Part shown: one piece after another, positions 1 to 64,000 of the stretch
Layout: each line of letters begins with the position of its first letter
Position numbering within the stretch: position 1 is the stretch's first letter
Assembly (NCBI GenBank): GCA_028279405.1
Contig: JANQNU010000020.1
Location: 1 to 64,000 of the forward strand
Length of the DNA: 64,000 nt
Reading direction: 5' to 3'
From: Phycisphaerae bacterium
GTDB lineage: Bacteria > Planctomycetota > Phycisphaerae > UBA1845 > Fen-1342
Notes under the pieces: model-generated
The model's input: only the letters and a program-made list of their open reading frames with translations
The model's database searches: none
Told to the model about the DNA's origin: nothing
Program-made: the position numbers and the translations under genes

Positions 1-609
1 TTCAGTCCTTGGAACACGTTATGCGCCGACGTCGACTGCGGCGGGCCTGCGACCGGTGCCTGCTGCGTCGACGGTGTCGCCGGCCGGACGTGCGTCGAGC
101 TGACGCGCGAAGAATGCGATGCCGCGACCGGCGGCGTCTACTTCGGCGACGGGAGCAGCTGCGATAACGTCGTCTGCGACACGCCGGCCACCGGGGCATG
201 CTGCCGCTTCTCGCCCGGCTTGCCAACATGCTCGATTACCACGCAACTCGAATGCGAGCAGTTCGGCGGCGCTTACCAAGGCGACGGAACCAACTGCGCC
301 GACAACGGCTGCTTCCTGCCCCTGATCGGCGCCTGCTGCACCGATCTGCCGGGCAACCCGATCGGCTGCGTCGAAGTCCCGCTCGCACTGTGCCAGCAGA
401 TCGGCGGAACGTTCCAGGGCGCGGGCACGACCTGCACAGACGTGAACTGCAACAGCCAACCGCGCGGTGCCTGCTGCGTGGACGGCTTCGGCGGCCGCTT
501 CTGCGTCGAACTGACCCGCGAGGCCTGTGATGCCGCGACCGGCGGCGTCTACTTCGGCGACGGAACGTCCTGCAACAACGTGAACTGCGGGGACGATCCG
601 ACGCGCTAG
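1..609 (+). CDS. Cys-rich GACC-repeat secreted protein, 3' part
   Basis: The reading frame is open from base 1 to the TAG at 607-609, so the start lies upstream of the window. The visible 202 residues hold the end of one repeat and four full repeats of about 42-46 residues. Each repeat follows the plan GACC...C...C...GG.Y.GDGT.C....C, with six cysteines. The last repeat (GACCVDG..GRFCVELT, then ATGGVYFGDG) is followed by a short tail, CGDDPTR, and no membrane anchor or dockerin-like module. The next gene downstream is built from the same repeat and ends almost the same way (CGGNPTQ), so the two are paralogues in tandem. The even cysteine count and repeated spacing suggest a disulfide-bonded extracellular protein; no enzymatic motif is visible. 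I do not recognise it as a named family, and the role (surface fibre, adhesin or matrix protein) is inference only. Confidence 0.85.
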   Translation, partial: FSPWNTLCADVDCGGPATGACCVDGVAGRTCVELTREECDAATGGVYFGDGSSCDNVVCDTPATGACCRFSPGLPTCSITTQLECEQFGGAYQGDGTNCADNGCFLPLIGACCTDLPGNPIGCVEVPLALCQQIGGTFQGAGTTCTDVNCNSQPRGACCVDGFGGRFCVELTREACDAATGGVYFGDGTSCNNVNCGDDPTR

Positions 610-638
610 TCGAACCGCCTCACGACAGCCACCAAACC

Positions 639-672
639 GAGACCGTGTCGGCCCCCCCGGCACGGTCTCTTC
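639..672 (+). terminator. Probable terminator after the first GACC-repeat gene
   Basis: A 9-bp perfect stem (639-647 with 661-669, GAGACCGTG/CACGGTCTC) closes a C-rich loop 30 bases after the stop codon. The following bases are only weakly T-rich (TTCTTG). Confidence 0.6.
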
Positions 673-1044
673 TTGCGCCCCCAGCCGACGGTAGCGCCGG
701 ACCGAGACATCGGACGCGACGGGATACAGGCATCCCAATCCCGCGCGTAATTCACCGGAACCGGTCCCGAGCAACACGCCTTGGTCGCTTGACAAAACTC
801 CGGAACCGCTTTCGGTTGATAAAAATAATCGCACGAACGCACAGCGCGCTGCACACTAGTACGCGCGGTAACATCGCAGTTAATCTATGGTTACCGCGCG
901 ACAACGTGATCGCTTGCAGGGAAATCTTTATAAACGATAACGAATTCGCGACAAAGTACTGGACTTTCTCTGGAAAACGATAGAATGTCCGTGCGCTCAT
1001 TTCTTACACAGCCCATTTTCTCGACACAACTTGGAGGAAGTCTG
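673..1044 (+). promoter_or_regulatory. AT-rich upstream region of the second GACC-repeat gene
   Basis: No gene is supported here. From about 780 to 1040 the base composition becomes clearly AT-richer than the flanking coding DNA. It contains a perfect TTGACA at 789-794, but no well-spaced -10 partner; the AT-rich run at 820-829 (TAAAAATAAT) lies 25 bases away. A long leader or a promoter is likely, but its exact position cannot be fixed. Confidence 0.35.
1033..1037 (+). promoter_or_regulatory. Ribosome binding site deciding the start at 1045
   Basis: GGAGG lies 7 bases before the ATG at 1045. The upstream in-frame ATG at 985 has no such site and would put 20 residues ahead of the natural signal peptide MRRCCCLATTLVLCW. 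Confidence 0.75.
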
Positions 1045-3768
1045 ATGAGGAGATGTTGTTGTCTCGCAACAACGCTGGTTCTGTGTTGGAGCCTGAACGC
1101 ATTCGCGCTGGTTCCGACCGAGGTGAGCGGACAGGGGGAGATTCAAGCGACACAAGTAACGGATTCGGTGGAAGGTGAGGCGCAAGCCCTGGCGGCGCCG
1201 CGCCGCGGTGCGTGCTGCGTCGATGGCTTCGCGGGTCGTTTCTGCATCATCCTCACACGTGCGGAGTGCGAGGCGTCGACCGGCGGTGTCTACTACGGCG
1301 ACGGTACAACCTGCGACAACATCACCTGTACCGAGCGGCGACCAATTCTCGGTGCCTGCTGCATTCGCACGGCTCTGGGCGCGGTTTGCCTCGAGGTGAC
1401 GCGACGTGATTGCGAATCGTTCGGCGGGTTCTGGTTTGGTGCAGGAACGCGCTGCTCCCAGGTCGATTGCGACGCGACGCCGCGCGGCGCCTGCTGCCTC
1501 GACGGCCTCACGGGCCCCATCTGTGTCGAGATCACGAAAGAACGTTGCCTGGCCAACGGCGGCACGTACTTCGGCGACGGCACGCGCTGCTCGCAAATCG
1601 ACTGCCCGGTCCCGCAAGGCGCCTGCTGCCTGAGCGTTTCCGACTTCACCGCTCGTCGATGCATCGTCACCACCAAGGAGAAGTGCCTTTCCATCGGCGG
1701 AACCTATCGCGGTGACGGCACCGACTGCTCCGAGGTCGATTGCCCGCCGGTCGGCGCCTGCTGCATTCCGGACCTGACCGGACGCCGGTGCGTCGAAACG
1801 ACCCGCGAACGGTGCGAGGCCATCGGTGGCGACTATCAAGGCGACGACGTCCCCTGCACGAACGTTATCTGCGAACCGGTCGGCGCCTGCTGCCTCTACC
1901 TCGCGGACGGCAACGTCATCTGCGTGGTGACGACCAAGCGCCGCTGCATCGATGCCGGCGGCGTCTACCGTGGTGACGGAACCACCTGCGCCACCGTCGA
2001 CTGCACCGAACTCGAAGGTGCCTGCTGCATCTACAACGAAGACTGCACGGTCACCTGCATCGTCACCACCCTGCGCCGCTGCCGCGAAACGGGCGGCGTC
2101 TTCCAGGGCTTCGGCACCAACTGCCTGACTCGTTGCCCGCCGCGACGTGGCGCGTGCTGCTACTACAACCACCATGGCGTGGGCACGTGCGTGATCACCA
2201 ACCGTTGCGAATGCGAATCGACCGGCGGCACCTATCAGGGTGACGGCACGGTCTGCAACGACGACACCTGCCCGACGCTGACCGGGGCCTGCTGCCTGTA
2301 CGACCCTGATACGTGCACCGCGAGCTGCCTTGTAACGACCGTCGAGCGCTGCATCGACCTCGGTGGCGGCTACTTCGGTCATAACACCACCTGCGCCGAC
2401 GTCGACTGCCCGGTCGTGACCGGCGCCTGCTGCATCTACGACAACGACGGCAACGGCTCGTGCGTCGTCACCACCAAGTGCCGCTGCGAGGACCTCGGCG
2501 GTCGGTACCAGGGCGACCACACCAACTGCAACGATGACACTTGCCCGCCGCGCCGCGGTGCCTGCTGCATCGAGAATGCGAACTGCACCGTCTCGTGCAT
2601 TATCACCACTGAAGAGCGCTGCCGCGAAGCCGGTGGTGACTACCGTGGCGACGGCACGGCCTGCAGCTTCACCAGCTGCCCGATCGCGATCGGCGCCTGC
2701 TGCATCTACGACGACCAGGGCATCGGTACCTGCGTCCAGACGTCGGAGTGCCGCTGCGAGCTGCAAGGTGGCGTCTACCAGGGTGACGGCACGCTGTGCG
2801 CCTTCACGACTTGCCCGCCGTTGACCGGCGCCTGCTGCATCGAAGACGCCAACTGCAACGTCAGCTGCATCGTCACCACGCTGCGGCGCTGCCGGGATCT
2901 CAACGGCACGTTCCAGGGCTTCGGCACCAACTGCCTCTCGCAGATCTGCCCGGTACGGACCGGCGCCTGCTGCATCTACAACGTGCAGGGTATCGCGACT
3001 TGCGTCGTGACGACCAAGTGCCGTTGCGAGGCGCGCGGTGGTACCTACCAGGGCGACGGCGTGCCGTGCACGAACACGACATGCCCGCCGCGGCTGGGCG
3101 CATGCTGCATCGAGGGTCCGGACTGCGACATCCGCTGCGAAGTCACGACGCTGCCCAAGTGCCTCGATCAGAATGGCGTCTTCCAGGGCTTTGACACGGA
3201 CTGCACCGATCGCTGTGACGTAGCGATCGGCGCTTGCTGCATCTATGACGCGCAAGGCAACGCGACCTGCATCGAAACGTCCGAGTGCAAGTGCGATCTG
3301 CGTGGCGGCGTCTATCAGGGCGACGGTACGCGATGCAGCCTTACCGAATGCCCGCGCCCGGCCGGCGCCTGCTGCGTCCGGATCTTTGATCCGCCGTTCT
3401 GCTTCGAAGGAACGGAAGAGGAATGCCGTGAGCGCGGCGGCATCTATCAGGGCAACGGCGTGAGGTGCACCGACGTGAACTGCGAGCGGGTCGGCGCCTG
3501 CTGCCTGTTCGATACGACCGATCCGCCGGTCTGCATCGTCGTCACCAAGTTTGCCTGCGCCTGGCGCGGCGGTGTCTACCAGGGTGACGGTACGAACTGC
3601 GCCGACGTCGCTTGCCAGCGTCTCGGTGCATGCTGCGTCGATGGTGTCGCCAGCCGCTTCTGCCTGCAACTGAACGCCGCGGATTGCGCGGCCGCAACGG
3701 GCGGTGTGTTCTATGGCGCGGGTGTGCCCTGCAGCGCGATTGACTGCGGCGGCAACCCGACGCAGTAG
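1045..3768 (+). CDS. Secreted Cys-rich protein with 19 GACC repeats
   Basis: A 907-residue protein with an N-terminal signal peptide (MRRCCCLATTLVLCW, then a hydrophobic stretch ending near NAFA). After a short linker come 19 consecutive repeats of about 42 residues on the plan GACC(I/L/V)...C.(V/I).T...C...GG.(Y/F).G.GT.C....C, then a short tail CGGNPTQ. Repeats 1-6 and 17-19 have six cysteines each. Repeats 7-16 have seven each and alternate in two types (see separate entry). I counted no catalytic motif, transmembrane anchor or dockerin-like module. The first and last repeats resemble each other and the last repeat of the upstream paralogue (GACCVDG...RFC). The composition demands export and oxidative folding, so a disulfide-rigidified extracellular filament or coat protein is plausible, but this is inference. 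The start is set by GGAGG at 1033-1037. A strong hairpin follows the stop. Confidence 0.88.
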   Translation: MRRCCCLATTLVLCWSLNAFALVPTEVSGQGEIQATQVTDSVEGEAQALAAPRRGACCVDGFAGRFCIILTRAECEASTGGVYYGDGTTCDNITCTERRPILGACCIRTALGAVCLEVTRRDCESFGGFWFGAGTRCSQVDCDATPRGACCLDGLTGPICVEITKERCLANGGTYFGDGTRCSQIDCPVPQGACCLSVSDFTARRCIVTTKEKCLSIGGTYRGDGTDCSEVDCPPVGACCIPDLTGRRCVETTRERCEAIGGDYQGDDVPCTNVICEPVGACCLYLADGNVICVVTTKRRCIDAGGVYRGDGTTCATVDCTELEGACCIYNEDCTVTCIVTTLRRCRETGGVFQGFGTNCLTRCPPRRGACCYYNHHGVGTCVITNRCECESTGGTYQGDGTVCNDDTCPTLTGACCLYDPDTCTASCLVTTVERCIDLGGGYFGHNTTCADVDCPVVTGACCIYDNDGNGSCVVTTKCRCEDLGGRYQGDHTNCNDDTCPPRRGACCIENANCTVSCIITTEERCREAGGDYRGDGTACSFTSCPIAIGACCIYDDQGIGTCVQTSECRCELQGGVYQGDGTLCAFTTCPPLTGACCIEDANCNVSCIVTTLRRCRDLNGTFQGFGTNCLSQICPVRTGACCIYNVQGIATCVVTTKCRCEARGGTYQGDGVPCTNTTCPPRLGACCIEGPDCDIRCEVTTLPKCLDQNGVFQGFDTDCTDRCDVAIGACCIYDAQGNATCIETSECKCDLRGGVYQGDGTRCSLTECPRPAGACCVRIFDPPFCFEGTEEECRERGGIYQGNGVRCTDVNCERVGACCLFDTTDPPVCIVVTKFACAWRGGVYQGDGTNCADVACQRLGACCVDGVASRFCLQLNAADCAAATGGVFYGAGVPCSAIDCGGNPTQ
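2014..3351 (+). repeat. Ten alternating seven-cysteine repeats (five A/B pairs)
   Basis: This coding stretch holds repeats 7-16 of the GACC protein. Odd-numbered repeats (type A) carry an extra cysteine in the first loop, as in GACCIEDANCNVSC, and often read FQGFGTNC. Even-numbered repeats (type B) lack that cysteine, read GACCIYxxxGxxTC, and instead have an extra cysteine just before the conserved one (KCRC, ECRC, RCEC, ECKC). Each repeat thus has seven cysteines and each pair fourteen. The period of the array here is two repeats, about 250-255 bp. Confidence 0.85.
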
Positions 3769-3804
3769 CCGCACGGCTCACCACAACGGCGCAAGTGCCC
3801 TCCA

Positions 3805-3837
3805 GAAGACCGCGCCGCTTACCCAGGCGCGGTCTTC
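3805..3837 (+). terminator. Hairpin terminator after the GACC-repeat gene
   Basis: A perfect 12-bp stem (3805-3816 with 3826-3837, GAAGACCGCGCC/GGCGCGGTCTTC) with a 9-base loop starts 36 bases after the stop. No clear T-run follows. The rest of the gap up to 4076 holds no gene that I can support. Confidence 0.65.
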
Positions 3838-4076
3838 GCTTGCGCTCGAGTGCGATACTTGCGTTCCGGCAGCCCATCGGAGCCCGGAACACCTTGTCCC
3901 CCACCCCTTCGGGTAGCAAGGGTACCCAGCCTCCTACAGGGGTGGGGGGCCGCATTTCGACGGGAGCTTGTCGGCGCTTGCTGGCACGCTCCCGACTTTG
4001 TTTGATGCAAACCGTCGCTCTTCGCCGTCCACGATCGGCTGTCTGCTTGATCGCTCTGAGGCGCCGGCCGGTGCTC

Positions 4077-5966
4077 CTACCGTTTGACGCGCTTCGATGA
4101 GCGGTGTGCAACGACAGGGGCAGGCGCGCCGGGCCGTTCGCCGCGGATTCGCGGCCACAATAGCGCGGCCTCGGCGATCATCCAGAACTGCGCGAAGAGC
4201 ACGCTGACCCCGATCGCGAGCAATAGCCAATCGCGAGCCTGCCACCAGCCGCGGATTTGTTCGTACAAGGCCCAGATCGGAAGGATCAACATGAGTATCG
4301 TGGGCGGCACGAGGAACCACACCGGTCGGTCGTAGCGCAACAGGTAGAAGGCGATCACCAGAAAAGACAGGCCGGCCAGTAACTGGTTCGTGGCTCCGAA
4401 GATTGGCCAGAGAATCATGCCGCCCGAACCCGGGCCCGCGGGTCCGGAGATCAGTGCGATCGCACCGCCGGTGGTGACCGCGACTGTCGTCGCGAGGAAG
4501 CGGTTCTGGAGTGCGGGAAGCTGCAAGGCCCCGCCGAGTTCGCTGATGACGTAGCGTTGGAGGCGTGTGGCGGTGTCGAGCGTCGTCGCGGCGAAACTGG
4601 CGACGAGCACGGCCATCACGCCGATGCCGAGGGTGATCGGGATCCCGACGGTCCGCAGGATGTTGGCGCCACCTTCGATAAAGCCTCCGACCTTCTGCGG
4701 TAGGCGCATGTCGTTCCAATGCTGGGCGGCGTAGTACTTGTTCCACGCCGCCTGTCCGACGATCGGCGAACCGTCCGCCGACAAACTGGGCACGTATTGC
4801 CCCGTGAAGACGCCCGTCGTCGCGTGTCGGTACTCATAGACGCCCAATCCCAGCCCCGCCGTGCAAGCCAGGATCACGACGACCGCCAGCCCGCCTTCGA
4901 GCAACATGGCGCCGTACCCGACAATCTGCGCGTCAGACTCGCTACGTAGTTGCTTGCTGGTCGTCCCGCTCGACACAAGGCAGTGAAACCCGCTGATCGC
5001 ACCGCATGCGATCGTGATGAACAAGAACGGCCAGATCGGCGGCGCACCGAACGCCGGGTCCAGATGATTGATCGCCGGAGCGACGAAGGATAACCCGCGA
5101 CCGACGAACGGACCGAGTAGCAGTCCGATGAACAACAGGCCGAGGGCCACGACGAGTTGGTGGCTGTTGATGAAATCCCTCGGCTGCAACAGCGTCCACA
5201 CCGGCAGCACCGATGCAATGAAGCAATAGACCAGCAAAATCAGGGTCCAAGCGACGACCGCGTTCGCGTACGGCGACAAGCCGGCGGCGCGGGCGGCGCT
5301 TCCGGTCGGCTCCAGCCATGAAAAGGCGGACAAATCCAGCGGAAGCCAGTAGGCGCCGATCGTCACCGCCAGATACATAAGCACGACCGCCACGATCGAA
5401 AGCGGCAGCAACGGCGCCCGATGCTTGTACACCAGCCAGCCGATGACGATCGCGATTGGGATCTCGATCCAGATCGGCAGGACCGAAATCGGGTAGCTCG
5501 CGAAGATGACCGCGATCACCAGGCCGAAGATCCCGATGACGACCGCCAGCGCCAGAAACAGGATCGTCAGGAACAGCAGCCGCGCGCGTGGGTTGATCAT
5601 CTGTGCGGCAACGTCGCCAACCGTTTGCCCCCGGTTGCGAAGGCTCACCACCAGCGCGCCGAAATCGTGGACCGCACCGATGAAGATGCTGCCGACCAGC
5701 ACCCAGAGCAGCGCCGGCAACCAGCCCCAGAAAACCGCGATCGCCGGTCCGACGATCGGACCGGTACCCGCGATGCTCGTGAAATGGTGACCGAACACCA
5801 CCTCGCGCGAGGTCGGCACGTAGTCACGCCCGTCGTCGATCGCGACGCTCGGACAGGTCCGCGTGCCATCGAGCCGAAAGACGCGCCGCGCCAGCCAGCG
5901 CCCATACGTGTGATACGCCACCAGATAGCCAACGAACGCACCGAGTGCGATCAGCAGGGTCTGCAT
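4077..5966 (-). CDS. cstA: Carbon starvation protein A (CstA-type transporter)
   Basis: A 629-residue, strongly hydrophobic protein with well over ten predicted membrane segments. The N-terminal half carries CstA hallmarks: YGRWLARRVF near residue 22, then a conserved block reading HHFTSIAGTGPIVGPAIA and, a little later, GAVHDFGALVVSLRNRGQT. A later SSGTTSKQL also fits the family. CstA proteins are inner-membrane peptide or pyruvate transporters that are induced on carbon starvation in enterobacteria. The C-terminus ends in a short basic tail (HRSSKRVKR). It starts with ATG at 5966 and is divergent from the TerC-type gene at 6139, sharing a 172-bp upstream region. No LytTR-type regulator that would suggest a sensing pair is next to it. 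The substrate cannot be told from sequence. Confidence 0.92.
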   Translation of the reverse strand: MQTLLIALGAFVGYLVAYHTYGRWLARRVFRLDGTRTCPSVAIDDGRDYVPTSREVVFGHHFTSIAGTGPIVGPAIAVFWGWLPALLWVLVGSIFIGAVHDFGALVVSLRNRGQTVGDVAAQMINPRARLLFLTILFLALAVVIGIFGLVIAVIFASYPISVLPIWIEIPIAIVIGWLVYKHRAPLLPLSIVAVVLMYLAVTIGAYWLPLDLSAFSWLEPTGSAARAAGLSPYANAVVAWTLILLVYCFIASVLPVWTLLQPRDFINSHQLVVALGLLFIGLLLGPFVGRGLSFVAPAINHLDPAFGAPPIWPFLFITIACGAISGFHCLVSSGTTSKQLRSESDAQIVGYGAMLLEGGLAVVVILACTAGLGLGVYEYRHATTGVFTGQYVPSLSADGSPIVGQAAWNKYYAAQHWNDMRLPQKVGGFIEGGANILRTVGIPITLGIGVMAVLVASFAATTLDTATRLQRYVISELGGALQLPALQNRFLATTVAVTTGGAIALISGPAGPGSGGMILWPIFGATNQLLAGLSFLVIAFYLLRYDRPVWFLVPPTILMLILPIWALYEQIRGWWQARDWLLLAIGVSVLFAQFWMIAEAALLWPRIRGERPGAPAPVVAHRSSKRVKR

Positions 5967-6138
5967 ACCGATTCCTCACGGCTCCGACCGTCGCCCATCA
6001 TACCCGACCACTCCCTTGTTGACGCCCGGCGCCGGCTACGGCATCCTTGCGCGTCACCCTACCGGCGCGCTGGCACCGCTGACCGGAGTGTGCAACGCAC
6101 CTGCCGCGGGGTAGCACTACCGCCAAGGAGCATCGATC

Positions 6139-6885
<747 letters not shown>

Positions 6886-6903
6886 GAAGCGCAGCACATC
6901 GCG

Positions 6904-9900
6904 CTACAGCTGCTCGATCGCGAGTTGCAGCGTGTGTTCCTCGATTGTGACATCGCGTCCGCCGGCAGCGCCGTCGAACACGATTGCGTCGGCCAGGCAT
7001 TCCGCCTGGATCGTCTCAGTGAACTTGCGCGCCGTCTCGATTAACGCGTCCGGTGCCGACAACCGTACGCGAATGCGCGCCTCGTACGGCAGGTTCTCGT
7101 CCTTGCGCGCCGCCTGGATGTGGTGAATCAATTCCCGAACCATTCCTTCTTCGATCAGCGCCGGCGTTAACTCCGTGCCGATCACCACCACGCCGGCGCG
7201 ACATTGCGTCGCCGACCAGCCCTCCTTGGCGTCCAGCCGAACGTCCACTTCCTCGGGCAGGAGTTCGACCGATTGCCCTTCGACATCCAGCGCGATCCGA
7301 CCCTCTTCGAGCAGACGCTGCCGCAGTGCCGCCGCGTCCTGTCGACCCAATGCGCCCGCGATCTTCGGCACCAGCTTGCCGAACTTCGGCCCCAACGCCT
7401 TGAAGTTCGGCTTCAACTGATAGGTCACGTAATGGTCCGCATCGGTTGCGAACTCGACCTGCTTGACGTTCAGCTCCTCGGCGATCAGCGGCGCGTGCGA
7501 CCGCAGCCAGTCCTCGTGCTCATGCCGCGCCAGGATGATCTCCACCAACGCCAACGGCTGACGCACCTTGCGCTTCGCCGCCGTCCGCGCCGCACGACCG
7601 GCCGAGACAATTTCACGTACCAGATCCATTTCCTGTGCGAGGTCTTCGTCAACCAACGAAGCGTCCGCGAGCGGGTAATCGCAGAGATGAACGCTGCATG
7701 GCGAATTCTCGTCCGCCGTTGCAGCCCCCTGCACACCGTGAACGAGATTGCGGTACACCGTCTCGGCAAAGAAAGGCGTGAACGGCGCGATCGCCTTACA
7801 GAGCGTTACCATCAACTCATACAGCGTGTTGTACGCGTCCCACTTGTCCTGATCGCGGTCGGTCCCCGTAACCGGCTGCCAGAAGCGATCGCGCGAACGC
7901 CGAACGTACCAGTTGGAAAGCCCGTCGACAAAGTCCGCCAGCCGTTGCGCCGCAGGGAAGTTCTCGAACGCATCCAGCTTCTCTCGGACGAAACGCACCG
8001 TCCGATGCAACTCGCTCAACGCCCAGCGGTCCAACTCACTGCGCTCAGCCGCCGGTCGGGCGCCACGCCCCGGCGAGAAGTCGTCGATATTCGCGTAGAT
8101 GTTGAAGAAGCTCAGCACGTTGTACAGCTTGACCAGAAAATCACGATGCACATCGCGGATATTGGCTTCCGCGAATCGCGTCGAGGTCCACGGAGCCTGG
8201 GCGCTGTAGAAGTACCAGCGCATCGCGTCGGCGCCGTACTGATCGAAGATGTACTTCGGCTCCTTGTAGTTCCGCAGCCGCTTGGACATCTTGTTGCCGT
8301 CCTCGCCGGCCATGTGCCCGAGGACGATACACGTCCGATACGGCAATGGATACGAGCCGTCCGGCAACGACACGCCAGCGGCCCCGGCGTCGCGCGCGTC
8401 ATCACCATTCTCGCCGAACAATAGCGTGCTGATCGCCAGCAAACCGTAGAACCAGCCGCGCGTCTGATCGATCGCTTCGCTGATGAAATCCGCTGGAAAC
8501 CGCTCGCGAAGCATCTCGACGCTACCGTCCACGTGCGGGAAACCCCATTGCGCGAACGGCATGCTGCCCGCATCCCACCAGCAATCGATGACCTCGGATA
8601 CACGCCGCATCCGCGCGGGTCCGTCATCTGTTGCGGAAAACGGACTGTCATACGTCCACGCATCGATGTACGGCTTGTGTACGCGCAGATGCTCGGGCAG
8701 TTCCTCACCATCCGCGCGATGCTCGGCGACCTTTGCGTCCCAGTAGCCGCCGGGATATTCAACGGTCGCGTCGGTCGCGCCAGGCTTGGCGCGCAACTCG
8801 TCAAACGACGCGATCGCTTCCATCTTGCCGCTTTCCTCGCACACCCAGACCGGCAACGGCGTGCCCCAGTAGCGTTCGCGCGACAGTGCCCAGTCGACGT
8901 TGTTGCGCAGGAAGTCGCCGAAGCGACCGTCGCGGATATGGTCGGGCAACCAGTTGATTTTGGCGTTGTTGCCGAGAAATCCTTCTTTGAACTGGCTGGT
9001 GCGTACGAACCAACTCTTGCGGGCGTATTGGATCAACGCATCCTGATCGGCACGCGGGCAGAAGGGGTAATCGTGTCGGTACTGCTCCTGATGCAAGAGT
9101 AACGGCGTACCCCAACCGGTCGTCCGCTCCTTCAACTCCCGCGTGATCTCCTTGTCGCAGTCCTTTACCCAGCGACCGCGGTATGCTGCCGGCGCATCGT
9201 CGTTGAAGGTGCCATCCGGAGCGACGGCGCAGAGCAGCGGCAGCCCGTCGGCGAACTGTTCGGCCTCGCGTTTCCACAGGTAATAGTCGACCTCGCCGAA
9301 AGGCGGTGCCTCGTGGACCAACCCGGTACCGCTATCCGTCGTGACAAAATCAGCAACGGTCACGCGCCATCCGCGATAATCGGTGGTACCGGCTGGTGTC
9401 GTTCGCGCGGCGGGCGTGCTCCCCAGACCGTCGGCGGCCGAATGTGACCCGACACCATCGTCGTGAGCCGTCCGTCGATAGTAGCAATCCGGGAACGGCG
9501 GCATGTACCGCAGCCCGACCAGCTCGCTGCCTTTGCACGTCGCTACGACGTTCAGGTCGCGCTTGATCTTCTTCGCGATCACCTCGACCAGCTCACTCGC
9601 GATGTAGAGGTACTCGGCCTCCGCGCCCTCCGGGCCGGGGTCTTCGCACAGCGCGTAGTCGAGTTCGGGGTGAACGGCTGCGAAGTGGTTGCTGATGAGC
9701 GTCCAGGGAGTCGTCGTCCAGACGAGCAGGCTGCAGCGGCCCTTGGCGGACTCATGCGAATTGTGCGGCGCTTTCCCGGTGTAGAGCGCCCCCTGCTCCG
9801 CGTCAGCGACCAGCGGGAACTTCACGTACACACTCGGATCGTCGACCGTTCGGTATCCCTCGCCGACCTCGCCGGAGGAGAGCGCCGTGCCGCCTTGGGC

Positions 9901-10446
9901 CCACCACCAGACGACCTTGTGACCCTGGTAGAGCAGGCCGCGGTTGAAGAGCTGCTTCAGTCCCCACCAGACGCTTTCGACGTACTGCTTGTGGAATGTC
10001 ACGTACGCTTCGTCGAGGTTGACCCAGAAGCCCAGTCGGCGGGTCATCTCCTCCCACTCGCGGGTGTAGCGAAAAACGCTCTGGATGCACTTCAGATTGA
10101 ACTTCTCGATGCCATACGCTTCGATCTCGGCCTTGCCATGGATTCCCAGTTCCTTGCAGACCTCGACCTCCACCGGCAGACCGTGCGTGTCCCAGCCGGC
10201 CTTGCGTTCGACGAGTTTCCCGCGCATCGTCTGGTAGCGCGGAAACAGGTCCTTGATCGCACGGGTCAGCGCATGCCCGGGATGCGGCAGGCCGTTGGCA
10301 GTCGGCGGCCCCTCGTAGAAAACGAAACGCGGCGCGTCTCGGCGTTGCTCGAGGGACTTGCGAAAGACCTCCTCACGATCCCAGAACGCGAGCACCTCGC
10401 GCTCGGCGGTCGGAAAATCGAATTTTGCGGGCAATGGCTCGAACAT
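6904..10446 (-). CDS. ileS: Isoleucyl-tRNA synthetase
   Basis: A class I aminoacyl-tRNA synthetase of 1180 residues that charges tRNA-Ile. The ATP-binding HIGH-type motif is HPGH at residues 55-58 within GPPTANGLPHPGHAL, and the second motif is KMSKR (GNKMSKRLRN) in the C-terminal half of the catalytic core. The CP1 editing domain and the anticodon-binding domain (SELDRWALSELHRTV onward) follow the normal order. The GLPHPGH form of the motif and the C-terminal region resemble the eukaryote-like type 2 IleRS. The reading frame stays open as far as 11217, but the upstream part overlaps the divergent gene and is a shadow. ATG at 10446 begins with the typical MFEPLPAKFDFP; a GTG at 10455 is an alternative. 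No strong ribosome binding site is visible. A low-complexity insert rich in Ala, Gly and Thr lies in the editing region. Confidence 0.95.
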   Translation of the reverse strand: MFEPLPAKFDFPTAEREVLAFWDREEVFRKSLEQRRDAPRFVFYEGPPTANGLPHPGHALTRAIKDLFPRYQTMRGKLVERKAGWDTHGLPVEVEVCKELGIHGKAEIEAYGIEKFNLKCIQSVFRYTREWEEMTRRLGFWVNLDEAYVTFHKQYVESVWWGLKQLFNRGLLYQGHKVVWWWAQGGTALSSGEVGEGYRTVDDPSVYVKFPLVADAEQGALYTGKAPHNSHESAKGRCSLLVWTTTPWTLISNHFAAVHPELDYALCEDPGPEGAEAEYLYIASELVEVIAKKIKRDLNVVATCKGSELVGLRYMPPFPDCYYRRTAHDDGVGSHSAADGLGSTPAARTTPAGTTDYRGWRVTVADFVTTDSGTGLVHEAPPFGEVDYYLWKREAEQFADGLPLLCAVAPDGTFNDDAPAAYRGRWVKDCDKEITRELKERTTGWGTPLLLHQEQYRHDYPFCPRADQDALIQYARKSWFVRTSQFKEGFLGNNAKINWLPDHIRDGRFGDFLRNNVDWALSRERYWGTPLPVWVCEESGKMEAIASFDELRAKPGATDATVEYPGGYWDAKVAEHRADGEELPEHLRVHKPYIDAWTYDSPFSATDDGPARMRRVSEVIDCWWDAGSMPFAQWGFPHVDGSVEMLRERFPADFISEAIDQTRGWFYGLLAISTLLFGENGDDARDAGAAGVSLPDGSYPLPYRTCIVLGHMAGEDGNKMSKRLRNYKEPKYIFDQYGADAMRWYFYSAQAPWTSTRFAEANIRDVHRDFLVKLYNVLSFFNIYANIDDFSPGRGARPAAERSELDRWALSELHRTVRFVREKLDAFENFPAAQRLADFVDGLSNWYVRRSRDRFWQPVTGTDRDQDKWDAYNTLYELMVTLCKAIAPFTPFFAETVYRNLVHGVQGAATADENSPCSVHLCDYPLADASLVDEDLAQEMDLVREIVSAGRAARTAAKRKVRQPLALVEIILARHEHEDWLRSHAPLIAEELNVKQVEFATDADHYVTYQLKPNFKALGPKFGKLVPKIAGALGRQDAAALRQRLLEEGRIALDVEGQSVELLPEEVDVRLDAKEGWSATQCRAGVVVIGTELTPALIEEGMVRELIHHIQAARKDENLPYEARIRVRLSAPDALIETARKFTETIQAECLADAIVFDGAAGGRDVTIEEHTLQLAIEQL

Positions 10447-10792
10447 GGCACTCACTGCAACTTTCTGTTGAACACGGACAACAAGCCGGACCTGTGTCGC
10501 CGATCCGGGACCGACCGGACCGTCCGCGTGACCGAAACCCGGCATAATACCCCGATCCGGAGCTTTACTGTAGCCGCGAACCCGACCGAGCCCGGGTAAC
10601 GCCGCTCCGGACGCGCCCGGGCCCCCCCGCCGATCATTTTGGTCGAGGAGTTCCCGACTCGGAAAGTCCACTTTCCGCCGACAATAGAAGTGCAAAAGAC
10701 GATTGGGAGCGTCGAGTCGAGTTGCTATGATGAAACGATCGTGCTTCACATCTGCGAGCATGGGTGCGCGCCCCAAGACCGAGGAGTAACCG
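10447..10792. promoter_or_regulatory. Divergent intergenic region with an 18-bp palindrome
   Basis: The region between ileS (minus) and the propeller protein gene (plus) holds no gene. It contains a perfect palindrome at 10660-10677 (CGGAAAGT-CC-ACTTTCCG), about 115 bases before the plus-strand start, which could be an operator or a small hairpin. GAGGAG at 10781-10786 is the ribosome binding site of the plus-strand gene. Confidence 0.4.
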
Positions 10793-13426
10793 ATGAACGA
10801 TCGACGCCGGGTGGTCCGTATCCTGCGACCGCTGACCTGTACGCTGCTGGTTGGCGCATTCACTGGACCGTTGGTCGATGCCGCGGCGCCGGCCGACTCG
10901 ACGATCGACGACGTCGCGGAGTTCCTGCACCACGAAGCGCCGGACATGGCACCCTGGCGTGGATCGGACGGGCGGTTTCGTAGCGCCCCGCTGCCGGCGA
11001 CCGCGCTATCGGTCGGCAACTTCCAGTCAATCCAGGTCAACATCGACGCGGATGGTTTCAACATCGTCGGCGACGCTGCGAACGAGCCGTCGCTCGCAAT
11101 CGACCCGACCAACGCAAGTCTGCTGGCCGTAGGTTGGCGACAGTTCGACGCGATCGCCTCCAACTTCCGACAAGCCGGCGTGGCCGTGAGCGCCGATGCG
11201 GGCCTGAGCTGGACCAACCTGGGCGTCCTGACACCCGGGACATTTCGAAGCGACCCGGTACTCGAGGCCGGCCGCGACGGAACCTTTTACTACTACAGTC
11301 TGGACAGCGATCTGGTCTGCCAGATGTTCATCTCGAACGATGGCGGCTTCACCTGGACCGATCCGATACCGGCACTCGGCGGCGACAAGGCCTGGCTCGT
11401 GGCGGACACGCAGGCACCTGGGCCCGGGCCGGCACCCATCTACATCGCATGGAACTTCTTCGCCGGTTGCTGCGAGAACGCGACCTTCACGCGATCGTTC
11501 GATGGCGGACTCACGTACGACACGGCCGTCGAGGTTCCGGAGATGCCGTTGTTCGGCTCGATCTGCGTCGACCCGGCCGGCGATGTCTACTTCGCGGGCC
11601 GCATACCGCTCACTGCAAGCGAGCTGCGGGTGACAAAGTCGACCGACGCGAAAGACCCGCTGGTTCAGACGCCGACGTTCACGACCACGACGATCGATGT
11701 GGGCGGATCGATTCGCGGCGGTGCCGGCCCCAACCCGGCGGGCCTGCTCGGCCAGCTCTGGATCCAGTCCGACCGATCGAACGGCCCCAACCGCAGCAAC
11801 CTCTACATCTGTGGCTCGGTCGATCCACCCGGCTCTGACCCGTTGGACGTAATGTTCATCCGCAGCGTCGACGGCGGCACAACGTGGAGCGCGCCCCAGC
11901 GACTCAACCAACCGACCGGCGCTGGTGACGACTCGTGGCAGTGGTTTGGAACGATGGACGTCGCACCCAACGGGCGCATCGACGTCATCTGGAACGATAC
12001 GCGGAATGACCTTGAGCCCTCGCAGCCCACACTCTCCGAGATCGTCTACCGGTCATCGTTCGACGGCGGCCTGACCTGGACGGATGAGCAGATCATTACG
12101 CCGCAATTCAATCACTTCCTGGGGTATCCCGCGCAAAACAAGCTCGGCGACTACTACCAGCTCCGCTCCGATCTCACCGGTGCCAGCCTGATCTATGCCG
12201 CGACCTTCAACGGCGAACAGGACGTCTACTTCGTCCGCATCGGCGATTTCGACTGCAATTCCAATGGCATTCCCGACGCGCAGGACCTCGCGATGGGTGC
12301 TGACGACTGCAACGCCAACGGACGACCGGACGAATGTGAACCCGATTGCAACGGCAACGGGATCGCCGACGAATGCGATATCACCAGCGGCTTTTCAGTC
12401 GATTGCAACCAGAACGGCGTACCCGACGATTGCGACATCGCCAGCGGTTTCGAGACCGATTGCAACGGGAATGAGATTCCAGACGGATGCGACCCGCTCG
12501 TTGATTGTAACGACAACCTGATCCAGGATGCTTGTGAGACAGACTGCAACCAGAACGGCGTACCGGATGATTGCGACCTCGACAGCGGGTTCGCCGTTGA
12601 CTGCAACGGCAACGCCGTGCCCGACAGCTGCGACATCTCCAGCGGCTTCGACCCGGATTGCAATGGAAACCAGATCCCGGACTCCTGCGATTTCGCTGTC
12701 GGCGTTGCACTCGACTGCAACGCGAACGGCGTACCGGATAGCTGCGACATCGCGAGCGGGTTCGCTGACGATTGCAACAACAACGGCGTCCCCGACAGTT
12801 GCGACCTGAGCGGCGGCTACCGCGCACCGTCGTTACGACTCACGCCACTCCAAGCCGGGACGGTGCTGACCTACGACCTGCCGAATCCGCAGCCGGCGGT
12901 GGGCGAAGTGGAGATCCACCTGGAGGCGAGCGGAGACCTGAGTTCGATGCCTGAGTTCGTTACGGTGTCCGTGAACGGCACGCCGCTCGGCGACGCGTTC
13001 GTGATGGGCGCGACCGACTGCCCGCAGGTCCCGGACATGGACACGTTTACCGTTTCGGCTGGCGCCTACAACGCGGCTGCGGGGAACGGACCGGCGCTCG
13101 TCGAGCTGACGCCGTCGATCCGCGTCGGATCCATCTGTAGCGAATCATTCGCGCAAGTGACCGTGACGTACCCCACCGCCGGCAAGGCCGGGGCGGACAT
13201 CAATGGCAACGGCGTGCTCGACGAGTGCGAAGGGCTGGGCGATCTCGATTGCAGCGGTAGCGTCAGTGTCGCCGACATCAACCCGTTTGTGTTGGCGCTC
13301 ACCGATCCGAAGGCTTACCAGCAACAGTTTCCGGAGTGCGACCTGCTCCGCGGCGATACCACCGGCGACGGTCAGCTCTCCGTCGCGGACATCAACGGAT
13401 TCGTCCAGCTGGTGACGCCGAACTGA
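10793..13426 (+). CDS. Secreted Asp-box propeller protein with calcium loops and dockerin-like end (copy 1)
   Basis: An 877-residue secreted protein. A signal peptide (MNDRRRVVRILRPL, then hydrophobic to VDAAAPAD) precedes a region of about 480 residues with five Asp-box (BNR) motifs of the S-x-D-x-G-x-x-(W/Y) type: SADAGLSW, SNDGGFTW, SFDGGLTY, SVDGGTTW and SFDGGLTW. Such motifs mark sialidase-like beta-propellers, though no catalytic sialidase set can be claimed. Next come 11 short loops of the form DCNxNGxPDxCD, which resemble thrombospondin type 3 or EF-hand calcium loops, then a beta-rich stretch, one more loop, and a final dockerin-like pair (GDLDCSGSVSVADINPF and GDTTGDGQLSVADINGF). 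ATG at 10793 follows GAGGAG at 10781-10786. The next gene is a full-length paralogue of identical length. A role in glycan binding or surface display is inference. Confidence 0.85.
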   Translation: MNDRRRVVRILRPLTCTLLVGAFTGPLVDAAAPADSTIDDVAEFLHHEAPDMAPWRGSDGRFRSAPLPATALSVGNFQSIQVNIDADGFNIVGDAANEPSLAIDPTNASLLAVGWRQFDAIASNFRQAGVAVSADAGLSWTNLGVLTPGTFRSDPVLEAGRDGTFYYYSLDSDLVCQMFISNDGGFTWTDPIPALGGDKAWLVADTQAPGPGPAPIYIAWNFFAGCCENATFTRSFDGGLTYDTAVEVPEMPLFGSICVDPAGDVYFAGRIPLTASELRVTKSTDAKDPLVQTPTFTTTTIDVGGSIRGGAGPNPAGLLGQLWIQSDRSNGPNRSNLYICGSVDPPGSDPLDVMFIRSVDGGTTWSAPQRLNQPTGAGDDSWQWFGTMDVAPNGRIDVIWNDTRNDLEPSQPTLSEIVYRSSFDGGLTWTDEQIITPQFNHFLGYPAQNKLGDYYQLRSDLTGASLIYAATFNGEQDVYFVRIGDFDCNSNGIPDAQDLAMGADDCNANGRPDECEPDCNGNGIADECDITSGFSVDCNQNGVPDDCDIASGFETDCNGNEIPDGCDPLVDCNDNLIQDACETDCNQNGVPDDCDLDSGFAVDCNGNAVPDSCDISSGFDPDCNGNQIPDSCDFAVGVALDCNANGVPDSCDIASGFADDCNNNGVPDSCDLSGGYRAPSLRLTPLQAGTVLTYDLPNPQPAVGEVEIHLEASGDLSSMPEFVTVSVNGTPLGDAFVMGATDCPQVPDMDTFTVSAGAYNAAAGNGPALVELTPSIRVGSICSESFAQVTVTYPTAGKAGADINGNGVLDECEGLGDLDCSGSVSVADINPFVLALTDPKAYQQQFPECDLLRGDTTGDGQLSVADINGFVQLVTPN

Positions 13427-13461
13427 AACGTCCGGCGCTACAGGATGTGACCGTCCCGGTG

Positions 13462-13484
13462 CCCCATCCCTTCCAGGGATGGGG
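13462..13484. repeat. CCCCATCCCT hairpin element, copy 1
   Basis: Perfect 10-bp stem with a 3-base loop. With its flanks (13460-13491) it matches the reverse complement of the copy around 43981-44003 apart from a single base in the loop. Confidence 0.8.
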
Positions 13485-13530
13485 GACTGACGACCATCCC
13501 TTTCGGTCCCCTCAACTGGGTGGCGGGTGG

Positions 13531-13553
13531 CACTGGCGGCTTGTCCGCCAGTG
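13531..13553. repeat. CACTGGCGG/CCGCCAGTG palindrome
   Basis: Perfect 9-bp stem with a CTTGT loop, preceded by GGCGGGTGG. The copy at 39446-39468 is the same element in the opposite orientation (GCAAG loop, followed by CCACCCGCC). Confidence 0.8.
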
Positions 13554-13616
13554 TTCGGAGCACGATGATTCAGTCGCGCTACCGATGTAGCGACTCCAGC
13601 GCTAGAACCCCCTAAA

Positions 13617-13638
13617 CACTGGTAGCAAGCTACCAGTG
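13617..13638. repeat. CACTGGTAG/CTACCAGTG palindrome
   Basis: Perfect 9-bp stem with a CAAG loop, followed by CCACCCG. It is the reverse-orientation partner of the copy at 62426-62447. Confidence 0.8.
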
Positions 13639-13683
13639 CCACCCGTCCGCGAGCGCGAGAAGCGGCTAAAACGCCTGACCTTG

Positions 13684-13707
13684 CCCGTCGCTTGCGCTCC
13701 GGGCTCG
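13684..13707. repeat. 24-bp GCTTGCGCTC element
   Basis: Identical over 24 bases to 62291-62314 and to the reverse complement of 44038-44061. Degenerate copies lie at 20229-20247, 20398-20421 and 50641-50656. Confidence 0.8.
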
Positions 13708-13893
13708 CATCGGCGCCCCTGGCCACGCACGCGCCGCCTCAGGGAGTTTCTCATCATTTCCTGGCAGGGTTCCGCCTGTACGACCTGTCCATGTTCGGTG
13801 ACGCGGCGGCGTGATCGCGAATAGGACGATTGGGGCGCTGGATCGGGTCGTTACGATTGTGCGAGGCGCGCCGCACACCCGAGGAGGTATCCG

Positions 13894-16527
13894 ATGTACG
13901 ATCGGCGTTGGATCGCAGGTACCGTGCAAGTACTGGCATGCGCGCTGCTCGTCGCAGCCGTTTCCAATCCGACGGCCGGCTCCGAGTTGCCGACCGGTTC
14001 GGCCGCTCACGATCTGGAAGCATCAGGGCACCGCGAAGCGCCCGACATGGCGCCGTGGCGCGGCGAGGACGGCCGACTTCGGACTGCCCCCCTCCCGGCC
14101 GCTGCGCTGAAGGTCGGCGACTTTCAATCGATTCAGGTCAACACCGACGCCGACGGCGCCAACATCGTTGGCGATGCTGCCAACGAGCCGTCGATCGCAG
14201 TCGACCCGACCAATCCCAGCCGATTGGTGGTGGGATGGCGGCAGTTCGATGCGATTGCCTCCAACTTCCGGCAGGCGGGACGCGCAATCAGCGCCGACGC
14301 CGGCCTGAGCTGGACCAACCTCGGCGTCTTCACACCCGGCACTTTCCGCAGTGATCCGGTGCTCGAAGCCGGCCGCAACGGGACGTTTTACTACTACAGT
14401 CTCGACGGCACGTTCAACTGTCAGATGTTCATCTCGAACGACGGCGGCCAAACGTGGACAGACCCGATCCCGGCTCTCGGCGGCGACAAGGCCTGGGTCG
14501 TCGTCGACGACACGCAAGCGGTCGGGCTGGATCGTATCTATATCGCGTGGAACACCTTCGCCGGCTGCTGCGACGGGGCCACGTTCACGCGATCGTTCGA
14601 TGGTGGACTTTCGTACGACACGGCAGCGTTCATTCCCGAGATGCCGCTGTTCGGCTCGATTTGCGTCGATCCGGCCGGTGATGTCTACGTCGTGGGGCGA
14701 ACGCCGAGCTCGCCGGGCCAGTTGCGGGTGGCGAAGTCGACCGACGCGAAGAACGTACTGGTCCCGACGCCGACCTTCACGTCCACACCGATCGACCTGG
14801 GTGGTTCGGTGCGACTGAGTGCCGGTCCAAACCCGGGAGGGTTGCTCGGCCAGCTCTGGATTCAATCGGACCGTTCGGGCGGCCCGAACGACGGCAACCT
14901 CTACGTATTCGGATCGGTGAATCCGCCGGGGCCGGACCCGCTGGACGTGATGTTCAGCCGTAGCATCGACGGCGGCGAGACCTGGAGTGCTCCCGTGCGG
15001 ATCAACCAGCCGAAGAGTGCCGACGACAACTCCTGGCAGTGGTTCGGGACGATGGACGTATCACCCGATGGCCGCATCGACGTGATTTGGAACGATACCC
15101 GGAACGATCTCGATCCCTCGGATCCGACACTCTCCGAGATCGTCTATCGGTCGTCGTTTGACGGCGGCGAGACCTGGACGGATGAGCAGATCATCACGCC
15201 GCAATTCAATCACTTCCTGGGCTACCCGATGCAGAACAAGCTTGGGGACTACTACCAGCTCCGCTCCGATCGCACGGGCGCCAGTCTGATCTACGCTGCG
15301 ACGTTCAACGGCGAGCAGGACGTTTACTTCGTACGGATCGGCGACTTCGATTGCAATGCCAATGGCATTCCCGACGCGCAGGACCTCGCGATGGGCGCTA
15401 CTGACTGCAACGACAACGGGCGTCCGGACGAGTGCGAACCCGATTGCAACGGAAACGAGATCGCCGACGAATGCGACATCGCCAGCGGCTTCGCGCCCGA
15501 TTGCAACAGTAACGGCGTTCCCGACAGTTGCGACATCGCCTCGGGTTTCGACTTCGATTGCAACGGTAATGGCATCCCGGATGGTTGTGACGTGGCCGTC
15601 GAAGACTGCAACGGCAATCTCATCCCCGATGACTGCGAAGCGGATTGCAACGAGAACGGTATACCCGACCAGTGCGACATCGCCGCCGATCCGGGCCTGG
15701 ATTGCGATGGCAACTTCCAACCCGATTCCTGCGACATTGCAAGCGGTCTGGCCGACGACTGCGACGCGAATGGGACGCCGGACGTTTGTGACCTGGCTGT
15801 CGGCACCGCGTTGGACTGCAATGCGAACGGCATCCCCGACAGTTGCGATATTGCGAGTGGCTTTGTCGACGACTGTAATCTGAACGGGATTCCCGACAGC
15901 TGCGACCTGATCGGAACGTTCCGCGCCGCGTCACTTCCGCTGTCGCCGCTTGCAGCCGGCACTGTTCTGAGCTACGACCTGCCGGGAGTCCAGCCGGCGC
16001 TCGGCGATGTGGAAATCCGCCTCGAAGCGATCGGCGACCTGAATACGTCGCTCGAATTCCTATCGCTGACGCTCAACGGTACAGCTGTCGGCGACGGCTT
16101 CGTGACGGGCGCCGCCGACTGTCCGCAAAGCGTCAATGTCGACGCGCTGTCGGTTCCACCGGGAACGTACAACGCGATCGTGGCGAACGGGCCGGTCCGA
16201 CTCGAGATCACGCCGTCGCCGGCGGTCGGTGCGATCTGTGCCGAATCCTTCGTACGTGTTACCGTCACGCACCAAACGGACAGTGCCAAGAGCACCGACG
16301 TCAATGGCAACGGTACACTCGACGAATGTGAGGATCTGGGCGACCTCGACTGCAGCGGAAGCGTCAGCGTGGCGGACATCAACGCGTTCGTCCTGGCCCT
16401 CACGGACCCGGGCGCCTACACGAAGCAGTTTCCCGAATGCGATCCACTTCGTGCCGACGCAAATGGTGATGGGCAGCTTTCCGTTGCGGACATCAATGGG
16501 TTTGTGGTCCTCGTAACGCCGAGCTGA
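13894..16527 (+). CDS. Secreted Asp-box propeller protein with calcium loops and dockerin-like end (copy 2)
   Basis: An 877-residue paralogue of the preceding gene, with the same length and the same domain order. The signal peptide is MYDRRWIAGTVQVLACALLVAAV, ending near AGS. The propeller region keeps the five Asp-boxes (SADAGLSW, SNDGGQTW, SFDGGLSY, SIDGGETW, SFDGGETW). It has 11 DCNxNG-type loops followed by a beta-rich segment, a twelfth loop (DVNGNGTLDECED) and the dockerin-like pair GDLDCSGSVSVADINAF and DANGDGQLSVADINGF. ATG at 13894 follows GAGGAGG at 13881-13887; the bases around the start resemble those of the first copy, so the duplication included the leader. The propeller is strongly conserved between copies, while several calcium loops and the linkers differ (loops 8 and 9 here are DCD rather than DCN). 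A terminator follows. Confidence 0.85.
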   Translation: MYDRRWIAGTVQVLACALLVAAVSNPTAGSELPTGSAAHDLEASGHREAPDMAPWRGEDGRLRTAPLPAAALKVGDFQSIQVNTDADGANIVGDAANEPSIAVDPTNPSRLVVGWRQFDAIASNFRQAGRAISADAGLSWTNLGVFTPGTFRSDPVLEAGRNGTFYYYSLDGTFNCQMFISNDGGQTWTDPIPALGGDKAWVVVDDTQAVGLDRIYIAWNTFAGCCDGATFTRSFDGGLSYDTAAFIPEMPLFGSICVDPAGDVYVVGRTPSSPGQLRVAKSTDAKNVLVPTPTFTSTPIDLGGSVRLSAGPNPGGLLGQLWIQSDRSGGPNDGNLYVFGSVNPPGPDPLDVMFSRSIDGGETWSAPVRINQPKSADDNSWQWFGTMDVSPDGRIDVIWNDTRNDLDPSDPTLSEIVYRSSFDGGETWTDEQIITPQFNHFLGYPMQNKLGDYYQLRSDRTGASLIYAATFNGEQDVYFVRIGDFDCNANGIPDAQDLAMGATDCNDNGRPDECEPDCNGNEIADECDIASGFAPDCNSNGVPDSCDIASGFDFDCNGNGIPDGCDVAVEDCNGNLIPDDCEADCNENGIPDQCDIAADPGLDCDGNFQPDSCDIASGLADDCDANGTPDVCDLAVGTALDCNANGIPDSCDIASGFVDDCNLNGIPDSCDLIGTFRAASLPLSPLAAGTVLSYDLPGVQPALGDVEIRLEAIGDLNTSLEFLSLTLNGTAVGDGFVTGAADCPQSVNVDALSVPPGTYNAIVANGPVRLEITPSPAVGAICAESFVRVTVTHQTDSAKSTDVNGNGTLDECEDLGDLDCSGSVSVADINAFVLALTDPGAYTKQFPECDPLRADANGDGQLSVADINGFVVLVTPS

Positions 16528-16536
16528 GCAGCGAGC

Positions 16537-16564
16537 GCGGTCATCAAAAAAAAGACCGCTTTTT
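16537..16564 (+). terminator. Intrinsic terminator after propeller copy 2
   Basis: GCGGTC (16537-16542) pairs with GACCGC (16554-16559) across an A-rich loop, followed directly by five Ts (16560-16564). It starts 10 bases after the stop codon. The stem is only 6 bp, but the T-run is good. The rest of the gap to 16830 holds nothing that I can identify. Confidence 0.65.
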
Positions 16565-16830
16565 GGCAATAAATCGGCACCGACAACTGTTAACGCAGTG
16601 GGCGGTAGCGCTTCGCGCGTCCGCCTTGGACGGAATCGGACCGGGAGCCGCGATCGTGCCACCGGCGCTAGGTGGCACCATGCAACCAATAGGGATTACT
16701 CACGCGACACGGACAAAGTTCGCGTGAAGCCCATCATGCAGCCGACGCCTGTCGAGGTGGAGGTGCAGGCACACCCGAACGATGCAGGGTCCTCGGCACT
16801 GTCAGTCTTATGTGAAAGAAAAGGCTTAGG

Positions 16831-19800
16831 ATGATTGCACGAAGGATGCTCCTTCCCCTGGCAGGGCTGATCACGGCCCTGTGTCTCTCGCTCAACCCAA
16901 CGCACGCTGAGCAGAAAATCTACGGAACGCCCATCCCGCCGGAGCTTATCGGCCCCGGGATCATCGAGGACATGGCGACGGTCATCGAACGCGAGCGGAA
17001 CACGCCGATCGAGCTGATCGACCCGAAAGCCCGCAACGGCGCTCAAGGCGAGTGGGTCGTCCCGTCCCGCACCGGTACTGGTATTGCCTACTCCGGCAAG
17101 CACTATGTCACGAACAAATGGGGCGATACCCGTATGGGAATCGGCTTCGTTCAGCCGGCGACCGTGGCGGGTGCGTGGATCGCGGGCCAATCTCAGGAGG
17201 GTGCGTGGGCCAAGGGCTTGCGCGCCGTGGGCTATCGCGATGGGCGCGAAGTGGCCCGCACCGACTGGTTCGAGGATATCTGCCAGCAGCCCTCATGGTT
17301 TGAAATCAATCTCGAAGGCGTAGACCGAATCGAGTTCGAAGCGCGGTCGGCGTTCGACGGCGCCGGCTGGTTCGCGCTCGACGACCTGACCTTCCAGTAC
17401 GATGAGGACGGCAGCACGCTCACCGTCATCGACTTCGAGGACCTTGGTTATCGGGCCAAGCTGACGGATACCGGTTATGAGGGGCTCGAGTGGGAGTTGG
17501 GTACCGGGGAATTCGAGGACACGGGTGTTCACGCACCGCAGATACCGGACGGGTTTGGGACGGCTCCGTCAACATCGCTGGCGATCGACGCGGGCTTCCC
17601 GGTCGGCGGGGCTGCGACGGAGCCGCGACTGGTTCGGACGTTTGAAGGCACGCGCCAAGGCGACACGGGCACGACATCGCCGCCCGACACCGTGGGCGCT
17701 GCGGGGCCCAACCACTTCGTTGAGGTCGTGAACCGCAATCTCTCGATCTACAACAAGAATACGGGCCTGCGTCTCTCGAGCGTTCGGCTGAGCAGTTTTC
17801 AGCCGGGGTCTGCCGGCGATCCGCGTGTGCTGTTCGATACGCACAGCAACCGCTGGTTCATTCTCAACACGGACTTCAGCAACGAGTTGTTCCTGGCAGT
17901 CTCCCGGACGGACGACCCGACGGGCAGCTGGTTCAAGACGCGATTCAACGTGTCGCAGGGCGCGGACGCGGGCCGCTGGCCGGACTTCCCGACGCTGGGC
18001 GTGGACGCCGACGGCGTGTACTCCTCGGCGTTCATGGTTGGCGGCGGTCACAGCATTTTCGTGATCGACAAGGCCCCGCTGATCAGTGGCTCTCCGAGCC
18101 TGGGCACGGTAACGGCGTTTCGCGGTCTTCCGTTCGAACGAGCCGTGCAACCGGCGCATACCTTCGACGACGATGCGCCCGGGCAGTACTACGTTTCGAT
18201 CGTCGACAACGACACCATGCGGATTCGTCGCGTAAACGGACCGATGAACAATCCGACGCTGACTGAGCCTTCGGAAATCCCGATCGCCCCCGCTTCGTCA
18301 CCGCCCGGTGCGCCGGCGCTGGACAGCGACACGAACGTTTCTACGGTCGATAACCGTTTCCAGGATGCGGTCTACCGCAACGGTTCGCTTTGGACCTGCC
18401 ACACGATCCGTTTCAACGACCTGCCGGCCTGCCGGTGGTATGAGGTCAACCCGGAGACGCTGGAGATCATCCAGTTCGGCACGATCAATGACGAGGTCCG
18501 CGCGTATTACTTCCCGTCGCTGGCGATCGACCGTTTCAGCAACATGGTCATCGGGTTCAGCGGCTCGAGCGCGACCGAATTCATCGGCGTGTACTACTCC
18601 GGCCGGCTCGCGACCGATCCGCTGGGTCGCGTCTCGCTCCCGGTACAGTACCAGGAGGGTGTCAGCGGCCAGAACCACCCCGACGGCATTGGGCGGAACC
18701 GCTGGGGTGACTACAGCGGCACATCTGTCGATCCGGTCGACGGCTTCTCGGTTTACACCGCGCAGACCTACGGCCAGACCGGCAACGACTGGGCCACGCG
18801 GATCGGTGTGCTGGCGCTGGCGGACTGCAACGAAAACGGCATCGCTGACCCCGACGAGATCGCCGGCGGTGCCCCGGACTGTGACGAGAACCTGGTTCCG
18901 GACTCGTGCGATCCGGATTGCAACACGAACGACTCGCCGGACGCTTGCGACATTGCGGACGGGATCGAGCTGGATTGCAACAACAACGGCGTACCGGACA
19001 GTTGCGACTTCACGAACGGCACGAGCGCCGACTGCAACAACACCGGCGTACCGGACGAGTGCGAGATTGCTGCGGGTGAAGAGACCGACTGCGACGCAAA
19101 CGGAACGCCGGACTCGTGCGACATCGCCAGCGGATTCGCCTCCGATTGCAACAACAATGGCTTGCCCGATACCTGCGATATCGCCTCGGGGCTCGACGCC
19201 GACTGCGACGGTAACGGCGTCCTGGACAGTTGCGACATCGCCGCGGGTACGTTCGAAGATTGCAACAAGAACGGCGTCCCGGACCCGTGCGACGTGGCAC
19301 CGCCATTCAGCGCCGCTTCAGACGTGCTTTCGCCGATCGGTAACGGCTCACCGCAGTCGTTCCCGCTCACCGATGCCCAGCCGGCCAACTCGGACAACGT
19401 GACCTTCACGCTCACCGCGTCCGGCGATTTCAACACGTCAGCGGAGTTTGTCTCGATCGCGCTGAACGGCGTCGAACTCACGAACGCATTCGTCAGCGGG
19501 TTCTCGGATTGCTCGGCGGAACCGTTGAACGATGTGGTGACCGTTCCCGCGACCGAGTTCAATGACGCCCTCGCACTGAGCAAGGACGCGATCATCACGC
19601 TGACCACCACCGCCGGCGTCGATCCGAACCTGTGCGACGACCCGTCGTTCATCACGATCGCCGTCGACTATACGGTGGCCGGTCTGGCCGACTCCAATGG
19701 AAACCAGATCCCGGATGAATGCGAGCAGGTGCTCATCGGCGACCTGAACTGCGACGGCACCGTCAGCGTCGGCGACATCAACCCGTTCGTCCTGGCCCTG

Positions 19801-19926
19801 ACCGATCCCAAGGCGTACGCGGCACAGTTCCCCGATTGCACGCCGCTTGCCGGCGATTGCACCGCGGACGGTTCCGTTACCGTGGGTGACATCAACTGCT
19901 TCGTCGCGCTCGTCACCGGCGACTAG
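16831..19926 (+). CDS. Large secreted protein with calcium loops and dockerin-like end
   Basis: A 1031-residue protein with a signal peptide (MIARRMLLPLAGLITALCLSL, ending near THA). Residues about 60-260 form a beta-rich domain containing DGAGWFALDDLTF, which looks like the C-terminal part of a jelly-roll or carbohydrate-binding-like domain. The central part (about 270-660) has features such as RTFEGTRQGDTGTTSPPDTVGAAGPNHF split over a repeat-like beta structure; it could be a propeller, but there are no clear Asp-boxes. Nine DCNxNG-type loops follow (DCNENGIAD to DCNKNGVPD), then a beta-rich stretch, one more loop (DSNGNQIPDECEQ) and the dockerin-like pair GDLNCDGTVSVGDINPF and GDCTADGSVTVGDINCF. 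ATG at 16831 has AAAAGG at 16819-16824. It lies in the same direction as the two propeller genes but is separated from them by a terminator. No enzyme family is recognised. Confidence 0.8.
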   Translation: MIARRMLLPLAGLITALCLSLNPTHAEQKIYGTPIPPELIGPGIIEDMATVIERERNTPIELIDPKARNGAQGEWVVPSRTGTGIAYSGKHYVTNKWGDTRMGIGFVQPATVAGAWIAGQSQEGAWAKGLRAVGYRDGREVARTDWFEDICQQPSWFEINLEGVDRIEFEARSAFDGAGWFALDDLTFQYDEDGSTLTVIDFEDLGYRAKLTDTGYEGLEWELGTGEFEDTGVHAPQIPDGFGTAPSTSLAIDAGFPVGGAATEPRLVRTFEGTRQGDTGTTSPPDTVGAAGPNHFVEVVNRNLSIYNKNTGLRLSSVRLSSFQPGSAGDPRVLFDTHSNRWFILNTDFSNELFLAVSRTDDPTGSWFKTRFNVSQGADAGRWPDFPTLGVDADGVYSSAFMVGGGHSIFVIDKAPLISGSPSLGTVTAFRGLPFERAVQPAHTFDDDAPGQYYVSIVDNDTMRIRRVNGPMNNPTLTEPSEIPIAPASSPPGAPALDSDTNVSTVDNRFQDAVYRNGSLWTCHTIRFNDLPACRWYEVNPETLEIIQFGTINDEVRAYYFPSLAIDRFSNMVIGFSGSSATEFIGVYYSGRLATDPLGRVSLPVQYQEGVSGQNHPDGIGRNRWGDYSGTSVDPVDGFSVYTAQTYGQTGNDWATRIGVLALADCNENGIADPDEIAGGAPDCDENLVPDSCDPDCNTNDSPDACDIADGIELDCNNNGVPDSCDFTNGTSADCNNTGVPDECEIAAGEETDCDANGTPDSCDIASGFASDCNNNGLPDTCDIASGLDADCDGNGVLDSCDIAAGTFEDCNKNGVPDPCDVAPPFSAASDVLSPIGNGSPQSFPLTDAQPANSDNVTFTLTASGDFNTSAEFVSIALNGVELTNAFVSGFSDCSAEPLNDVVTVPATEFNDALALSKDAIITLTTTAGVDPNLCDDPSFITIAVDYTVAGLADSNGNQIPDECEQVLIGDLNCDGTVSVGDINPFVLALTDPKAYAAQFPDCTPLAGDCTADGSVTVGDINCFVALVTGD

Positions 19927-19984
19927 ACGCAGGCGCGGAAATCACACGGCACTCCCCACCCCAATCCGGGGTGTGAACATCGTT

Positions 19985-20010
19985 GGCGCGTTCCCTGAAG
20001 GGGACGCGCC
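19985..20010. repeat. GGCGCGTTCCC hairpin element
   Basis: An 11-bp stem with one G-T pair and a TGAA loop (19985-19995 with 20000-20010). A related but shorter hairpin (CGTTCC/GGAACG) lies at 39478-39495. Confidence 0.65.
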
Positions 20011-20050
20011 ATACGCGCTTCAACATACATCTTATCGAAACGGTCAGTAC

Positions 20051-20422
20051 GAGCGCGGACGCAGGCGACGGGGGGAGCAAGCTCCCTTTCTGAGGCAGGC
20101 GTCTACGCCGCCTGCCCCGTAAGAACGATCCCGAGAAAAGCCCAGGGTAGGGCGGGCGTCTCGCCCGCCATTAACCGCTCGCTTGCGCTCGCGGCTCGTT
20201 GTGAGAGGCCAGAGGCGCAATGCGAGCGCGGAGCGCAAGCGACGGGGGGAGCAAGCTCGCTTTCTGAGGCAGGCGTCTACGCCGCCTGCCCCGGTAAGAA
20301 CGATCCCGAGAAAAGCCCAGGGTGGGGCGGGCGTCTCGCCCGCCATTGACCGCTCGCTTGCGCTCGCGGCTCGTTGTGAGAGGCCAGAGGCGAAATGCGA
20401 GCCCGGAGCGCAAGTAACGGGA
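20051..20422. repeat. Tandem duplication of a 174-175-bp repeat-rich unit
   Basis: The segment beginning at 20067 (GACGGGGGGA) recurs at 20241, and the segment at 20201 recurs at 20376, giving an offset of 174-175 bases with few mismatches. Each unit holds GGCGGGCG-TCT-CGCCCGCC (20151-20169 and 20326-20344), a GCTCGCTTGCGCTC element and an inverted GAGCGCAAG-type element. A third partial start of the unit follows at 20398-20421. Confidence 0.85.
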
Positions 20423-20522
20423 CCTGGCCACATCGCCCACCTTGATCCCCTCACTGGCGCTCGGGGCTCGTTGGGTTTGGTGTCCGGTTCGTACTGGGGC
20501 CCGCGGCGTAAACGCAAGAGGG

Positions 20523-21830
20523 TCAGCTGCCAGCACGAAACTCGTGCCACTTCCCGCCGACGCATACGGCAGTGACAACCTCACTGGCTCCGGCACCGAA
20601 GATCAATCCGGTGGACAGCGCAACGCTCGGCACGCCGTCAATCACCGGCGCGCCGAGGTCGATCGCGATCAGGTCGGCGTGGTGGTCCACCGCGATGCGC
20701 CCCGTCGGCACGCCCAGGCGGTCGGCGCCACTGGCCGTCCCGACCTCCCAGAGCAACCGCCCCAGATGCCCCGTCGAGTCGCGGAACGCGCCGCGCTGCT
20801 CTGAACGCAGCCGCTGACCGTGCTCGAGCCAGCGAAGCTCCTCGAACGGGTCGAGCCGAATATTCGAATCGCTCCCAACGCAAACCCGTTGCGCGTGCGC
20901 CCGCAAGATGTCGCCGCGCGGGATTCCATCACCGAGATTCGCTTCCGTGATCGGGCAGATGCAGACGCCCGCACCGCGCCCCAGCCACGCCTCCAGCGTT
21001 TCCGCGTCCGTATGGGTCGCATGCACGGCGGTAACTCGCGCACCGATATCGACATTGTCGAGCAGCCAGCGCATCGGCGTCGTCCCGAGTGCCTGACGAC
21101 AATCGTCCAGTTCCTTCCGCTGCTCTTCCAGGTGGGTGTGCACCATCAGTCCGCGGTCGCGCGCGCCTTCGATCAACCGTGGCCAATCCTCCGCGGGAAC
21201 CGCCCGCAGGCTGTGCGGCGCGATACCGACGGCTTGCATCACACCATCGACCCGCGCCCGCAACTGATCGACCCGTTCGAAGAACTCCGCGACTGTCGGG
21301 GTCGCGAACCGCGTTTGTCCACCGGCCAGCGGCGATCCAAATCCGCCCGCGCGATAGTACGCGACGAGTAGTACGATCCGTAATCCGACTTCGCGCGCCG
21401 CGTCCAGCACGACCTCGTCGAACGCACAATCGCGCGCCGCAGCATCCTGGTGACGCAGGTAGTGGAACTCGCCGACGGTTGTGAAACCGCTCCGGAGCAT
21501 CTCGGAAAAGCATCGCCGAGCGATTCCATGCAGCGCGCGTCGATCGACCTGTTGAACCAGCTGGTACATCGCCTCGCGCCAGGTCCAGAAACTGCCGGCA
21601 CCACTCGGGTACTCTTCGCCAATGCCGCGCAGGGCGCGTTGAAACGCGTGGCTGTGGGCATTGACGAATCCGGGGAACAGCGCGCGCCCGGTGAGGTGTC
21701 GCGTCGTCTGCCCCAAGTTGGTCCCCACCGCACGGATCGTTCCGGAAGCATCCACTGCCACCTGGACTCCCGGCGCCAGCTTGCCATCAACCCAGGTATG
21801 ATCCGCCTCGATGATTTGATCCGGGGTCAT
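20523..21830 (-). CDS. hutF: Formimidoylglutamate deiminase (HutF-type amidohydrolase)
   Basis: A 435-residue member of the amidohydrolase superfamily. The metal-binding HSH lies at residues 59-61 in FVNAHSHAFQRALRG, which matches HutF closely. Other family blocks are GFTTVGEFHYLRHQ, MVHTHLEEQRKELDDC, ICPITEANLGDG and VCVGSDSN. HutF turns N-formimidoyl-L-glutamate into N-formyl-L-glutamate plus ammonia in the five-step histidine degradation route. HutF usually has GSDSH; here the last residue is Asn, and the catalytic Asp is kept. The ATG overlaps the stop of the M20 gene by 4 bases (ATGA), so the two are translationally coupled and this is the last gene of the long minus-strand operon. No hutH, hutU, hutI or hutG is in the window. 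A related deaminase of another substrate is possible. Confidence 0.85.
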   Translation of the reverse strand: MTPDQIIEADHTWVDGKLAPGVQVAVDASGTIRAVGTNLGQTTRHLTGRALFPGFVNAHSHAFQRALRGIGEEYPSGAGSFWTWREAMYQLVQQVDRRALHGIARRCFSEMLRSGFTTVGEFHYLRHQDAAARDCAFDEVVLDAAREVGLRIVLLVAYYRAGGFGSPLAGGQTRFATPTVAEFFERVDQLRARVDGVMQAVGIAPHSLRAVPAEDWPRLIEGARDRGLMVHTHLEEQRKELDDCRQALGTTPMRWLLDNVDIGARVTAVHATHTDAETLEAWLGRGAGVCICPITEANLGDGIPRGDILRAHAQRVCVGSDSNIRLDPFEELRWLEHGQRLRSEQRGAFRDSTGHLGRLLWEVGTASGADRLGVPTGRIAVDHHADLIAIDLGAPVIDGVPSVALSTGLIFGAGASEVVTAVCVGGKWHEFRAGS

Positions 21831-23005
21831 GCCTGGGGCTCCTCACAAAACCGGGCAACGAGCCGCGGAAGCATCCCCGCCGCCGTCTCGAATTGATCGA
21901 CCTCGATGAACTCGTTGGCCTGATGGGCGCGTTTGATGCTGCCCGGTCCCCAAAGTACACCCTGGATTCCGAGCATCTGCAGCGTACCCGCGTCGCTCGC
22001 GAACGACACGGCGGCAGACTGAGATTCTCCCGTTTCGGCCATCAGCGCTTGGCAGAGCGGTGCATCCGCCGGACACAGCATCGGCGGGCTGTCGTTGAGC
22101 AGCGATACGACCAGCTTGTCATCCTGGAAGCCGTCAAGCCGGGCGAGCGTATCACGAACTTCCTCGATCGCGGCGCTGGAATCCTGCCCCGGCAGCAGAC
22201 GGATACCGATGCGCAGCGTGCATTGCTCCGGGACGACGTTGATCGCGCTTCCGCCGACGATCGTACCGAGGTTCAGCGTGGGCGCGGGTGCGTCGGGAAA
22301 GAACGTGCTACTGTCTACCCGCCGATCGGCATAAGACCGGGCCAGTTGGGATAGGGCCTGCAAGACGGGCGTCATCCGCTCGATCGCGTTGACGCCCAGA
22401 TGCGGGTAGCCGCTGTGCGCCGGCCGACCACGAGCGACGATCTCCAGCTTCAGATGCCCCTTGTGCATCCGCACCACGCGGAGCCCAGTCGGTTCGCCGA
22501 TCAGCGCCTGCCCCGGCAACGGGCCGACTTCGTCGTCGATGGCCGACCGAAACGCCTGTGCACCGAGCGAGCCCAGCTCTTCGTCGCTGGTCAGCAGCAA
22601 CGCCAATGGTGCAGTCAGGCCTTCGTCTGGGGAAGACACCAGCAGGTTGAGCGCGAGCGCCACGAAGCCCTTCATGTCGGCACTGCCGCGGCCGTAGTAG
22701 CAGCCGTCGCGCTCCGTCAACACGAATGGGTCGCTGCGCCAGTCCGGCTCGTCTGCCGGCACGACATCGAGGTGGCCGGAGAGCAGCAGCCCCGCGCCAG
22801 ACCGGGCCGGACCGCGCCGGATCAGCAGATTGGCTTTCCTTCCGTCCTCGTAAACCTGCCGGTAGACATCGCAGCCGGCCTGCTCCGCGTAGTCAGCGAC
22901 AAAGTCCGCGATCGGGATACTACTGTCGCGCGAGACCGACGGAAACGCGACCAGCCGCTCCAGCAAAGCGCGATTCGAAAGGGCTGTACCACTGCGGGTG
23001 TGCAT
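21827..23005 (-). CDS. argE: M20-family deacylase (acetylornithine deacetylase-like)
   Basis: A 392-residue M20 metallopeptidase-family protein of the ArgE/DapE type. The first metal and catalytic block is LLLSGHLDVVPADEPDW (His78, Asp80), followed by YYGRGSADMKGFVALAL with the bridging Asp, then LTSDEELGSLGAQ with the catalytic and metal Glu pair. The dimerisation domain (RPAHSGYPHLGVNAIE) and the C-terminal HQANEFIEVDQF, with the last metal His and Glu, are present, so the enzyme looks active. The best match is acetylornithine deacetylase. It is coupled to hutF by a 4-base overlap and lies 15 bases after cysE. Because it is tied to hutF, it could instead remove the formyl group from N-formylglutamate; that is inference. 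The arginine role remains the default. Confidence 0.8.
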   Translation of the reverse strand: MHTRSGTALSNRALLERLVAFPSVSRDSSIPIADFVADYAEQAGCDVYRQVYEDGRKANLLIRRGPARSGAGLLLSGHLDVVPADEPDWRSDPFVLTERDGCYYGRGSADMKGFVALALNLLVSSPDEGLTAPLALLLTSDEELGSLGAQAFRSAIDDEVGPLPGQALIGEPTGLRVVRMHKGHLKLEIVARGRPAHSGYPHLGVNAIERMTPVLQALSQLARSYADRRVDSSTFFPDAPAPTLNLGTIVGGSAINVVPEQCTLRIGIRLLPGQDSSAAIEEVRDTLARLDGFQDDKLVVSLLNDSPPMLCPADAPLCQALMAETGESQSAAVSFASDAGTLQMLGIQGVLWGPGSIKRAHQANEFIEVDQFETAAGMLPRLVARFCEEPQA

Positions 23006-23020
23006 GCCCGCTATCCTACT

Positions 23021-23989
23021 TCAGATCACCCAGTCGGGCACCGGCGGCGCGCTGGCGTCGGTCTGCTTCGGCTTCGGCGGACGTACCTTCAGCACCGGCG
23101 GACTGATCGAGACCGTATGCCCCGGCTCGACGCTGCGCGTGAGAAACACCGACCCACCAACGATCGAACCGTCGCCGACGTTCGTTTCGCCGCCCAACAC
23201 GGACGCATTCGAATAGATCGTCACGTTGCGACCGAGCGTCGGATGCCGCTTGGTGCCGCGGATGACACGGCCGCGATCGTCCTTCGCGAACGAGAGCGCG
23301 CCGAGAGTGACACTCTGGTAAACCTTGCAGTTGTCGCCGATGTCCGTGGTCTCTCCGATGACCACCGCGGTCCCATGGTCGACGAAGAAGCTGCGACCGA
23401 TCCGAGCGCCGGGGTGAATATCGATCCCGGTGCTGCGATGGGCGTGTTCGGCCATGATCCGCGGCAAGAGCGGCACGTCGAGCTTGTAGAGCTCGTGCGC
23501 GTAACGGTGAATCGTGACCGCATACACTCCTGGGTAGGAAAGGATGACCTCGGCGGTACCCGACGCCGCCGGATCGCCGTCATAGGCAGCCTGCACGTCA
23601 TCCGCCAGCACGGCGCGTAGATCCGGAATCATCTCGACGAACGTAGTCGCCAGTTCGCGCGCCTGCTCGCGACAGGCCGCGACATCCTCGCTCGCAGCGC
23701 CTCCCTGCACCTCGTGACACAGGCAAGCATGAATCTGCTCGGCGAGCGTCTCCCAGATGCGCGGCAGGAGCTCGCCGACGTGGTAACTGATGTTGTGCCG
23801 CGTCAGGTTCATGCGACCGAAGTAACCGGGGTACGTCAACTCCAACAGGTCGTCGCAAATGCCGACGATCTTCGCCTGCGACGGCAGGAACTGACGATCG
23901 ATATGCTGCGTCCGACCGTCGGACCGGTAGCTGTCGACGATCCGTTCCACGAGCCGCGGTAGCGCCTCACCCAGTTCTTTCGCAGACAT
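23021..23989 (-). CDS. cysE: Serine O-acetyltransferase
   Basis: A 322-residue serine acetyltransferase that makes O-acetyl-L-serine from serine and acetyl-CoA, the first step of cysteine synthesis. The helical N-terminal part ends in YPGVYAVTIHRYAHELY. Then comes the left-handed beta-helix with DIHPGARIGRSFFVDHG and the active-site pattern HGTAVVIGETTDIGDNC, then KVYQSVTLGALSF, the KRHPTLG turn and GGSVFLTRSV. The long N-terminal region and the KRHPT turn fit the EpsC-like longer form. A short Pro/Lys-rich tail ends at VPDWVI. ATG at 23989 has a GAGAGG about 8 bases ahead. It lies 39 bases after the RNase gene and 15 before argE, in the same operon. The cysNC gene at 40036 covers the sulfate side of the same pathway. 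Confidence 0.92.
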   Translation of the reverse strand: MSAKELGEALPRLVERIVDSYRSDGRTQHIDRQFLPSQAKIVGICDDLLELTYPGYFGRMNLTRHNISYHVGELLPRIWETLAEQIHACLCHEVQGGAASEDVAACREQARELATTFVEMIPDLRAVLADDVQAAYDGDPAASGTAEVILSYPGVYAVTIHRYAHELYKLDVPLLPRIMAEHAHRSTGIDIHPGARIGRSFFVDHGTAVVIGETTDIGDNCKVYQSVTLGALSFAKDDRGRVIRGTKRHPTLGRNVTIYSNASVLGGETNVGDGSIVGGSVFLTRSVEPGHTVSISPPVLKVRPPKPKQTDASAPPVPDWVI

Positions 23990-24028
23990 GCCCTATCCTC
24001 TCGCGGCACACGCCGCCGCCGGCTCGCC

Positions 24029-26545
24029 TCACGTATGCGGCACGATTCGACCGCGCTGATCCGTGCAGCGCATCTCGACCTGATCGAGCCCGAAGTTGAT
24101 CTCCGGACGGATCGCGATCACCCGTCGATACTGCTTCTCCAGCTCATGCAGCAGCGAACGCTTGCGGTTCTGCAGCAGGTGTGCAACCTCGAGCGAGACC
24201 GACACCTCGATGCTGTAGATGTGATCGCGCGTTGCCGCCAGCTGGATCAGCCGCATCACGTCGAGCGCGACCGATTCAGGTGTCTTCACCAGCCCGGTGC
24301 CGCGACAATGCCGACACTCCTGGTAGACACTCCGCGTCAGGCTGGCGCGCTGCCGCTGACGGGTCATCTCGATGATCCCGAACGCACTCATCCGCAGGAT
24401 CTTGGCACGCTCCTTGTGCCGCTTCAGATTGTTGATCAAGAGCTGCTCGATCTGCCGCCGATGCCGCTCCATCCGCATATCGACGAAGTCGCAGATCACG
24501 AGTCCGCCCAGATCGCGCAACCGAAGCTGCCGCGGAATTTCGTCCGCCGCCTCGAGGTTGATCTTGAAGGCCGTGACCTCGGCGTCGTCCTCCGATCGGA
24601 AACGCCCGCTGTTGACGTCGATTGCCACCAGCGCCTCGGTCTGATCGATCACCAGCGAGCCACCGGATTTCAACGGAACGTGCCGGGTATGCAGGCGCTC
24701 GAGCTCGGCCTCGATCCCGTACTTGTGAAAGATCGGCTGCCCGTTGTCATACACATTGACCAGATCACGCGACTTGGGGCTGAAGATCGACAGGAAATCA
24801 CGTGCGCGGTCGGCAACATCCGGATCGTCGACGATGATCCGTTGAATGTCGCTGCTGAAGACGTCGCGGATCGTACGGATCACCAAGTCGGACTCGCGAT
24901 ACAGCTCCGCCGGAGCGCGCTCGTTCTTTCGGCGTTTCTCCACAGCGCCCCATAGCCGCTTGAGATAATTGAGGTCGCTCTGCAGCTCCTTGGTCTCGCG
25001 GTTCTGGGCCGCGGTGCGCGCGATGAAGCCGATGCCGTCCGGCAATTCCAGCTCGTTGAGCTGCTGGCGCAGCGACAGGCGCGCGTCGTCATCCTCGATC
25101 TTGCGCGAAACGCCGAGCTTGCCCATACCGGGCATCATCACCATGAAGCGTCCGGGGATGCTGAGGTAGGTCGAAAGCGTCGGCCCCTTCGTGCCGATCC
25201 CTTCCTTGGTGACCTGCACCACGACTTCCTGCCCGCGTTTCAGACACGACTGAATCGGCGGGCGATGACGCCGGGGCATCTTGCGTCCGACATTCTCCGT
25301 CTGCTTGTCACCCTTCGGGAAGTACTGCGGATTGAGGTCCGAAATGTGCAGGAACCCGTTCTTGCCAATCCCGAAGTCGATGAACGCCGCCTGAATGCTG
25401 GGCTCGACGTTGGTGACAATTCCCTTGTAGATGTTGTGGACGTAGTTCTCCGCCGACGAGCGCTCGATGTAGATCTCCTCGAGCCGACCGTCCTCCAGGA
25501 TCGCAATCCGGCACTCCTCGCGCGGGACCATGTTGATGATCATCTCGCGCTTCCGAGGACGGTCGTCCTCGACGACCGCATCCGCGACGTCGGCCTTCGG
25601 CGCCCGACGACGACGACGACGACGACGGCCATAACGCTCGGCCTCCTCCTCGTCCAGATCGTCAATCGGAGCAGCGCCGACCTCCACGCCTTCCGCCGCG
25701 CCGTCAAATGCGAAGTCCGTTGCACCCTCGTCGCGGCGCAGATCCTCGACCTCCTCCGATTCCGCCTCCTCGTCGGTTTCCGTCGCCGGGCCACTGACGT
25801 CGACCACCTCGCGCCGGCGGCCGCGACGACCACGACGACGGCGACGTCCGCGACGTGGCCGGTCATCATCGTCCTCCTGCTCCCGGTCGCGATCACCGTC
25901 GTCTTCGCCGTCGAGATCGCGGGGGCGTCGGCGCTCCTCCCCATCGACAACCTCGGCACGCGACTCGTCCGACTCGTCCGATTCCTCGACGAACCGGCTG
26001 GCCGGCTTCGGCTTGCGTCGGCGACGTCCCTCGCGCGGCGCCTCAGGCGTCTCGATCGCTGCTTCCTCCGTTTCGACGAACCCGGATTCGATCGGCTGCG
26101 CCTCGACTGCGGCAACTTCGACGACCGACTTCGAGGCCGTCTTGACCGGCTCGACCACCTTCGGCGGGAACGGAGACGGCGCCACGGGCGCGAAACGAAT
26201 CACGATCGAATCGCCGGACTCTTCAACCTCGGTAACCGCCTCGCGGTCCGCGTCCTTCTTGATCGCCGTCTTCTTCGTGCTCTTGCGCGTCGACTTGCGT
26301 GTTGTCGCGGTCTTGGTCGCAGTCTTGGCCTTGGCCTTCGTCTTGGCCTTGGCCTTCGTCTTGCGGGCCTTGGTCGTTTTCGTGCCGCGGGCCGACTTCT
26401 TCTCCCCCGCCTCCGTCGCCGCGGCCGTTTCCGTCTCGGTAACGATCACTTCGCTCTCCGTCGTTTCGTGTTGTTTCGCTGGCGTACCCTCATCGCTCGC
26501 GCTCCGTTTGCGCTTCGCGGCGGTCTTTCGCTTACTACTCGTCAA
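24029..26545 (-). CDS. rng: Ribonuclease E/G with a long N-terminal disordered extension
   Basis: An 838-residue endoribonuclease of the RNase E/G family. The catalytic core begins near residue 334 (EMIINMVPREECRIAIL), runs through the S1 RNA-binding domain (NIYKGIVTNVEPSIQAAFID), the 5'-sensor region, and the DNase I-like domain with metal Asp in VAIDVNSGRF and in VICDFVDMRMERHR, and ends with a Zn-link-like CRHCRGTG. The core is about 505 residues, close to RNase G. The first 333 residues are low-complexity: a Lys/Ala/Thr-rich part (about 55-97), then alternating Glu/Asp-rich and Arg-rich runs, including RRRRRRRR encoded by a run of GAC-type triplets near 25605-25627. The start is TTG at 26545 with GAGGAAG just ahead (26550-26556). 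It probably processes rRNA and mRNA and may scaffold RNA-decay partners. Confidence 0.9.
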   Translation of the reverse strand: MTSSKRKTAAKRKRSASDEGTPAKQHETTESEVIVTETETAAATEAGEKKSARGTKTTKARKTKAKAKTKAKAKTATKTATTRKSTRKSTKKTAIKKDADREAVTEVEESGDSIVIRFAPVAPSPFPPKVVEPVKTASKSVVEVAAVEAQPIESGFVETEEAAIETPEAPREGRRRRKPKPASRFVEESDESDESRAEVVDGEERRRPRDLDGEDDGDRDREQEDDDDRPRRGRRRRRGRRGRRREVVDVSGPATETDEEAESEEVEDLRRDEGATDFAFDGAAEGVEVGAAPIDDLDEEEAERYGRRRRRRRRAPKADVADAVVEDDRPRKREMIINMVPREECRIAILEDGRLEEIYIERSSAENYVHNIYKGIVTNVEPSIQAAFIDFGIGKNGFLHISDLNPQYFPKGDKQTENVGRKMPRRHRPPIQSCLKRGQEVVVQVTKEGIGTKGPTLSTYLSIPGRFMVMMPGMGKLGVSRKIEDDDARLSLRQQLNELELPDGIGFIARTAAQNRETKELQSDLNYLKRLWGAVEKRRKNERAPAELYRESDLVIRTIRDVFSSDIQRIIVDDPDVADRARDFLSIFSPKSRDLVNVYDNGQPIFHKYGIEAELERLHTRHVPLKSGGSLVIDQTEALVAIDVNSGRFRSEDDAEVTAFKINLEAADEIPRQLRLRDLGGLVICDFVDMRMERHRRQIEQLLINNLKRHKERAKILRMSAFGIIEMTRQRQRASLTRSVYQECRHCRGTGLVKTPESVALDVMRLIQLAATRDHIYSIEVSVSLEVAHLLQNRKRSLLHELEKQYRRVIAIRPEINFGLDQVEMRCTDQRGRIVPHT

Positions 26546-26549
26546 TGTT

Positions 26550-26556
26550 CTTCCTC
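26550..26556 (-). promoter_or_regulatory. Ribosome binding site for the TTG start of the RNase gene
   Basis: GAGGAAG on the minus strand ends 4 bases before the TTG at 26545. It supports this rare start over later ATG codons, which would be inside the disordered region. Confidence 0.6.
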
Positions 26557-26593
26557 AACTACGACGACGCCTCTGCGTCGCGCTCAATTTGGT

Positions 26594-27295
26594 TTACTGC
26601 CAGGAGATCTGCTCCCACCACACCCGCGGACCGTACTGGTCCACCGGAAGCTCGAGCTCCTCGAGAATCTCTGTAATCCGCGCCGTACGCTGGGACTCCA
26701 CGTAGACGTCCAGCGACAACTCCCGGCCCGAAAGCCGATACGACGCAAGAAAGGGCCGAATGTTCACGCGCCGGGCCGGCTTGTCCGGCCCCATGTCTCG
26801 TCGAACGTCGATCACGCTACGGGCAAACAGCGCCGACAACCGCTCGGCGCCCGACGCCTGATCTTCATCCCGCAACGTCACCGCGAAACGCACCCGTTCC
26901 GCACGCGGCGTGCGCCGTGAAACCATCGGCGAAACACGCTGCACCGCAGCGCCGACCGGCAAAGCCGCCGAAAGCCGAGCCTGCAACGCCTCCGGCGCCA
27001 CCGGCCGCTCCAAACCCACCACCGCCAGCGAACAACGCGACGCCAATCCCAGCGGCCGAGGCATCGGCAACGTCAACTTGGGAAGCGGGTTGAAGCCCTG
27101 CGAGTAGGCCAGCGGCCATTCCGCCCGAACGAGCGCGCGAATCAGCATCCGCAACTCATCGTGGTGCGCCAGGAACCGCAAATCCCCCTCGATCGCGTAC
27201 TCAAGCGCCACCCGGACACGGACCGCACCGTCCGACCCGGGCCCGGCTGCACCATTCCCACCTTCGGAGGCCACGATCGACGTGTCCAACGTCAT
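26594..27295 (-). CDS. DUF2344 (TIGR03936) radical-SAM-linked protein
   Basis: A 233-residue protein of the DUF2344 family. The N-terminal core reads ALEYAIEGDLRFLAHHDELR, followed by AYSQGFNPLPKLTLPMPRPLG, both typical. The family is usually found fused with or beside a B12-binding radical SAM protein and near an RNase E/G gene. Here the RNase E/G gene follows by 48 bases, but no radical SAM partner is adjacent. The start codon overlaps the ptsI stop by 4 bases (27292-27295). The function of the family is not firmly known; a link to tRNA or ribosomal modification has been proposed from context. The Gly/Ala-rich first 25 residues probably are not part of the fold. Confidence 0.85.
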   Translation of the reverse strand: MTLDTSIVASEGGNGAAGPGSDGAVRVRVALEYAIEGDLRFLAHHDELRMLIRALVRAEWPLAYSQGFNPLPKLTLPMPRPLGLASRCSLAVVGLERPVAPEALQARLSAALPVGAAVQRVSPMVSRRTPRAERVRFAVTLRDEDQASGAERLSALFARSVIDVRRDMGPDKPARRVNIRPFLASYRLSGRELSLDVYVESQRTARITEILEELELPVDQYGPRVWWEQISWQ

Positions 27296-29034
27296 GCGCT
27301 CTCCTCCAGGGGCAACTTTGCCAGCTGACTCCGCAGGTGGTTCCAGACCTGCCGGTCGGAGTCAAGCCGCATCACCTTGGTCGCGATCTGATCACACTCA
27401 TCGATCGTCGTCGAGCGAATCACACGCTTGATACTCGGGATGTCCTGAGGCGACATCGACAATCGCCGAATGCCCAAACCGAGCAATAGCTGCGTATATT
27501 CAGGCGTACCGGCCATCTCGCCGCACAAATGAACCGCGACCTTGTGGCGCCGGGCCGCGACGAGCACACGACGAATCAACAACAGCACCGACGGACTGTG
27601 CGGCGAATACAAGTACGCCACACGCTCGTTGGCCCGATCGACCGCCAACGTATACTGGGTGAGATCATTGGTGCCGATGCTGAAAAACTCGACCTCCTTG
27701 GCGAAGGAGGGCGCTGTCATCGCCGCCGCTGGCGTTTCCACCATCATCCCCACCGGGATGTCGCGCCGGAAATCAATGCCCTCCTCCTCGAGATCCTCCA
27801 TCACGTCCGCCAGCGTCGCCTTCGCGTTCCGCAGTTCAGTTACTGTCGTGATCATCGGAAACATGATGCGGACGTCGCCGGCCACGCTCGCCCGCAGAAT
27901 GGCCCGCAGGTGAGTCTTGAACATGTCCAGGTGCCGCAGGCAATACCGCAACGACCGCAAGCCGAGCACCGGGTTGTGCTCCTGACCGAGCGACGACGAC
28001 GGCAACAGCTTGTCCGCACCCAGATCGATCGTGCGAATCACGAGCGGCTTCCCCTGCATCGACTCCGCTGCCTGCCGGAATGTCTCAACCTGTTGCGCCT
28101 CCGTGGGCAACCGGTCGGCGGAGAGGAAGAGGAACTCGGTTCGATAGAGGCCAACCCCCTCACCACCTCGGTGCAACGCCGCCCCCGTCTCCTCCGCCAA
28201 TTCGATGTTGGCCCACATCGCGATCGGCGTCCCGCAGCGCGTCACCGCCGGCACGTCACGCAGCGTCTCGAGCGCCGCCTCCTTGCGCGACAGGCGAATC
28301 TGCTTCTCGCGATACTCGTCGATCGTCGCCGGATCCGGATCGACGACGACCACACCTTCCGACCCGTCGATGACCACCGTCTCGCCACCGCCAAGATCGC
28401 TGGTGATGTCGTTCAGCGCCACCACCGACGGAATCCCGAGCATGCGCGCAATGATCGCCATGTGCGACGTCTGACCGCCGACATTGGTCGCCAAGCCCAG
28501 AATATGATCCCGGTCGATACTCACCGCCTGCGACGGCGTCAGATCGTGCGTCACCAGCACGACCGGCTCCGTCAAGCGGGTGATGTCCTCCCGCGCCCGC
28601 CCCAGCACGTGCCGGAGCACGCGTTTCTCGATGTCGTACAGATCACGCACGCGCTCCTTCAGATACTCCACCGTCACGTTCTGAAACAGCTTCTGCCGCG
28701 CATGCATCACTTGCGCGAACGCGTACGCCGCCGTGTACTGGTTGTTGCGAATCAGCAGAAGAACTTCATCGCGCAACTTCGGATCGGCAATCACCCCCTC
28801 GTGAAACGCAAAGATGCTGGCTGTCTGTTCCCCCAACTTGCGCGCAGCCGCCACCCGCAGATCGTTGACCTCCTGCCGAGAAGCGTCCAACGCTTCCTCG
28901 AGAACGACAATCTGCTGACGAACCTGGTCAGCGGCCACCGTCCGGCGCGGGATGCGATACTCTTCCGTATCCAGCACCAGCGCCGGTCCGATCACCACTC
29001 CCGGTGATGCGGATACACCTTTCTTGGATATCAT
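27292..29034 (-). CDS. ptsI: Phosphoenolpyruvate-protein phosphotransferase (PTS enzyme I)
   Basis: A 580-residue enzyme I, the usual length. It takes phosphate from phosphoenolpyruvate and passes it to HPr. The phosphorylated His is in NVGGQTSHMAIIARMLGIPS, and the PEP-binding barrel carries GLYRTEFLF, the Arg in LVIRTIDLGADK and the block FFSIGTNDLTQYTLAVDR. A final conserved Cys lies in VHLCGEMAG. All key residues are present, so it should be active. It lies 73 bases after ptsH and overlaps the DUF2344 gene by 4 bases. The start ATG at 29034 (MISKKGVSASPGVVIGPA) matches the family's usual N-terminus. No ribosome binding site is clear. No sugar permease (EIIB/EIIC) is in the window, so a regulatory PTS is likely. 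Confidence 0.95.
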   Translation of the reverse strand: MISKKGVSASPGVVIGPALVLDTEEYRIPRRTVAADQVRQQIVVLEEALDASRQEVNDLRVAAARKLGEQTASIFAFHEGVIADPKLRDEVLLLIRNNQYTAAYAFAQVMHARQKLFQNVTVEYLKERVRDLYDIEKRVLRHVLGRAREDITRLTEPVVLVTHDLTPSQAVSIDRDHILGLATNVGGQTSHMAIIARMLGIPSVVALNDITSDLGGGETVVIDGSEGVVVVDPDPATIDEYREKQIRLSRKEAALETLRDVPAVTRCGTPIAMWANIELAEETGAALHRGGEGVGLYRTEFLFLSADRLPTEAQQVETFRQAAESMQGKPLVIRTIDLGADKLLPSSSLGQEHNPVLGLRSLRYCLRHLDMFKTHLRAILRASVAGDVRIMFPMITTVTELRNAKATLADVMEDLEEEGIDFRRDIPVGMMVETPAAAMTAPSFAKEVEFFSIGTNDLTQYTLAVDRANERVAYLYSPHSPSVLLLIRRVLVAARRHKVAVHLCGEMAGTPEYTQLLLGLGIRRLSMSPQDIPSIKRVIRSTTIDECDQIATKVMRLDSDRQVWNHLRSQLAKLPLEESA

Positions 29035-29107
29035 CTGCCGCGATTCGCGGCGCTTGCCGGGCGGGACTGCCCCGCTCCGGACAACGAGCCGTCAATACTG
29101 AGTTCCG

Positions 29108-29377
29108 TCAAACTTCACCAAAGCCGGTCTCGACCAGCGCCACCAGCGTCTCTACCGCCAGCGTCGCATCATCGCCGTCCGCAAACAACCGAACGACAGT
29201 GCCCTGCGTCGCGACCAACATGAGCAATTCCATCGGGCTACGGCCATCAGCCTCACGATCTTCACATCGAACCAGAATACGTGCGGTAAACTTCTGAGCG
29301 GTCTCGACAAACTGCATAATCGGCCTGAAGTGCAGCCCCTCCTTGTTCTTGATGACCACCTCCCTTTCGACCGTCAA
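29108..29377 (-). CDS. ptsH: PTS phosphocarrier protein HPr
   Basis: An 89-residue HPr, typical in length. The phosphorylated His is in KEGLHFRPIMQFV (family GLHARP, here with Phe). A Ser occurs at the place of the regulatory serine (DGRSPMELLML), so control by an HPr kinase is conceivable but no kinase gene is in the window. It carries phosphate from enzyme I to EIIA. The frame opens with TTG at 29377; a GTG 18 bases further in (VVIKNKEG) is an alternative start. The gene lies 47 bases after ptsN and 73 before ptsI. Confidence 0.9.
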   Translation of the reverse strand: MTVEREVVIKNKEGLHFRPIMQFVETAQKFTARILVRCEDREADGRSPMELLMLVATQGTVVRLFADGDDATLAVETLVALVETGFGEV

Positions 29378-29424
29378 TGTCGACCCGCTCCGTCCATGTC
29401 ATGTCATTTCGCTGCGTCCCGGCC

Positions 29425-29901
29425 TCAAGCGACCAATTCCTCATCCGCTTCGCGCAACAAATCGAAAATCTTCTCCGTCGTATCCGACTGGCGCAGGAAC
29501 TTCCGAAACCGCTCCTGCATCAAATGCCGAAATACCAGATCGATCGCCTTCAGATGGGAATCCGGGTCCGACTCCGGACTCACCATCAAAAATATCCCAA
29601 AAACCGGCTCCCCGTCCAACGACGAGAAATCGACCCCCTTCTCACTGCGACCCACCGCTGCCACGACCTTCGACACCACATTCGATTTCGTGTGCGGGAT
29701 CGCCATCCCCTTGCCGAACCCCGTCGAACCGCGGCTACGCTCACGCGCAATGATCGACTTGATCACCGGTTCCACGCTATCCGGCGGCAGTTCCCCTCCC
29801 GCTGCAAGCTTCTCAACCAACTCCCGCACAGCACCGCTGCGGTTATCAGACGTTAGCGCGGGAATGATGCACGCCTCGCGCACCATGTCTTGCAGCTTCA
29901 T
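29425..29901 (-). CDS. ptsN: PTS EIIA protein, nitrogen-regulatory (PtsN) type
   Basis: A 158-residue EIIA of the fructose/mannitol/PtsN class. The phosphorylated His is in TGFGKGMAIPHTKS, and the conserved GIFLMVSPESDPDSHLKAI block follows. There is no fused EIIB or membrane domain. In PTS-Ntr systems this protein is the output that controls transporters or kinases according to phosphate state. ATG at 29901 has AAGGAG about 8 bases upstream. It follows hpf by 25 bases and precedes ptsH, which reproduces the classic hpf-ptsN-HPr order, although rpoN is not in the window. Confidence 0.9.
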   Translation of the reverse strand: MKLQDMVREACIIPALTSDNRSGAVRELVEKLAAGGELPPDSVEPVIKSIIARERSRGSTGFGKGMAIPHTKSNVVSKVVAAVGRSEKGVDFSSLDGEPVFGIFLMVSPESDPDSHLKAIDLVFRHLMQERFRKFLRQSDTTEKIFDLLREADEELVA

Positions 29902-29926
29902 GCCGGAATCTCCTTGGGCCGAAACA

Positions 29927-30250
29927 TCAGGCCGCGGGCTCGCTGCCCCGCGGCGGGTGCTTGCGATTACGCACCCGCTCCTTGTGTCGGCGGATCTGAC
30001 GCTCGATCTTGTCCATCAGCAGATCCACGCAAGCGAACGCGTCCACTTGCTCCTCACTCGCGACAAAGGGGGAAGTGCCATCACTGTGAACCAGAATCTC
30101 CGCCGAATGCACCCCGTTGTGGCCGTCCAGGATCAGTTCGACCGACTTGATCCGATCGTAAAAACGACCCAGACGCTCCGATTTTTCGACGCAGTACGTC
30201 TTGAGGCTGTCCGAGATGCCCATATGCCGACCCGAGACCGTCACCTGCAT
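29927..30250 (-). CDS. hpf: Ribosome hibernation promoting factor (short HPF/RaiA type)
   Basis: A 107-residue protein of the short HPF/RaiA class. The start MQVTVSGRHMGISDSLKTY fits the family beta-alpha fold, and DLLMDKIERQIRRHKERV forms the second helix with its basic patch. It binds the decoding centre of idle ribosomes. It ends shortly after a basic tail and lacks the dimerisation domain of long HPF. ATG at 30250 is preceded by AAAGGAG at 7 bases. It is the first gene of the nine-gene minus-strand set, so its upstream region (30251-30477) should hold the main promoter. That stretch shows no other feature. Confidence 0.9.
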   Translation of the reverse strand: MQVTVSGRHMGISDSLKTYCVEKSERLGRFYDRIKSVELILDGHNGVHSAEILVHSDGTSPFVASEEQVDAFACVDLLMDKIERQIRRHKERVRNRKHPPRGSEPAA

Positions 30251-30477
30251 TGGGGGTCGCTCCTTTTCAATACAACGCGAGCGCCCGAGCGGCAGCCGAG
30301 ACCCGCGCTCGTATCACACGTTCCTAGCGCTTCTATCGAAATCTAGCGGAAGAAGCCAGTAGGCGTCAAGCTGGCCTTACCGCCGAAAGAGACCTGGGCC
30401 GGGAACGGCCCCTCCAACCACTCCCGCTGGCCCCGGACCAGGGCCGGCCGCCGGACCGAAACGTTCGACGCTACAGC

Positions 30478-30507
30478 GTGGCACTAGGAGCTTGCTATCC
30501 GTGCCAC
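30478..30507. repeat. Degenerate GGCACT..GTGCC palindrome
   Basis: GTGGCAC (30478-30484) and GTGCCAC (30501-30507) flank a CTTG-centred core that is imperfectly paired. It appears to be a decayed copy of the CACTGG..CCAGTG family. Confidence 0.55.
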
Positions 30508-30539
30508 TTGGTTCTCATGCGAAGTCCTTCATCGGCCGT

Positions 30540-31502
30540 CTAGCCCGGCAAGCTCTCGCGCGTAACCAGTCGAGGCGCGATCGCCGTCCGCTCCGCAGCG
30601 CCGGAATGACTCTTGCGAATCCGCTTCAGCAGCGTGTCCATCGCACGCTCGCCGACCTCCTCGCCATTCAGGTCGACGGTCGTCAACGCCGGCACCGTGG
30701 CCGACGCGACCAGCTCGTTCCCCTGCCCCATCACGTAGCAGTCGTCGCCGGGCGAACGGCCGAGCCGTAGCAACTCCAGCAAACACTGCACCGCCGCCCG
30801 GTCGTGCGTCGCGCCCACCGCACGCACCGCCGACAATCGATCGGAATCGAGCGCCGCCGGTGGCACGATAACCTGCTCGCCATCAACGCCGTTCGAGGAA
30901 AGAACCTCGCGCACGCCGACGAGCCGCTCAGCCGCCGAAGGGTCCGTATCATCGTGCACATAAAGCACGGCCCCACCGCCCACGCGCAGAAGCGCACGGC
31001 CGACCAGACGGCCGGACTCGACGTAGTCCGGTACAACGACGTCACAGCTCATTCCCGGTATCGCCACCGAACTCACTACCGGCTGCGCACCGAACCCGCT
31101 CTCTTCCGCCGTGAAGTGGACGTCGGACGCGAGTAGCAACGCTCCATCGACACGCGCCAACAAGGCCGATCGTACGGCCAGGACCGCTTCATCCGTCGAT
31201 GCCCCCAACTCCGTGACTTGAATCGCGTAACGGTTCTCCTGCGCTTGGCGCGCCGCTCCGCGGACATACTGGGCCGCGATCGGCGATCGCAGGTCGTCTA
31301 CGACGACCGCCACCGCAAACGTCTGCCCCGTAGCCAGCATGCGCGCCGCGCGACTCGGAACGTATTTCAGCTCGCGACAAGCGTCGAGCACCCTTTGCTT
31401 GGTTTCGTGGCTGATATCGGGTCGATCGTTGAGGGCCCGCGATACGGTTCCTCGGGAAAGCCCCGTATGAGCGCTGATATCGTCGATTGTGACCTTCGGC
31501 AT
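30540..31502 (-). CDS. LacI/GalR-family transcriptional regulator
   Basis: A 320-residue repressor-type regulator. The N-terminal helix-turn-helix is MPKVTIDDISAHTGLSRGTVSRALNDRPDIS in sense (motif TGLSRGTVSRALN), with the hinge helix YVPSRAARMLATGQT. The periplasmic-binding-protein-like core follows (FAVAVVVDDLRSPIAAQYVRGA ...), and LTTVDLNGEEVGERAMDTLL is typical of the C-terminal lobe. The ligand is probably a sugar, but no sugar transporter or enzyme lies next to it, so the target is unknown. ATG at 31502 has AGGAGG 10 bases and a GAGG 4 bases ahead. Palindromes at 31569-31581 and 31683-31696 upstream are candidate operators for autoregulation. The start of the downstream operon is on the same strand 290 bases beyond the stop. 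Confidence 0.9.
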   Translation of the reverse strand: MPKVTIDDISAHTGLSRGTVSRALNDRPDISHETKQRVLDACRELKYVPSRAARMLATGQTFAVAVVVDDLRSPIAAQYVRGAARQAQENRYAIQVTELGASTDEAVLAVRSALLARVDGALLLASDVHFTAEESGFGAQPVVSSVAIPGMSCDVVVPDYVESGRLVGRALLRVGGGAVLYVHDDTDPSAAERLVGVREVLSSNGVDGEQVIVPPAALDSDRLSAVRAVGATHDRAAVQCLLELLRLGRSPGDDCYVMGQGNELVASATVPALTTVDLNGEEVGERAMDTLLKRIRKSHSGAAERTAIAPRLVTRESLPG

Positions 31503-31568
31503 CCCGCCTCGTCCTCCTGATCATGCGCGGGCCTCTCGGGCCATCGGCTCGTTTTTCTTCCGTGGTAG

Positions 31569-31581
31569 AGCGCAGTGCGCT
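31569..31581. promoter_or_regulatory. Candidate operator palindrome
   Basis: AGCGCA-G-TGCGCT, 67 bases before the LacI-type gene's start. Placement suits autorepression, but LacI operators usually centre on CG, so this is weak. Confidence 0.3.
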
Positions 31582-31682
31582 ATTCTGACGTGTTCTGCGG
31601 GATTTTCCACCACAAGTATCGTTTTCACACACTTCTAACGCTTCGCGGCTCCTTAACGTAGATTCCGTTGATGCCACATTGA

Positions 31683-31696
31683 GTGGAACTTTCCAC
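31683..31696. promoter_or_regulatory. Second candidate operator palindrome
   Basis: GTGGAA-CT-TTCCAC. A related TTTTCCACC lies at about 31604-31612. Confidence 0.25.
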
Positions 31697-32209
31697 GCGC
31701 TTGCGCGCATCTTCCCCGGAACGCAACGCTCCGGACCGTGCTCGTAGCCCGCCGTGCGAGCCCTACTCTGACCCGGCCCGAACATCGATCGTAGCGCCTC
31801 GTTCGATTTCTTTTCGTCAGAGGCATCGGAGTCAACTTTGTTCGGCGAAAACAACGAACGCGGGCCACCTCCGCAATCGCGGCAACGCAAAGTGATACCC
31901 CATGGGCGACGTAAGCGAACGATTTTCTCGTCGATCGGCGCTCGCCGCCGATGGTCCGCTTGTGCTGTCAGTGGGCTGCGGACTACAGTAATCCACGACG
32001 CCCAGTGGGTGTGGCTTAAGCAGACCCATTGCTGGGCGTGAACGTCGGGAAGCACGCGGTTCTCCTTCAATTCGTCACCCAGAGGTCCTTCCCGAAGGGA
32101 GAACCCACACCGACGGACGGGTTCAAGCCTCTTCGCATCCGCGGCCAGAGGCCATGGGTACAGGAGCGTTAACTGGAACTGGCGCGTACCGGATGTAGGC
32201 CCTGGGAGG

Positions 32210-34021
32210 ATGGTCCTGATCGCGAAACATATTGCTACACATGGAATGCTGGCGACGTTACTCGTAGCCGTTTCGGCATGCAGAAGCAGCTCGTCTCTTC
32301 ACTACACAATTCGCTATTCCGGGAGTGACAATCCGTGTGTATGGGAGGTCTCACTCGTCGCGAACGGACTCGATTCTTCGAATCCTGTATGCATGACACT
32401 CCCGGACTGGGGCGAGTGGACGGAGGTCGGCGAAGAGCACCTTCGCGTAGTACATTCATCTCCAGCGCTGCTCCAAGGTGAGGAATCCAACGAGTGGACC
32501 GTTGAGGCGCCGGAGAACTGGGACGGCAGGCTTGAGGTCAGGTACCTGATCGGCGCACGACGGGTCGGCACTGAAGCGCAACGTCGACGGCGCACGTTGC
32601 CCTGGTGCGCGCCGGACTATACGTTCGGCTTCGAGGCCAACACGCTAATGTGTCTCGACCTCGAGGTCTCGGAACGTACGCTACACGTGGATGCGCCTGA
32701 AGGGTGGTCGTTGTACACGGCGTGGGGTGGTATGCAGGACCCGGCGGAAGGGATCCTGCTCGCAGACGAACCGGGAAACATGATGATCGCGATCGGGACT
32801 CCTCAAGGCGCGGTCGCGCGAAGCAAAGCTGGCCTGATCGAGACGGCGCAGTTTGGAAGAGGGCCAAACATTGCTCCTGAGATTCACCGTTACATGGTCG
32901 ATCTTGTTCGTGCATATGGGATAACGACTGGTGAGGTGATTACATCGCCCATACGAGTGTTCGTGCTCGACGGGATGTCCGGCGGCACCAAGTCAAGTTA
33001 TGGTCTGCGCATTGGGTTCCGCCCGGAACTCGGTGAAGATCAGGCAAAATCGGAGTCACTTCGTCATCTGGTAGCGCACGAGTTGTTCCATTTCTGGCTC
33101 GGTGGGAAGATCGACGGCGGAGTCTCAACCATCTGGTTTACGGAAGGTTTCACAGACTACCTCTCACTCTGGCACGTTACGGCACTCAACATTGTTTCGC
33201 GGGAGTACTTCGTCGAGCAGATTCTCGACTACCAAGCAAGAATTGCAGATTCCTCGATTGGATCGGTGGCGTTCGCGGATGAGTCAATCGTCTGGCGAGA
33301 TGGTAATGGTCCGAACGAGAGGATGGCCTATGCAGGTGGCGCCATGCTTGCCTTTGCAATCGATGCCGCGTTGTTCGAGACCGGGCGTGGTCGGTTGGTC
33401 GATCTGATCGACCAACTGTTGGACAAATCCGATCGTGAGTTCATTGTCCGAGACCTATGGTCGTTCATGGTTGAACGCGGGATCGGCAAGATGTATGAGG
33501 ACCTCGTGGCTGTCCCGTCACCGCTCCCCGATAGCGTCGGACTACTCGAACGGGTCGGCTTTCGCCGGACGGACACGCCGACACAACTCGCGTATCTGGG
33601 TCTGCGCGCCGAAGACCAGGATGTTCCCAGGGATGCGCCTCTGGCCGAGCGTTTGCCGAGGATTACGATGGTCGATCCATCCGGGCCAGCTGCTCAAGCA
33701 GGAATGGAGATTGGCGACCGGATCCTCGGTTACTTCCCACGTCGTTCCGGGGCCGTTCATGTTCGACCGGGCATCGGACCGTACTTGTACGGACTCGATC
33801 GGCTCGACCCGGCAGCCAAGCAAGCATTCCTCGATATCATCCGCGGAGATACCGAAATCCGGGTGCCGATCAAAGTCAGACCCATCGACGGTGGCACGAT
33901 TAGGGGTGCGAGTCCCGTGGAATCGGATGAGCTGGACGCTTTCTTCTCCGTTATCCGTCCGTCCCCTCAACAAGCCGCTCGCACGGACCGCGTTGTCGTG
34001 CGAAGGCACCGTGCCGGTTGA
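32210..34021 (+). CDS. Putative lipoprotein metallopeptidase with PDZ domain (M61/M1-like)
   Basis: A 603-residue protein. The N-terminus (MVLIAKHIATHGMLATLLVAVSACRSSSS) fits a lipoprotein signal with Cys near residue 24. A beta-rich N-terminal region is followed by a zinc-binding HELFHFW (33070-33090) and, downstream, WFTEGFTDYLSL, together giving the HExxH...E pattern of gluzincins, as in M61 or M1 peptidases. The C-terminal part has a PDZ-like domain (RITMVDPSGPAAQAGMEIGDRILG). M61 enzymes have this order: N-domain, catalytic domain, PDZ. GGGAGG directly abuts the ATG at 32210 and is too close for ideal spacing; ATG at 32246 is an alternative that would remove the positive n-region. Third-codon positions are clearly less GC-rich than in neighbours, hinting at transfer. 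The gene is alone, with its own leader. Confidence 0.75.
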   Translation: MVLIAKHIATHGMLATLLVAVSACRSSSSLHYTIRYSGSDNPCVWEVSLVANGLDSSNPVCMTLPDWGEWTEVGEEHLRVVHSSPALLQGEESNEWTVEAPENWDGRLEVRYLIGARRVGTEAQRRRRTLPWCAPDYTFGFEANTLMCLDLEVSERTLHVDAPEGWSLYTAWGGMQDPAEGILLADEPGNMMIAIGTPQGAVARSKAGLIETAQFGRGPNIAPEIHRYMVDLVRAYGITTGEVITSPIRVFVLDGMSGGTKSSYGLRIGFRPELGEDQAKSESLRHLVAHELFHFWLGGKIDGGVSTIWFTEGFTDYLSLWHVTALNIVSREYFVEQILDYQARIADSSIGSVAFADESIVWRDGNGPNERMAYAGGAMLAFAIDAALFETGRGRLVDLIDQLLDKSDREFIVRDLWSFMVERGIGKMYEDLVAVPSPLPDSVGLLERVGFRRTDTPTQLAYLGLRAEDQDVPRDAPLAERLPRITMVDPSGPAAQAGMEIGDRILGYFPRRSGAVHVRPGIGPYLYGLDRLDPAAKQAFLDIIRGDTEIRVPIKVRPIDGGTIRGASPVESDELDAFFSVIRPSPQQAARTDRVVVRRHRAG

Positions 34022-34088
34022 CGGACCACGCTGTGCGAGAGATATTCACGACCTGCCAAGAAACGAACCGGACAATGGAGTTGCGATC

Positions 34089-34253
34089 ATGAAGCGGATG
34101 AAACGACTGAAGTACCTGACCTGGACAGCCCTCGGCGGATCCTTCCTCATGCAAACGCCCGGCTGCGTCGACACGGCGGTCTTCGTCACGACCGCATCGC
34201 AAGTCGTTACCGCCGGCGGGGTCCTGTACCTCGTCAGTCGCGTGCTGGAATAG
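34089..34253 (+). CDS. 54-aa lipoprotein-like small protein
   Basis: The product is MKRMKRLKYLTWT..., a basic start, a hydrophobic stretch ending in QTPGC (a lipobox-like Cys near residue 25) and a hydrophobic tail ending LVSRVLE. A GGAG sits 8 bases before the ATG (34077-34080). It lies in the same frame as a longer open frame from 33435, but that upstream part is a shadow of the peptidase-like gene. Short proteins of this plan (basic start, Cys, hydrophobic tail) are common in Planctomycetota; function unknown. Confidence 0.6.
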   Translation: MKRMKRLKYLTWTALGGSFLMQTPGCVDTAVFVTTASQVVTAGGVLYLVSRVLE

Positions 34254-34411
34254 ACGAAAAACCGGTCACGCCACATAGGAATGGCCGGTCGGAGGATGGT
34301 ACAATCTGTGCTTTGTACGCAGGCGGGCCAAACTCGTAGCGTCATCCGTGCAGCTGCACCGCCGGCGTGATCGCCGCGCGATTGAGCGCTGGAGATGGAC
34401 GGGAGGAGCCC

Positions 34412-35854
34412 ATGTTCTCGACAACTCGTAATGGTCATCGTGCGCGTGCGCTGGGAGCGCTGCTGCTTGGCACCTGGGTCGGTACCGTGGCGGCGGGTGA
34501 GCCGCACCCGCAATGGACGCTCTACGCACCATTCATCGGCGGGCAAAACACGAGCACGTTCCTGCTCGATCTCGACGGCGACGTCGTCCATACCTGGCCG
34601 AGCAATTTTACTCCTGGTGCGTCCGTCTACCTCATGGATGATGGTGCATTGCTCCGCACCTGCAACGACATGAGCGTGTCGCCTATCGACGGTCCGGGTC
34701 GCGGCGGCCGCCTCCAGCGGATCGGCTGGGACGGAACGGTTGAGTGGGATTATGTCGCGGGTGGCGAAGACTTCATCCAACATCACGACGTTGAAATCCT
34801 GCCGAATGGGAACATCCTGGCAGTCGTTTGGGAGCGCTATTCGCGCGCCGAGGCGATCGCGGCCGGCCGCAATCCAGCCCTGGTCGGCGACGAGGTCTGG
34901 TCCGAGGCGGTCCTCGAAATTCGCCCCGACGGCCCAACCGGCGGCGAGGTGGTGTGGTCATGGCACGCCTGGGACATACTGGTCCAGGACTTCGACGCGG
35001 CGCGCCCCAACTTCGGCGATCCAGCCGACTTCCCCGACCGGATCGATGTCAACTTTGCCGCCACATCTGCCACGGCCGACTGGTTGCACTTCAACGCGAT
35101 CGACTACAACGAAACGCTCGATCAGATCGTCGTCAGCTGCCTCACTTTCAACGAAATCTGGGTGATATCACATGCGCCGGAGGACTCGAGCGAACTGCTC
35201 TACCGTTGGGGCAATCCTCAGGCCTACGGGCGCGGCACGGCGATCGACCAGCAGCTCTACGGCCAGCACGACCCGGAGTGGATCCCGGACGGGCTCCCCG
35301 GTGCAGGCCATCTGACGGTCTTCAACAACGGTACGGCTCGCGGCTTCGCATCGATCGACGAAATCGCGACACCGTTGAATCCCGATGGAACATACCACAT
35401 CGAAGCGGGACAACCCTACGGTCCGACCGTCCCCACCTGGACCTGCGACGAGATCGACGGTCAGCCGTTCACTGCGACGATCATGTGTGGCGTGCAGCGT
35501 CTGCCGAACGGCAACAGTCTGCTATGCCTCGCGACCGGCGGGAACTTCATCGAAGTGGACGACACTTGCTCGGCGGTCTGGAACTTCGACGCCAACGGTC
35601 TGGTCTTTCGGGCGACCCGCATCGACGAGCGCGATCCGCGGCTCGCGGGAAGGCTGTTCGGCCTCCCGGGCGACATGAACTGCGATGGAACGGTCTCGGT
35701 TGGCGATATCAACGCGTTTGTGCTCGCACTGACCGATCCGGTCGCGTATGCGGCGCAGTTCCCGGATTGTGACATCCTCAACGGCGACTTCAACGACGAC
35801 GGCGCCCTGACGGTCGGCGACATCAATGGCTTCGTCGCCGCATTGGCCGGCTAG
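34412..35854 (+). CDS. Secreted arylsulfotransferase-like protein with dockerin-like end
   Basis: A 480-residue protein from ATG at 34412, with GGGAGGAG at 34401-34408; the earlier in-frame ATG at 34367 lacks a site. The signal peptide is MFSTTRNGHRARALGALLLG, cleaved near VAAGEP. The main domain resembles the arylsulfotransferase (ASST) propeller family: TFLLDLDGDVVHTWPS, HHDVEILPNGNILAVVWE, DWLHFNAIDYNETLDQIVVS, YRWGNPQAYG and GHLTVFNNG are typical blocks. The ASST catalytic His cannot be assigned with confidence. The C-terminus is the dockerin-like pair GDMNCDGTVSVGDINAF and GDFNDDGALTVGDINGF with the usual VLALTDP stretch between. It probably acts outside the cell on phenolic or sugar sulfates, but this is inference. 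It has no operon partner. Confidence 0.82.
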   Translation: MFSTTRNGHRARALGALLLGTWVGTVAAGEPHPQWTLYAPFIGGQNTSTFLLDLDGDVVHTWPSNFTPGASVYLMDDGALLRTCNDMSVSPIDGPGRGGRLQRIGWDGTVEWDYVAGGEDFIQHHDVEILPNGNILAVVWERYSRAEAIAAGRNPALVGDEVWSEAVLEIRPDGPTGGEVVWSWHAWDILVQDFDAARPNFGDPADFPDRIDVNFAATSATADWLHFNAIDYNETLDQIVVSCLTFNEIWVISHAPEDSSELLYRWGNPQAYGRGTAIDQQLYGQHDPEWIPDGLPGAGHLTVFNNGTARGFASIDEIATPLNPDGTYHIEAGQPYGPTVPTWTCDEIDGQPFTATIMCGVQRLPNGNSLLCLATGGNFIEVDDTCSAVWNFDANGLVFRATRIDERDPRLAGRLFGLPGDMNCDGTVSVGDINAFVLALTDPVAYAAQFPDCDILNGDFNDDGALTVGDINGFVAALAG

Positions 35855-35921
35855 AGCAGCACCGCATCGTGCATGTTGAGATTCGAACGCGACACGCAGC
35901 CGCGCTCTCAACGAGGCAAGG

Positions 35922-36101
35922 CTACTCTTCCGCGGGCAGGTTGAGTGCGCGTTCGACCAGCGTCGAGATGAAGGCGGAGACGCCTTCCGAAACACCCTCG
36001 CTGAGCCCGTCGCGCGCGGCACGTGACGGGCACGAAGCGCCCATCGTCAACACAGACAAGGCAACGGTAAACAGAAGTACTTTGTTGCCGAAGCGCTTCA
36101 T
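35922..36101 (-). CDS. 59-aa lipoprotein-like small protein
   Basis: ATG at 36101 to TAG at 35922, product MKRFGNKVLLFTVALSVL..., with a Cys after a hydrophobic run (MGASCPS) and an amphipathic C-terminal part (VSAFISTLVERALNLPAEE). It is coupled to the upstream gene by the ATGA overlap at 36098-36101, which strongly supports translation. Its plan is like that of the 54-aa protein at 34089. Function is unknown. It may pair with the coiled-coil lipoprotein. Confidence 0.7.
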   Translation of the reverse strand: MKRFGNKVLLFTVALSVLTMGASCPSRAARDGLSEGVSEGVSAFISTLVERALNLPAEE

Positions 36102-36511
36102 TGGGACAGCTCCTTCAAGCGGGTTTCCAGTTCTTCGATACGCCGCTCCAGCGAGCGAATCCGTGTGTCGGCGGACGCCCAGGTGTTGGCCTGCTTCTCG
36201 GCCTTCTTGGATTCAGCCTTCTTCTTCCACAAGGGGAACCCGACATTGAGGAAAAAGGCGTTCTCGCCCTCGCCAGCACCGGCAGCCACGTCGCGCCGCC
36301 GATAGGACAGAGTCGTCGAGAGCCCGTTGGCAAACTTGAACTCGAGACCCTGCTGAACGCCGTAGCGCTCGTCATCGGTATCGCCCTCCCCTTTGTGGCG
36401 CCACTCCACGCCGTACTTCTGCTTGCTGTTGACCTGGGTCAGACTGCTGCATCCGTCCGTGAACAGCAACACCATCGCCAGGCTCCCGCACCCGACCAAG
36501 CGGTATCCCAA
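36098..36511 (-). CDS. Small lipoprotein with beta strands and C-terminal coiled coil
   Basis: A 137-residue protein. The N-terminus MGYRLVGCGSLAMVLLFTDGCSSLTQ has a lipobox-like Cys near residue 21. The middle (EWRHKGEGDTDDERYGVQQGLEF, FANGLSTTLSYRRR, AFFLNVGFPLW) looks like amphipathic beta strands, as in a small membrane-associated barrel fragment. The end (ADTRIRSLERRIEELETRLKELSQ) is a clear heptad coiled coil. The start is TTG at 36511 with GAGGTG at 36516-36521. A good promoter lies just upstream (36569-36596). The stop overlaps the start of the 59-aa gene, so the pair forms a two-gene operon. I do not recognise a family. Outer-membrane trimer anchoring is one possible role, inferred only from the coiled coil and strands. 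Confidence 0.7.
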   Translation of the reverse strand: MGYRLVGCGSLAMVLLFTDGCSSLTQVNSKQKYGVEWRHKGEGDTDDERYGVQQGLEFKFANGLSTTLSYRRRDVAAGAGEGENAFFLNVGFPLWKKKAESKKAEKQANTWASADTRIRSLERRIEELETRLKELSQ

Positions 36512-36515
36512 CGCG

Positions 36516-36521
36516 CACCTC
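36516..36521 (-). promoter_or_regulatory. Ribosome binding site for the TTG start at 36511
   Basis: GAGGTG on the minus strand, 4 bases before TTG. It supports the unusual start, as no ATG lies in frame nearby except inside the signal peptide. Confidence 0.55.
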
Positions 36522-36568
36522 GTTTCGAGTTTTTCTGAATACGCCGAAACCGTTCAACCCAGGCGCTG

Positions 36569-36596
36569 CTTATACAAATTGTGAACTTGCGTTCAA
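36569..36596 (-). promoter_or_regulatory. Sigma70-type promoter for the lipoprotein pair
   Basis: On the minus strand TTGAAC (36591-36596) and TATAAG (36569-36574) are separated by 16 bases. Both hexamers are close to consensus and lie in AT-rich DNA, about 50-60 bases before the TTG start at 36511. Confidence 0.6.
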
Positions 36597-36670
36597 GCTA
36601 ACGTGAAGATTCTTAGCGCAAGATTAACCTGATGTGCACTCGATACCCCCGTCGCGGAGCGCGCAAGGCG

Positions 36671-37078
36671 TTATGCACCGGACTCTTCGGCGCACTTGGC
36701 AAGCAGCGCCTCAAGCACGCGTTTTTCCATGATGACCTGAACGAACTCGCCGTCAGCGAGCAGGCGGGTGCCGCACCAGGCGTGGGTATCGCACAACAGC
36801 CGACCGCGGACGAGGGACTTCACCGTGGCCCGCACGCGAACGTCCGATCCCACGATGGCGGGAGAACGATGCCGCACACTGATCCCGCCGCCGACCGCCT
36901 CCTCGTGTGGTTCGAGATGCGGGACGAGGACTCGCCGACCGGCCAGCTCCATGTGATGCACCAGCGACCAGGTCGAGTAGACCCGGTGCACCAGCTTCCC
37001 GTCGAAATGCGGGCACATGTCGTCCGTCACCGTCGCGGTCAGCTCGTGAAACACGCCGGGATCCAGCCCAGGCCTCAT
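36671..37078 (-). CDS. Hotdog-fold thioesterase (FlK-like)
   Basis: A 135-residue protein with a hotdog pattern: ATVTDDMCPHFDGKLVHRVY in the first strands, the long helix SLVHHMELAGRRVLVPHLEP, then EEAVGGGISVRHRSPAIVGSDVRVRATV. The helix with HHMELAGR and the sequence HEEAVGGGISVRH resemble thioesterases of the fluoroacetyl-CoA thioesterase (FlK) family. These hydrolyse short acyl-CoA or act on small aromatic CoA esters. The substrate cannot be told. ATG at 37078 lies beside an intergenic region shared with dnaK (divergent). It is not obviously in an operon. Confidence 0.75.
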   Translation of the reverse strand: MRPGLDPGVFHELTATVTDDMCPHFDGKLVHRVYSTWSLVHHMELAGRRVLVPHLEPHEEAVGGGISVRHRSPAIVGSDVRVRATVKSLVRGRLLCDTHAWCGTRLLADGEFVQVIMEKRVLEALLAKCAEESGA

Positions 37079-37418
37079 CCATCGCTCCTTTCGCCGACAT
37101 CGTAGCCGTAAACCCGGGCCCGCTCACCGAGTTGTTCGCGCGAGCGTCGTCGGGGAGTTGCCCCGGAGAACACCGACATTCGGATCGCGTGGCCTGCCGC
37201 GAGCGCCGGCGTTTCGCGCGCGCCTGTCAGATTGGCAGGGAGAACGCAACGGGATTCACATGACAAGAAAGTCGCAAGTCATTACTAATAAATGAGTTAC
37301 AGATCAACGGGGCTTCGGATCGATCCTGGCACATCAGTTGCAACTCCGTTCCGTGAGCGACAGTCTGCCCTGATCGCGGCGTTGCCGGGTCGGTGCAATA
37401 TCGATAGGAGTGACCGCT
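37079..37418. promoter_or_regulatory. Divergent region upstream of dnaK
   Basis: No gene is supported. A TGACA at 37261-37265 with an AT-rich block at 37282-37293 (TTACTAATAAAT) gives a possible promoter for dnaK, with about 130 bases of leader. I do not see a CIRCE-type inverted repeat, so HrcA control is not indicated. Confidence 0.35.
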
Positions 37419-39326
37419 ATGTCAAAGATTATCGGAATCGACCTTGGCACGACCAATTCGGTTGTCGCCGTCATGGAAGGCGGGCAGCCCAAGGTTCTGG
37501 TCAACGAGCAGGGCTCCCGGCTGACGCCGTCGGTGGTGGCGTTCACGGACAAGAGCGAGCGGCTCGTGGGGCAACGGGCCCGCAACCAGCACGTGACGAA
37601 CCCGCAACGGACGATTTTCTCGATCAAGCGTTTCATGGGTCGGCGGCACAGCGAGGTCGCGCAGGAAGAGAAGATGATCCCCTACGAGATCGTCGGGGCG
37701 GCGGACGAGCTGGTTCGCGTGAAGGTCGACGGCAAGGAGTATGCGCCGCCGGAGATCTCGGCGATGGTGTTGCGGGATCTGAAGGCCACCGCCGAGCGTT
37801 ATCTCGGCGAGACGGTCACGCGTGCGGTGATCACCGTGCCGGCCTATTTCAACGACTCGCAGCGCCAGGCGACGAAGGAAGCCGGCAAGATCGCCGGCCT
37901 GGAGGTCGAGCGGATCATCAACGAGCCGACGGCGGCCGCGCTGGCGTACGGGCTCGAGAAGAAGGCCAATGAGAAGATCGCCGTCTTCGACCTTGGCGGC
38001 GGAACGTTCGACATCTCGATTCTCGACGTGGACGACAACGTGTTCGAGGTGCTCTCCACCAACGGCGACACGCACCTCGGCGGCGACGATTTCGATGAAG
38101 AGCTGATCAACTTCTTTGCCGAGGAGTTCCGCAAGAAGGAAGGGACTGACCTGCGGAAGGATCCGGAGGCCCTGCAGCGCCTCAAGGAAGCCGCGGAACG
38201 GGCCAAGATCGAGCTCTCCTCGAGCATGGAGACCGCGGTCAATCTTCCGTACATCACGGCGGTCGACGGTGTACCGAAGCACCTGACGATGAACCTGACG
38301 CGCGCGAAATTCGAGCAGTTGGTCACGGGCCTGGTCGAAAAGTGCCGCGGTCCGGTCATGCAGGCGCTGCAGGATGCGAAGCTCTCGCCGAGCGACGTGG
38401 ACGAAGTGGTGATGGTCGGCGGCTCGACGCGCATCCCGCTGGTCATCCAGCTCGTCAAGGAAGTCTTCGGCAAGGAGCCCAACCAGAGCGTCAACCCCGA
38501 CGAGGTCGTGGCGGTCGGTGCTGCGGTGCAGGGCGCGATTCTCGCCGGCGACAAGAACGACGTCGTACTACTGGACGTGACGCCGCTCTCGCTGGGCGTC
38601 GAGACGCTGGGCGGTGTGATGACGTCGCTGATCCCGCGGAACACGACCATCCCGGTCAGCAAGAGCGAGGTGTTCTCGACCGCCGAGGACAACCAGCCGG
38701 CGGTGGACATCCACGTCTTGCAAGGCGAGCGGAAGATGGCGATCGACAACCGCACGCTCGGCCAGTTCAAGCTTGCCGGTATCCGTACCGCGCAGCGCGG
38801 CGTGCCACAAATCGAGGTCACGTTCGATATCGATGCCAACGGTATCCTGAATGTCTCCGCGAAGGACAAGGACACCGGCAAAGAGCAGTCGATCCAGATC
38901 AAGAGCAGCTCGGGACTCTCGGATGACGAGATCGAACGGATGGTCAAGGACGCCGAGGCGCACGCCGCGGACGACGAGAAGAAGAAGGAACTCGTCGACC
39001 TGCGGAACCAGGCCGACCAGCTCGTCTACCAGACCGAGAAGTTGTTGAACGAGCACGGCGACCAGATCGACAGCACGCTGCGTGCAGACGTCGAACGGGC
39101 AATCAACGAGCTCAAGGATGCGCAGAAAGCGGACGACCCGCAGCGGATCAAGAGCGCGATGGAGGCGCTGAACAAGTTCGAGCCGAAGCTGGCCGAGGTC
39201 GCCTACAAGGCCGCCGGAGCAGGTGCTGAAGGCGCAGCGCCGGCCGACGAAAGCGTCGCCGCGGGTGCCAAGTCCGGCGGTAAAGACGACGACGTCATCG
39301 ACGCCGAGTACGAAGTCAAGGAATGA
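37419..39326 (+). CDS. dnaK: Chaperone protein DnaK (Hsp70)
   Basis: A 635-residue Hsp70 chaperone that folds client proteins using ATP with DnaJ and GrpE. The start is ATG at 37419 with ATAGGAG at 37404-37410; the in-frame GTG at 37410 is less likely. N-terminal phosphate-1 motif [17 protein letters not shown], phosphate-2 [16 protein letters not shown] and adenosine motif [11 protein letters not shown] are intact. The peptide-binding domain ([19 protein letters not shown]) and helical lid follow. The C-terminus [13 protein letters not shown] is typical. The length is normal. The gene stands alone with a strong terminator, and grpE and dnaJ are not in the window. No CIRCE element is visible upstream, so regulation is unclear. 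Confidence 0.97.
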
Positions 39327-39358
39327 CGTTGTATTAACGAGACGAGTTAGCGCGAAGG

Positions 39359-39383
39359 GGCCCGGTCAGACGCCGGGCCTTTT
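39359..39383 (+). terminator. Intrinsic terminator of dnaK
   Basis: GGCCCGG (39359-39365) pairs with CCGGGCC (39373-39379), with a 7-base loop, followed by TTTT. It is 32 bases after the stop. Confidence 0.8.
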
Positions 39384-39445
39384 CTCTGCGCTGGAACGGC
39401 ATCGTTCCTTCGGGCGCCACGGCTGACCTGCCAGGACGTCCGTAA

Positions 39446-39468
39446 CACTGGCGGGCAAGCCGCCAGTG
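39446..39468. repeat. CACTGGCGG/CCGCCAGTG palindrome
   Basis: Perfect 9-bp stem with a GCAAG loop, followed by CCACCCGCC. Reverse orientation of the 13531-13553 copy. The adjoining CGTTCC/GGAACG hairpin (39478-39495) resembles 19985-20010. Confidence 0.8.
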
Positions 39469-39528
39469 CCACCCGCCCGTTCCTTAAGGGGAACGCGCCG
39501 GACACCAGATGGCAGCACGGCGTCCGCC

Positions 39529-40032
39529 CTACTGAAGCCGCGCGCCGCGCCAGATGAAAAAGCCGACGACGAGGAAGACCGAGACCAGCACGCCGACGAA
39601 GACCCAGTTCGCGATCGCGTTCGGCCGGCCCAGCGCCGTTTCGATGACCTGCCAGACGATCGATGCGAACAGCAGTGTCACGAGCATCTTCAGGGTGATG
39701 ACCATTTGCCGCGCGTTGCGATGCTGCCGCGCCCGGTTCTCGTCAGTCAACGTGTAGGGATAGTTATAGACATGCGGGAAGAGGCTCAGCACGCTCAGGC
39801 CGGTCCACAGCATTGCCGCGACCGCAGGCAGCAACCAGATCATCGCGCGCGGGCCGTAGTTGTCCGGCTGGCCAGTGGCGTCGAAGTGCATCGGCACCTG
39901 TTCGGGCAACGATGCGTAGTGCCACGTTGGTAACGCCACCGTCGCCCCCATAGCGACCAGCGAGATCACCTCGACCAGCAACCAACCCGGCGAGTAGAAC
40001 GCGCGCGTCGTCTCCTTCAGCGACTCGCTCAT
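39529..40032 (-). CDS. DUF1648-family membrane protein
   Basis: A 167-residue membrane protein with four predicted helices: about residues 17-36 (LLVEVISLVAMGATVALPTW), 65-86 (MIWLLPAVAAMLWTGLSVLS), 112-130 and 143-162. The sequence LPEQVPMHFDATGQPDNYG is the DUF1648 hallmark. Family members occur in SdpI-type immunity or signal proteins of Firmicutes, but here no such system is adjacent. It begins 3 bases after the end of cysNC, so it is co-transcribed with that gene. Function unknown. Confidence 0.8.
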   Translation of the reverse strand: MSESLKETTRAFYSPGWLLVEVISLVAMGATVALPTWHYASLPEQVPMHFDATGQPDNYGPRAMIWLLPAVAAMLWTGLSVLSLFPHVYNYPYTLTDENRARQHRNARQMVITLKMLVTLLFASIVWQVIETALGRPNAIANWVFVGVLVSVFLVVGFFIWRGARLQ

Positions 40033-40035
40033 CCA

Positions 40036-41979
40036 CTACGCTCCTGCCAGGATGGCGCGTTCGGCGAGCAGCGTCAGCAGCTGATCGACACATTCATCCA
40101 CGCTTCGTTCGTCCGTCCGCAGCACGAGCGCCGGCTCTGCCGGCGGCTCATAGGGAAACGACACGCCGGGGATGTTGGCCAACTCGCCGGCATCGGCCGC
40201 CGCGTAGAATCCGTCCGGGTCTCGTTCGCGGCAAACTTCGAGTGGCGCATCGACATGCACGAGCAGGAACCGCTCGGCGCCGATCACATCCCGCGCCCGC
40301 GTCCGCGCTTCGTCGTTGGGTGCCACGAATGCGCAAATACAGATCTGCCCGTTGTCGTTCAAGAGCCGCGCGATCTCCGCTCCTCGCCGTAAGTTCTCGG
40401 CGCGTTCCTGCGGATTGAAGCCGAGGTCGCGACTGATCCCGCTGCGCAGCCGCTGTCCGTCCAGCACGGCACACGAATATCCCAGGTCGAACAGCCGCCG
40501 TTCCAGCGCGTGCGCCAGTGTCGTCTTGCCGGCCCCGGTCAGGCCGGTCAGCAGCAACGTAGCCGGCTGCTGTTTGTACCGCGCACACCGTTCGTCGACG
40601 GTGACCTGGCTCGGCTCGTGGCGCAACCGGTCGCTGGCCGGCTCGGTATCCCAATGGTCCTCGCGCTCATCGGCGGTCGAACGATCGAGGATCATCCCCG
40701 CGCCGACAGTCACGTTGGTGATGCGATCGATCACGATGAATGCGCCCGTCGCACGGTTCTTGGCATACGGGTCCCACGCGACCGGCTGATTCAGCGTCAG
40801 CTCACAACGACCGATCTCGTTGAGCCCGAGGACGTCCGTAGGCTGGCGATGCAGCGAGTTGACGTCGATTCGGTAGCGGATCGCGGACGCGACGCCGAAC
40901 GCGGTCCGAGTGGTATGCTTGATCACGTACTGCTTGCCAACGGGCAGCGGCTCCTCGGTCATCCAGACGATCATCGCATCAAACCGTGACTCGACCCGCG
41001 GCATGTTGCCCGGGTGCACGAGCATATCGCCGCGCGCGATGTCGATCTCGTCCGCGAGCGTCAACGTGACGGACTGCGGCGCAAATGCCTCATCGCGGCT
41101 GCCTTCATGGGTCACGATATCCCGCACGCGGCTGCGCTTGCGCGACGGCAACACCAGAACTTCGTCGTCCCTGCGCACGATTCCGGACGCGACGGTGCCG
41201 CAATAACCCCGGAAGTCCAGGTTCGGGCGATTGACGTATTGCACGGGGAATCGCAGGTCGATCAAGTTACGATCGGACGCGATGTGTACGTTCTCCAGGA
41301 TGTGCATCAGCGTGCTACCGCGGTACCACGGCATGTTGCTCCCCGGATCGACGACATTGTCGCCGAGCAGCGCCGACATCGGAATGAAACGAACGTCGTC
41401 GATCTCCAATCGGGCGGCGAGGTCGGTATATTCGCGCTGAATCCGCTCGAAGACCGCCTGGTCGAATTCGACCAGGTCCATCTTGTTGACGGCAACGACG
41501 ATATGCTTGATCCCGAGCAGCGCCGCGATGAAGCTGTGTCGACGGGTCTGGGTCAGGATCCCCTGCCGCGCGTCGATCAGAATGATCGCCAGGTCGCAGG
41601 TGCTGGCGCCGGTCACCATATTGCGGGTGAACTGCTCGTGTCCGGGCGTGTCGGCGATAATGAACTTGCGCTTCGCGGTCGAAAAATAGCGGTACGCAAC
41701 ATCGATCGTGATTCCCTGCTCGCGCTCCGCCTTCAACCCGTCCGTAAGCAACGCCGGATCGAAATCGAGGTCGGTCGTGCCATGACGGGCCGAGTCCTTC
41801 TTGATCGCGGCGAGCTGATCCTCGTAGATCATCTTCGAGTCGTACAGCAACCGCCCGATCAAAGTGCTCTTGCCGTCGTCGACGCTACCGCAGGTCAACA
41901 GCCGCAGCAGTTCCTTGCGCTCGTGCTGGGCGAGGTAAGCGTCGATATCGGTCGCGATCAATGACGATTGATGAGACAT
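40036..41979 (-). CDS. cysNC: Bifunctional sulfate adenylyltransferase large subunit / adenylylsulfate kinase
   Basis: A 647-residue fusion. The N-terminal part is the CysN GTPase: P-loop [15 protein letters not shown] (about residues 30-44), switch region [12 protein letters not shown], and NKMDLV. The C-terminal part from about residue 460 is CysC: P-loop [17 protein letters not shown] near residue 478, then [16 protein letters not shown]. CysN drives APS formation in partnership with CysD; CysC phosphorylates APS to PAPS. ATG at 41979 ([15 protein letters not shown]) is chosen over the TTG at 41997. CysD normally lies just upstream, but the upstream gene here is unrelated. The CysC domain has FVAPNDEAR where many enzymes have an ISPxR stretch, so the Ser there is replaced. 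It precedes the DUF1648 gene. Confidence 0.93.
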
Positions 41980-42077
41980 CGTGGTTCCCGCTGCCAAGGT
42001 TTCGGTTCAACGCATCATAGGGCACCCGACGGCTGAAACACAACGCGCCCTCACCCTCACCTTCCCCCTCTCCCACC

Positions 42078-42578
42078 TCACACCCGCTCGTTGGCCGTTC
42101 GCCCTTGCGTCAGCGGTTCGAACGCCGCGCGGATGCAACGTGCCGACAGCCAGACCATACACGCCAGCCAAGCCTGGACGACCGGCCGCGGTATCCAAGT
42201 CAACGTCCAGCGTCCGCGGACCCGCAGGACGAACGTACAGGACCGCTCATCGCATGGCTCGAGACGATAGATGAAGACGTGTGGAAAACCGACGCGCGGA
42301 CCGCGTCGGGAAAGATCGCTGAAGGCGTAGCCGAGGCCATCTGTCCAGGCCAGTAACCGCCCGATCCGCTCGAACCGAAACGGGCCGAGACGGTGTATGA
42401 GCGCGTACTCCGAACGGTCGTTCGACCCTGGCAGTGATCGCACTGCGACGTGCATCGGATCGTGCGTCACGAAGCTGGGGAAGTGTCGCATCTGGCCCCA
42501 GGCAACCCCTGCCGACACCGAAAGCGGGATCGCGCATCGGCAATCCACTCGCCAATCGCTGCCGAGAACGACCTTCAT
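42078..42578 (-). CDS. SRPBCC-like hypothetical protein
   Basis: A 166-residue protein, ATG at 42578. It reads DWRVDCRCAIPLSVSAGVAWGQMRHF near the start and ALIHRLGPFRFERIGRLL, GYAFSDLSRRGPRVGFPHVF and TFVLRVRGRWTLTWIPRPVV further on, a strand-rich profile like the START/SRPBCC fold seen in the preceding gene's C-terminal half. The start overlaps the stop of that gene (ATGA, 42575-42578), so the two are coupled. The identity is weak: no family motif is exact. About 98 bases separate it from cysNC on the same strand; that spacer is strongly purine-rich on the minus strand. Confidence 0.6.
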   Translation of the reverse strand: MKVVLGSDWRVDCRCAIPLSVSAGVAWGQMRHFPSFVTHDPMHVAVRSLPGSNDRSEYALIHRLGPFRFERIGRLLAWTDGLGYAFSDLSRRGPRVGFPHVFIYRLEPCDERSCTFVLRVRGRWTLTWIPRPVVQAWLACMVWLSARCIRAAFEPLTQGRTANERV

Positions 42579-43687
42579 GGCGCAGGTGCCTCGGGCGCGT
42601 ACGGGGCGCGATCGAGGGGAGGCCCCGCTTCCATCGCATCGAGCACGTGCGTATGAACCGCGCGACAGACCCAGCGCTCCAACGGCCGCCATACCCAACG
42701 CGGCCGCAGTTTGGCGACGTACCGCGTCGTCAACGTCGCGCGCGTCTGCTCGGCACTGACGGCGGTCAGGTCGAAGCAGCCATCCAACACGCGGACGGAG
42801 CGCTCCTCGCCGATTTGCTGTTCGGTAACATCGAAAGCAAACCGCGTCGGCGGACGGACCTCTCTGACCTCCTTCGTCAGAAACCCCTTGCGGAAGTAAC
42901 AAATCCGCCGCCGCCCGTTCGTGCCGGCCACGACCACTGTGCGAACGGGCTTCGGACCGGCCACCGACAACGGGAACGGCGGCGTCCCCGGGCACTCCTC
43001 ATAAAACGCCAGCCGCCGCCACGCTTCGCTCCGGCGCAACTCCAACACACGTTGCGTCGTCGCTATCTCGATCAACTCGGGATAGCCCACCGCGCGCTCG
43101 ACGGCCCCTACGATCAACGGCGCCACGACCACCAACGGCAGCCACGCGCGCTGACTGAAGTGCGTGTCCTTCAGCCCCTTACGCAACAGCAACCCAAAGA
43201 CTGCTCCGGCGATGATCGGAACGAACCCGACAACGAACGCCATCAATGCGCAGAGCAATCCCATGACGTTCAACCATAACAAGCATGCCAGTACGCCAGT
43301 CCCGGCAGCAATCCCCACCAAGATCTTGAGCGAGAACGAGATCCCGCGGCCGTAACCGGCCAATACCCCGATCATCGTCGGCGTCGCAAAGGTCAGCCCG
43401 ACCGCGATCGGCGCGTACATCAACAGGAGCAGCGATACCACCGTCCCACAGACGATCGCCAGCAGCAGCCCGGGCAGCCAGAACCGCCACAAGACAAACG
43501 GCGGGTTGCGGGTGAACGAGGTCGGATCGCTCAGTGAGAACGCCCGCCCACACTCCGGACACGCTGACGCCGACAACCCCTCCACGATGTACCAGCAAGT
43601 CAGGCAACGAGCCGGAACGCGATCCGACAGTCCCGGCACGCCCTGCTCATCGCCGTTCGTCGAGTCTCGAAACCCATCATCGTTCAT
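42575..43687 (-). CDS. Zinc-ribbon membrane protein with C-terminal SRPBCC-like domain
   Basis: A 370-residue protein from ATG at 43687 (MNDDGF), with GAGGG a few bases upstream. The frame runs on to 44347, but that upstream part lies in repeats and is a shadow. Near residue 28, CLTC...CPEC forms a zinc ribbon (CLTCWYIVEGLSASACPECG). Then come about five hydrophobic helices (FWLPGLLLAIVCGTVVSLLL, LLMYAPIAVGLTF and others). The soluble C-terminal half, with ERSVRVLDGCFDLTAVSAEQTRATLTTRY and KLRPRWVWRPLERWV, fits an SRPBCC-like fold. It is coupled to the next gene by ATGA. Function is unknown; lipid or hydrophobic ligand handling at the membrane is only an inference. Confidence 0.72.
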   Translation of the reverse strand: MNDDGFRDSTNGDEQGVPGLSDRVPARCLTCWYIVEGLSASACPECGRAFSLSDPTSFTRNPPFVLWRFWLPGLLLAIVCGTVVSLLLLMYAPIAVGLTFATPTMIGVLAGYGRGISFSLKILVGIAAGTGVLACLLWLNVMGLLCALMAFVVGFVPIIAGAVFGLLLRKGLKDTHFSQRAWLPLVVVAPLIVGAVERAVGYPELIEIATTQRVLELRRSEAWRRLAFYEECPGTPPFPLSVAGPKPVRTVVVAGTNGRRRICYFRKGFLTKEVREVRPPTRFAFDVTEQQIGEERSVRVLDGCFDLTAVSAEQTRATLTTRYVAKLRPRWVWRPLERWVCRAVHTHVLDAMEAGPPLDRAPYAPEAPAP

Positions 43688-43800
43688 GAGTGCCCTCACT
43701 TGCGCTCGCTTGCCGATCGAACCCCACGTTACAAAACAAGTCGCGCGCTTGCCAATTTGTTCAGAACTTTCAAAAACATTTGCATATGCACTTACGGGTC

Positions 43801-43819
43801 GGCGGGCGAGACGCCCGCC
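43801..43819. repeat. GGCGGGCG/CGCCCGCC hairpin element
   Basis: 8-bp stem and 3-base loop, the reverse-orientation partner of 20151-20169 and 20326-20344. Confidence 0.75.
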
Positions 43820-43980
43820 CCACCCTGCGTTGCTTGGGATCGCTCGCGTCGGGGCCAAGCCATCTAGCACACCTTGATCCCCTCGCTCGCGCTCGGGGCT
43901 CGTTGGGTTTGGCGTCTCGTTCGGTATTGGTGCGCCACCCCATGCTGGGGTGGGCGACGGACAGGGGCTGCTCTTCAGTC

Positions 43981-44003
43981 CCCCATCCCTAGAAGGGATG
44001 GGG
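43981..44003. repeat. CCCCATCCCT hairpin element, copy 2
   Basis: 10-bp perfect stem with loop AGA. Together with the flanks it is the reverse complement of the copy at 13462-13484 but for one base. Confidence 0.8.
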
Positions 44004-44037
44004 CACCGGGCCGTTCCGGAGCCGAGCGACGCCAACG

Positions 44038-44061
44038 CGAGCCCGGAGCGCAAGCGACGGG
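44038..44061. repeat. 24-bp GCTTGCGCTC element, reversed copy
   Basis: Exact reverse complement of 13684-13707 and 62291-62314. Confidence 0.8.
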
Positions 44062-44252
44062 TCCAGGTCAGCCGTTGACCGCTCGCTCGCGCTCGCGGCT
44101 CATCGTGGCCGCTCAAACGGCCGACCACATGCCCGCTCTCGTCTTGGGCGGACGCAGGTGCTACGCGCCTATCAGAAGGATTGAAAGCCGGTAGCCGGTT
44201 GATGGCGGGAAATCGACGTGCAGCCAGTATCATGGTCTCGGAGGAGAACTGC

Positions 44253-47200
44253 ATGGCGATGAAGCGGAATGGCACGTTCGGGATCTTGCTGGCGGCGGTG
44301 TTGCTGGTTGGGGGCGGCGCGTCGCTCGCCGAAGACCTGCATTTCACCTACCTGTGGCATATGGAGCAGCCGATCTACTGGCCCGTCCGTCAGGGGGCGG
44401 GACCGGATCGGTACGAGCGTGCTTGGGAGTCGATACAGCAAACGGATGCAGGCCGCGTGAACCCGCGGAACGATCTGCGCGAGATCTTCCAGACCGCGGA
44501 TCGAGTGGCGGCGTATCAGTTCCGGCCGCGCGACGCCGTGGATCTCATGCGGCAGCTTGCGCCCGAAGCCGGCGTCCAGGTCAGCTTCTCCGGGGGGCTG
44601 ATCGAGAACCTCCAGAGTCTGGGGAACGCCGGCCAGCTCGGATATGGCCCGACCTGGTCCCGGTGGTATCGTGAAGCGCGCAACTGGAGCACGCCGAGTG
44701 GATCGCCGCGACTGGATGTGGTCCTGTTCCCCTTCCATCACCCGCTGTTGCCGCTGTGTGACGAAAACACGGTTCGCAAGCAGATCCAGCTCTACAAACT
44801 GGTGTACGGCGATACGTGGAGTTCGCAGCCGACCCGCAGTCGCGGCTGCTTTCCGTCGGAGATGGCGTTCTCCGAGCGGTTGATTCCGATCCTGGTACAG
44901 GAAAACGTCGACTGGGTCATCGTCAGCAACGAGCATATCTCGCGCGCGTGTGAGAACTTCCCGCTCGTCCTGGGCAGTGGCGGCGTGAACTGCGAACCGC
45001 CGAACGCTGCGGACCGCCTCAATCCGCCGCAATCCGACTGGTTCCGCCTCAGCATCTCACGCGGCAACGCGCCCGCCAACGCCGTCCCGTTTGCATACAC
45101 CCCGCACTATTCACGGTACCTCGACCCGCAGACGGGTGACGAGTACAAGCTGATCGTCGTGCCGGCGGCGCAAGCGCTCGGCTGGGTGGACGGATCGCAG
45201 CCGTTCCCGCAATCGCACCTCGATACGCTGAATGCGTTCAACGATCCGGCACGCCCGATGCTCGTGCTGCTGGCCCACGACGGCGACAACTTCTTCGGCG
45301 GCGGCTTCAGCTACTACATGGAAGCGACGCCGAACCTCGTCAACCAAGCCACGGCGGCCGGTTACGTCGCGACGACCGTCGAGCAGTATCTCGCGAATCA
45401 CCCCGTGCCGGCCGACGATGTGGTGCACGTCGAGGACGGAGCCTGGGTCAACGCGGACGCGGACTTCGGCTCGCCGACGTTTCTGAATTGGAACTGGCCG
45501 CTGCTGGACGCGAGCGGTCAGGTCGACATTGCAAACGGGTGGCATGTCGATGAGCGCAACTGGGCCGTGATTACCGCCGCCCAGAACCGCGTCGACACGG
45601 CCGAACAGATCGCAGGCGGCGTCGACCTCGCGCAGGTGCTGGCCCCGAGCGCCGCTGCCAGCCCGGCCGAGCGCGCCTGGCACTACTTCAACGGCGCACT
45701 CAACAGTGGCTTCATGTACTTCGGCACCACGCTCGACCACGAGGTCAAACCGGCGGTGGCGTGCAACATCGCCACAAGCCACGCGGATCAGGTCATTCTC
45801 GACGGCGCCGCCGACACGACGCCGCCGACCATCTGGATCCCGCAGCGCTGGCCATACAATCCCGGCAGCGTCAACTTCGGCGCGCCGCATGGTTATCAGC
45901 AGGTCGTCGACGATGGGGATTTCTGGGTCTGGACCTTCGCCTACGACGTCTCCGGTCTCGATTCGGTCGTGCTGAAGCTCCGGACGGATCAGGATGGCCG
46001 GGTGGATGACGACAACCGAACCTATGTCGGCGGCCCCGGCGTCGACGCGTGGCAGACGCTGCCGATGACCCGCCGACCGTTTCCCGCGACGAACGTGTAC
46101 AACGACCCGGGGATCGACTTCTTCGTCCTGCCGCAATACATCGCCGATCAATACACCGTCGAAGTGACCGGCTATCGCGAGGTGCTGCTGGATTACTACG
46201 TCGAAGCCGTCGACGCGCGCGGAGTCGTCAAGCGCAGCCCGATCCAGCATGTTTTCGTCGGCGACGGCGAAGGCTCGACCGGCGGGCCGACCGACCGCGT
46301 GACGTTCGCGCCGAATCCGGGCGTGGCAGGCGCGCCGCTGCAGATCGACTACGACCCGACCAACGGCCCGCTTGCGAGCGCCGCGACCGTCTTCGCACAC
46401 CTGGGCTACGACGACTGGTCGATCGTGTTACCCGACTTTGCACTGACCTGGGATCCCCAAGGCGCGCTATGGACGACGACGATCAACGTGCCCGCCGAGG
46501 TCATCCAGGTCGATGTCGCGTTCAACGACGGCGCCGGAACCTGGGACAACAACAACGGGCAGGACTGGCACCTGCCGGTCGAAGGTGGGTCGGCGTCGTG
46601 GGTGCTGGATGGCACGCTCGAACCGACGGCAAAACTTGTCGCCGCCAACGGATCCCTCGAAATGTATGCCGAGCATCGAAACGGTCGGTTGTACGTCGCC
46701 GTTCCGCAAGCCACAGCCGGCGCCGATCATTTCCTGTTCGTCGCGGCCCCGCCGGGACCGACGCAGAACGCGCCGTGGGCGAAGGTCGGACTGGTCGCAC
46801 GCTGGTCGGCCTTCGTCGGCAACGAAGGAACCAACGGCTGGTCCGGGTGGTTTGACCTCGTACCCAACGGTTTCGGACAAACCGGGTCCGGACCCGGCGG
46901 CTGGCTCGAAATGGTAATCGACATCGACGCGCAGTTCGGTACGCGGCCGGAAGCGCTGTGGCTCGCCTTTGCACCGTATCAGACGCAGGATCGCGGCGCG
47001 CTATTGACCACGATGCAAGTCCCCATGTCCACGGACGACGATACGCTGGTGGATGCGAGCGAATACGCGCAGTTCGTAATCGCGAAGCCGGCACTGCTCG
47101 GCGATCTCAACTGCGACGGCGCCGTCACCGTCAGCGACATCAACGCCTTCGTGCTGGCGTTGACCGACGCGGACGCGTACGCCGACGCATACCCCGACTG

Positions 47201-47288
47201 CGACCCGCTCAGCGGCGATTGCTCCGCAGACGGCGCGGTGACCGTCAGCGATATCAACTGCTTCGTCGCACTGGTCGTCGGACGATAG
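44253..47288 (+). CDS. Secreted GH57-like alpha-glucan enzyme with CBM25-like domain and dockerin-like end
   Basis: A 1011-residue protein from ATG at 44253, with GGAGGAG at 44240-44246 and signal peptide MAMKRNGTFGILLAAVLLVG, cleaved near SLAED. The frame opens earlier (44181), but that part lies in the repeats. The catalytic region has the GH57 pattern: WHMEQPIYW near residue 36, and the probable nucleophile Glu203 in GCFPSEMAFSERL, with VLLAHDGDNFFGG as the candidate second acidic block. A later section (VAFNDGAGTWDNNNGQDWHL) matches starch-binding CBM25. The end carries the dockerin-like pair GDLNCDGAVTVSDINAF and GDCSADGAVTVSDINCF. It should hydrolyse or transfer alpha-glucans such as starch outside the cell. 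The AraC regulator gene follows 45 bases downstream and may control it or be unrelated. Confidence 0.82.
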   Translation: MAMKRNGTFGILLAAVLLVGGGASLAEDLHFTYLWHMEQPIYWPVRQGAGPDRYERAWESIQQTDAGRVNPRNDLREIFQTADRVAAYQFRPRDAVDLMRQLAPEAGVQVSFSGGLIENLQSLGNAGQLGYGPTWSRWYREARNWSTPSGSPRLDVVLFPFHHPLLPLCDENTVRKQIQLYKLVYGDTWSSQPTRSRGCFPSEMAFSERLIPILVQENVDWVIVSNEHISRACENFPLVLGSGGVNCEPPNAADRLNPPQSDWFRLSISRGNAPANAVPFAYTPHYSRYLDPQTGDEYKLIVVPAAQALGWVDGSQPFPQSHLDTLNAFNDPARPMLVLLAHDGDNFFGGGFSYYMEATPNLVNQATAAGYVATTVEQYLANHPVPADDVVHVEDGAWVNADADFGSPTFLNWNWPLLDASGQVDIANGWHVDERNWAVITAAQNRVDTAEQIAGGVDLAQVLAPSAAASPAERAWHYFNGALNSGFMYFGTTLDHEVKPAVACNIATSHADQVILDGAADTTPPTIWIPQRWPYNPGSVNFGAPHGYQQVVDDGDFWVWTFAYDVSGLDSVVLKLRTDQDGRVDDDNRTYVGGPGVDAWQTLPMTRRPFPATNVYNDPGIDFFVLPQYIADQYTVEVTGYREVLLDYYVEAVDARGVVKRSPIQHVFVGDGEGSTGGPTDRVTFAPNPGVAGAPLQIDYDPTNGPLASAATVFAHLGYDDWSIVLPDFALTWDPQGALWTTTINVPAEVIQVDVAFNDGAGTWDNNNGQDWHLPVEGGSASWVLDGTLEPTAKLVAANGSLEMYAEHRNGRLYVAVPQATAGADHFLFVAAPPGPTQNAPWAKVGLVARWSAFVGNEGTNGWSGWFDLVPNGFGQTGSGPGGWLEMVIDIDAQFGTRPEALWLAFAPYQTQDRGALLTTMQVPMSTDDDTLVDASEYAQFVIAKPALLGDLNCDGAVTVSDINAFVLALTDADAYADAYPDCDPLSGDCSADGAVTVSDINCFVALVVGR

Positions 47289-47317
47289 ACGTCGAATGGT
47301 ATTCTTCAGCCAGGCAG

Positions 47318-47323
47318 TACTAT
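47318..47323 (+). promoter_or_regulatory. Candidate -10 element just before the AraC gene
   Basis: TACTAT ends 10 bases before the ATG at 47334, so a transcript from it would have almost no leader. No -35 is clear at the usual distance. Confidence 0.3.
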
Positions 47324-47333
47324 CATCGCCAGC

Positions 47334-48263
47334 ATGAAGCCGGAGTCGTGTGACAGGTCTGCCCAGTGGAACGTCTTCCACCGTGGGCCCGAAATCGCCG
47401 TCGGCCGAATCGTGGCCGAGGGCCCTGCGGTGACGCGTGCCGGGACCACGGGGCCATGGCCGGCGCTCGTATTCCCTCGCCATCCGGTCTGGGTCGGCCA
47501 CGACGCGAAGCCGGATCGGTACCTGGACCCGACCGTCGTGGCGTTCGTGAACGCTCAGTCCAAAGGTATGCGCCAGAGCGACCAGCCGGACGGTGAGTGC
47601 ATCGATTGGGTTGCGTTCGAGGGCGCGCTGGCGGCGTCGATGGTCCAGCCGTTCGAGCCGAAGCGGAAGCCCGATCCGCTGGCGCCGTTTCGAATCGCCG
47701 GCGCAGCGCTGCCGCCCGCAGCATGCCTACAGCAACGGACACTATTCGCCTACTGCACCGACTGCGCCCAGGTCGATCCCGTACTGGTCGAAGAATGCGC
47801 GCTGGTGCTACTGGGCGCAGCCCTGCGCTCGGCGTACGGCAGACGCCCCCCGCGCGGCGGCGCGAAGACCGAACGCACGACTCGAACGCATCGCGCAATG
47901 GTCACCGAGGCCCGGCGTTTCATCGCGAAACACCTGGAGTCCCGCCTGACGCTGAGCGCGATCGCACAACAGGTGCATGCCGCACCGCAGCATTTCTGTC
48001 GCATCTTCAGGTCCGAAACCGGGCTGACAATCGGGGCCTACGTGAACCGGCTGCGGCTCTATCAGATTCTCGACGAACTGCCTGCCGAATCCACGTCGTA
48101 CGACTTGGCCGAGCGGTTCGGCTTCGCCGACCGGGCGCACTTCAGCCGCCATTTTACGCGGCTCTTCGGCCGTTCTTTTCAAGGGGTTCGTCGACTGTTG
48201 CGCGCCGGCAAGTGGTCTGAAATGCGCACGATCGTTCACGCAGAAAACGAAACGCTCGGGTAA
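47334..48263 (+). CDS. AraC-family transcriptional regulator
   Basis: A 309-residue protein with a C-terminal AraC-type double helix-turn-helix: LTLSAIAQQVHAAPQHFCRIF for the first and DLAERFGFADRAHFSRHF for the second, with FGRSFQGVRRLL at the end. The N-terminal 190 residues show no clear sugar-binding cupin motif, so the inducer is unknown. It begins 45 bases after the GH57-like gene and is followed after 6 bases by a membrane protein gene, suggesting one transcription unit with the latter. ATG at 47334 has no ribosome binding site; a TACTAT at 47318-47323 could give a nearly leaderless transcript. Confidence 0.88.
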   Translation: MKPESCDRSAQWNVFHRGPEIAVGRIVAEGPAVTRAGTTGPWPALVFPRHPVWVGHDAKPDRYLDPTVVAFVNAQSKGMRQSDQPDGECIDWVAFEGALAASMVQPFEPKRKPDPLAPFRIAGAALPPAACLQQRTLFAYCTDCAQVDPVLVEECALVLLGAALRSAYGRRPPRGGAKTERTTRTHRAMVTEARRFIAKHLESRLTLSAIAQQVHAAPQHFCRIFRSETGLTIGAYVNRLRLYQILDELPAESTSYDLAERFGFADRAHFSRHFTRLFGRSFQGVRRLLRAGKWSEMRTIVHAENETLG

Positions 48264-48269
48264 ACATCA

Positions 48270-48749
48270 GTGCCCATGAGCGTTGGATACGCGACCAGTT
48301 TGAATGTCCATCACACGCGACGCGGTGCGACCGCGACGAAAGGGCTGACGGTGCTGCTGGGGGCCGCGACGTGCGTACTGGGCGGCTTCCACTTCTGGTT
48401 GCCGCCCATTTATGGATGGCATGCCCGCTTAGCCACGGAGCCGATGCTGGATTGGGCGCTGCACATGCTCAACTTTTCCGTCAGCCTCGGGTTCGTGCTG
48501 GTCGGCGCCAGCCTGCTGCGTGTAGGGTCACGACCAACGGTTGGCCCGGCCCGGCCGAGTGCGTTGGTCGCGGGCTTGCTGATCTACTGGGTGGGCAATG
48601 GGCTGTTCCAATGGTGGTGGCCGATGCCGGTGCCGAGCCTGCCGGCGCGCGCTGCGCCGCAACTCGCGGCACTGCTGCTCGCGCTGAGTTGCGCGCTGCT
48701 GCTCGTCGCTGACACTCGTCGAGTACCAAGGACCCGGGCGCGCAGATGA
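48270..48749 (+). CDS. Four-helix membrane protein, unknown
   Basis: A 159-residue protein with hydrophobic helices at about 24-45 (GLTVLLGAATCVLGGFHFWL), 62-85 (LDWALHMLNFSVSLGFVLVGAS), 98-113 and 130-148. It starts with GTG at 48270 or ATG at 48276, and neither has a clear ribosome binding site. It lies 6 bases after the AraC gene and overlaps the next gene by 4 bases (48746-48749). I do not recognise a family. The order suggests co-transcription with the TPR and CPBP-type genes. Confidence 0.6.
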   Translation: MPMSVGYATSLNVHHTRRGATATKGLTVLLGAATCVLGGFHFWLPPIYGWHARLATEPMLDWALHMLNFSVSLGFVLVGASLLRVGSRPTVGPARPSALVAGLLIYWVGNGLFQWWWPMPVPSLPARAAPQLAALLLALSCALLLVADTRRVPRTRARR

Positions 48750-49837
48750 ATCAGCATACGGACGAACGACTCGGCACTGGGTTGACGTGGCGCGATGACG
48801 GTACGCTGGCACTGACAGTGATCCTGATCGTGGTCGTCGCACAGTTCGACGCCCCATACCGAGCGGACGCGCCGCGTCCGCAACGTCCACCGCCGGTCGA
48901 AGCAACGACACTCACCGTCCGATCGACCGACGTGGGCCTCCCGGCACTAGAGGCGATCACGACGGCCGTTCCGGTGCGCATCGTGCGCCAACCGTCGGAC
49001 ATCGCACCAGCGCGGTACTGTGCGGAGTGGCCGTGGATGGCAGCGCTATTCGAACAAGACGGCGCGACGCCCCCGTCGGACGCAGTCCTGCTCGAGCGGC
49101 TCGCATCGCTTGGAGCGCCGCCCGATCGCCAACCCGGCGTGTGGAATATACAAGCCCAGCTCGCCCGGCGCGCCGGTCGGATGTCCGAGGCACACGAATT
49201 GGCCGAGCGAGCGCGCGATGACGATCCGGATCAGCACCTGCACCACTATCAGGCGGCGCTGATTGCGATGGCCGAACTGTCGCGCACCGAAAATCCGCTG
49301 CTGCAATGGCGCTACGCGTCACGGATGAAGACGGCCTACGAACGTGCATTCGCGTGCCAGCCGACGGTGAGCGCCTATCGTCAGTACCTGTGCCACGCGC
49401 TGCAGCAAACGCCGCGCGGGTTCGGCGGTGACCCGGACCGCGCCCTACGGCTGGCCGACGAAGGTGTTGCCATGGGCGATGACGCGTTTCTGGTCGTACG
49501 GGCCGAGCTTCGATTGGCCCGCCGCGAGAGCACGCCCGCGTTCCGGGACCTCGATGAAGCCTGTCGCCTGGGTGTTTTTCGAAGTACTGCGTTTATCGCC
49601 GGTGTTGACGCGGCGCTGGCGGCGCGCGACCTGGAACGCGCGCGGCGCTACGCGGGATTCCTGCTCGGCGTCAATCCGCGGTACGCCGGCAACTGGCTCG
49701 CGGCCGGACGGGTCTGCGAGGCTGAGGGTCGTCGCGACGCGGCCCGAACGTGCTATCAGCAGGCACGACACCTGGCTCCCGACTCCGGTCGTGTGCGTCG
49801 CGCCCTGGAGAGCCTTGGCAATAAGGACGAAGGATGA
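48746..49837 (+). CDS. Membrane-anchored TPR-like protein
   Basis: A 363-residue protein, start ATG at 48746 coupled by ATGA to the gene before. A single hydrophobic stretch (LALTVILIVVVAQFD, about residues 21-35) precedes a Pro-rich linker and a helical region with tetratricopeptide-like repeats: WNIQAQLARRAGRMSEAHELAERARDDDP, and at the end GNWLAAGRVCEAEGRRDAARTCYQQARHLAPDS. The TPR pattern is only partly regular. It ends in an ATGA overlap with the CPBP-type gene (49834-49837). Probably a scaffold for protein contact; partner unknown. Confidence 0.62.
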   Translation: MNQHTDERLGTGLTWRDDGTLALTVILIVVVAQFDAPYRADAPRPQRPPPVEATTLTVRSTDVGLPALEAITTAVPVRIVRQPSDIAPARYCAEWPWMAALFEQDGATPPSDAVLLERLASLGAPPDRQPGVWNIQAQLARRAGRMSEAHELAERARDDDPDQHLHHYQAALIAMAELSRTENPLLQWRYASRMKTAYERAFACQPTVSAYRQYLCHALQQTPRGFGGDPDRALRLADEGVAMGDDAFLVVRAELRLARRESTPAFRDLDEACRLGVFRSTAFIAGVDAALAARDLERARRYAGFLLGVNPRYAGNWLAAGRVCEAEGRRDAARTCYQQARHLAPDSGRVRRALESLGNKDEG

Positions 49838-50598
49838 CGACTCTGCGGCACCCGTCGGCCCCACCACGGGCAGCTTCCCTCGTCTGGGACCTGCTGCGCG
49901 GACACCTGCTGTGTTTCTCCCGTCCCGAACACGGCCCATTGCCGAATCGACTCATCGTTCGAGCGGCATTGGCGGTCGCCGCGATCGAATGCGTTGTGCG
50001 TCCGTTCGTTCGTCGAGCGCTGCCGTCTGACAGTGAGCCCGGTCCGTGGAACCTCGTGCTGCTGCTGCTGCTTTGGGCGCTGCTCGTGATGACACACCTT
50101 CTGATCGGACTACGGCCGAACGGAATCGGGCTGGATCGCTGGCGTCACTGGTCGCGCGACGCGCGTGCGTACTTTCTTCAGGTCGTGGTCCTGGCGCTGG
50201 GGGTGTTCGGCATCATGCACGCGGGCGGCGTGCGAGCGCTGCTCGAATCATCGAATGCCATCGAACTGCTGGCGTTTGCGGTCTTGCCCAACTTGCTATG
50301 GGGATTCTGGCAGGAGTGGATTTACCGCGGCCTGCTCCAATCGGCGCTCGTCAGTCGATGGGGTAGCGTCGCCGGCGTGCTGATCGCGAATGTCGCCTTC
50401 ACCTTCGGTCCCTTGCACGCATACCACTTCTTCACTCCGGGCCAGACGATCGAGCAACACACGCTGATGTTCGGCTCGATCTTCCTGGTCGGGCTCTTCT
50501 TCGGGATCGTCTTTCACCGCAGCCGGAATCTGGTGATCGTCGGCGTCTTTCACGGCATCGGCAACGCGTTCATGCAAGGTCTTCCTGCGCCGGATTGA
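49834..50598 (+). CDS. CPBP-family intramembrane protease (Abi/CAAX-type), variant motif
   Basis: A 254-residue membrane protein. The CPBP motifs are visible: motif 1 region WGFWQEWIYRGLLQSAL (family EExxxR; here the first Glu is Gln), motif 2 FTFGPLHAYHF (FxxxxH type), and the final FHGIGNAFMQ (HxxxN/D). Helices lie around these motifs. The protease residues Glu, Arg and the two His are kept, while the first Glu of the canonical EE pair is missing, so activity is uncertain. It is the last gene of the AraC-membrane-TPR-CPBP set, with four-base overlaps. CPBP proteins may process prenylated proteins or mature membrane peptides and bacteriocins; here substrates are unknown. Confidence 0.75.
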   Translation: MTTLRHPSAPPRAASLVWDLLRGHLLCFSRPEHGPLPNRLIVRAALAVAAIECVVRPFVRRALPSDSEPGPWNLVLLLLLWALLVMTHLLIGLRPNGIGLDRWRHWSRDARAYFLQVVVLALGVFGIMHAGGVRALLESSNAIELLAFAVLPNLLWGFWQEWIYRGLLQSALVSRWGSVAGVLIANVAFTFGPLHAYHFFTPGQTIEQHTLMFGSIFLVGLFFGIVFHRSRNLVIVGVFHGIGNAFMQGLPAPD

Positions 50599-50640
50599 CG
50601 ATGTTGCATAGGCTTGGATGAACATCGGGTGGCACGGGTA

Positions 50641-50656
50641 GAGCGCAAGCGACGGG
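50641..50656. repeat. Short GCTTGCGCTC-type element
   Basis: GAGCGCAAGCGACGGG, the inner part of the 24-bp element at 44038-44061. The gap 50599-50738 has nothing else that I can identify. Confidence 0.55.
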
Positions 50657-50738
50657 TCGTTAGCGGATGCCCCAGCCTGGAACCGATGCCCTCCCGGCAA
50701 GGCGTATCACCAAACACGTTGCCGCCGGGAGATGCGGC

Positions 50739-51560
50739 CTAGTCATCCTGATCGTCGGCTGCAACGTCACCGTCTTCCGGCGCGCGGAGCGCGACACGCT
50801 CGATCGACGCCGCACGGCCGGTGTCCGGATCGCATTCGACGATGACCCCGTGCAGGATCACGTCGTCTTGCGCGACATGGTACTGGTAAGGCATGTTCGT
50901 CCGTAGTGACTGAATCACCGCATCCTTGTCCCGGCCGAGCACCGAGTCATGCGGGCCGGTCATCCCCAGATCGGTGATGTATGCCGTACCCTTCGGCAGG
51001 ATGCGCTCGTCGGCAGTCTGGACGTGAGTGTGTGTCCCGACGACAGCCGTGACACGACCGTCGAGGTACCAGCCGAGCGCGACCTTCTCACTGGTCGTTT
51101 CGGCGTGCACATCGACCACCCGCAGGTGTACGTCTTCGGGAATCTGACCCAGTACGCGATCGATCGCATGGAACGGGCAATCCGAGCGCACGTTCATGAA
51201 GATCCGCCCCATGAGCGAGACGATCGCGATCCGCACCCCGTTGCCGACATCGACGACCGTATGGTCGCGCCCGCTGGCCTCGGCAGGGTAGTTTGCCGGC
51301 CGCACGATGCGCTCGTTTCGGTCGAGCACCTGCGTGATCTCGATCCGCCGATAGATGTGATCACCCATCGTGCAGGCATCGATCCCGTAGTGCATGAGCT
51401 TCTGGAACATCGCCGGGGTCAGTCCGCTGCCGGCAGTCGTGTTCTCGGCATTGGCAATCACGAAATCGATGCCGCGGCTGGTGCGCAGCGGCGGTATGAG
51501 CTGGGAACAGATGTGCTTGCCCGGCTTCCCGACAATATCGCCGATGATCAAGATGCGCAT
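50739..51560 (-). CDS. ymdB: YmdB-family metallophosphoesterase
   Basis: A 273-residue calcineurin-like phosphoesterase of the YmdB (TIGR00282) family. The motif order is MRILIIGDIVGKPG at the start, VIANAENTTAGSGLTP, MGDHIYRRIEIT, VVDVHAETTSEKVALGWYLDG, VVGTHTHVQTAD and ITDLGMTGPHDSVLG, so all metal ligands are present. Such enzymes hydrolyse cyclic nucleotides, such as 2',3'-cAMP, and influence RNA turnover and biofilm decisions in B. subtilis. ATG at 51560 is preferred; a GTG at 51572 is an alternative, and neither has a good ribosome binding site. The Asp/Glu-rich tail is a local feature. It is on the same strand as sucB, 52 bases after it, so it may be co-transcribed. Confidence 0.9.
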   Translation of the reverse strand: MRILIIGDIVGKPGKHICSQLIPPLRTSRGIDFVIANAENTTAGSGLTPAMFQKLMHYGIDACTMGDHIYRRIEITQVLDRNERIVRPANYPAEASGRDHTVVDVGNGVRIAIVSLMGRIFMNVRSDCPFHAIDRVLGQIPEDVHLRVVDVHAETTSEKVALGWYLDGRVTAVVGTHTHVQTADERILPKGTAYITDLGMTGPHDSVLGRDKDAVIQSLRTNMPYQYHVAQDDVILHGVIVECDPDTGRAASIERVALRAPEDGDVAADDQDD

Positions 51561-51612
51561 GACACGGTTCACAATCCGTGAGCGAGAAACGTCGCCTGTG
51601 AAAGGCTGCCGA

Positions 51613-52869
51613 TCAGGATTCGATCAGCATCCGCGTCGGATCCTCGACGCACTCCTTGATGCGCTTCAGGAACGAGACGGATTCACGACCGTCGATGACG
51701 CGATGGTCATAGGTTAACGCCACATACATCATCGGGCGAATCACCACCTGCCCATCGCGGGCCACCGGCCGCTCCTGCAGTGCATGCAGGCCCAGGATAC
51801 CACTCTGCGGCGGGTTCAGGATCGGCGTCGACATCAGCGACCCGAAGACGCCACCATTGCTGATCGTAAACGTGCCGCCCTGCAACTCGTCGAGCGTCAG
51901 CTTGCCGTCCCGGCCACGCCGTGCAAGATCAGCGATCGCCAGCTCGATTTCGGCAAAACTCAGGCGCTCCGCGTTGCGCACCACCGGCACGACCAGGCCG
52001 CGCTCGGTGCTGACGGCGACGCCGATGTCGTAATAGTTCTTGTAGACGAGGTTCTGCTCGCGAATCTCGGCATTGACCGCCGGAAACCGCTTCAACGCGT
52101 CGATCGCCGCTTTGACGAAGATCGACATGAATCCCAGTTTGATGCCGTAGCGCTTCTCGAACTCCTCGTTCCGCTGCTTACGCAATGCCAGCACCGCCGA
52201 CATGTCGATCTCGTTGAACGTCGTCAGCATTGCTGCCGTTTGCTGCGCCGCGACCAGCCGCTCGGCGATCCGCCGGCGCAGCATGCTCATCGGTACGACG
52301 TCCTCCTCACGCGCTCCGCCGACCGGCGCCGCTTGGGGTGCCGCCGTCGATCCGGCGGCCGTGTTCGGTCCGTCGGCGATGAACCGCTGCACATCCTCCT
52401 TGAGCACGCGCCCGCCCGGACCGCTGCCCGGTACGTCGGCAGCCGAAACACCCGCATCGTGCGCCAGTCGCCTTGCTGCCGGCATGACATGCCCACCAGC
52501 GGCCTTCGACGCATTCTCTCCCGCCGGCGACGCGGTCGCGACGGCCGTCGTCGATCCGTCTGCGCCGCCGCTTGACGCCGACTTCGTGCCTCCCGACGAC
52601 TTTGCCGCAGCGCCCTGTTGCGGCGCTTCGGCGGTCTCGTCGATCATGGCCAGCACATCTCCGACGCGCGCCATATCGCCGGCGGCAACGAGCTGCTTGG
52701 TGACCACGCCGCTTACCGGAGCAGGGACCTCCATCGACGCCTTGTCGGTCTCGAGCTCAACGACCGGCTGGTCCAATTGAACGAAATCGCCTTCCTGGCA
52801 CAGCCACTCCGCGATATGCACCTCGGAGACGGACTCGCCGGCACTCGGTACTTTCAATTCGGTTGCCAT
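51613..52869 (-). CDS. sucB: Dihydrolipoyllysine succinyltransferase (E2 of 2-oxoglutarate dehydrogenase)
   Basis: A 418-residue E2. A single lipoyl domain has Lys43 in VELETDKASMEVP. Next is a Ala/Ser/Gly-rich linker, then an E1/E3-binding domain (MPAARRLAHDAGVSAADVPG, GPGGRVLKEDV). The catalytic domain ends in the active-site block YDHRVIDGRESVSF with the catalytic His. It transfers the succinyl group to CoA. ATG at 52869 has AAGGA upstream. It follows sucA by 41 bases and precedes ymdB; no lpd (E3) gene is in the window. The catalytic domain has the expected SucB-type substrate loop. Confidence 0.95.
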   Translation of the reverse strand: MATELKVPSAGESVSEVHIAEWLCQEGDFVQLDQPVVELETDKASMEVPAPVSGVVTKQLVAAGDMARVGDVLAMIDETAEAPQQGAAAKSSGGTKSASSGGADGSTTAVATASPAGENASKAAGGHVMPAARRLAHDAGVSAADVPGSGPGGRVLKEDVQRFIADGPNTAAGSTAAPQAAPVGGAREEDVVPMSMLRRRIAERLVAAQQTAAMLTTFNEIDMSAVLALRKQRNEEFEKRYGIKLGFMSIFVKAAIDALKRFPAVNAEIREQNLVYKNYYDIGVAVSTERGLVVPVVRNAERLSFAEIELAIADLARRGRDGKLTLDELQGGTFTISNGGVFGSLMSTPILNPPQSGILGLHALQERPVARDGQVVIRPMMYVALTYDHRVIDGRESVSFLKRIKECVEDPTRMLIES

Positions 52870-52910
52870 TCATTCCATCCTTGTCACGCGCTGCCGCGTC
52901 TCGTTACCGC

Positions 52911-55715
52911 TCAGCACGCCTTCGGTGCGTCGCCGAATGCGCGCTCGAGCAGCATCTCCTGCTCGATCTTGTAGCTGGCACTGAACCCGCTCGCCGGACT
53001 GGCCGAAGCCCGGCGCGCGATTCCCTTGAAGGGGAAACGCCCCAGGAACTGCCGGCCGAAATTCACCAGCAGATAGTGCCAGGCCCCCATGTTCTCCGGC
53101 TCCTCCTGCACCCAGTACATCGGCGTCCCGTCAGCGTACGGCCTCAACGCCGCGTCGAAGTGCTCCGGCCGGATCGGGTAGTACTGCTCCAGCCGAACGA
53201 TCGCGACGTTCTTCCGCGCGAGCTGCTTGCGCCGTTCCGCCAGATCGTAATACACCTTGCCGCTACACAGTAGAATCCGCTCGACATCGCTCGTCTCGAC
53301 ATCGTCCGCGAGAACCCGCCGAAAACCGCCGACCGCGAGCGAATCGAGCGTCGATGACGCCTCGGGAAGCCGGAGCAGTTTCTTGGGCGTCAGAACGATC
53401 AACGGCTTGCGCCAGGAACGAACGACCTGCCGACGAAGGACGTGAAAGTACTGCGCCGGCGTCGTCGGATAGACGACCTGTATGTTGTCCTCGGCCGCCA
53501 GCTGAAGGAACCGCTCGACCCGCGCGGAAGAGTGCTCCGGCCCCTGCCCTTCGAGCCCGTGCGGCAAGAGCAACACCAGCCCGCTCAAGCTGTGCCATTT
53601 GTCCTCGGCACTCGTGAGAAACTGATCGATGATGACCTGCGCGCAGTTCACGAAGTCGCCGAACTGCGCCTCCCACATCACCAGCGCGTCCGGCGACGCA
53701 ATGCTGTAGCCATATTCAAAGCCCATCACACCCGCCTCGCTCAGCGGGCTGTTGTAGATCTCGAAGCGGCCCTGGTCCGCGGCGAGATTCTTCAACGGCG
53801 TATACGTCTGGCCGTCGTGCACATCATGGAGCACCGCGTGTCGATGGCTGAACGTGCCGCGCTCGCTGTCCTGGCCGCTGAGTCGAACCGTCACGCCATC
53901 GACCAACAGGGATGCAAAAGCAAGCGATTCAGCCGTCGCCCAGTCGAGCGGCCGCTTGTCCGCTGCCATCTCGGCACGCTGTCCGAGCAGCCGCTTGATC
54001 GTCTTGTGCGGCGTGAAGTCCTCGGGAACCCGGGTCTGCGCCTCGAGCAGTGTCACCAGCTGGGCGCGCGGGATGCTCGTCTCGACCGTCGGGACCGAAG
54101 CGTCCGGCCCACCCTTGTACGCCGACCACAGCTCGCTCAGCACACTCTTCTTGCGCGGGCCGAGCTGGTCCTTGACCGCCGACAGCTCATGCTCGAGATG
54201 CTCACGGCGCGCCTGCGTGATCTTGTCCGCCTCGTCAGCGGTAACGCCGCCCAACTCGAGCAGATGCTCGAGATAACCCTTGCGAACGCTCTTGCGCTCG
54301 CGAATCGCCTGGTACATGATCGGCTGCGTGAACGCGGGCTCGTCGGTCTCGTTGTGCCCCCGCCGTCGATAGCAGTACATGTCGATGAAGACGTCCCGCC
54401 GAAACGTCCGTCGAAAATCGAGCGCCATCGTGACAACCTGCGCCACCGCCTCCGGATTCTCACCGTTGACGTGGAAGATCGGACTCTGCAACATCTTCGC
54501 GACGTCGGTCGCATACGGGCACGAACGTGCATCGGACATCGACGTCGTAAACCCGATCTGATTGTTGACGATGATGTGCAGCGTTCCGCCGACACGATAC
54601 CCCTCGAGCTGCGACAGGTTGAGCGTCTCCTGAACGATGCCCTCGCCGGCAAACGCGGCATCCCCGTGGATCAGGATGCACAACCCATCCGACAGGGTCT
54701 TATCTCCGCGCCGCGCCAGCACTGCCCGCAGCCGACCCATCGCCACCGGATTCACGAACTCCAGATGCGACGGATTGAAGCACAGCGCCAGATGGGCGCT
54801 CTTGCCCTTCGCCGTGACCCAATCGTTGGCCCAGCCGAGGTGATACTTGACGTCACCGCCACCGAGCCGGGCCTCAGCGTCACGCTCCTCGAACTCGCGG
54901 AAGATGTGCCGCGGGCTCTTGCCCATGATGTTCGCCAACACGTTCAGCCGACCGCGATGTGCCATGCCGATCACGATCTCGCCGAGCCCCGAGTCGGCTG
55001 CGTTCTCGATCGCCATATCGAGCAGCGGAATCAAGCTCTCCGCGCCCTCGAGCGAGAAGCTCTTGGCCCCGAGAAACTTCTTCTGGATGAACTCCTCGAA
55101 GATCACGGCGTCCGTCAAATGCGTCAAAATCCGCACCTGATCGTCACGGCTCAGCGAAATCCGATTCTCCGTTCCCTCCATTCGCTCCTGAAGCCAATGG
55201 CGCACGTCGAGATCGTCGATGTGCATGAACTGAACGCCGATGAATCGGCAGTACGTGTTCCAAAGTCGCTCCAGGATCTCCGAGAGCGTACGGACATTCG
55301 GCCCCTGAATCGTCCGGCTCGAAAACGGACGCTCCATGTCGCCTTCTTCAAAGCCGTAGTACTTCGGATCGAGTTCGGGACAGTCCGGTCGCGGGAGCGC
55401 CAAAGGATCGATGTGCGCGATCATATGCCCCCGAACCCGATACGCCCGCACCATCTGGTCGGCCCGGTCCTGACGCGCTTCCGCCTCGACGATCGACGCA
55501 CCATTGCCCCCGCCGTTCCCGGCAGGATTGAAGATGCTGCGCGCCTCGAATGTCGGCCGCGCCGCAATGTAACGCGTCGCGCCATTATTGCGCGTCAGTC
55601 CGTCGAAGTACCGGCGCCAGTCCTCGTCCACCGCCGCCGGGTCCGTCAGATACTCCTCGAAGAGCGCTTCGACAAACGCCAGATTGCCGCTATTGGGCAA
55701 ATCACTCGTACTCAT
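52911..55715 (-). CDS. sucA: 2-oxoglutarate dehydrogenase E1 component
   Basis: A 934-residue thiamine-diphosphate-dependent E1, full length for the family. The start MSTSDLPNSGNLAFVEALFEEYL has the conserved N-terminal segment that binds E2. The thiamine-diphosphate region carries HGDAAFAGEGIVQETLNLS and NNQIGFTT, and the central part shows GMAHRGRLNVLANI. The C-terminal block YPIRPEHFDAALRPY and EEPENMGAW is typical. It decarboxylates 2-oxoglutarate and passes succinyl to SucB. ATG at 55715 is in the usual place. The upstream gap of about 300 bases should hold the promoter, though no clear element stands out. Confidence 0.97.
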   Translation of the reverse strand: MSTSDLPNSGNLAFVEALFEEYLTDPAAVDEDWRRYFDGLTRNNGATRYIAARPTFEARSIFNPAGNGGGNGASIVEAEARQDRADQMVRAYRVRGHMIAHIDPLALPRPDCPELDPKYYGFEEGDMERPFSSRTIQGPNVRTLSEILERLWNTYCRFIGVQFMHIDDLDVRHWLQERMEGTENRISLSRDDQVRILTHLTDAVIFEEFIQKKFLGAKSFSLEGAESLIPLLDMAIENAADSGLGEIVIGMAHRGRLNVLANIMGKSPRHIFREFEERDAEARLGGGDVKYHLGWANDWVTAKGKSAHLALCFNPSHLEFVNPVAMGRLRAVLARRGDKTLSDGLCILIHGDAAFAGEGIVQETLNLSQLEGYRVGGTLHIIVNNQIGFTTSMSDARSCPYATDVAKMLQSPIFHVNGENPEAVAQVVTMALDFRRTFRRDVFIDMYCYRRRGHNETDEPAFTQPIMYQAIRERKSVRKGYLEHLLELGGVTADEADKITQARREHLEHELSAVKDQLGPRKKSVLSELWSAYKGGPDASVPTVETSIPRAQLVTLLEAQTRVPEDFTPHKTIKRLLGQRAEMAADKRPLDWATAESLAFASLLVDGVTVRLSGQDSERGTFSHRHAVLHDVHDGQTYTPLKNLAADQGRFEIYNSPLSEAGVMGFEYGYSIASPDALVMWEAQFGDFVNCAQVIIDQFLTSAEDKWHSLSGLVLLLPHGLEGQGPEHSSARVERFLQLAAEDNIQVVYPTTPAQYFHVLRRQVVRSWRKPLIVLTPKKLLRLPEASSTLDSLAVGGFRRVLADDVETSDVERILLCSGKVYYDLAERRKQLARKNVAIVRLEQYYPIRPEHFDAALRPYADGTPMYWVQEEPENMGAWHYLLVNFGRQFLGRFPFKGIARRASASPASGFSASYKIEQEMLLERAFGDAPKAC

Positions 55716-56023
55716 CGCCTACCGCCCGCAGGTCGTTTGGTTATGTGTTGAAGAATCACGGCGTCGCTAGCTCGATGCAGGCCGGGCCACACGGTTCTCG
55801 ATCCGAATTGGAGACAATGACGCCAACCCCGTTTGTGAGATCGTTCGACTCACGCCCGGGCACCCAACCCGCAACGATAGCCGAGCAATGATGCGTCGTC
55901 GAGACAGTGCCGGCGGTACGTCCGGCACAGCACACACTTACATCTATTATTTCGACGTTCTGCCACCCAGAATGTGAAAATCGCGGAAATTTTCGGACGA
56001 TGAGTGCGACCGCGATCGCGACG
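55716..56023. promoter_or_regulatory. Upstream region of sucA
   Basis: No gene and no known repeat are visible. A short open frame on the minus strand (55756-56106) is not convincing. I cannot place a promoter with confidence. Confidence 0.3.
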
Positions 56024-57727
56024 CTACGGCCCGGCGGACTTGTCGAGCCGCTCGAAGACATGCGGGCCGCTGCGGGTCCAGCGCGGTGCATCGTCGCGCT
56101 CCGCATATGCAGCTACGAATCCGAGGGGGTCGAAGTCGTGCCGGTGCAATACCCGCGTCAGCCCCTCCGCGTCCTGCGGAAGCGTGTCCAGCATCATCGG
56201 TGTGGCGGCGCTACAGAGACTGCGCGACGTGGAAATCACCGCGGCATCCCGAGGCGCCACCGCCATCCGAGCACTGACCAGCGGCATCGCCGGAGCTGCC
56301 ACGAAGTTCGGTCCAGGTTCAAACCGGTACTTTCGACTCTCACCGTCGATTTCGATGCTCTTCCGAACCACCCGCGAAGGGCGCCGGGTCTCCGTCACAA
56401 TCACGGAGGCGTTGAGGTAGTTGAACCGCTCCGAAGAGCTGTAGCCGTCCGCGAATTCATCGAGCTTCCATTCGAATCGCCAGAGATTGCGCCCATCGAG
56501 TTGCCGTAACTCCAAGCCGGCATAACCGGCACCGTCCGGGACGCGCGTCTCCGACCGCTCGGCGTCGAGCGTGCCACCGACATAGCGATAGCTGTACTTG
56601 ACAGCGCGGCCACCCCACCAGTCACGGCCACCACCGTTGCGAATCCACTCCGCAATCTCACGCCCCTGCTTCGCCGCGCCTTCCAGATTTGAGAACATCG
56701 GAGGGCCATCAAACGTCAGCGAGTCCACAATGCCACGCGCAATCTCGTCCGCCGGCCCAAACGAGCGGTTGTCCGCATGCAGGATGCAGAGCACCACTTC
56801 GGTTCGCGACGATTCGATCCCGTACACAGCCAGCGGCGTTACCGACGTTCCGCCGGTCGGGTTCGTAAGCGTCACGATCCGCGCGCCATCGTCGCGACGC
56901 CCATCCGTGGGATTCGTCTCGTCTGGCCGGGCCAGCCACTCCTCTATCGCCCGATCACGCACCAGATCCACGAGTGTGCGACCCTCACTCAGCCAAGTGC
57001 GAACGATCGTTAGCGCCCAGCCGGACCGATCGCCGAGCATCCCCGAAACGTGCAAACCGGGCACCTCGCGCACGTACGGCGGCTGGAACCGCCAACCCGC
57101 TTCGACCGGAAACCGAACTCCCGTCCGCGCCAGCGCGCTCTCGGCCGGCTCATCAATCACCCCCTCCAAACGCACCGCGGCGGCCAGGTCATCCAGAATA
57201 TGGAAGTCGCCCATAGTGAGCTGCGTAAGCGGAAGGTACGAGATGTAGATCACCTCGCCACGCGGCAGGGTCGCGATCACGACGACCCGGACCCGCTGCA
57301 AGGTCACGCCACCTCGGTTCACTTTCAACTGCGAGCGAATCTGCAGCGCATCGTATCCGGCAATCCGCGTCGGCCGAACATACAGGTTGGCCGGATCGAC
57401 CAGTCCCAGCTCGATCGCCGCCCGTTGCGGGTCGACAAAGGTATCGTGCGCAACGAAGCCGAACTCCACTCTGCGCTCGATCTCCGCCTGCCCCTGGCTA
57501 TCGCGCACCGGCCGCAAGAACGTGTCCGGATACCGCTTCGACTGCACCCACCCCCGCGGCGGCCGAACCACCAGCGGCGTCCCCTCGATCCGCACCGGCT
57601 CCCCCAGCGCCCGCGACTCGCGCACCTGCACCCATGCCGCCACCACGCTACAGACCAAGAGCGTCATGACCGCCACAAGCAACAAACGGGGATGCCCCGG
57701 ACGTGCGCCCGTGTATACCTCGATCAT
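56024..57727 (-). CDS. Hypothetical membrane-anchored protein
   Basis: A 567-residue protein from ATG at 57727 (MIEVYTGARPGHPRLLLVAVMTLLVCSV...), with one N-terminal membrane helix of about 20 residues, so the bulk is extracytoplasmic. The frame runs back to 57847, but that part overlaps the gap and has no start signal. The soluble part is beta-rich and contains no catalytic motif that I recognise. Two similar beta segments may be present (RRVEFGFVAHDTFVDPQRAAIELGL and WALTIVRTWLSEG). It lies 68 bases after the EamA gene on the same strand. A GACG/TCAGGA sequence upstream could be its ribosome binding site. Confidence 0.6.
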   Translation of the reverse strand: MIEVYTGARPGHPRLLLVAVMTLLVCSVVAAWVQVRESRALGEPVRIEGTPLVVRPPRGWVQSKRYPDTFLRPVRDSQGQAEIERRVEFGFVAHDTFVDPQRAAIELGLVDPANLYVRPTRIAGYDALQIRSQLKVNRGGVTLQRVRVVVIATLPRGEVIYISYLPLTQLTMGDFHILDDLAAAVRLEGVIDEPAESALARTGVRFPVEAGWRFQPPYVREVPGLHVSGMLGDRSGWALTIVRTWLSEGRTLVDLVRDRAIEEWLARPDETNPTDGRRDDGARIVTLTNPTGGTSVTPLAVYGIESSRTEVVLCILHADNRSFGPADEIARGIVDSLTFDGPPMFSNLEGAAKQGREIAEWIRNGGGRDWWGGRAVKYSYRYVGGTLDAERSETRVPDGAGYAGLELRQLDGRNLWRFEWKLDEFADGYSSSERFNYLNASVIVTETRRPSRVVRKSIEIDGESRKYRFEPGPNFVAAPAMPLVSARMAVAPRDAAVISTSRSLCSAATPMMLDTLPQDAEGLTRVLHRHDFDPLGFVAAYAERDDAPRWTRSGPHVFERLDKSAGP

Positions 57728-57795
57728 CGTCCTGATATCATACGGAACGATCTGCTGCAGGTCGACGACGATCAACGCCGCGGACTCAACCCCAG

Positions 57796-58815
57796 TCAGC
57801 CCGGAACAGACGTGCGGCGGCGCGCCAATGCCTTGAACTTGTCCCAATTGGCCATCGTTATCGCGGTCAGAATCAGCACCGCCCCGATCGCCAACCAGCG
57901 CGTGATCGGCTCGTCACGCCAGTAATAGCCCATCATCACCCCGATGATCGGTGCCGCGTTGACCGCGACTGCCAGGCGATTCAGGTCCATTCGCACCATC
58001 CCGACGAACCAGAGCATGTAGTTGAAATAGCTGGTTCCGATTGTGATCACGCCAAACCCGAGCCACGCCCGCCAACTCAGCCCGGGCAGGTCGAGCCGAT
58101 CAAGATCCAAGAGAATCGCCGGCGAGTAGACGACCGTGCCGATCACCATCACAAACGCCAGCACGCGGACCGGACCGTACTTCGCACTGAGCGGCGCCGT
58201 CACCACCGAATACACCGCCCAGCTCAGGACCGCGAAGAATAGCAGCAGATCGCCGCGAAAGAAGCGCACGTCGCCACGCAGGCCCTCCCACCCGATCACG
58301 CCGGCTCCAACAAACGCCAGCACGGTCGCCGTCAGCATCCGCCTGGAAAACGACACCCGACCGAGCGCCACCGTAATCATGAAAATCAGCACCGGATTCA
58401 GCGCGTAGAGCAGCGCTGCGTGCGACGCATTGGCCTGCTGAACCCCCATCAAGAACGTCATCTGATTGACCGGGACGCACAGAAACGCCGCCAGCAACAG
58501 ACTACCGACATCGCGCCACGGCATGTTGCGCATCGGCGCCCGACCCTTCGGCTGCCAGACCAGTACCGTGAAAAACAACAAAGTCGATGCAATGCTGAAA
58601 CGCAGCACCCCCATCGCGATCGGCGGCATTTCGTCCAGCGCATCCTTGGCCGCCACCGGCGTGATGCCCGCCAGCGAAACCATGACGATCAACAACAAAG
58701 CGTTGAGCAGCCCGACCGAACCCCCCGCCGCAGGCAACTCCGGCGGCGACGCCGCGGACGATGGAACGGATGCCCCGTCGACCGGACGCCGAACCGTCTG
58801 CACATCATTCGGCAT
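57796..58815 (-). CDS. EamA-family (DMT) drug/metabolite transporter
   Basis: A 339-residue protein from ATG at 58815 (MPNDVQTV...), with ten hydrophobic helices after a Pro/Ser-rich cytosolic start: LLNALLLIVMVSLAGITPVAAK, then GVLRFSIASTLLFFTVLV and VGSLLLAAFLCVPVNQMTFLMGVQ, and in the second half FFAVLSWAVYSVVTAPLS and LGFGVITIGTSYFNYMLWFVGMV. This is the classic double EamA repeat. Members export amino acids, purines or small metabolites. The gene overlaps the ABC exporter gene by 11 bases, so it is co-translated or at least co-transcribed. The substrate cannot be told. Confidence 0.88.
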   Translation of the reverse strand: MPNDVQTVRRPVDGASVPSSAASPPELPAAGGSVGLLNALLLIVMVSLAGITPVAAKDALDEMPPIAMGVLRFSIASTLLFFTVLVWQPKGRAPMRNMPWRDVGSLLLAAFLCVPVNQMTFLMGVQQANASHAALLYALNPVLIFMITVALGRVSFSRRMLTATVLAFVGAGVIGWEGLRGDVRFFRGDLLLFFAVLSWAVYSVVTAPLSAKYGPVRVLAFVMVIGTVVYSPAILLDLDRLDLPGLSWRAWLGFGVITIGTSYFNYMLWFVGMVRMDLNRLAVAVNAAPIIGVMMGYYWRDEPITRWLAIGAVLILTAITMANWDKFKALARRRTSVPG

Positions 58816-60973
58816 GAGCAAATTGCGTCCGGCAGAGCGACACGTAGAACGGGCAACGGTCGAGAAGCTCGTCATGCCGCCCGGTGTCGACGATCCGACC
58901 TTCATTCATCACGATGATGCGGTCGGCGCGCGATATCGTACTGAAGCGATGCGCAATGATGAAAGTCGTCCGCCCACGCGTCACGTCCTCGAGCGCTTCC
59001 TGAATGCGACTCTCCGACTCGCTGTCCACCTGGCTTGTCGCCTCGTCCAGCACCAGGATCGGCGGATCGCGAAGAATGGCCCGCGCCAGCGCAATACGCT
59101 GCCGTTGACCGCCCGAGAGCGTCCGGCTGCTGATGACCGCGTCATAACCGACACGGCTCTCTCGCCCCTGCTCCTGCCGCAACTCGCGAACGAAGTCGTC
59201 GACGTGGGCCAGCTTGGCCGCACGCCGAACGGACGCGTCGTCGACACCGTTGGCGCCATATGCGATGTTGGCCCGCACCGTGTCCGTAAACACCACCGCG
59301 TCCTGCGTCACCAGGCCGATGTGTTCCCGCAGCGAACGGAGCGGAATATCGCGAATGTCGCGTCCGTCGACCAGAATCGCACCCTCGGTCACTTCGTAGA
59401 AACGCATCAGCAACGACATCAGCGTCGTCTTGCCCGCACCGTTCGGCCCGACGATCGCCAGAACCTGCCCCGCTTCAACCGTCAGGTCGATCCCGCGTAA
59501 GATGAACGGCCCACCGCCCGTCGAATAGGCAAAGCCGACGCCGCGAAACTCGATCCGCTCCCGCACCGCATCCAATGGCTCGCCAGTCTGCTCGTCCAGC
59601 GGCTCCTCCGGAGGGAGATCCATCAACTCGAACAGCCGCTTCGCGGAAGCCTCCGCCGCCTGAATCCGATTGTAGACGTTCCCCATCTTCCGCAGCGGGT
59701 CGAACAACGCGCCCAGACATACGACCGTCGCAAAGAACAAGTTCGGCTCCAGCTGCCCGCTGAAGACCCGACTCCCCCCAAAAATGATGAAACCCGCAAC
59801 GGCCACCGCCGCCAGCGTCTCGAGCACCGGCTTCGTGCCGGCGTCGACCAGCTCGATCTGCGATTGCGCACGGGTCAACAGGCGCCCCTCCTCCTCGAAA
59901 CGCTCGGTCTCGACGTCCTGCATGTTGTAGCCCTTGACCACGCGAATGCCGTCCAGACGCTCGCCAAGCTGGTCGAGCAGCCGACCCCACGACTGGGACG
60001 CGCGACGCTGCGACCGCTTGACCAGCCGACCGAAGCCGTTGATCGCAATCGCCCCGATCGGCAACCCGACCACTGCAATCACCAGCATCCGCCAGTCGAT
60101 CATCAACGCCAGCGTAAACACCCCGACCGCTTTCAACGGCTCCCGAATCACCTTGCCGAACAACGTCGAAATACCGGTCTCGACCTTGTTCATGTCAGTC
60201 GCGAAACGCCCGAGCGTGTCCCCCGGCGGCTGACGAGTGTGCCACTGCATCGGCAGGTGCAGCACGTGCTCCGCGAGATGCGTCCGGACGTCGTGCATCC
60301 CGCGCTGCACCGCGATCGCAACCAGGCCCTCGTTGAAGAACCGACAAAGCCCGCCGAGCAGCGAGAGCGCCACCACCAGCCCCATGACGATCAGCAGCGA
60401 TTTCATCCGACTATCGGGGTCCTTCCCCGATGGGAGGATCAGCGCGATCTGTCGCAGCGTGCTCGACCACCAGTGATAGCGGCGCAGCTTCAACTCCACC
60501 GTCTCGCGCGACGTGTCGGCGTGCTCGATCGTGACCCCGGGCAGCTCCTTGTCAGGATGCTGTGCGAGCCGTTTCATCACCTCGTAGGCCGGGTAGACCT
60601 CCCCGTCGATCGCCACGATCCGGTCGCCGGCCTTCAGAATCGCGGCACTGCGCGAATCATCGCGGACATGATCGACCTCGAGCCCGGCCGGATCATTCGG
60701 CAGATCAGCTCCGATAACCACGTCGAGCCGGCGCTCGACCTCGACGCGGTGCATCCAGTCGATCAGGCCTTCGTTCTGTGCAAAAATGACCTTCAGGAGC
60801 GGAATGACGCTGGACACGCTGAAGGTGTAGAACACGCTGACGCCGAGGGCGGCGATCAGCCCGAGCACCATGTGCCGTTTGTGCGGCCGCAGATAGGTCA
60901 GCGTCCGTCCAAAGTTGGGCAGCCAGCGGTTGTCGGCGGTCGGATCTTTCACAGGTCGTGTATGATAGCCCAT
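58805..60973 (-). CDS. MsbA-like ABC exporter with PDZ-like insert in the first periplasmic loop
   Basis: A 722-residue homodimer-type ABC exporter. TM1 is about residues 36-66. Then, instead of a short loop, about 120 residues intervene before TM2 (about 190-212). Within it SAAILKAGDRIVAIDGEVY and DKELPGVTIEH fit a PDZ domain of about 70 residues. After the remaining helices, the NBD has Walker A GPNGAGKTT, signature LSGGQRQRIALARAIL, Walker B ILVLDEATS and switch His in FIIAHRFS, all intact. The loop family is lipid A or peptide export. The insert faces the periplasm if the topology is like MsbA. It overlaps the EamA gene by 11 bases. The start ATG at 60973 is at the end of a 171-bp gap upstream. 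Confidence 0.9.
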   Translation of the reverse strand: MGYHTRPVKDPTADNRWLPNFGRTLTYLRPHKRHMVLGLIAALGVSVFYTFSVSSVIPLLKVIFAQNEGLIDWMHRVEVERRLDVVIGADLPNDPAGLEVDHVRDDSRSAAILKAGDRIVAIDGEVYPAYEVMKRLAQHPDKELPGVTIEHADTSRETVELKLRRYHWWSSTLRQIALILPSGKDPDSRMKSLLIVMGLVVALSLLGGLCRFFNEGLVAIAVQRGMHDVRTHLAEHVLHLPMQWHTRQPPGDTLGRFATDMNKVETGISTLFGKVIREPLKAVGVFTLALMIDWRMLVIAVVGLPIGAIAINGFGRLVKRSQRRASQSWGRLLDQLGERLDGIRVVKGYNMQDVETERFEEEGRLLTRAQSQIELVDAGTKPVLETLAAVAVAGFIIFGGSRVFSGQLEPNLFFATVVCLGALFDPLRKMGNVYNRIQAAEASAKRLFELMDLPPEEPLDEQTGEPLDAVRERIEFRGVGFAYSTGGGPFILRGIDLTVEAGQVLAIVGPNGAGKTTLMSLLMRFYEVTEGAILVDGRDIRDIPLRSLREHIGLVTQDAVVFTDTVRANIAYGANGVDDASVRRAAKLAHVDDFVRELRQEQGRESRVGYDAVISSRTLSGGQRQRIALARAILRDPPILVLDEATSQVDSESESRIQEALEDVTRGRTTFIIAHRFSTISRADRIIVMNEGRIVDTGRHDELLDRCPFYVSLCRTQFAHAE

Positions 60974-61132
60974 CGGCGCAGCCTCGTGCAGTGCGCCCGA
61001 ACCCGAACAATTGTATTGCGTACGGCAATGGGGCTAGCCTGGGCCGTCTGGAAACGGGCTGGCGCCGGTTTCCCTCAGCGGCGCATCCGGACCGCAGGCG
61101 GCATGGACCTCCCCGAGGCGGGGATGAACGAA

Positions 61133-61138
61133 TTGGAG
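61133..61138 (+). promoter_or_regulatory. Ribosome binding site for the GTG start at 61145
   Basis: TTGGAG lies 6 bases before the GTG at 61145, which supports this start; no upstream ATG in the frame is credible. Confidence 0.6.
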
Positions 61139-61144
61139 TGGTAG

Positions 61145-62260
61145 GTGACACAGGAAATCAAGCTCTCGGGGCCGGACATCACCGACCGCGAGATTCAAGC
61201 GGTCGTCGCGGTACTCAGTAGCGGAACGCTCAGCCTCGGACCCAAGCTGGCCGAATTCGAGCGCTGTTTCATCGACCGCTTGGGCGTCCGGCATGCCGTC
61301 GCGTGCAACAGCGGGACTTCCGGGCTCGATCTGATCTGGAAGGCGCTGGACATCGGTCCCGGCGACGAGGTCATCACGACACCGTTCTCGTTCATCGCGT
61401 CCAGCAACAGCATCCTGTTCAGCGGCGCGACGTGCGTCTTTGTCGACGTCGACGCTGAGACCTGGCAGATCGATCCGGCCCGGATCGAGTCGGCGATCAC
61501 GCCCCGGACCAAAGCGCTGCTGCCGGTCGACGTCTTCGGTTCGTGCCCGGACATGGATGCGATCAATGCCATCGCCGCGCGACACGAGCTGCGGGTCGTC
61601 GAGGATTCCTGCGAAGCGCTCGGCTCCCGCTACAACGGTCGGCCGATGGGCGCGCTTGCGGACGCCGGCATCTTCGGCTTTTACCCCAACAAGCAAATCA
61701 CTACCGGCGAGGGTGGCATGGTCGTCACCAACGACGACCGTATCGCGTTCATGGCCCGATCGTTGCGGAATCAGGGTCGCGATCCGGACGCCGGCTGGCT
61801 GGCACACGCGCGCCTGGGCTACAACTATCGCCTGCCGGACATCAACTGCGCCATTGGCGTCGAGCAGATGCGCCGGCTGGACGAGATCATCGCCAAACGC
61901 CGAGCGGTCAACGCGTGGTACCAGGAGCGTCTCGCTGGCGACGAACGATTTACGCTCCAGAAGATCCTGCCGCAGGTCGACCTGAACCCGTTCGTGATGA
62001 TCGTACGGCTGCGCGACGAGTACTCGCGCGAACAGCGCGATTCGGTCCTCGCGGGGCTCCGCGACAACGGCGTCGGCTGCAACAACTATTTCACGCCGAT
62101 CCACTTGCAACCGTTCTACCAGGAACAGCACGGCTACAAACCCGGCGACTTCCCGATCACGGAAGCACTTTCCGCACGGACGATCGCGCTGCCGTTCCAC
62201 AACCAGCTTACCGAGGCGGAAGTCGACCGCGCCGCCACCGTGTTCCGGTCGCTCTTGTAG
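61145..62260 (+). CDS. DegT/DnrJ/EryC1/StrS-family aminotransferase
   Basis: A 371-residue PLP-dependent aminotransferase of the sugar-nucleotide type. PLP binding uses CNSGTSGLDL near residue 54 and the Schiff-base Lys183 in FGFYPNKQITTGEGGM. The family block VVEDSCEALGSRYNG is present, as are GYNYRLPDINCAIGVEQM and the C-terminal GVGCNNYFTPIHLQPFY. It transfers an amino group from glutamate to a keto sugar linked to a nucleotide, for surface polysaccharide. GTG is the start (61145). The lone position next to repeats gives no pathway context. The upstream ABC exporter is divergent. Confidence 0.9.
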   Translation: MTQEIKLSGPDITDREIQAVVAVLSSGTLSLGPKLAEFERCFIDRLGVRHAVACNSGTSGLDLIWKALDIGPGDEVITTPFSFIASSNSILFSGATCVFVDVDAETWQIDPARIESAITPRTKALLPVDVFGSCPDMDAINAIAARHELRVVEDSCEALGSRYNGRPMGALADAGIFGFYPNKQITTGEGGMVVTNDDRIAFMARSLRNQGRDPDAGWLAHARLGYNYRLPDINCAIGVEQMRRLDEIIAKRRAVNAWYQERLAGDERFTLQKILPQVDLNPFVMIVRLRDEYSREQRDSVLAGLRDNGVGCNNYFTPIHLQPFYQEQHGYKPGDFPITEALSARTIALPFHNQLTEAEVDRAATVFRSLL

Positions 62261-62425
62261 AGAGCGCCCTTCGGAAGCACCCGCGATAGACCCGTCGCTT
62301 GCGCTCCGGGCTCGTACAGACGTCCTTGACAATTCATCACGAGCCCCGAGCGCGAGCGAGTGGACCCGCCAGCGCTCGGCGATCTGACGCGCTGGGCATG
62401 TTCTCGGACGCCCGCGGCCGGGTGG

Positions 62426-62447
62426 CACTGGTAGCTTGCTACCAGTG
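62426..62447. repeat. CACTGGTAG/CTACCAGTG palindrome
   Basis: Perfect 9-bp stem with a CTTG loop, preceded by GGGTGG. It is the opposite orientation of 13617-13638. Confidence 0.8.
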
Positions 62448-62512
62448 TACAGGGGGTGCTGTGGCCGAAACCGCTGCATCCACCGAACGCTTGATCAAAC
62501 GCACGTTCGCAA

Positions 62513-62554
62513 CACTGGCGGACAAGGGGGCATTGCCCCTCTGCGTTGCCAGTG
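62513..62554. repeat. Variant CACTGGC/GCCAGTG palindrome
   Basis: 7-bp outer stem, with an inner AGGGGGCATTGCCCCT arm. A larger relative of the same family. Confidence 0.6.
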
Positions 62555-62594
62555 CCATCCGGAGAATGAGCGTATTGCGGCGGCAGGCGGCGGT

Positions 62595-63209
62595 CTATCG
62601 ATAGTCGATCCGAACGCTGAGCATTCCGCCGACATCGCGGAGTCGTTCCTCGTGCCGCAATGTGGTTTCGCCATCGAGGGCGCACGCATCGCCACCCTGG
62701 CAGCCCGCGCTCGAGACCCGAATGAAGTACTCACCACCAACGATACCGTCTACGTACCCCGGCACGACGTTGTCGGCGCCGAGGACCGCCGCCGGATCGG
62801 GCACCGGCTCGCCGGGCGCCCAACTGACCTCGTATTCAAGCGCGGGCGCGTCGGGATTGACGTATCGGACGGTGTACCGGATCGCGAGCGGATCGGTCGG
62901 GAACGTGCCGAACAACACCGTGCTGGAGCCCAGAAAACGGGGATTCGCCTGCTCGACATCGTAACTCTTGACGCGCAGGTCCGTCACGTCGAAGAGCTTG
63001 GCGCCGATCGTATTGTCGGTGCCGTCGCCGTCGTTGTTGCTGTTGCCATTGGCGCCATCGGGAGCATCGCCGGTGCCATTGTCGGGCAATCCAAGGCCCG
63101 AGCCGCCACCGGCGTCGTTGCCAACCTCCATCATCGGGCAGCCACCGACTACGCTTATTCCCAGAGAAATCACCAACCAGCCCACGACCGTAGAGACGCG
63201 CTTGTTCAC
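62595..63209 (-). CDS. Lipoprotein with a Gly/Asn/Asp-rich linker, unknown
   Basis: A 204-residue protein that starts with GTG at 63209 (VNKRVSTVVGW), with CAGGAG at 63217-63222; the frame extends to 63236, but the ATG there lacks a site. The signal peptide ends in GISVVGGC, a lipobox, so the product is probably a lipoprotein. A spacer rich in Gly, Asn and Asp (NDAGGG... NNDGDGTDN) leads to a beta-rich domain of about 120 residues, with cysteines in SAGCQGGDACALD. No family is recognised. It is convergent to the aminotransferase gene and divergent from moaA. Confidence 0.7.
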   Translation of the reverse strand: MNKRVSTVVGWLVISLGISVVGGCPMMEVGNDAGGGSGLGLPDNGTGDAPDGANGNSNNDGDGTDNTIGAKLFDVTDLRVKSYDVEQANPRFLGSSTVLFGTFPTDPLAIRYTVRYVNPDAPALEYEVSWAPGEPVPDPAAVLGADNVVPGYVDGIVGGEYFIRVSSAGCQGGDACALDGETTLRHEERLRDVGGMLSVRIDYR

Positions 63210-63216
63210 GGAAATA

Positions 63217-63222
63217 CTCCTG
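63217..63222 (-). promoter_or_regulatory. Ribosome binding site for the GTG start at 63209
   Basis: CAGGAG (minus strand), 7 bases before the GTG. It decides the start against the ATG at 63236. Confidence 0.6.
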
Positions 63223-63396
63223 TTAAATGAGGTCATCTACAGTCCCTTACCGGTTGGCACCGCTTATTTGACAGAATCCGCGCCTCGCGCTCCGTGCGCG
63301 GGCGGATCCTGGCTGCCACCCGGGGCGCTTCCGACGTCTCCTGGGAATGAGCGCCGGGCATCGCAAGCAACTCGCCCGTTTCGTCACGACTTGGTC

Positions 63397-63402
63397 TATA
63401 AT
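63397..63402 (+). promoter_or_regulatory. Perfect -10 box directly before moaA
   Basis: TATAAT at 63397-63402 ends 8 bases before the ATG at 63411. Transcription starting 7-8 bases after the box would begin at or just before the start codon, so the mRNA is probably leaderless. No ribosome binding site is visible before this ATG, which fits. A -35 box is not clear. Confidence 0.5.
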
Positions 63403-63410
63403 CTGCGGGT

Positions 63411-64000
63411 ATGAACGACCCCCAACGCAACTCCGATCCGATCTCCGCGCCGCGGGAGCTCGCGTTGCCGCTGCTACACAGCGCGGAGCGCTTGTCGGCG
63501 GAATCCACACCACTCGCAGAACAGGCGCTGGGGCCGCGTGACATCCGCTTCGTCGACACGTTGCGGATCAGCGTGACCGACCGCTGCAATTTCCGTTGCT
63601 TGTACTGCATGCCGGATGAGGAGCTGGATTGGCTCAGTCGTGACGAGTTACTTCGTTACGAGGAGATCGTCGCGATCGCTCGGACGGCGATCTCGCTCGG
63701 TGTCCGCGACTTCAAGATCACCGGCGGCGAGCCGCTGCTGCGGCGCGATCTCGAATCGCTGGTCCGTGAGCTCCGAGCGCTGGAGGGCACGCGTGAGATT
63801 TCGCTGACTTCGAATGGCATGATTCTGGACCGATTCGCCGACCCGTTAGCGAAGGCCGGGGTCGACCGCGTCACAGTCAGCCTTGATACGCTCGATCCCG
63901 CCAAGTTTCGCGCGATCACGCGTCGTGGCGACCTGGAGCAGGTCTGGGAGGGAATCCGTGCCGCGGAATCCGTCGGGCTTGGGCCGGTCAAGATCAATGT
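63411..64000 (+). CDS. moaA: GTP 3',8-cyclase MoaA, 5' part
   Basis: The frame is open from ATG at 63411 to the window end; 196 residues are visible. It is a radical SAM enzyme that starts molybdenum cofactor synthesis by turning GTP into 3',8-cyclo-GTP. The first cluster is CNFRCLYC in RISVTDRCNFRCLYCMP, followed by FKITGGEPLLRRDLESLV, which is also typical. A 45-residue N-terminal extension precedes the cluster region. The C-terminal second cluster lies beyond the window. The TATAAT just ahead suggests a leaderless transcript. Divergent from the lipoprotein gene with about 200 bases between starts. Confidence 0.95.
   Translation, partial: MNDPQRNSDPISAPRELALPLLHSAERLSAESTPLAEQALGPRDIRFVDTLRISVTDRCNFRCLYCMPDEELDWLSRDELLRYEEIVAIARTAISLGVRDFKITGGEPLLRRDLESLVRELRALEGTREISLTSNGMILDRFADPLAKAGVDRVTVSLDTLDPAKFRAITRRGDLEQVWEGIRAAESVGLGPVKIN

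Follow-up and report, generated by a model that had tools for sequence, protein, structure and literature searches.

A candidate disulfide staple between neighbouring repeats of a putatively secreted planctomycete protein whose repeat is a likely relative of the iRhom homology domain

Why should a protein built of cysteine-rich tandem repeats carry an additional cysteine (Cys) in ten successive repeats, at one site in every odd-numbered repeat and at another in every even-numbered one? The question is raised by a gene located at positions 1045-3768 (plus strand) of the window, by which we mean the whole 64,000-nucleotide stretch of Phycisphaerae bacterium DNA that was analyzed. The translation of this gene (P0001) contains 907 amino acids and 128 Cys. 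Four of these Cys lie in a signal-peptide-like N-terminus (MRRCCCLATTLVLCWSLNAFA, 1045-1107, plus strand), recognized by inspection of the sequence. Minus this predicted signal peptide, P0001 has a mass of about 93 kDa, an acidic composition (pI near 4.5) and 124 Cys, which represent 14% of its residues and all lie inside repeats. An earlier note on this DNA had described the protein as giant, a term which fits poorly with such a size, all the more as a larger paralogue is encoded on another contig. Translation more likely starts at ATG 1045 than at ATG 985, because the Shine-Dalgarno-like GGAGG that we read from the sequence precedes the former and the signal-like sequence opens there. We infer that P0001 is a secreted tandem-repeat protein, its secretion, location and role all being putative.

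Cutting P0001 at each GACC motif yields 19 repeats of 43-48 residues (~45), all encoded on the plus strand, in which the canonical Cys are numbered C1 to C6. Repeats 1-6 (1207-2016) and the C-terminal repeats 17-19 (3364-3765) contain six Cys each. The ten repeats in between (repeats 7-16, 2017-3363) contain seven, and fall into two types, five A and five B, which alternate strictly. In type A, the extra Cys is at position 10/11, four residues before C3. This type comprises the odd-numbered repeats: repeat 7 (2017-2148, extra Cys codon 2044-2046), repeat 9 (2284-2421, codon 2314-2316), repeat 11 (2557-2691, codon 2584-2586), repeat 13 (2827-2961, codon 2854-2856), and repeat 15 (3097-3228, codon 3124-3126). 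In type B, it is at position 20, two residues before C4, thereby creating a CxC motif. This type comprises the even-numbered repeats: repeat 8 (2149-2283, codon 2206-2208), repeat 10 (2422-2556, codon 2479-2481), repeat 12 (2692-2826, codon 2749-2751), repeat 14 (2962-3096, codon 3019-3021), and repeat 16 (3229-3363, codon 3286-3288). Translation and repeat parsing thus confirm both the alternation of seven-Cys repeats and the nine six-Cys repeats reported in the earlier note.

If five A and five B repeats were placed at random among 19, a contiguous alternating block would be obtained with P about 9e-7, a null model which ignores duplication and in which the ten repeats are wrongly counted as ten independent events. 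The gene shows a 270-nt tandem period (TRF), corresponding to two repeats, and mean identity outside the shared Cys is 45% among A repeats and 55% among B repeats, vs 0.38 (as a fraction) between A and B. As A resembles A, B resembles B, and the period spans two repeats, the sequence indicates that an A-B doublet was copied by duplication within the gene. Both extra Cys are kept in all five copies, while the remaining sequence has diverged by about half. The informative point is this retention through all copies, rather than the P value of the alternation.

Upstream of P0001, positions 1-609 (plus strand) encode the 3' end of a paralogue (four complete GACC repeats with six Cys each, plus an incomplete repeat), which probably continues contig C7. 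An open ORF at the end of C7 (L166; 1,624 aa, 34 repeats) is also a GACC protein. As both lie on the same strand and the junction bases match (14 bases match, and bases 1-17 of the window are reverse-complementary to the end of C7), they probably form a single protein of ~1,800 aa, split by the assembly. The first repeat of the L166 ORF is devoid of C4 (GACCVNGIIGRFCLELTREQGSFANGG), leaving five Cys. On the minus strand, a 925-aa open frame (997-3774) lies antisense to the entire repeat gene and is probably explained by the codon usage of a Cys/Gly-rich, GC-rich sequence. Elsewhere in the window, two adjoining plus-strand ORFs (10793-13426 and 13894-16527) are each exactly 877 aa long and possibly represent tandem paralogues; the second has a weak BNR repeat match, and the ORF that comes after them (1,031 aa) has no Pfam match.

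To which partners could the extra Cys be bonded? The answer depends on how many Cys are occupied within each repeat, which can be approached through GACC repeats at large. Repeats of this type are found in 55 of the 61 genomes searched with profiles; a DNA pattern (CC...C...CxC) applied over the order had proved unspecific, as a reversed control matched about as often or more. From 149 ORFs, 1,312 repeats were parsed. Among the 1,250 complete ones, 1,170 contain exactly six Cys, 73 contain seven, and six contain eight. Cys counted at C6+3 and beyond after the last repeat of an array were removed, as they are an artefact of the fixed window. Clean internal losses of two Cys affect C2 and C6 in 11 repeats and C1 and C4 in six, each in several proteins; apparent paired losses of C5 and C6 were left out, as most correspond to misaligned shifted Cys or truncated repeats. 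Cys that are lost together are normally bonded together. The joint disappearance of C1 with C4 and of C2 with C6 thus implies, at the level of sequence comparison, canonical bonds C1-C4, C2-C6 and, by exclusion, C3-C5. As such a pairing would use all six canonical Cys, each seven-Cys repeat would keep exactly one spare Cys. In L150 and L115, C2 and C6 are shed together in several of repeats 11-15, which are natural two-disulfide variants.

In the same 149 ORFs, extra Cys are concentrated at three sites: C4-2 (the B site; 35 cases, one of them misaligned), C4+4 or C4+3 (hereafter X), and C3-4 (the A site). Site X lies after the helix of the repeat, so that the partner is placed differently from that of type A. 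Site A was seen in the window only, and the A-B form was not found outside this genome among 397 genomes of the class. Doublets with the same layout (A or X repeat first, B repeat with its Cys at C4-2 next) are found five times in the window, as A-B, and in nine other proteins, as X-B. The latter include arrays of eight repeats (L128, L127, and L143, where the array forms the tail of a protein with two CxxCH motifs), 12 repeats (L098, which consists of repeats only) and 11 repeats (L248, which has a weak esterase/PETase-like match), as well as X-B doublets that occur singly in four Kazal-type proteins, flanked by Kazal and other domains (L225, L229, L238, and L228). Three of these, L225, L228, and L238, are heavily Cys-based multidomain secreted proteins, combining Kazal inhibitor domains, CCDPAxxPGxGGNPxCFEGASCC repeats and one X-B doublet.

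The order within doublets is highly constrained. A B repeat directly follows an A or X repeat in 32 of 35 cases, and 32 of 34 A or X repeats are followed by a B repeat, whereas such neighbours averaged 15 and never exceeded 22 when labels were shuffled within runs (2,000 times). The array of the window and eight others open with an A or X repeat and close with a B repeat. The tenth (L248) also closes with B and opens with B, this opening repeat being directly preceded by a stub with three Cys (CCEEAGDEC), before which the ORF has no Cys.

When the extra Cys are masked, A and B repeats of the window are closest to each other and to the six-Cys repeats of the window itself, and for this reason the A-B doublet probably arose, as judged from these sequences, apart from the X-B doublets. 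As many X-B arrays are mutually orthologous, there were perhaps two to four independent origins of the doublet, rather than nine. Repeats which keep one extra Cys and have lost the other, which the earlier note had named as grounds for refuting its proposal, do occur but are rare. A lone B is found in repeat 2 of L025, which has an odd number of mature Cys (73), and perhaps in repeat 1 of L155, where no partner repeat is evident; a lone X is found in repeat 12 of L172. These repeats show that a single extra Cys is tolerated. In the f8 X-B arrays (L128, L127, L143, and L098), the X repeat of the third-last pair has an additional Cys directly after C6, conserved in all four; it makes the Cys total of L098 odd and fits none of the pairings proposed.

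We modelled repeats 7-10 and 8-11 with AF2, on 14-row alignments. Both models have a pLDDT of 90.5 and a pTM of 0.60-0.61, the latter leaving the orientation of one repeat relative to the next uncertain. Within each repeat, residues 2-6 and 12-16 are predicted to pair as a hairpin, residues 19-24 to fold into a short helix and, usually, residues around 28-32 to add a third strand. The extra Cys is located in the hairpin turn in A, in the first turn of the helix in B, and just behind the helix in X. In the first model, the pLDDT of linkers hinted that A-B joints are stiffer (80 at the joint between B8 and A9). The second model gave 93 for that joint, and linker pLDDT, which does not tell A-B from B-A joints, was dropped.

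Taken together, these observations are best explained by a disulfide between the extra Cys of an A repeat and that of the B repeat which follows it, producing five stapled doublets in a secreted GACC protein, an explanation which we consider fairly probable. Each repeat of ~45 residues would be a module held by its own disulfides (beta-hairpin, short helix, and third strand), and the Cys in the hairpin turn of A would bond the Cys in the first helical turn of the next B. Repeats 7-16 would thus be a string of five stapled two-repeat units, flanked by unstapled six-Cys repeats. The staple would lock the angle between A and B, and may stiffen the segment and help it to withstand unfolding and proteolysis, as would suit an acidic, stable spacer or a component of the extracellular space or envelope. 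In other planctomycete proteins, doublets with the partner Cys at another site would have arisen separately. The proposal in the earlier note that extra Cys bridge neighbouring repeats is supported in this form by the same B site in three other families, by stand-alone X-B doublets, by the A/X-then-B order of nine of the ten arrays, by the stub in L248, and by the single spare Cys per repeat. The covalently cross-linked continuous rod which it derived from this bridging does not follow: the evidence places the bond inside the A-B doublet, nothing points to a bond between doublets, and a rod would require two spare Cys per repeat.

The latter argument also bears on the direction of bonding. A bond from B to the A repeat that follows, alone or in combination with the A-to-B bond as a continuous rod, gains some credit from uninterrupted arrays, in which B-A neighbours are nearly as frequent as A-B neighbours (23 vs 32 over all arrays). 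Bonding at both joints is nevertheless impossible with one spare Cys per repeat. As for B-to-A bonds alone, the array ends make them unlikely and, like the stand-alone doublets, fit a bond from A or X to the following B, so that we regard this whole alternative as very improbable indeed. Wherever the bond lies, pairing must be heterotypic, because single X-B doublets exist and because each type occurs an odd number of times (five) in the window. Heterotypic pairing would equally be achieved between molecules, with A of one chain bonded to B of another and fibres or a cell-wall-like layer being cross-linked in this way. This is the main rival of intrachain stapling: complementary sites and even Cys totals fit it equally well, the odd totals of L025 and L098 suit a dimer, and Cys-rich cell-wall proteins are known in Planctomycetales (PMC8567305). 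However, single X-B doublets in multidomain proteins and the strict A/X-then-B order are most simply understood within one chain, and we judge interchain bonding to be unlikely.

The extra Cys might alternatively form no structural disulfide at all. A metal ion could be bound, or redox chemistry performed, by the extra Cys of A and the CxC of B acting jointly: CxC is a common metal-thiolate motif, and a partner Cys located at different places in A and X is compatible with such a role. Yet the second Cys of the CxC is the canonical C4, whose partner is C1 according to the paired losses. Each doublet would thus have no more than two free thiols, and the A and B columns contain no conserved His partner, which makes metal binding or redox chemistry improbable. 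Finally, the alternation could be a mere by-product of doublet duplication, the extra Cys having neither partner nor function, as might be suspected from the clustering of A and B by type, the 270-nt period, and the existence of lone B and lone X repeats. This reading is quite improbable, given that both extra Cys have been kept in five of five copies that are only about 50% identical, and that other protein families show the same B site with its partner one repeat earlier. Stapling of each A or X repeat to the following B repeat is therefore the reading we retain.

Beyond the window, the same genome encodes further GACC proteins on contigs C7, C57, C83, C46, C36, and C30. Named relatives are mostly from Planctomycetota MAGs, many of which are labelled Phycisphaerales or Phycisphaerae. 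GACC repeats are dense in the order of the window. A thin sampling of the phylum gave matches at E <= 1e-6 in 20 of 392 genomes, and plasmids yielded no match. P0001 matches no named bacterial family above the curated cut-offs of Pfam-A and NCBIfam. GACC repeats are thus an unnamed, abundant planctomycete repeat family, for which the pairing of Cys proposed above provides a putative disulfide plan. The statement in the earlier note that no named family has this plan holds for Pfam and NCBIfam, but not for solved structures, as a likely relative exists in the iRhom homology domain.

Among known Cys-rich systems, the YTV-domain cell-wall proteins of Planctomycetales (PMC8567305) resemble P0001 in being large, Cys-rich planctomycete proteins of envelope type, the envelope role of P0001 being putative. 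YTV proteins are reported from Planctomycetales only, whereas GACC repeats are dense in the order of the window, and, with the E-value limit set at 1, Pfam detected no YTV domain in P0001 and no other match above noise. EGF-like and other disulfide-rich modules are small, like the GACC repeat, and, as is proposed for it, extracellular with three disulfides; they are repeated in many architectures. EGF modules are paired 1-3, 2-4, 5-6, in contrast to the 1-4, 2-6, 3-5 pairing suggested for GACC repeats by the joint losses of C2 with C6 and C1 with C4. No EGF profile in Pfam matches P0001; weak hEGF matches occur in two of 12 X-B doublets (best E 0.0023).

The only likely relatives of the repeat among solved structures, by profile and by fold, are modules of human iRhom1 and iRhom2. 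When a profile of 36 repeats was searched against PDB sequences (hmmsearch), the best matches were iRhom1 (E 8.5e-5 and 1.1e-4) and iRhom2 (3.1e-4 and 8.7e-4), the next one having an E of 0.32; iRhom1 and iRhom2 were likewise the best matches of a profile built from the repeats of the window alone. The entries concerned (9xy4, 9q7y, 8snl, and 9o58) were also the only ones among the solved structures compared to reach Z >= 2 against either AF2 model in VIA-align. They gave Z of 4.3-4.9 and 1.6-1.8 A over 39-42 residues, with 28-34% identity against both models, Z<8 being a range in which similarity can reflect a common arrangement. Foldseek alone returned no PDB match of E < 2, hence nothing significant. 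Profile and fold comparisons point to the same residues of iRhom2 (about 568-607), where all six Cys line up. Class IIa bacteriocins (1ry3, 7vly, and 5ukz) also show a resemblance, between their YGNGV..C....C start and the C-terminal GGxYxGDGTxC....C of the repeat (E 0.04 at best), which is probably due to chance.

The second module of iRhom1 and iRhom2 has six Cys in the order and spacing of the GACC repeat (CC-x6-C-x7-C-x13-C-x4-C), and a first module (ACC..C..C) is also visible. Although both are short and Cys-rich, the GACC repeat and the iRhom module are likely homologous. Their settings differ, however: iRhoms are rhomboid pseudoproteases in which two diverged modules sit between the first two membrane helices, while P0001 consists of 19 near-regular tandem copies in a putatively secreted, rhomboid-free protein. 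Indeed, P0001 has no Rhomboid match in Pfam and, as none of 30 rhomboid loci in the family of the window carries a convincing GACC repeat, there is no bacterial iRhom-like protein here. The cryo-EM study of the iRhom homology domain reports that nothing similar exists in the PDB or among the AlphaFold models of human proteins (PMC11248996).

We regard as evenly balanced the broader proposal that a two-repeat staple evolved more than once in this unnamed planctomycete family, with a B Cys whose position is fixed and a partner located at either of two sites, in a module which is a bacterial relative of the iRhom homology domain. If it is true, neighbouring modules would provide a testable design rule for where to place two Cys in stapled repeat proteins, and proteins that naturally contain both stapled and unstapled arrays would allow stiffness and stability to be compared directly. 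A bacterial counterpart would be gained for the ADAM17-controlling iRhom domain, and a human signalling regulator whose fold was supposed to be without precedent would have the source of that fold, or a sister of it, in planctomycetes.
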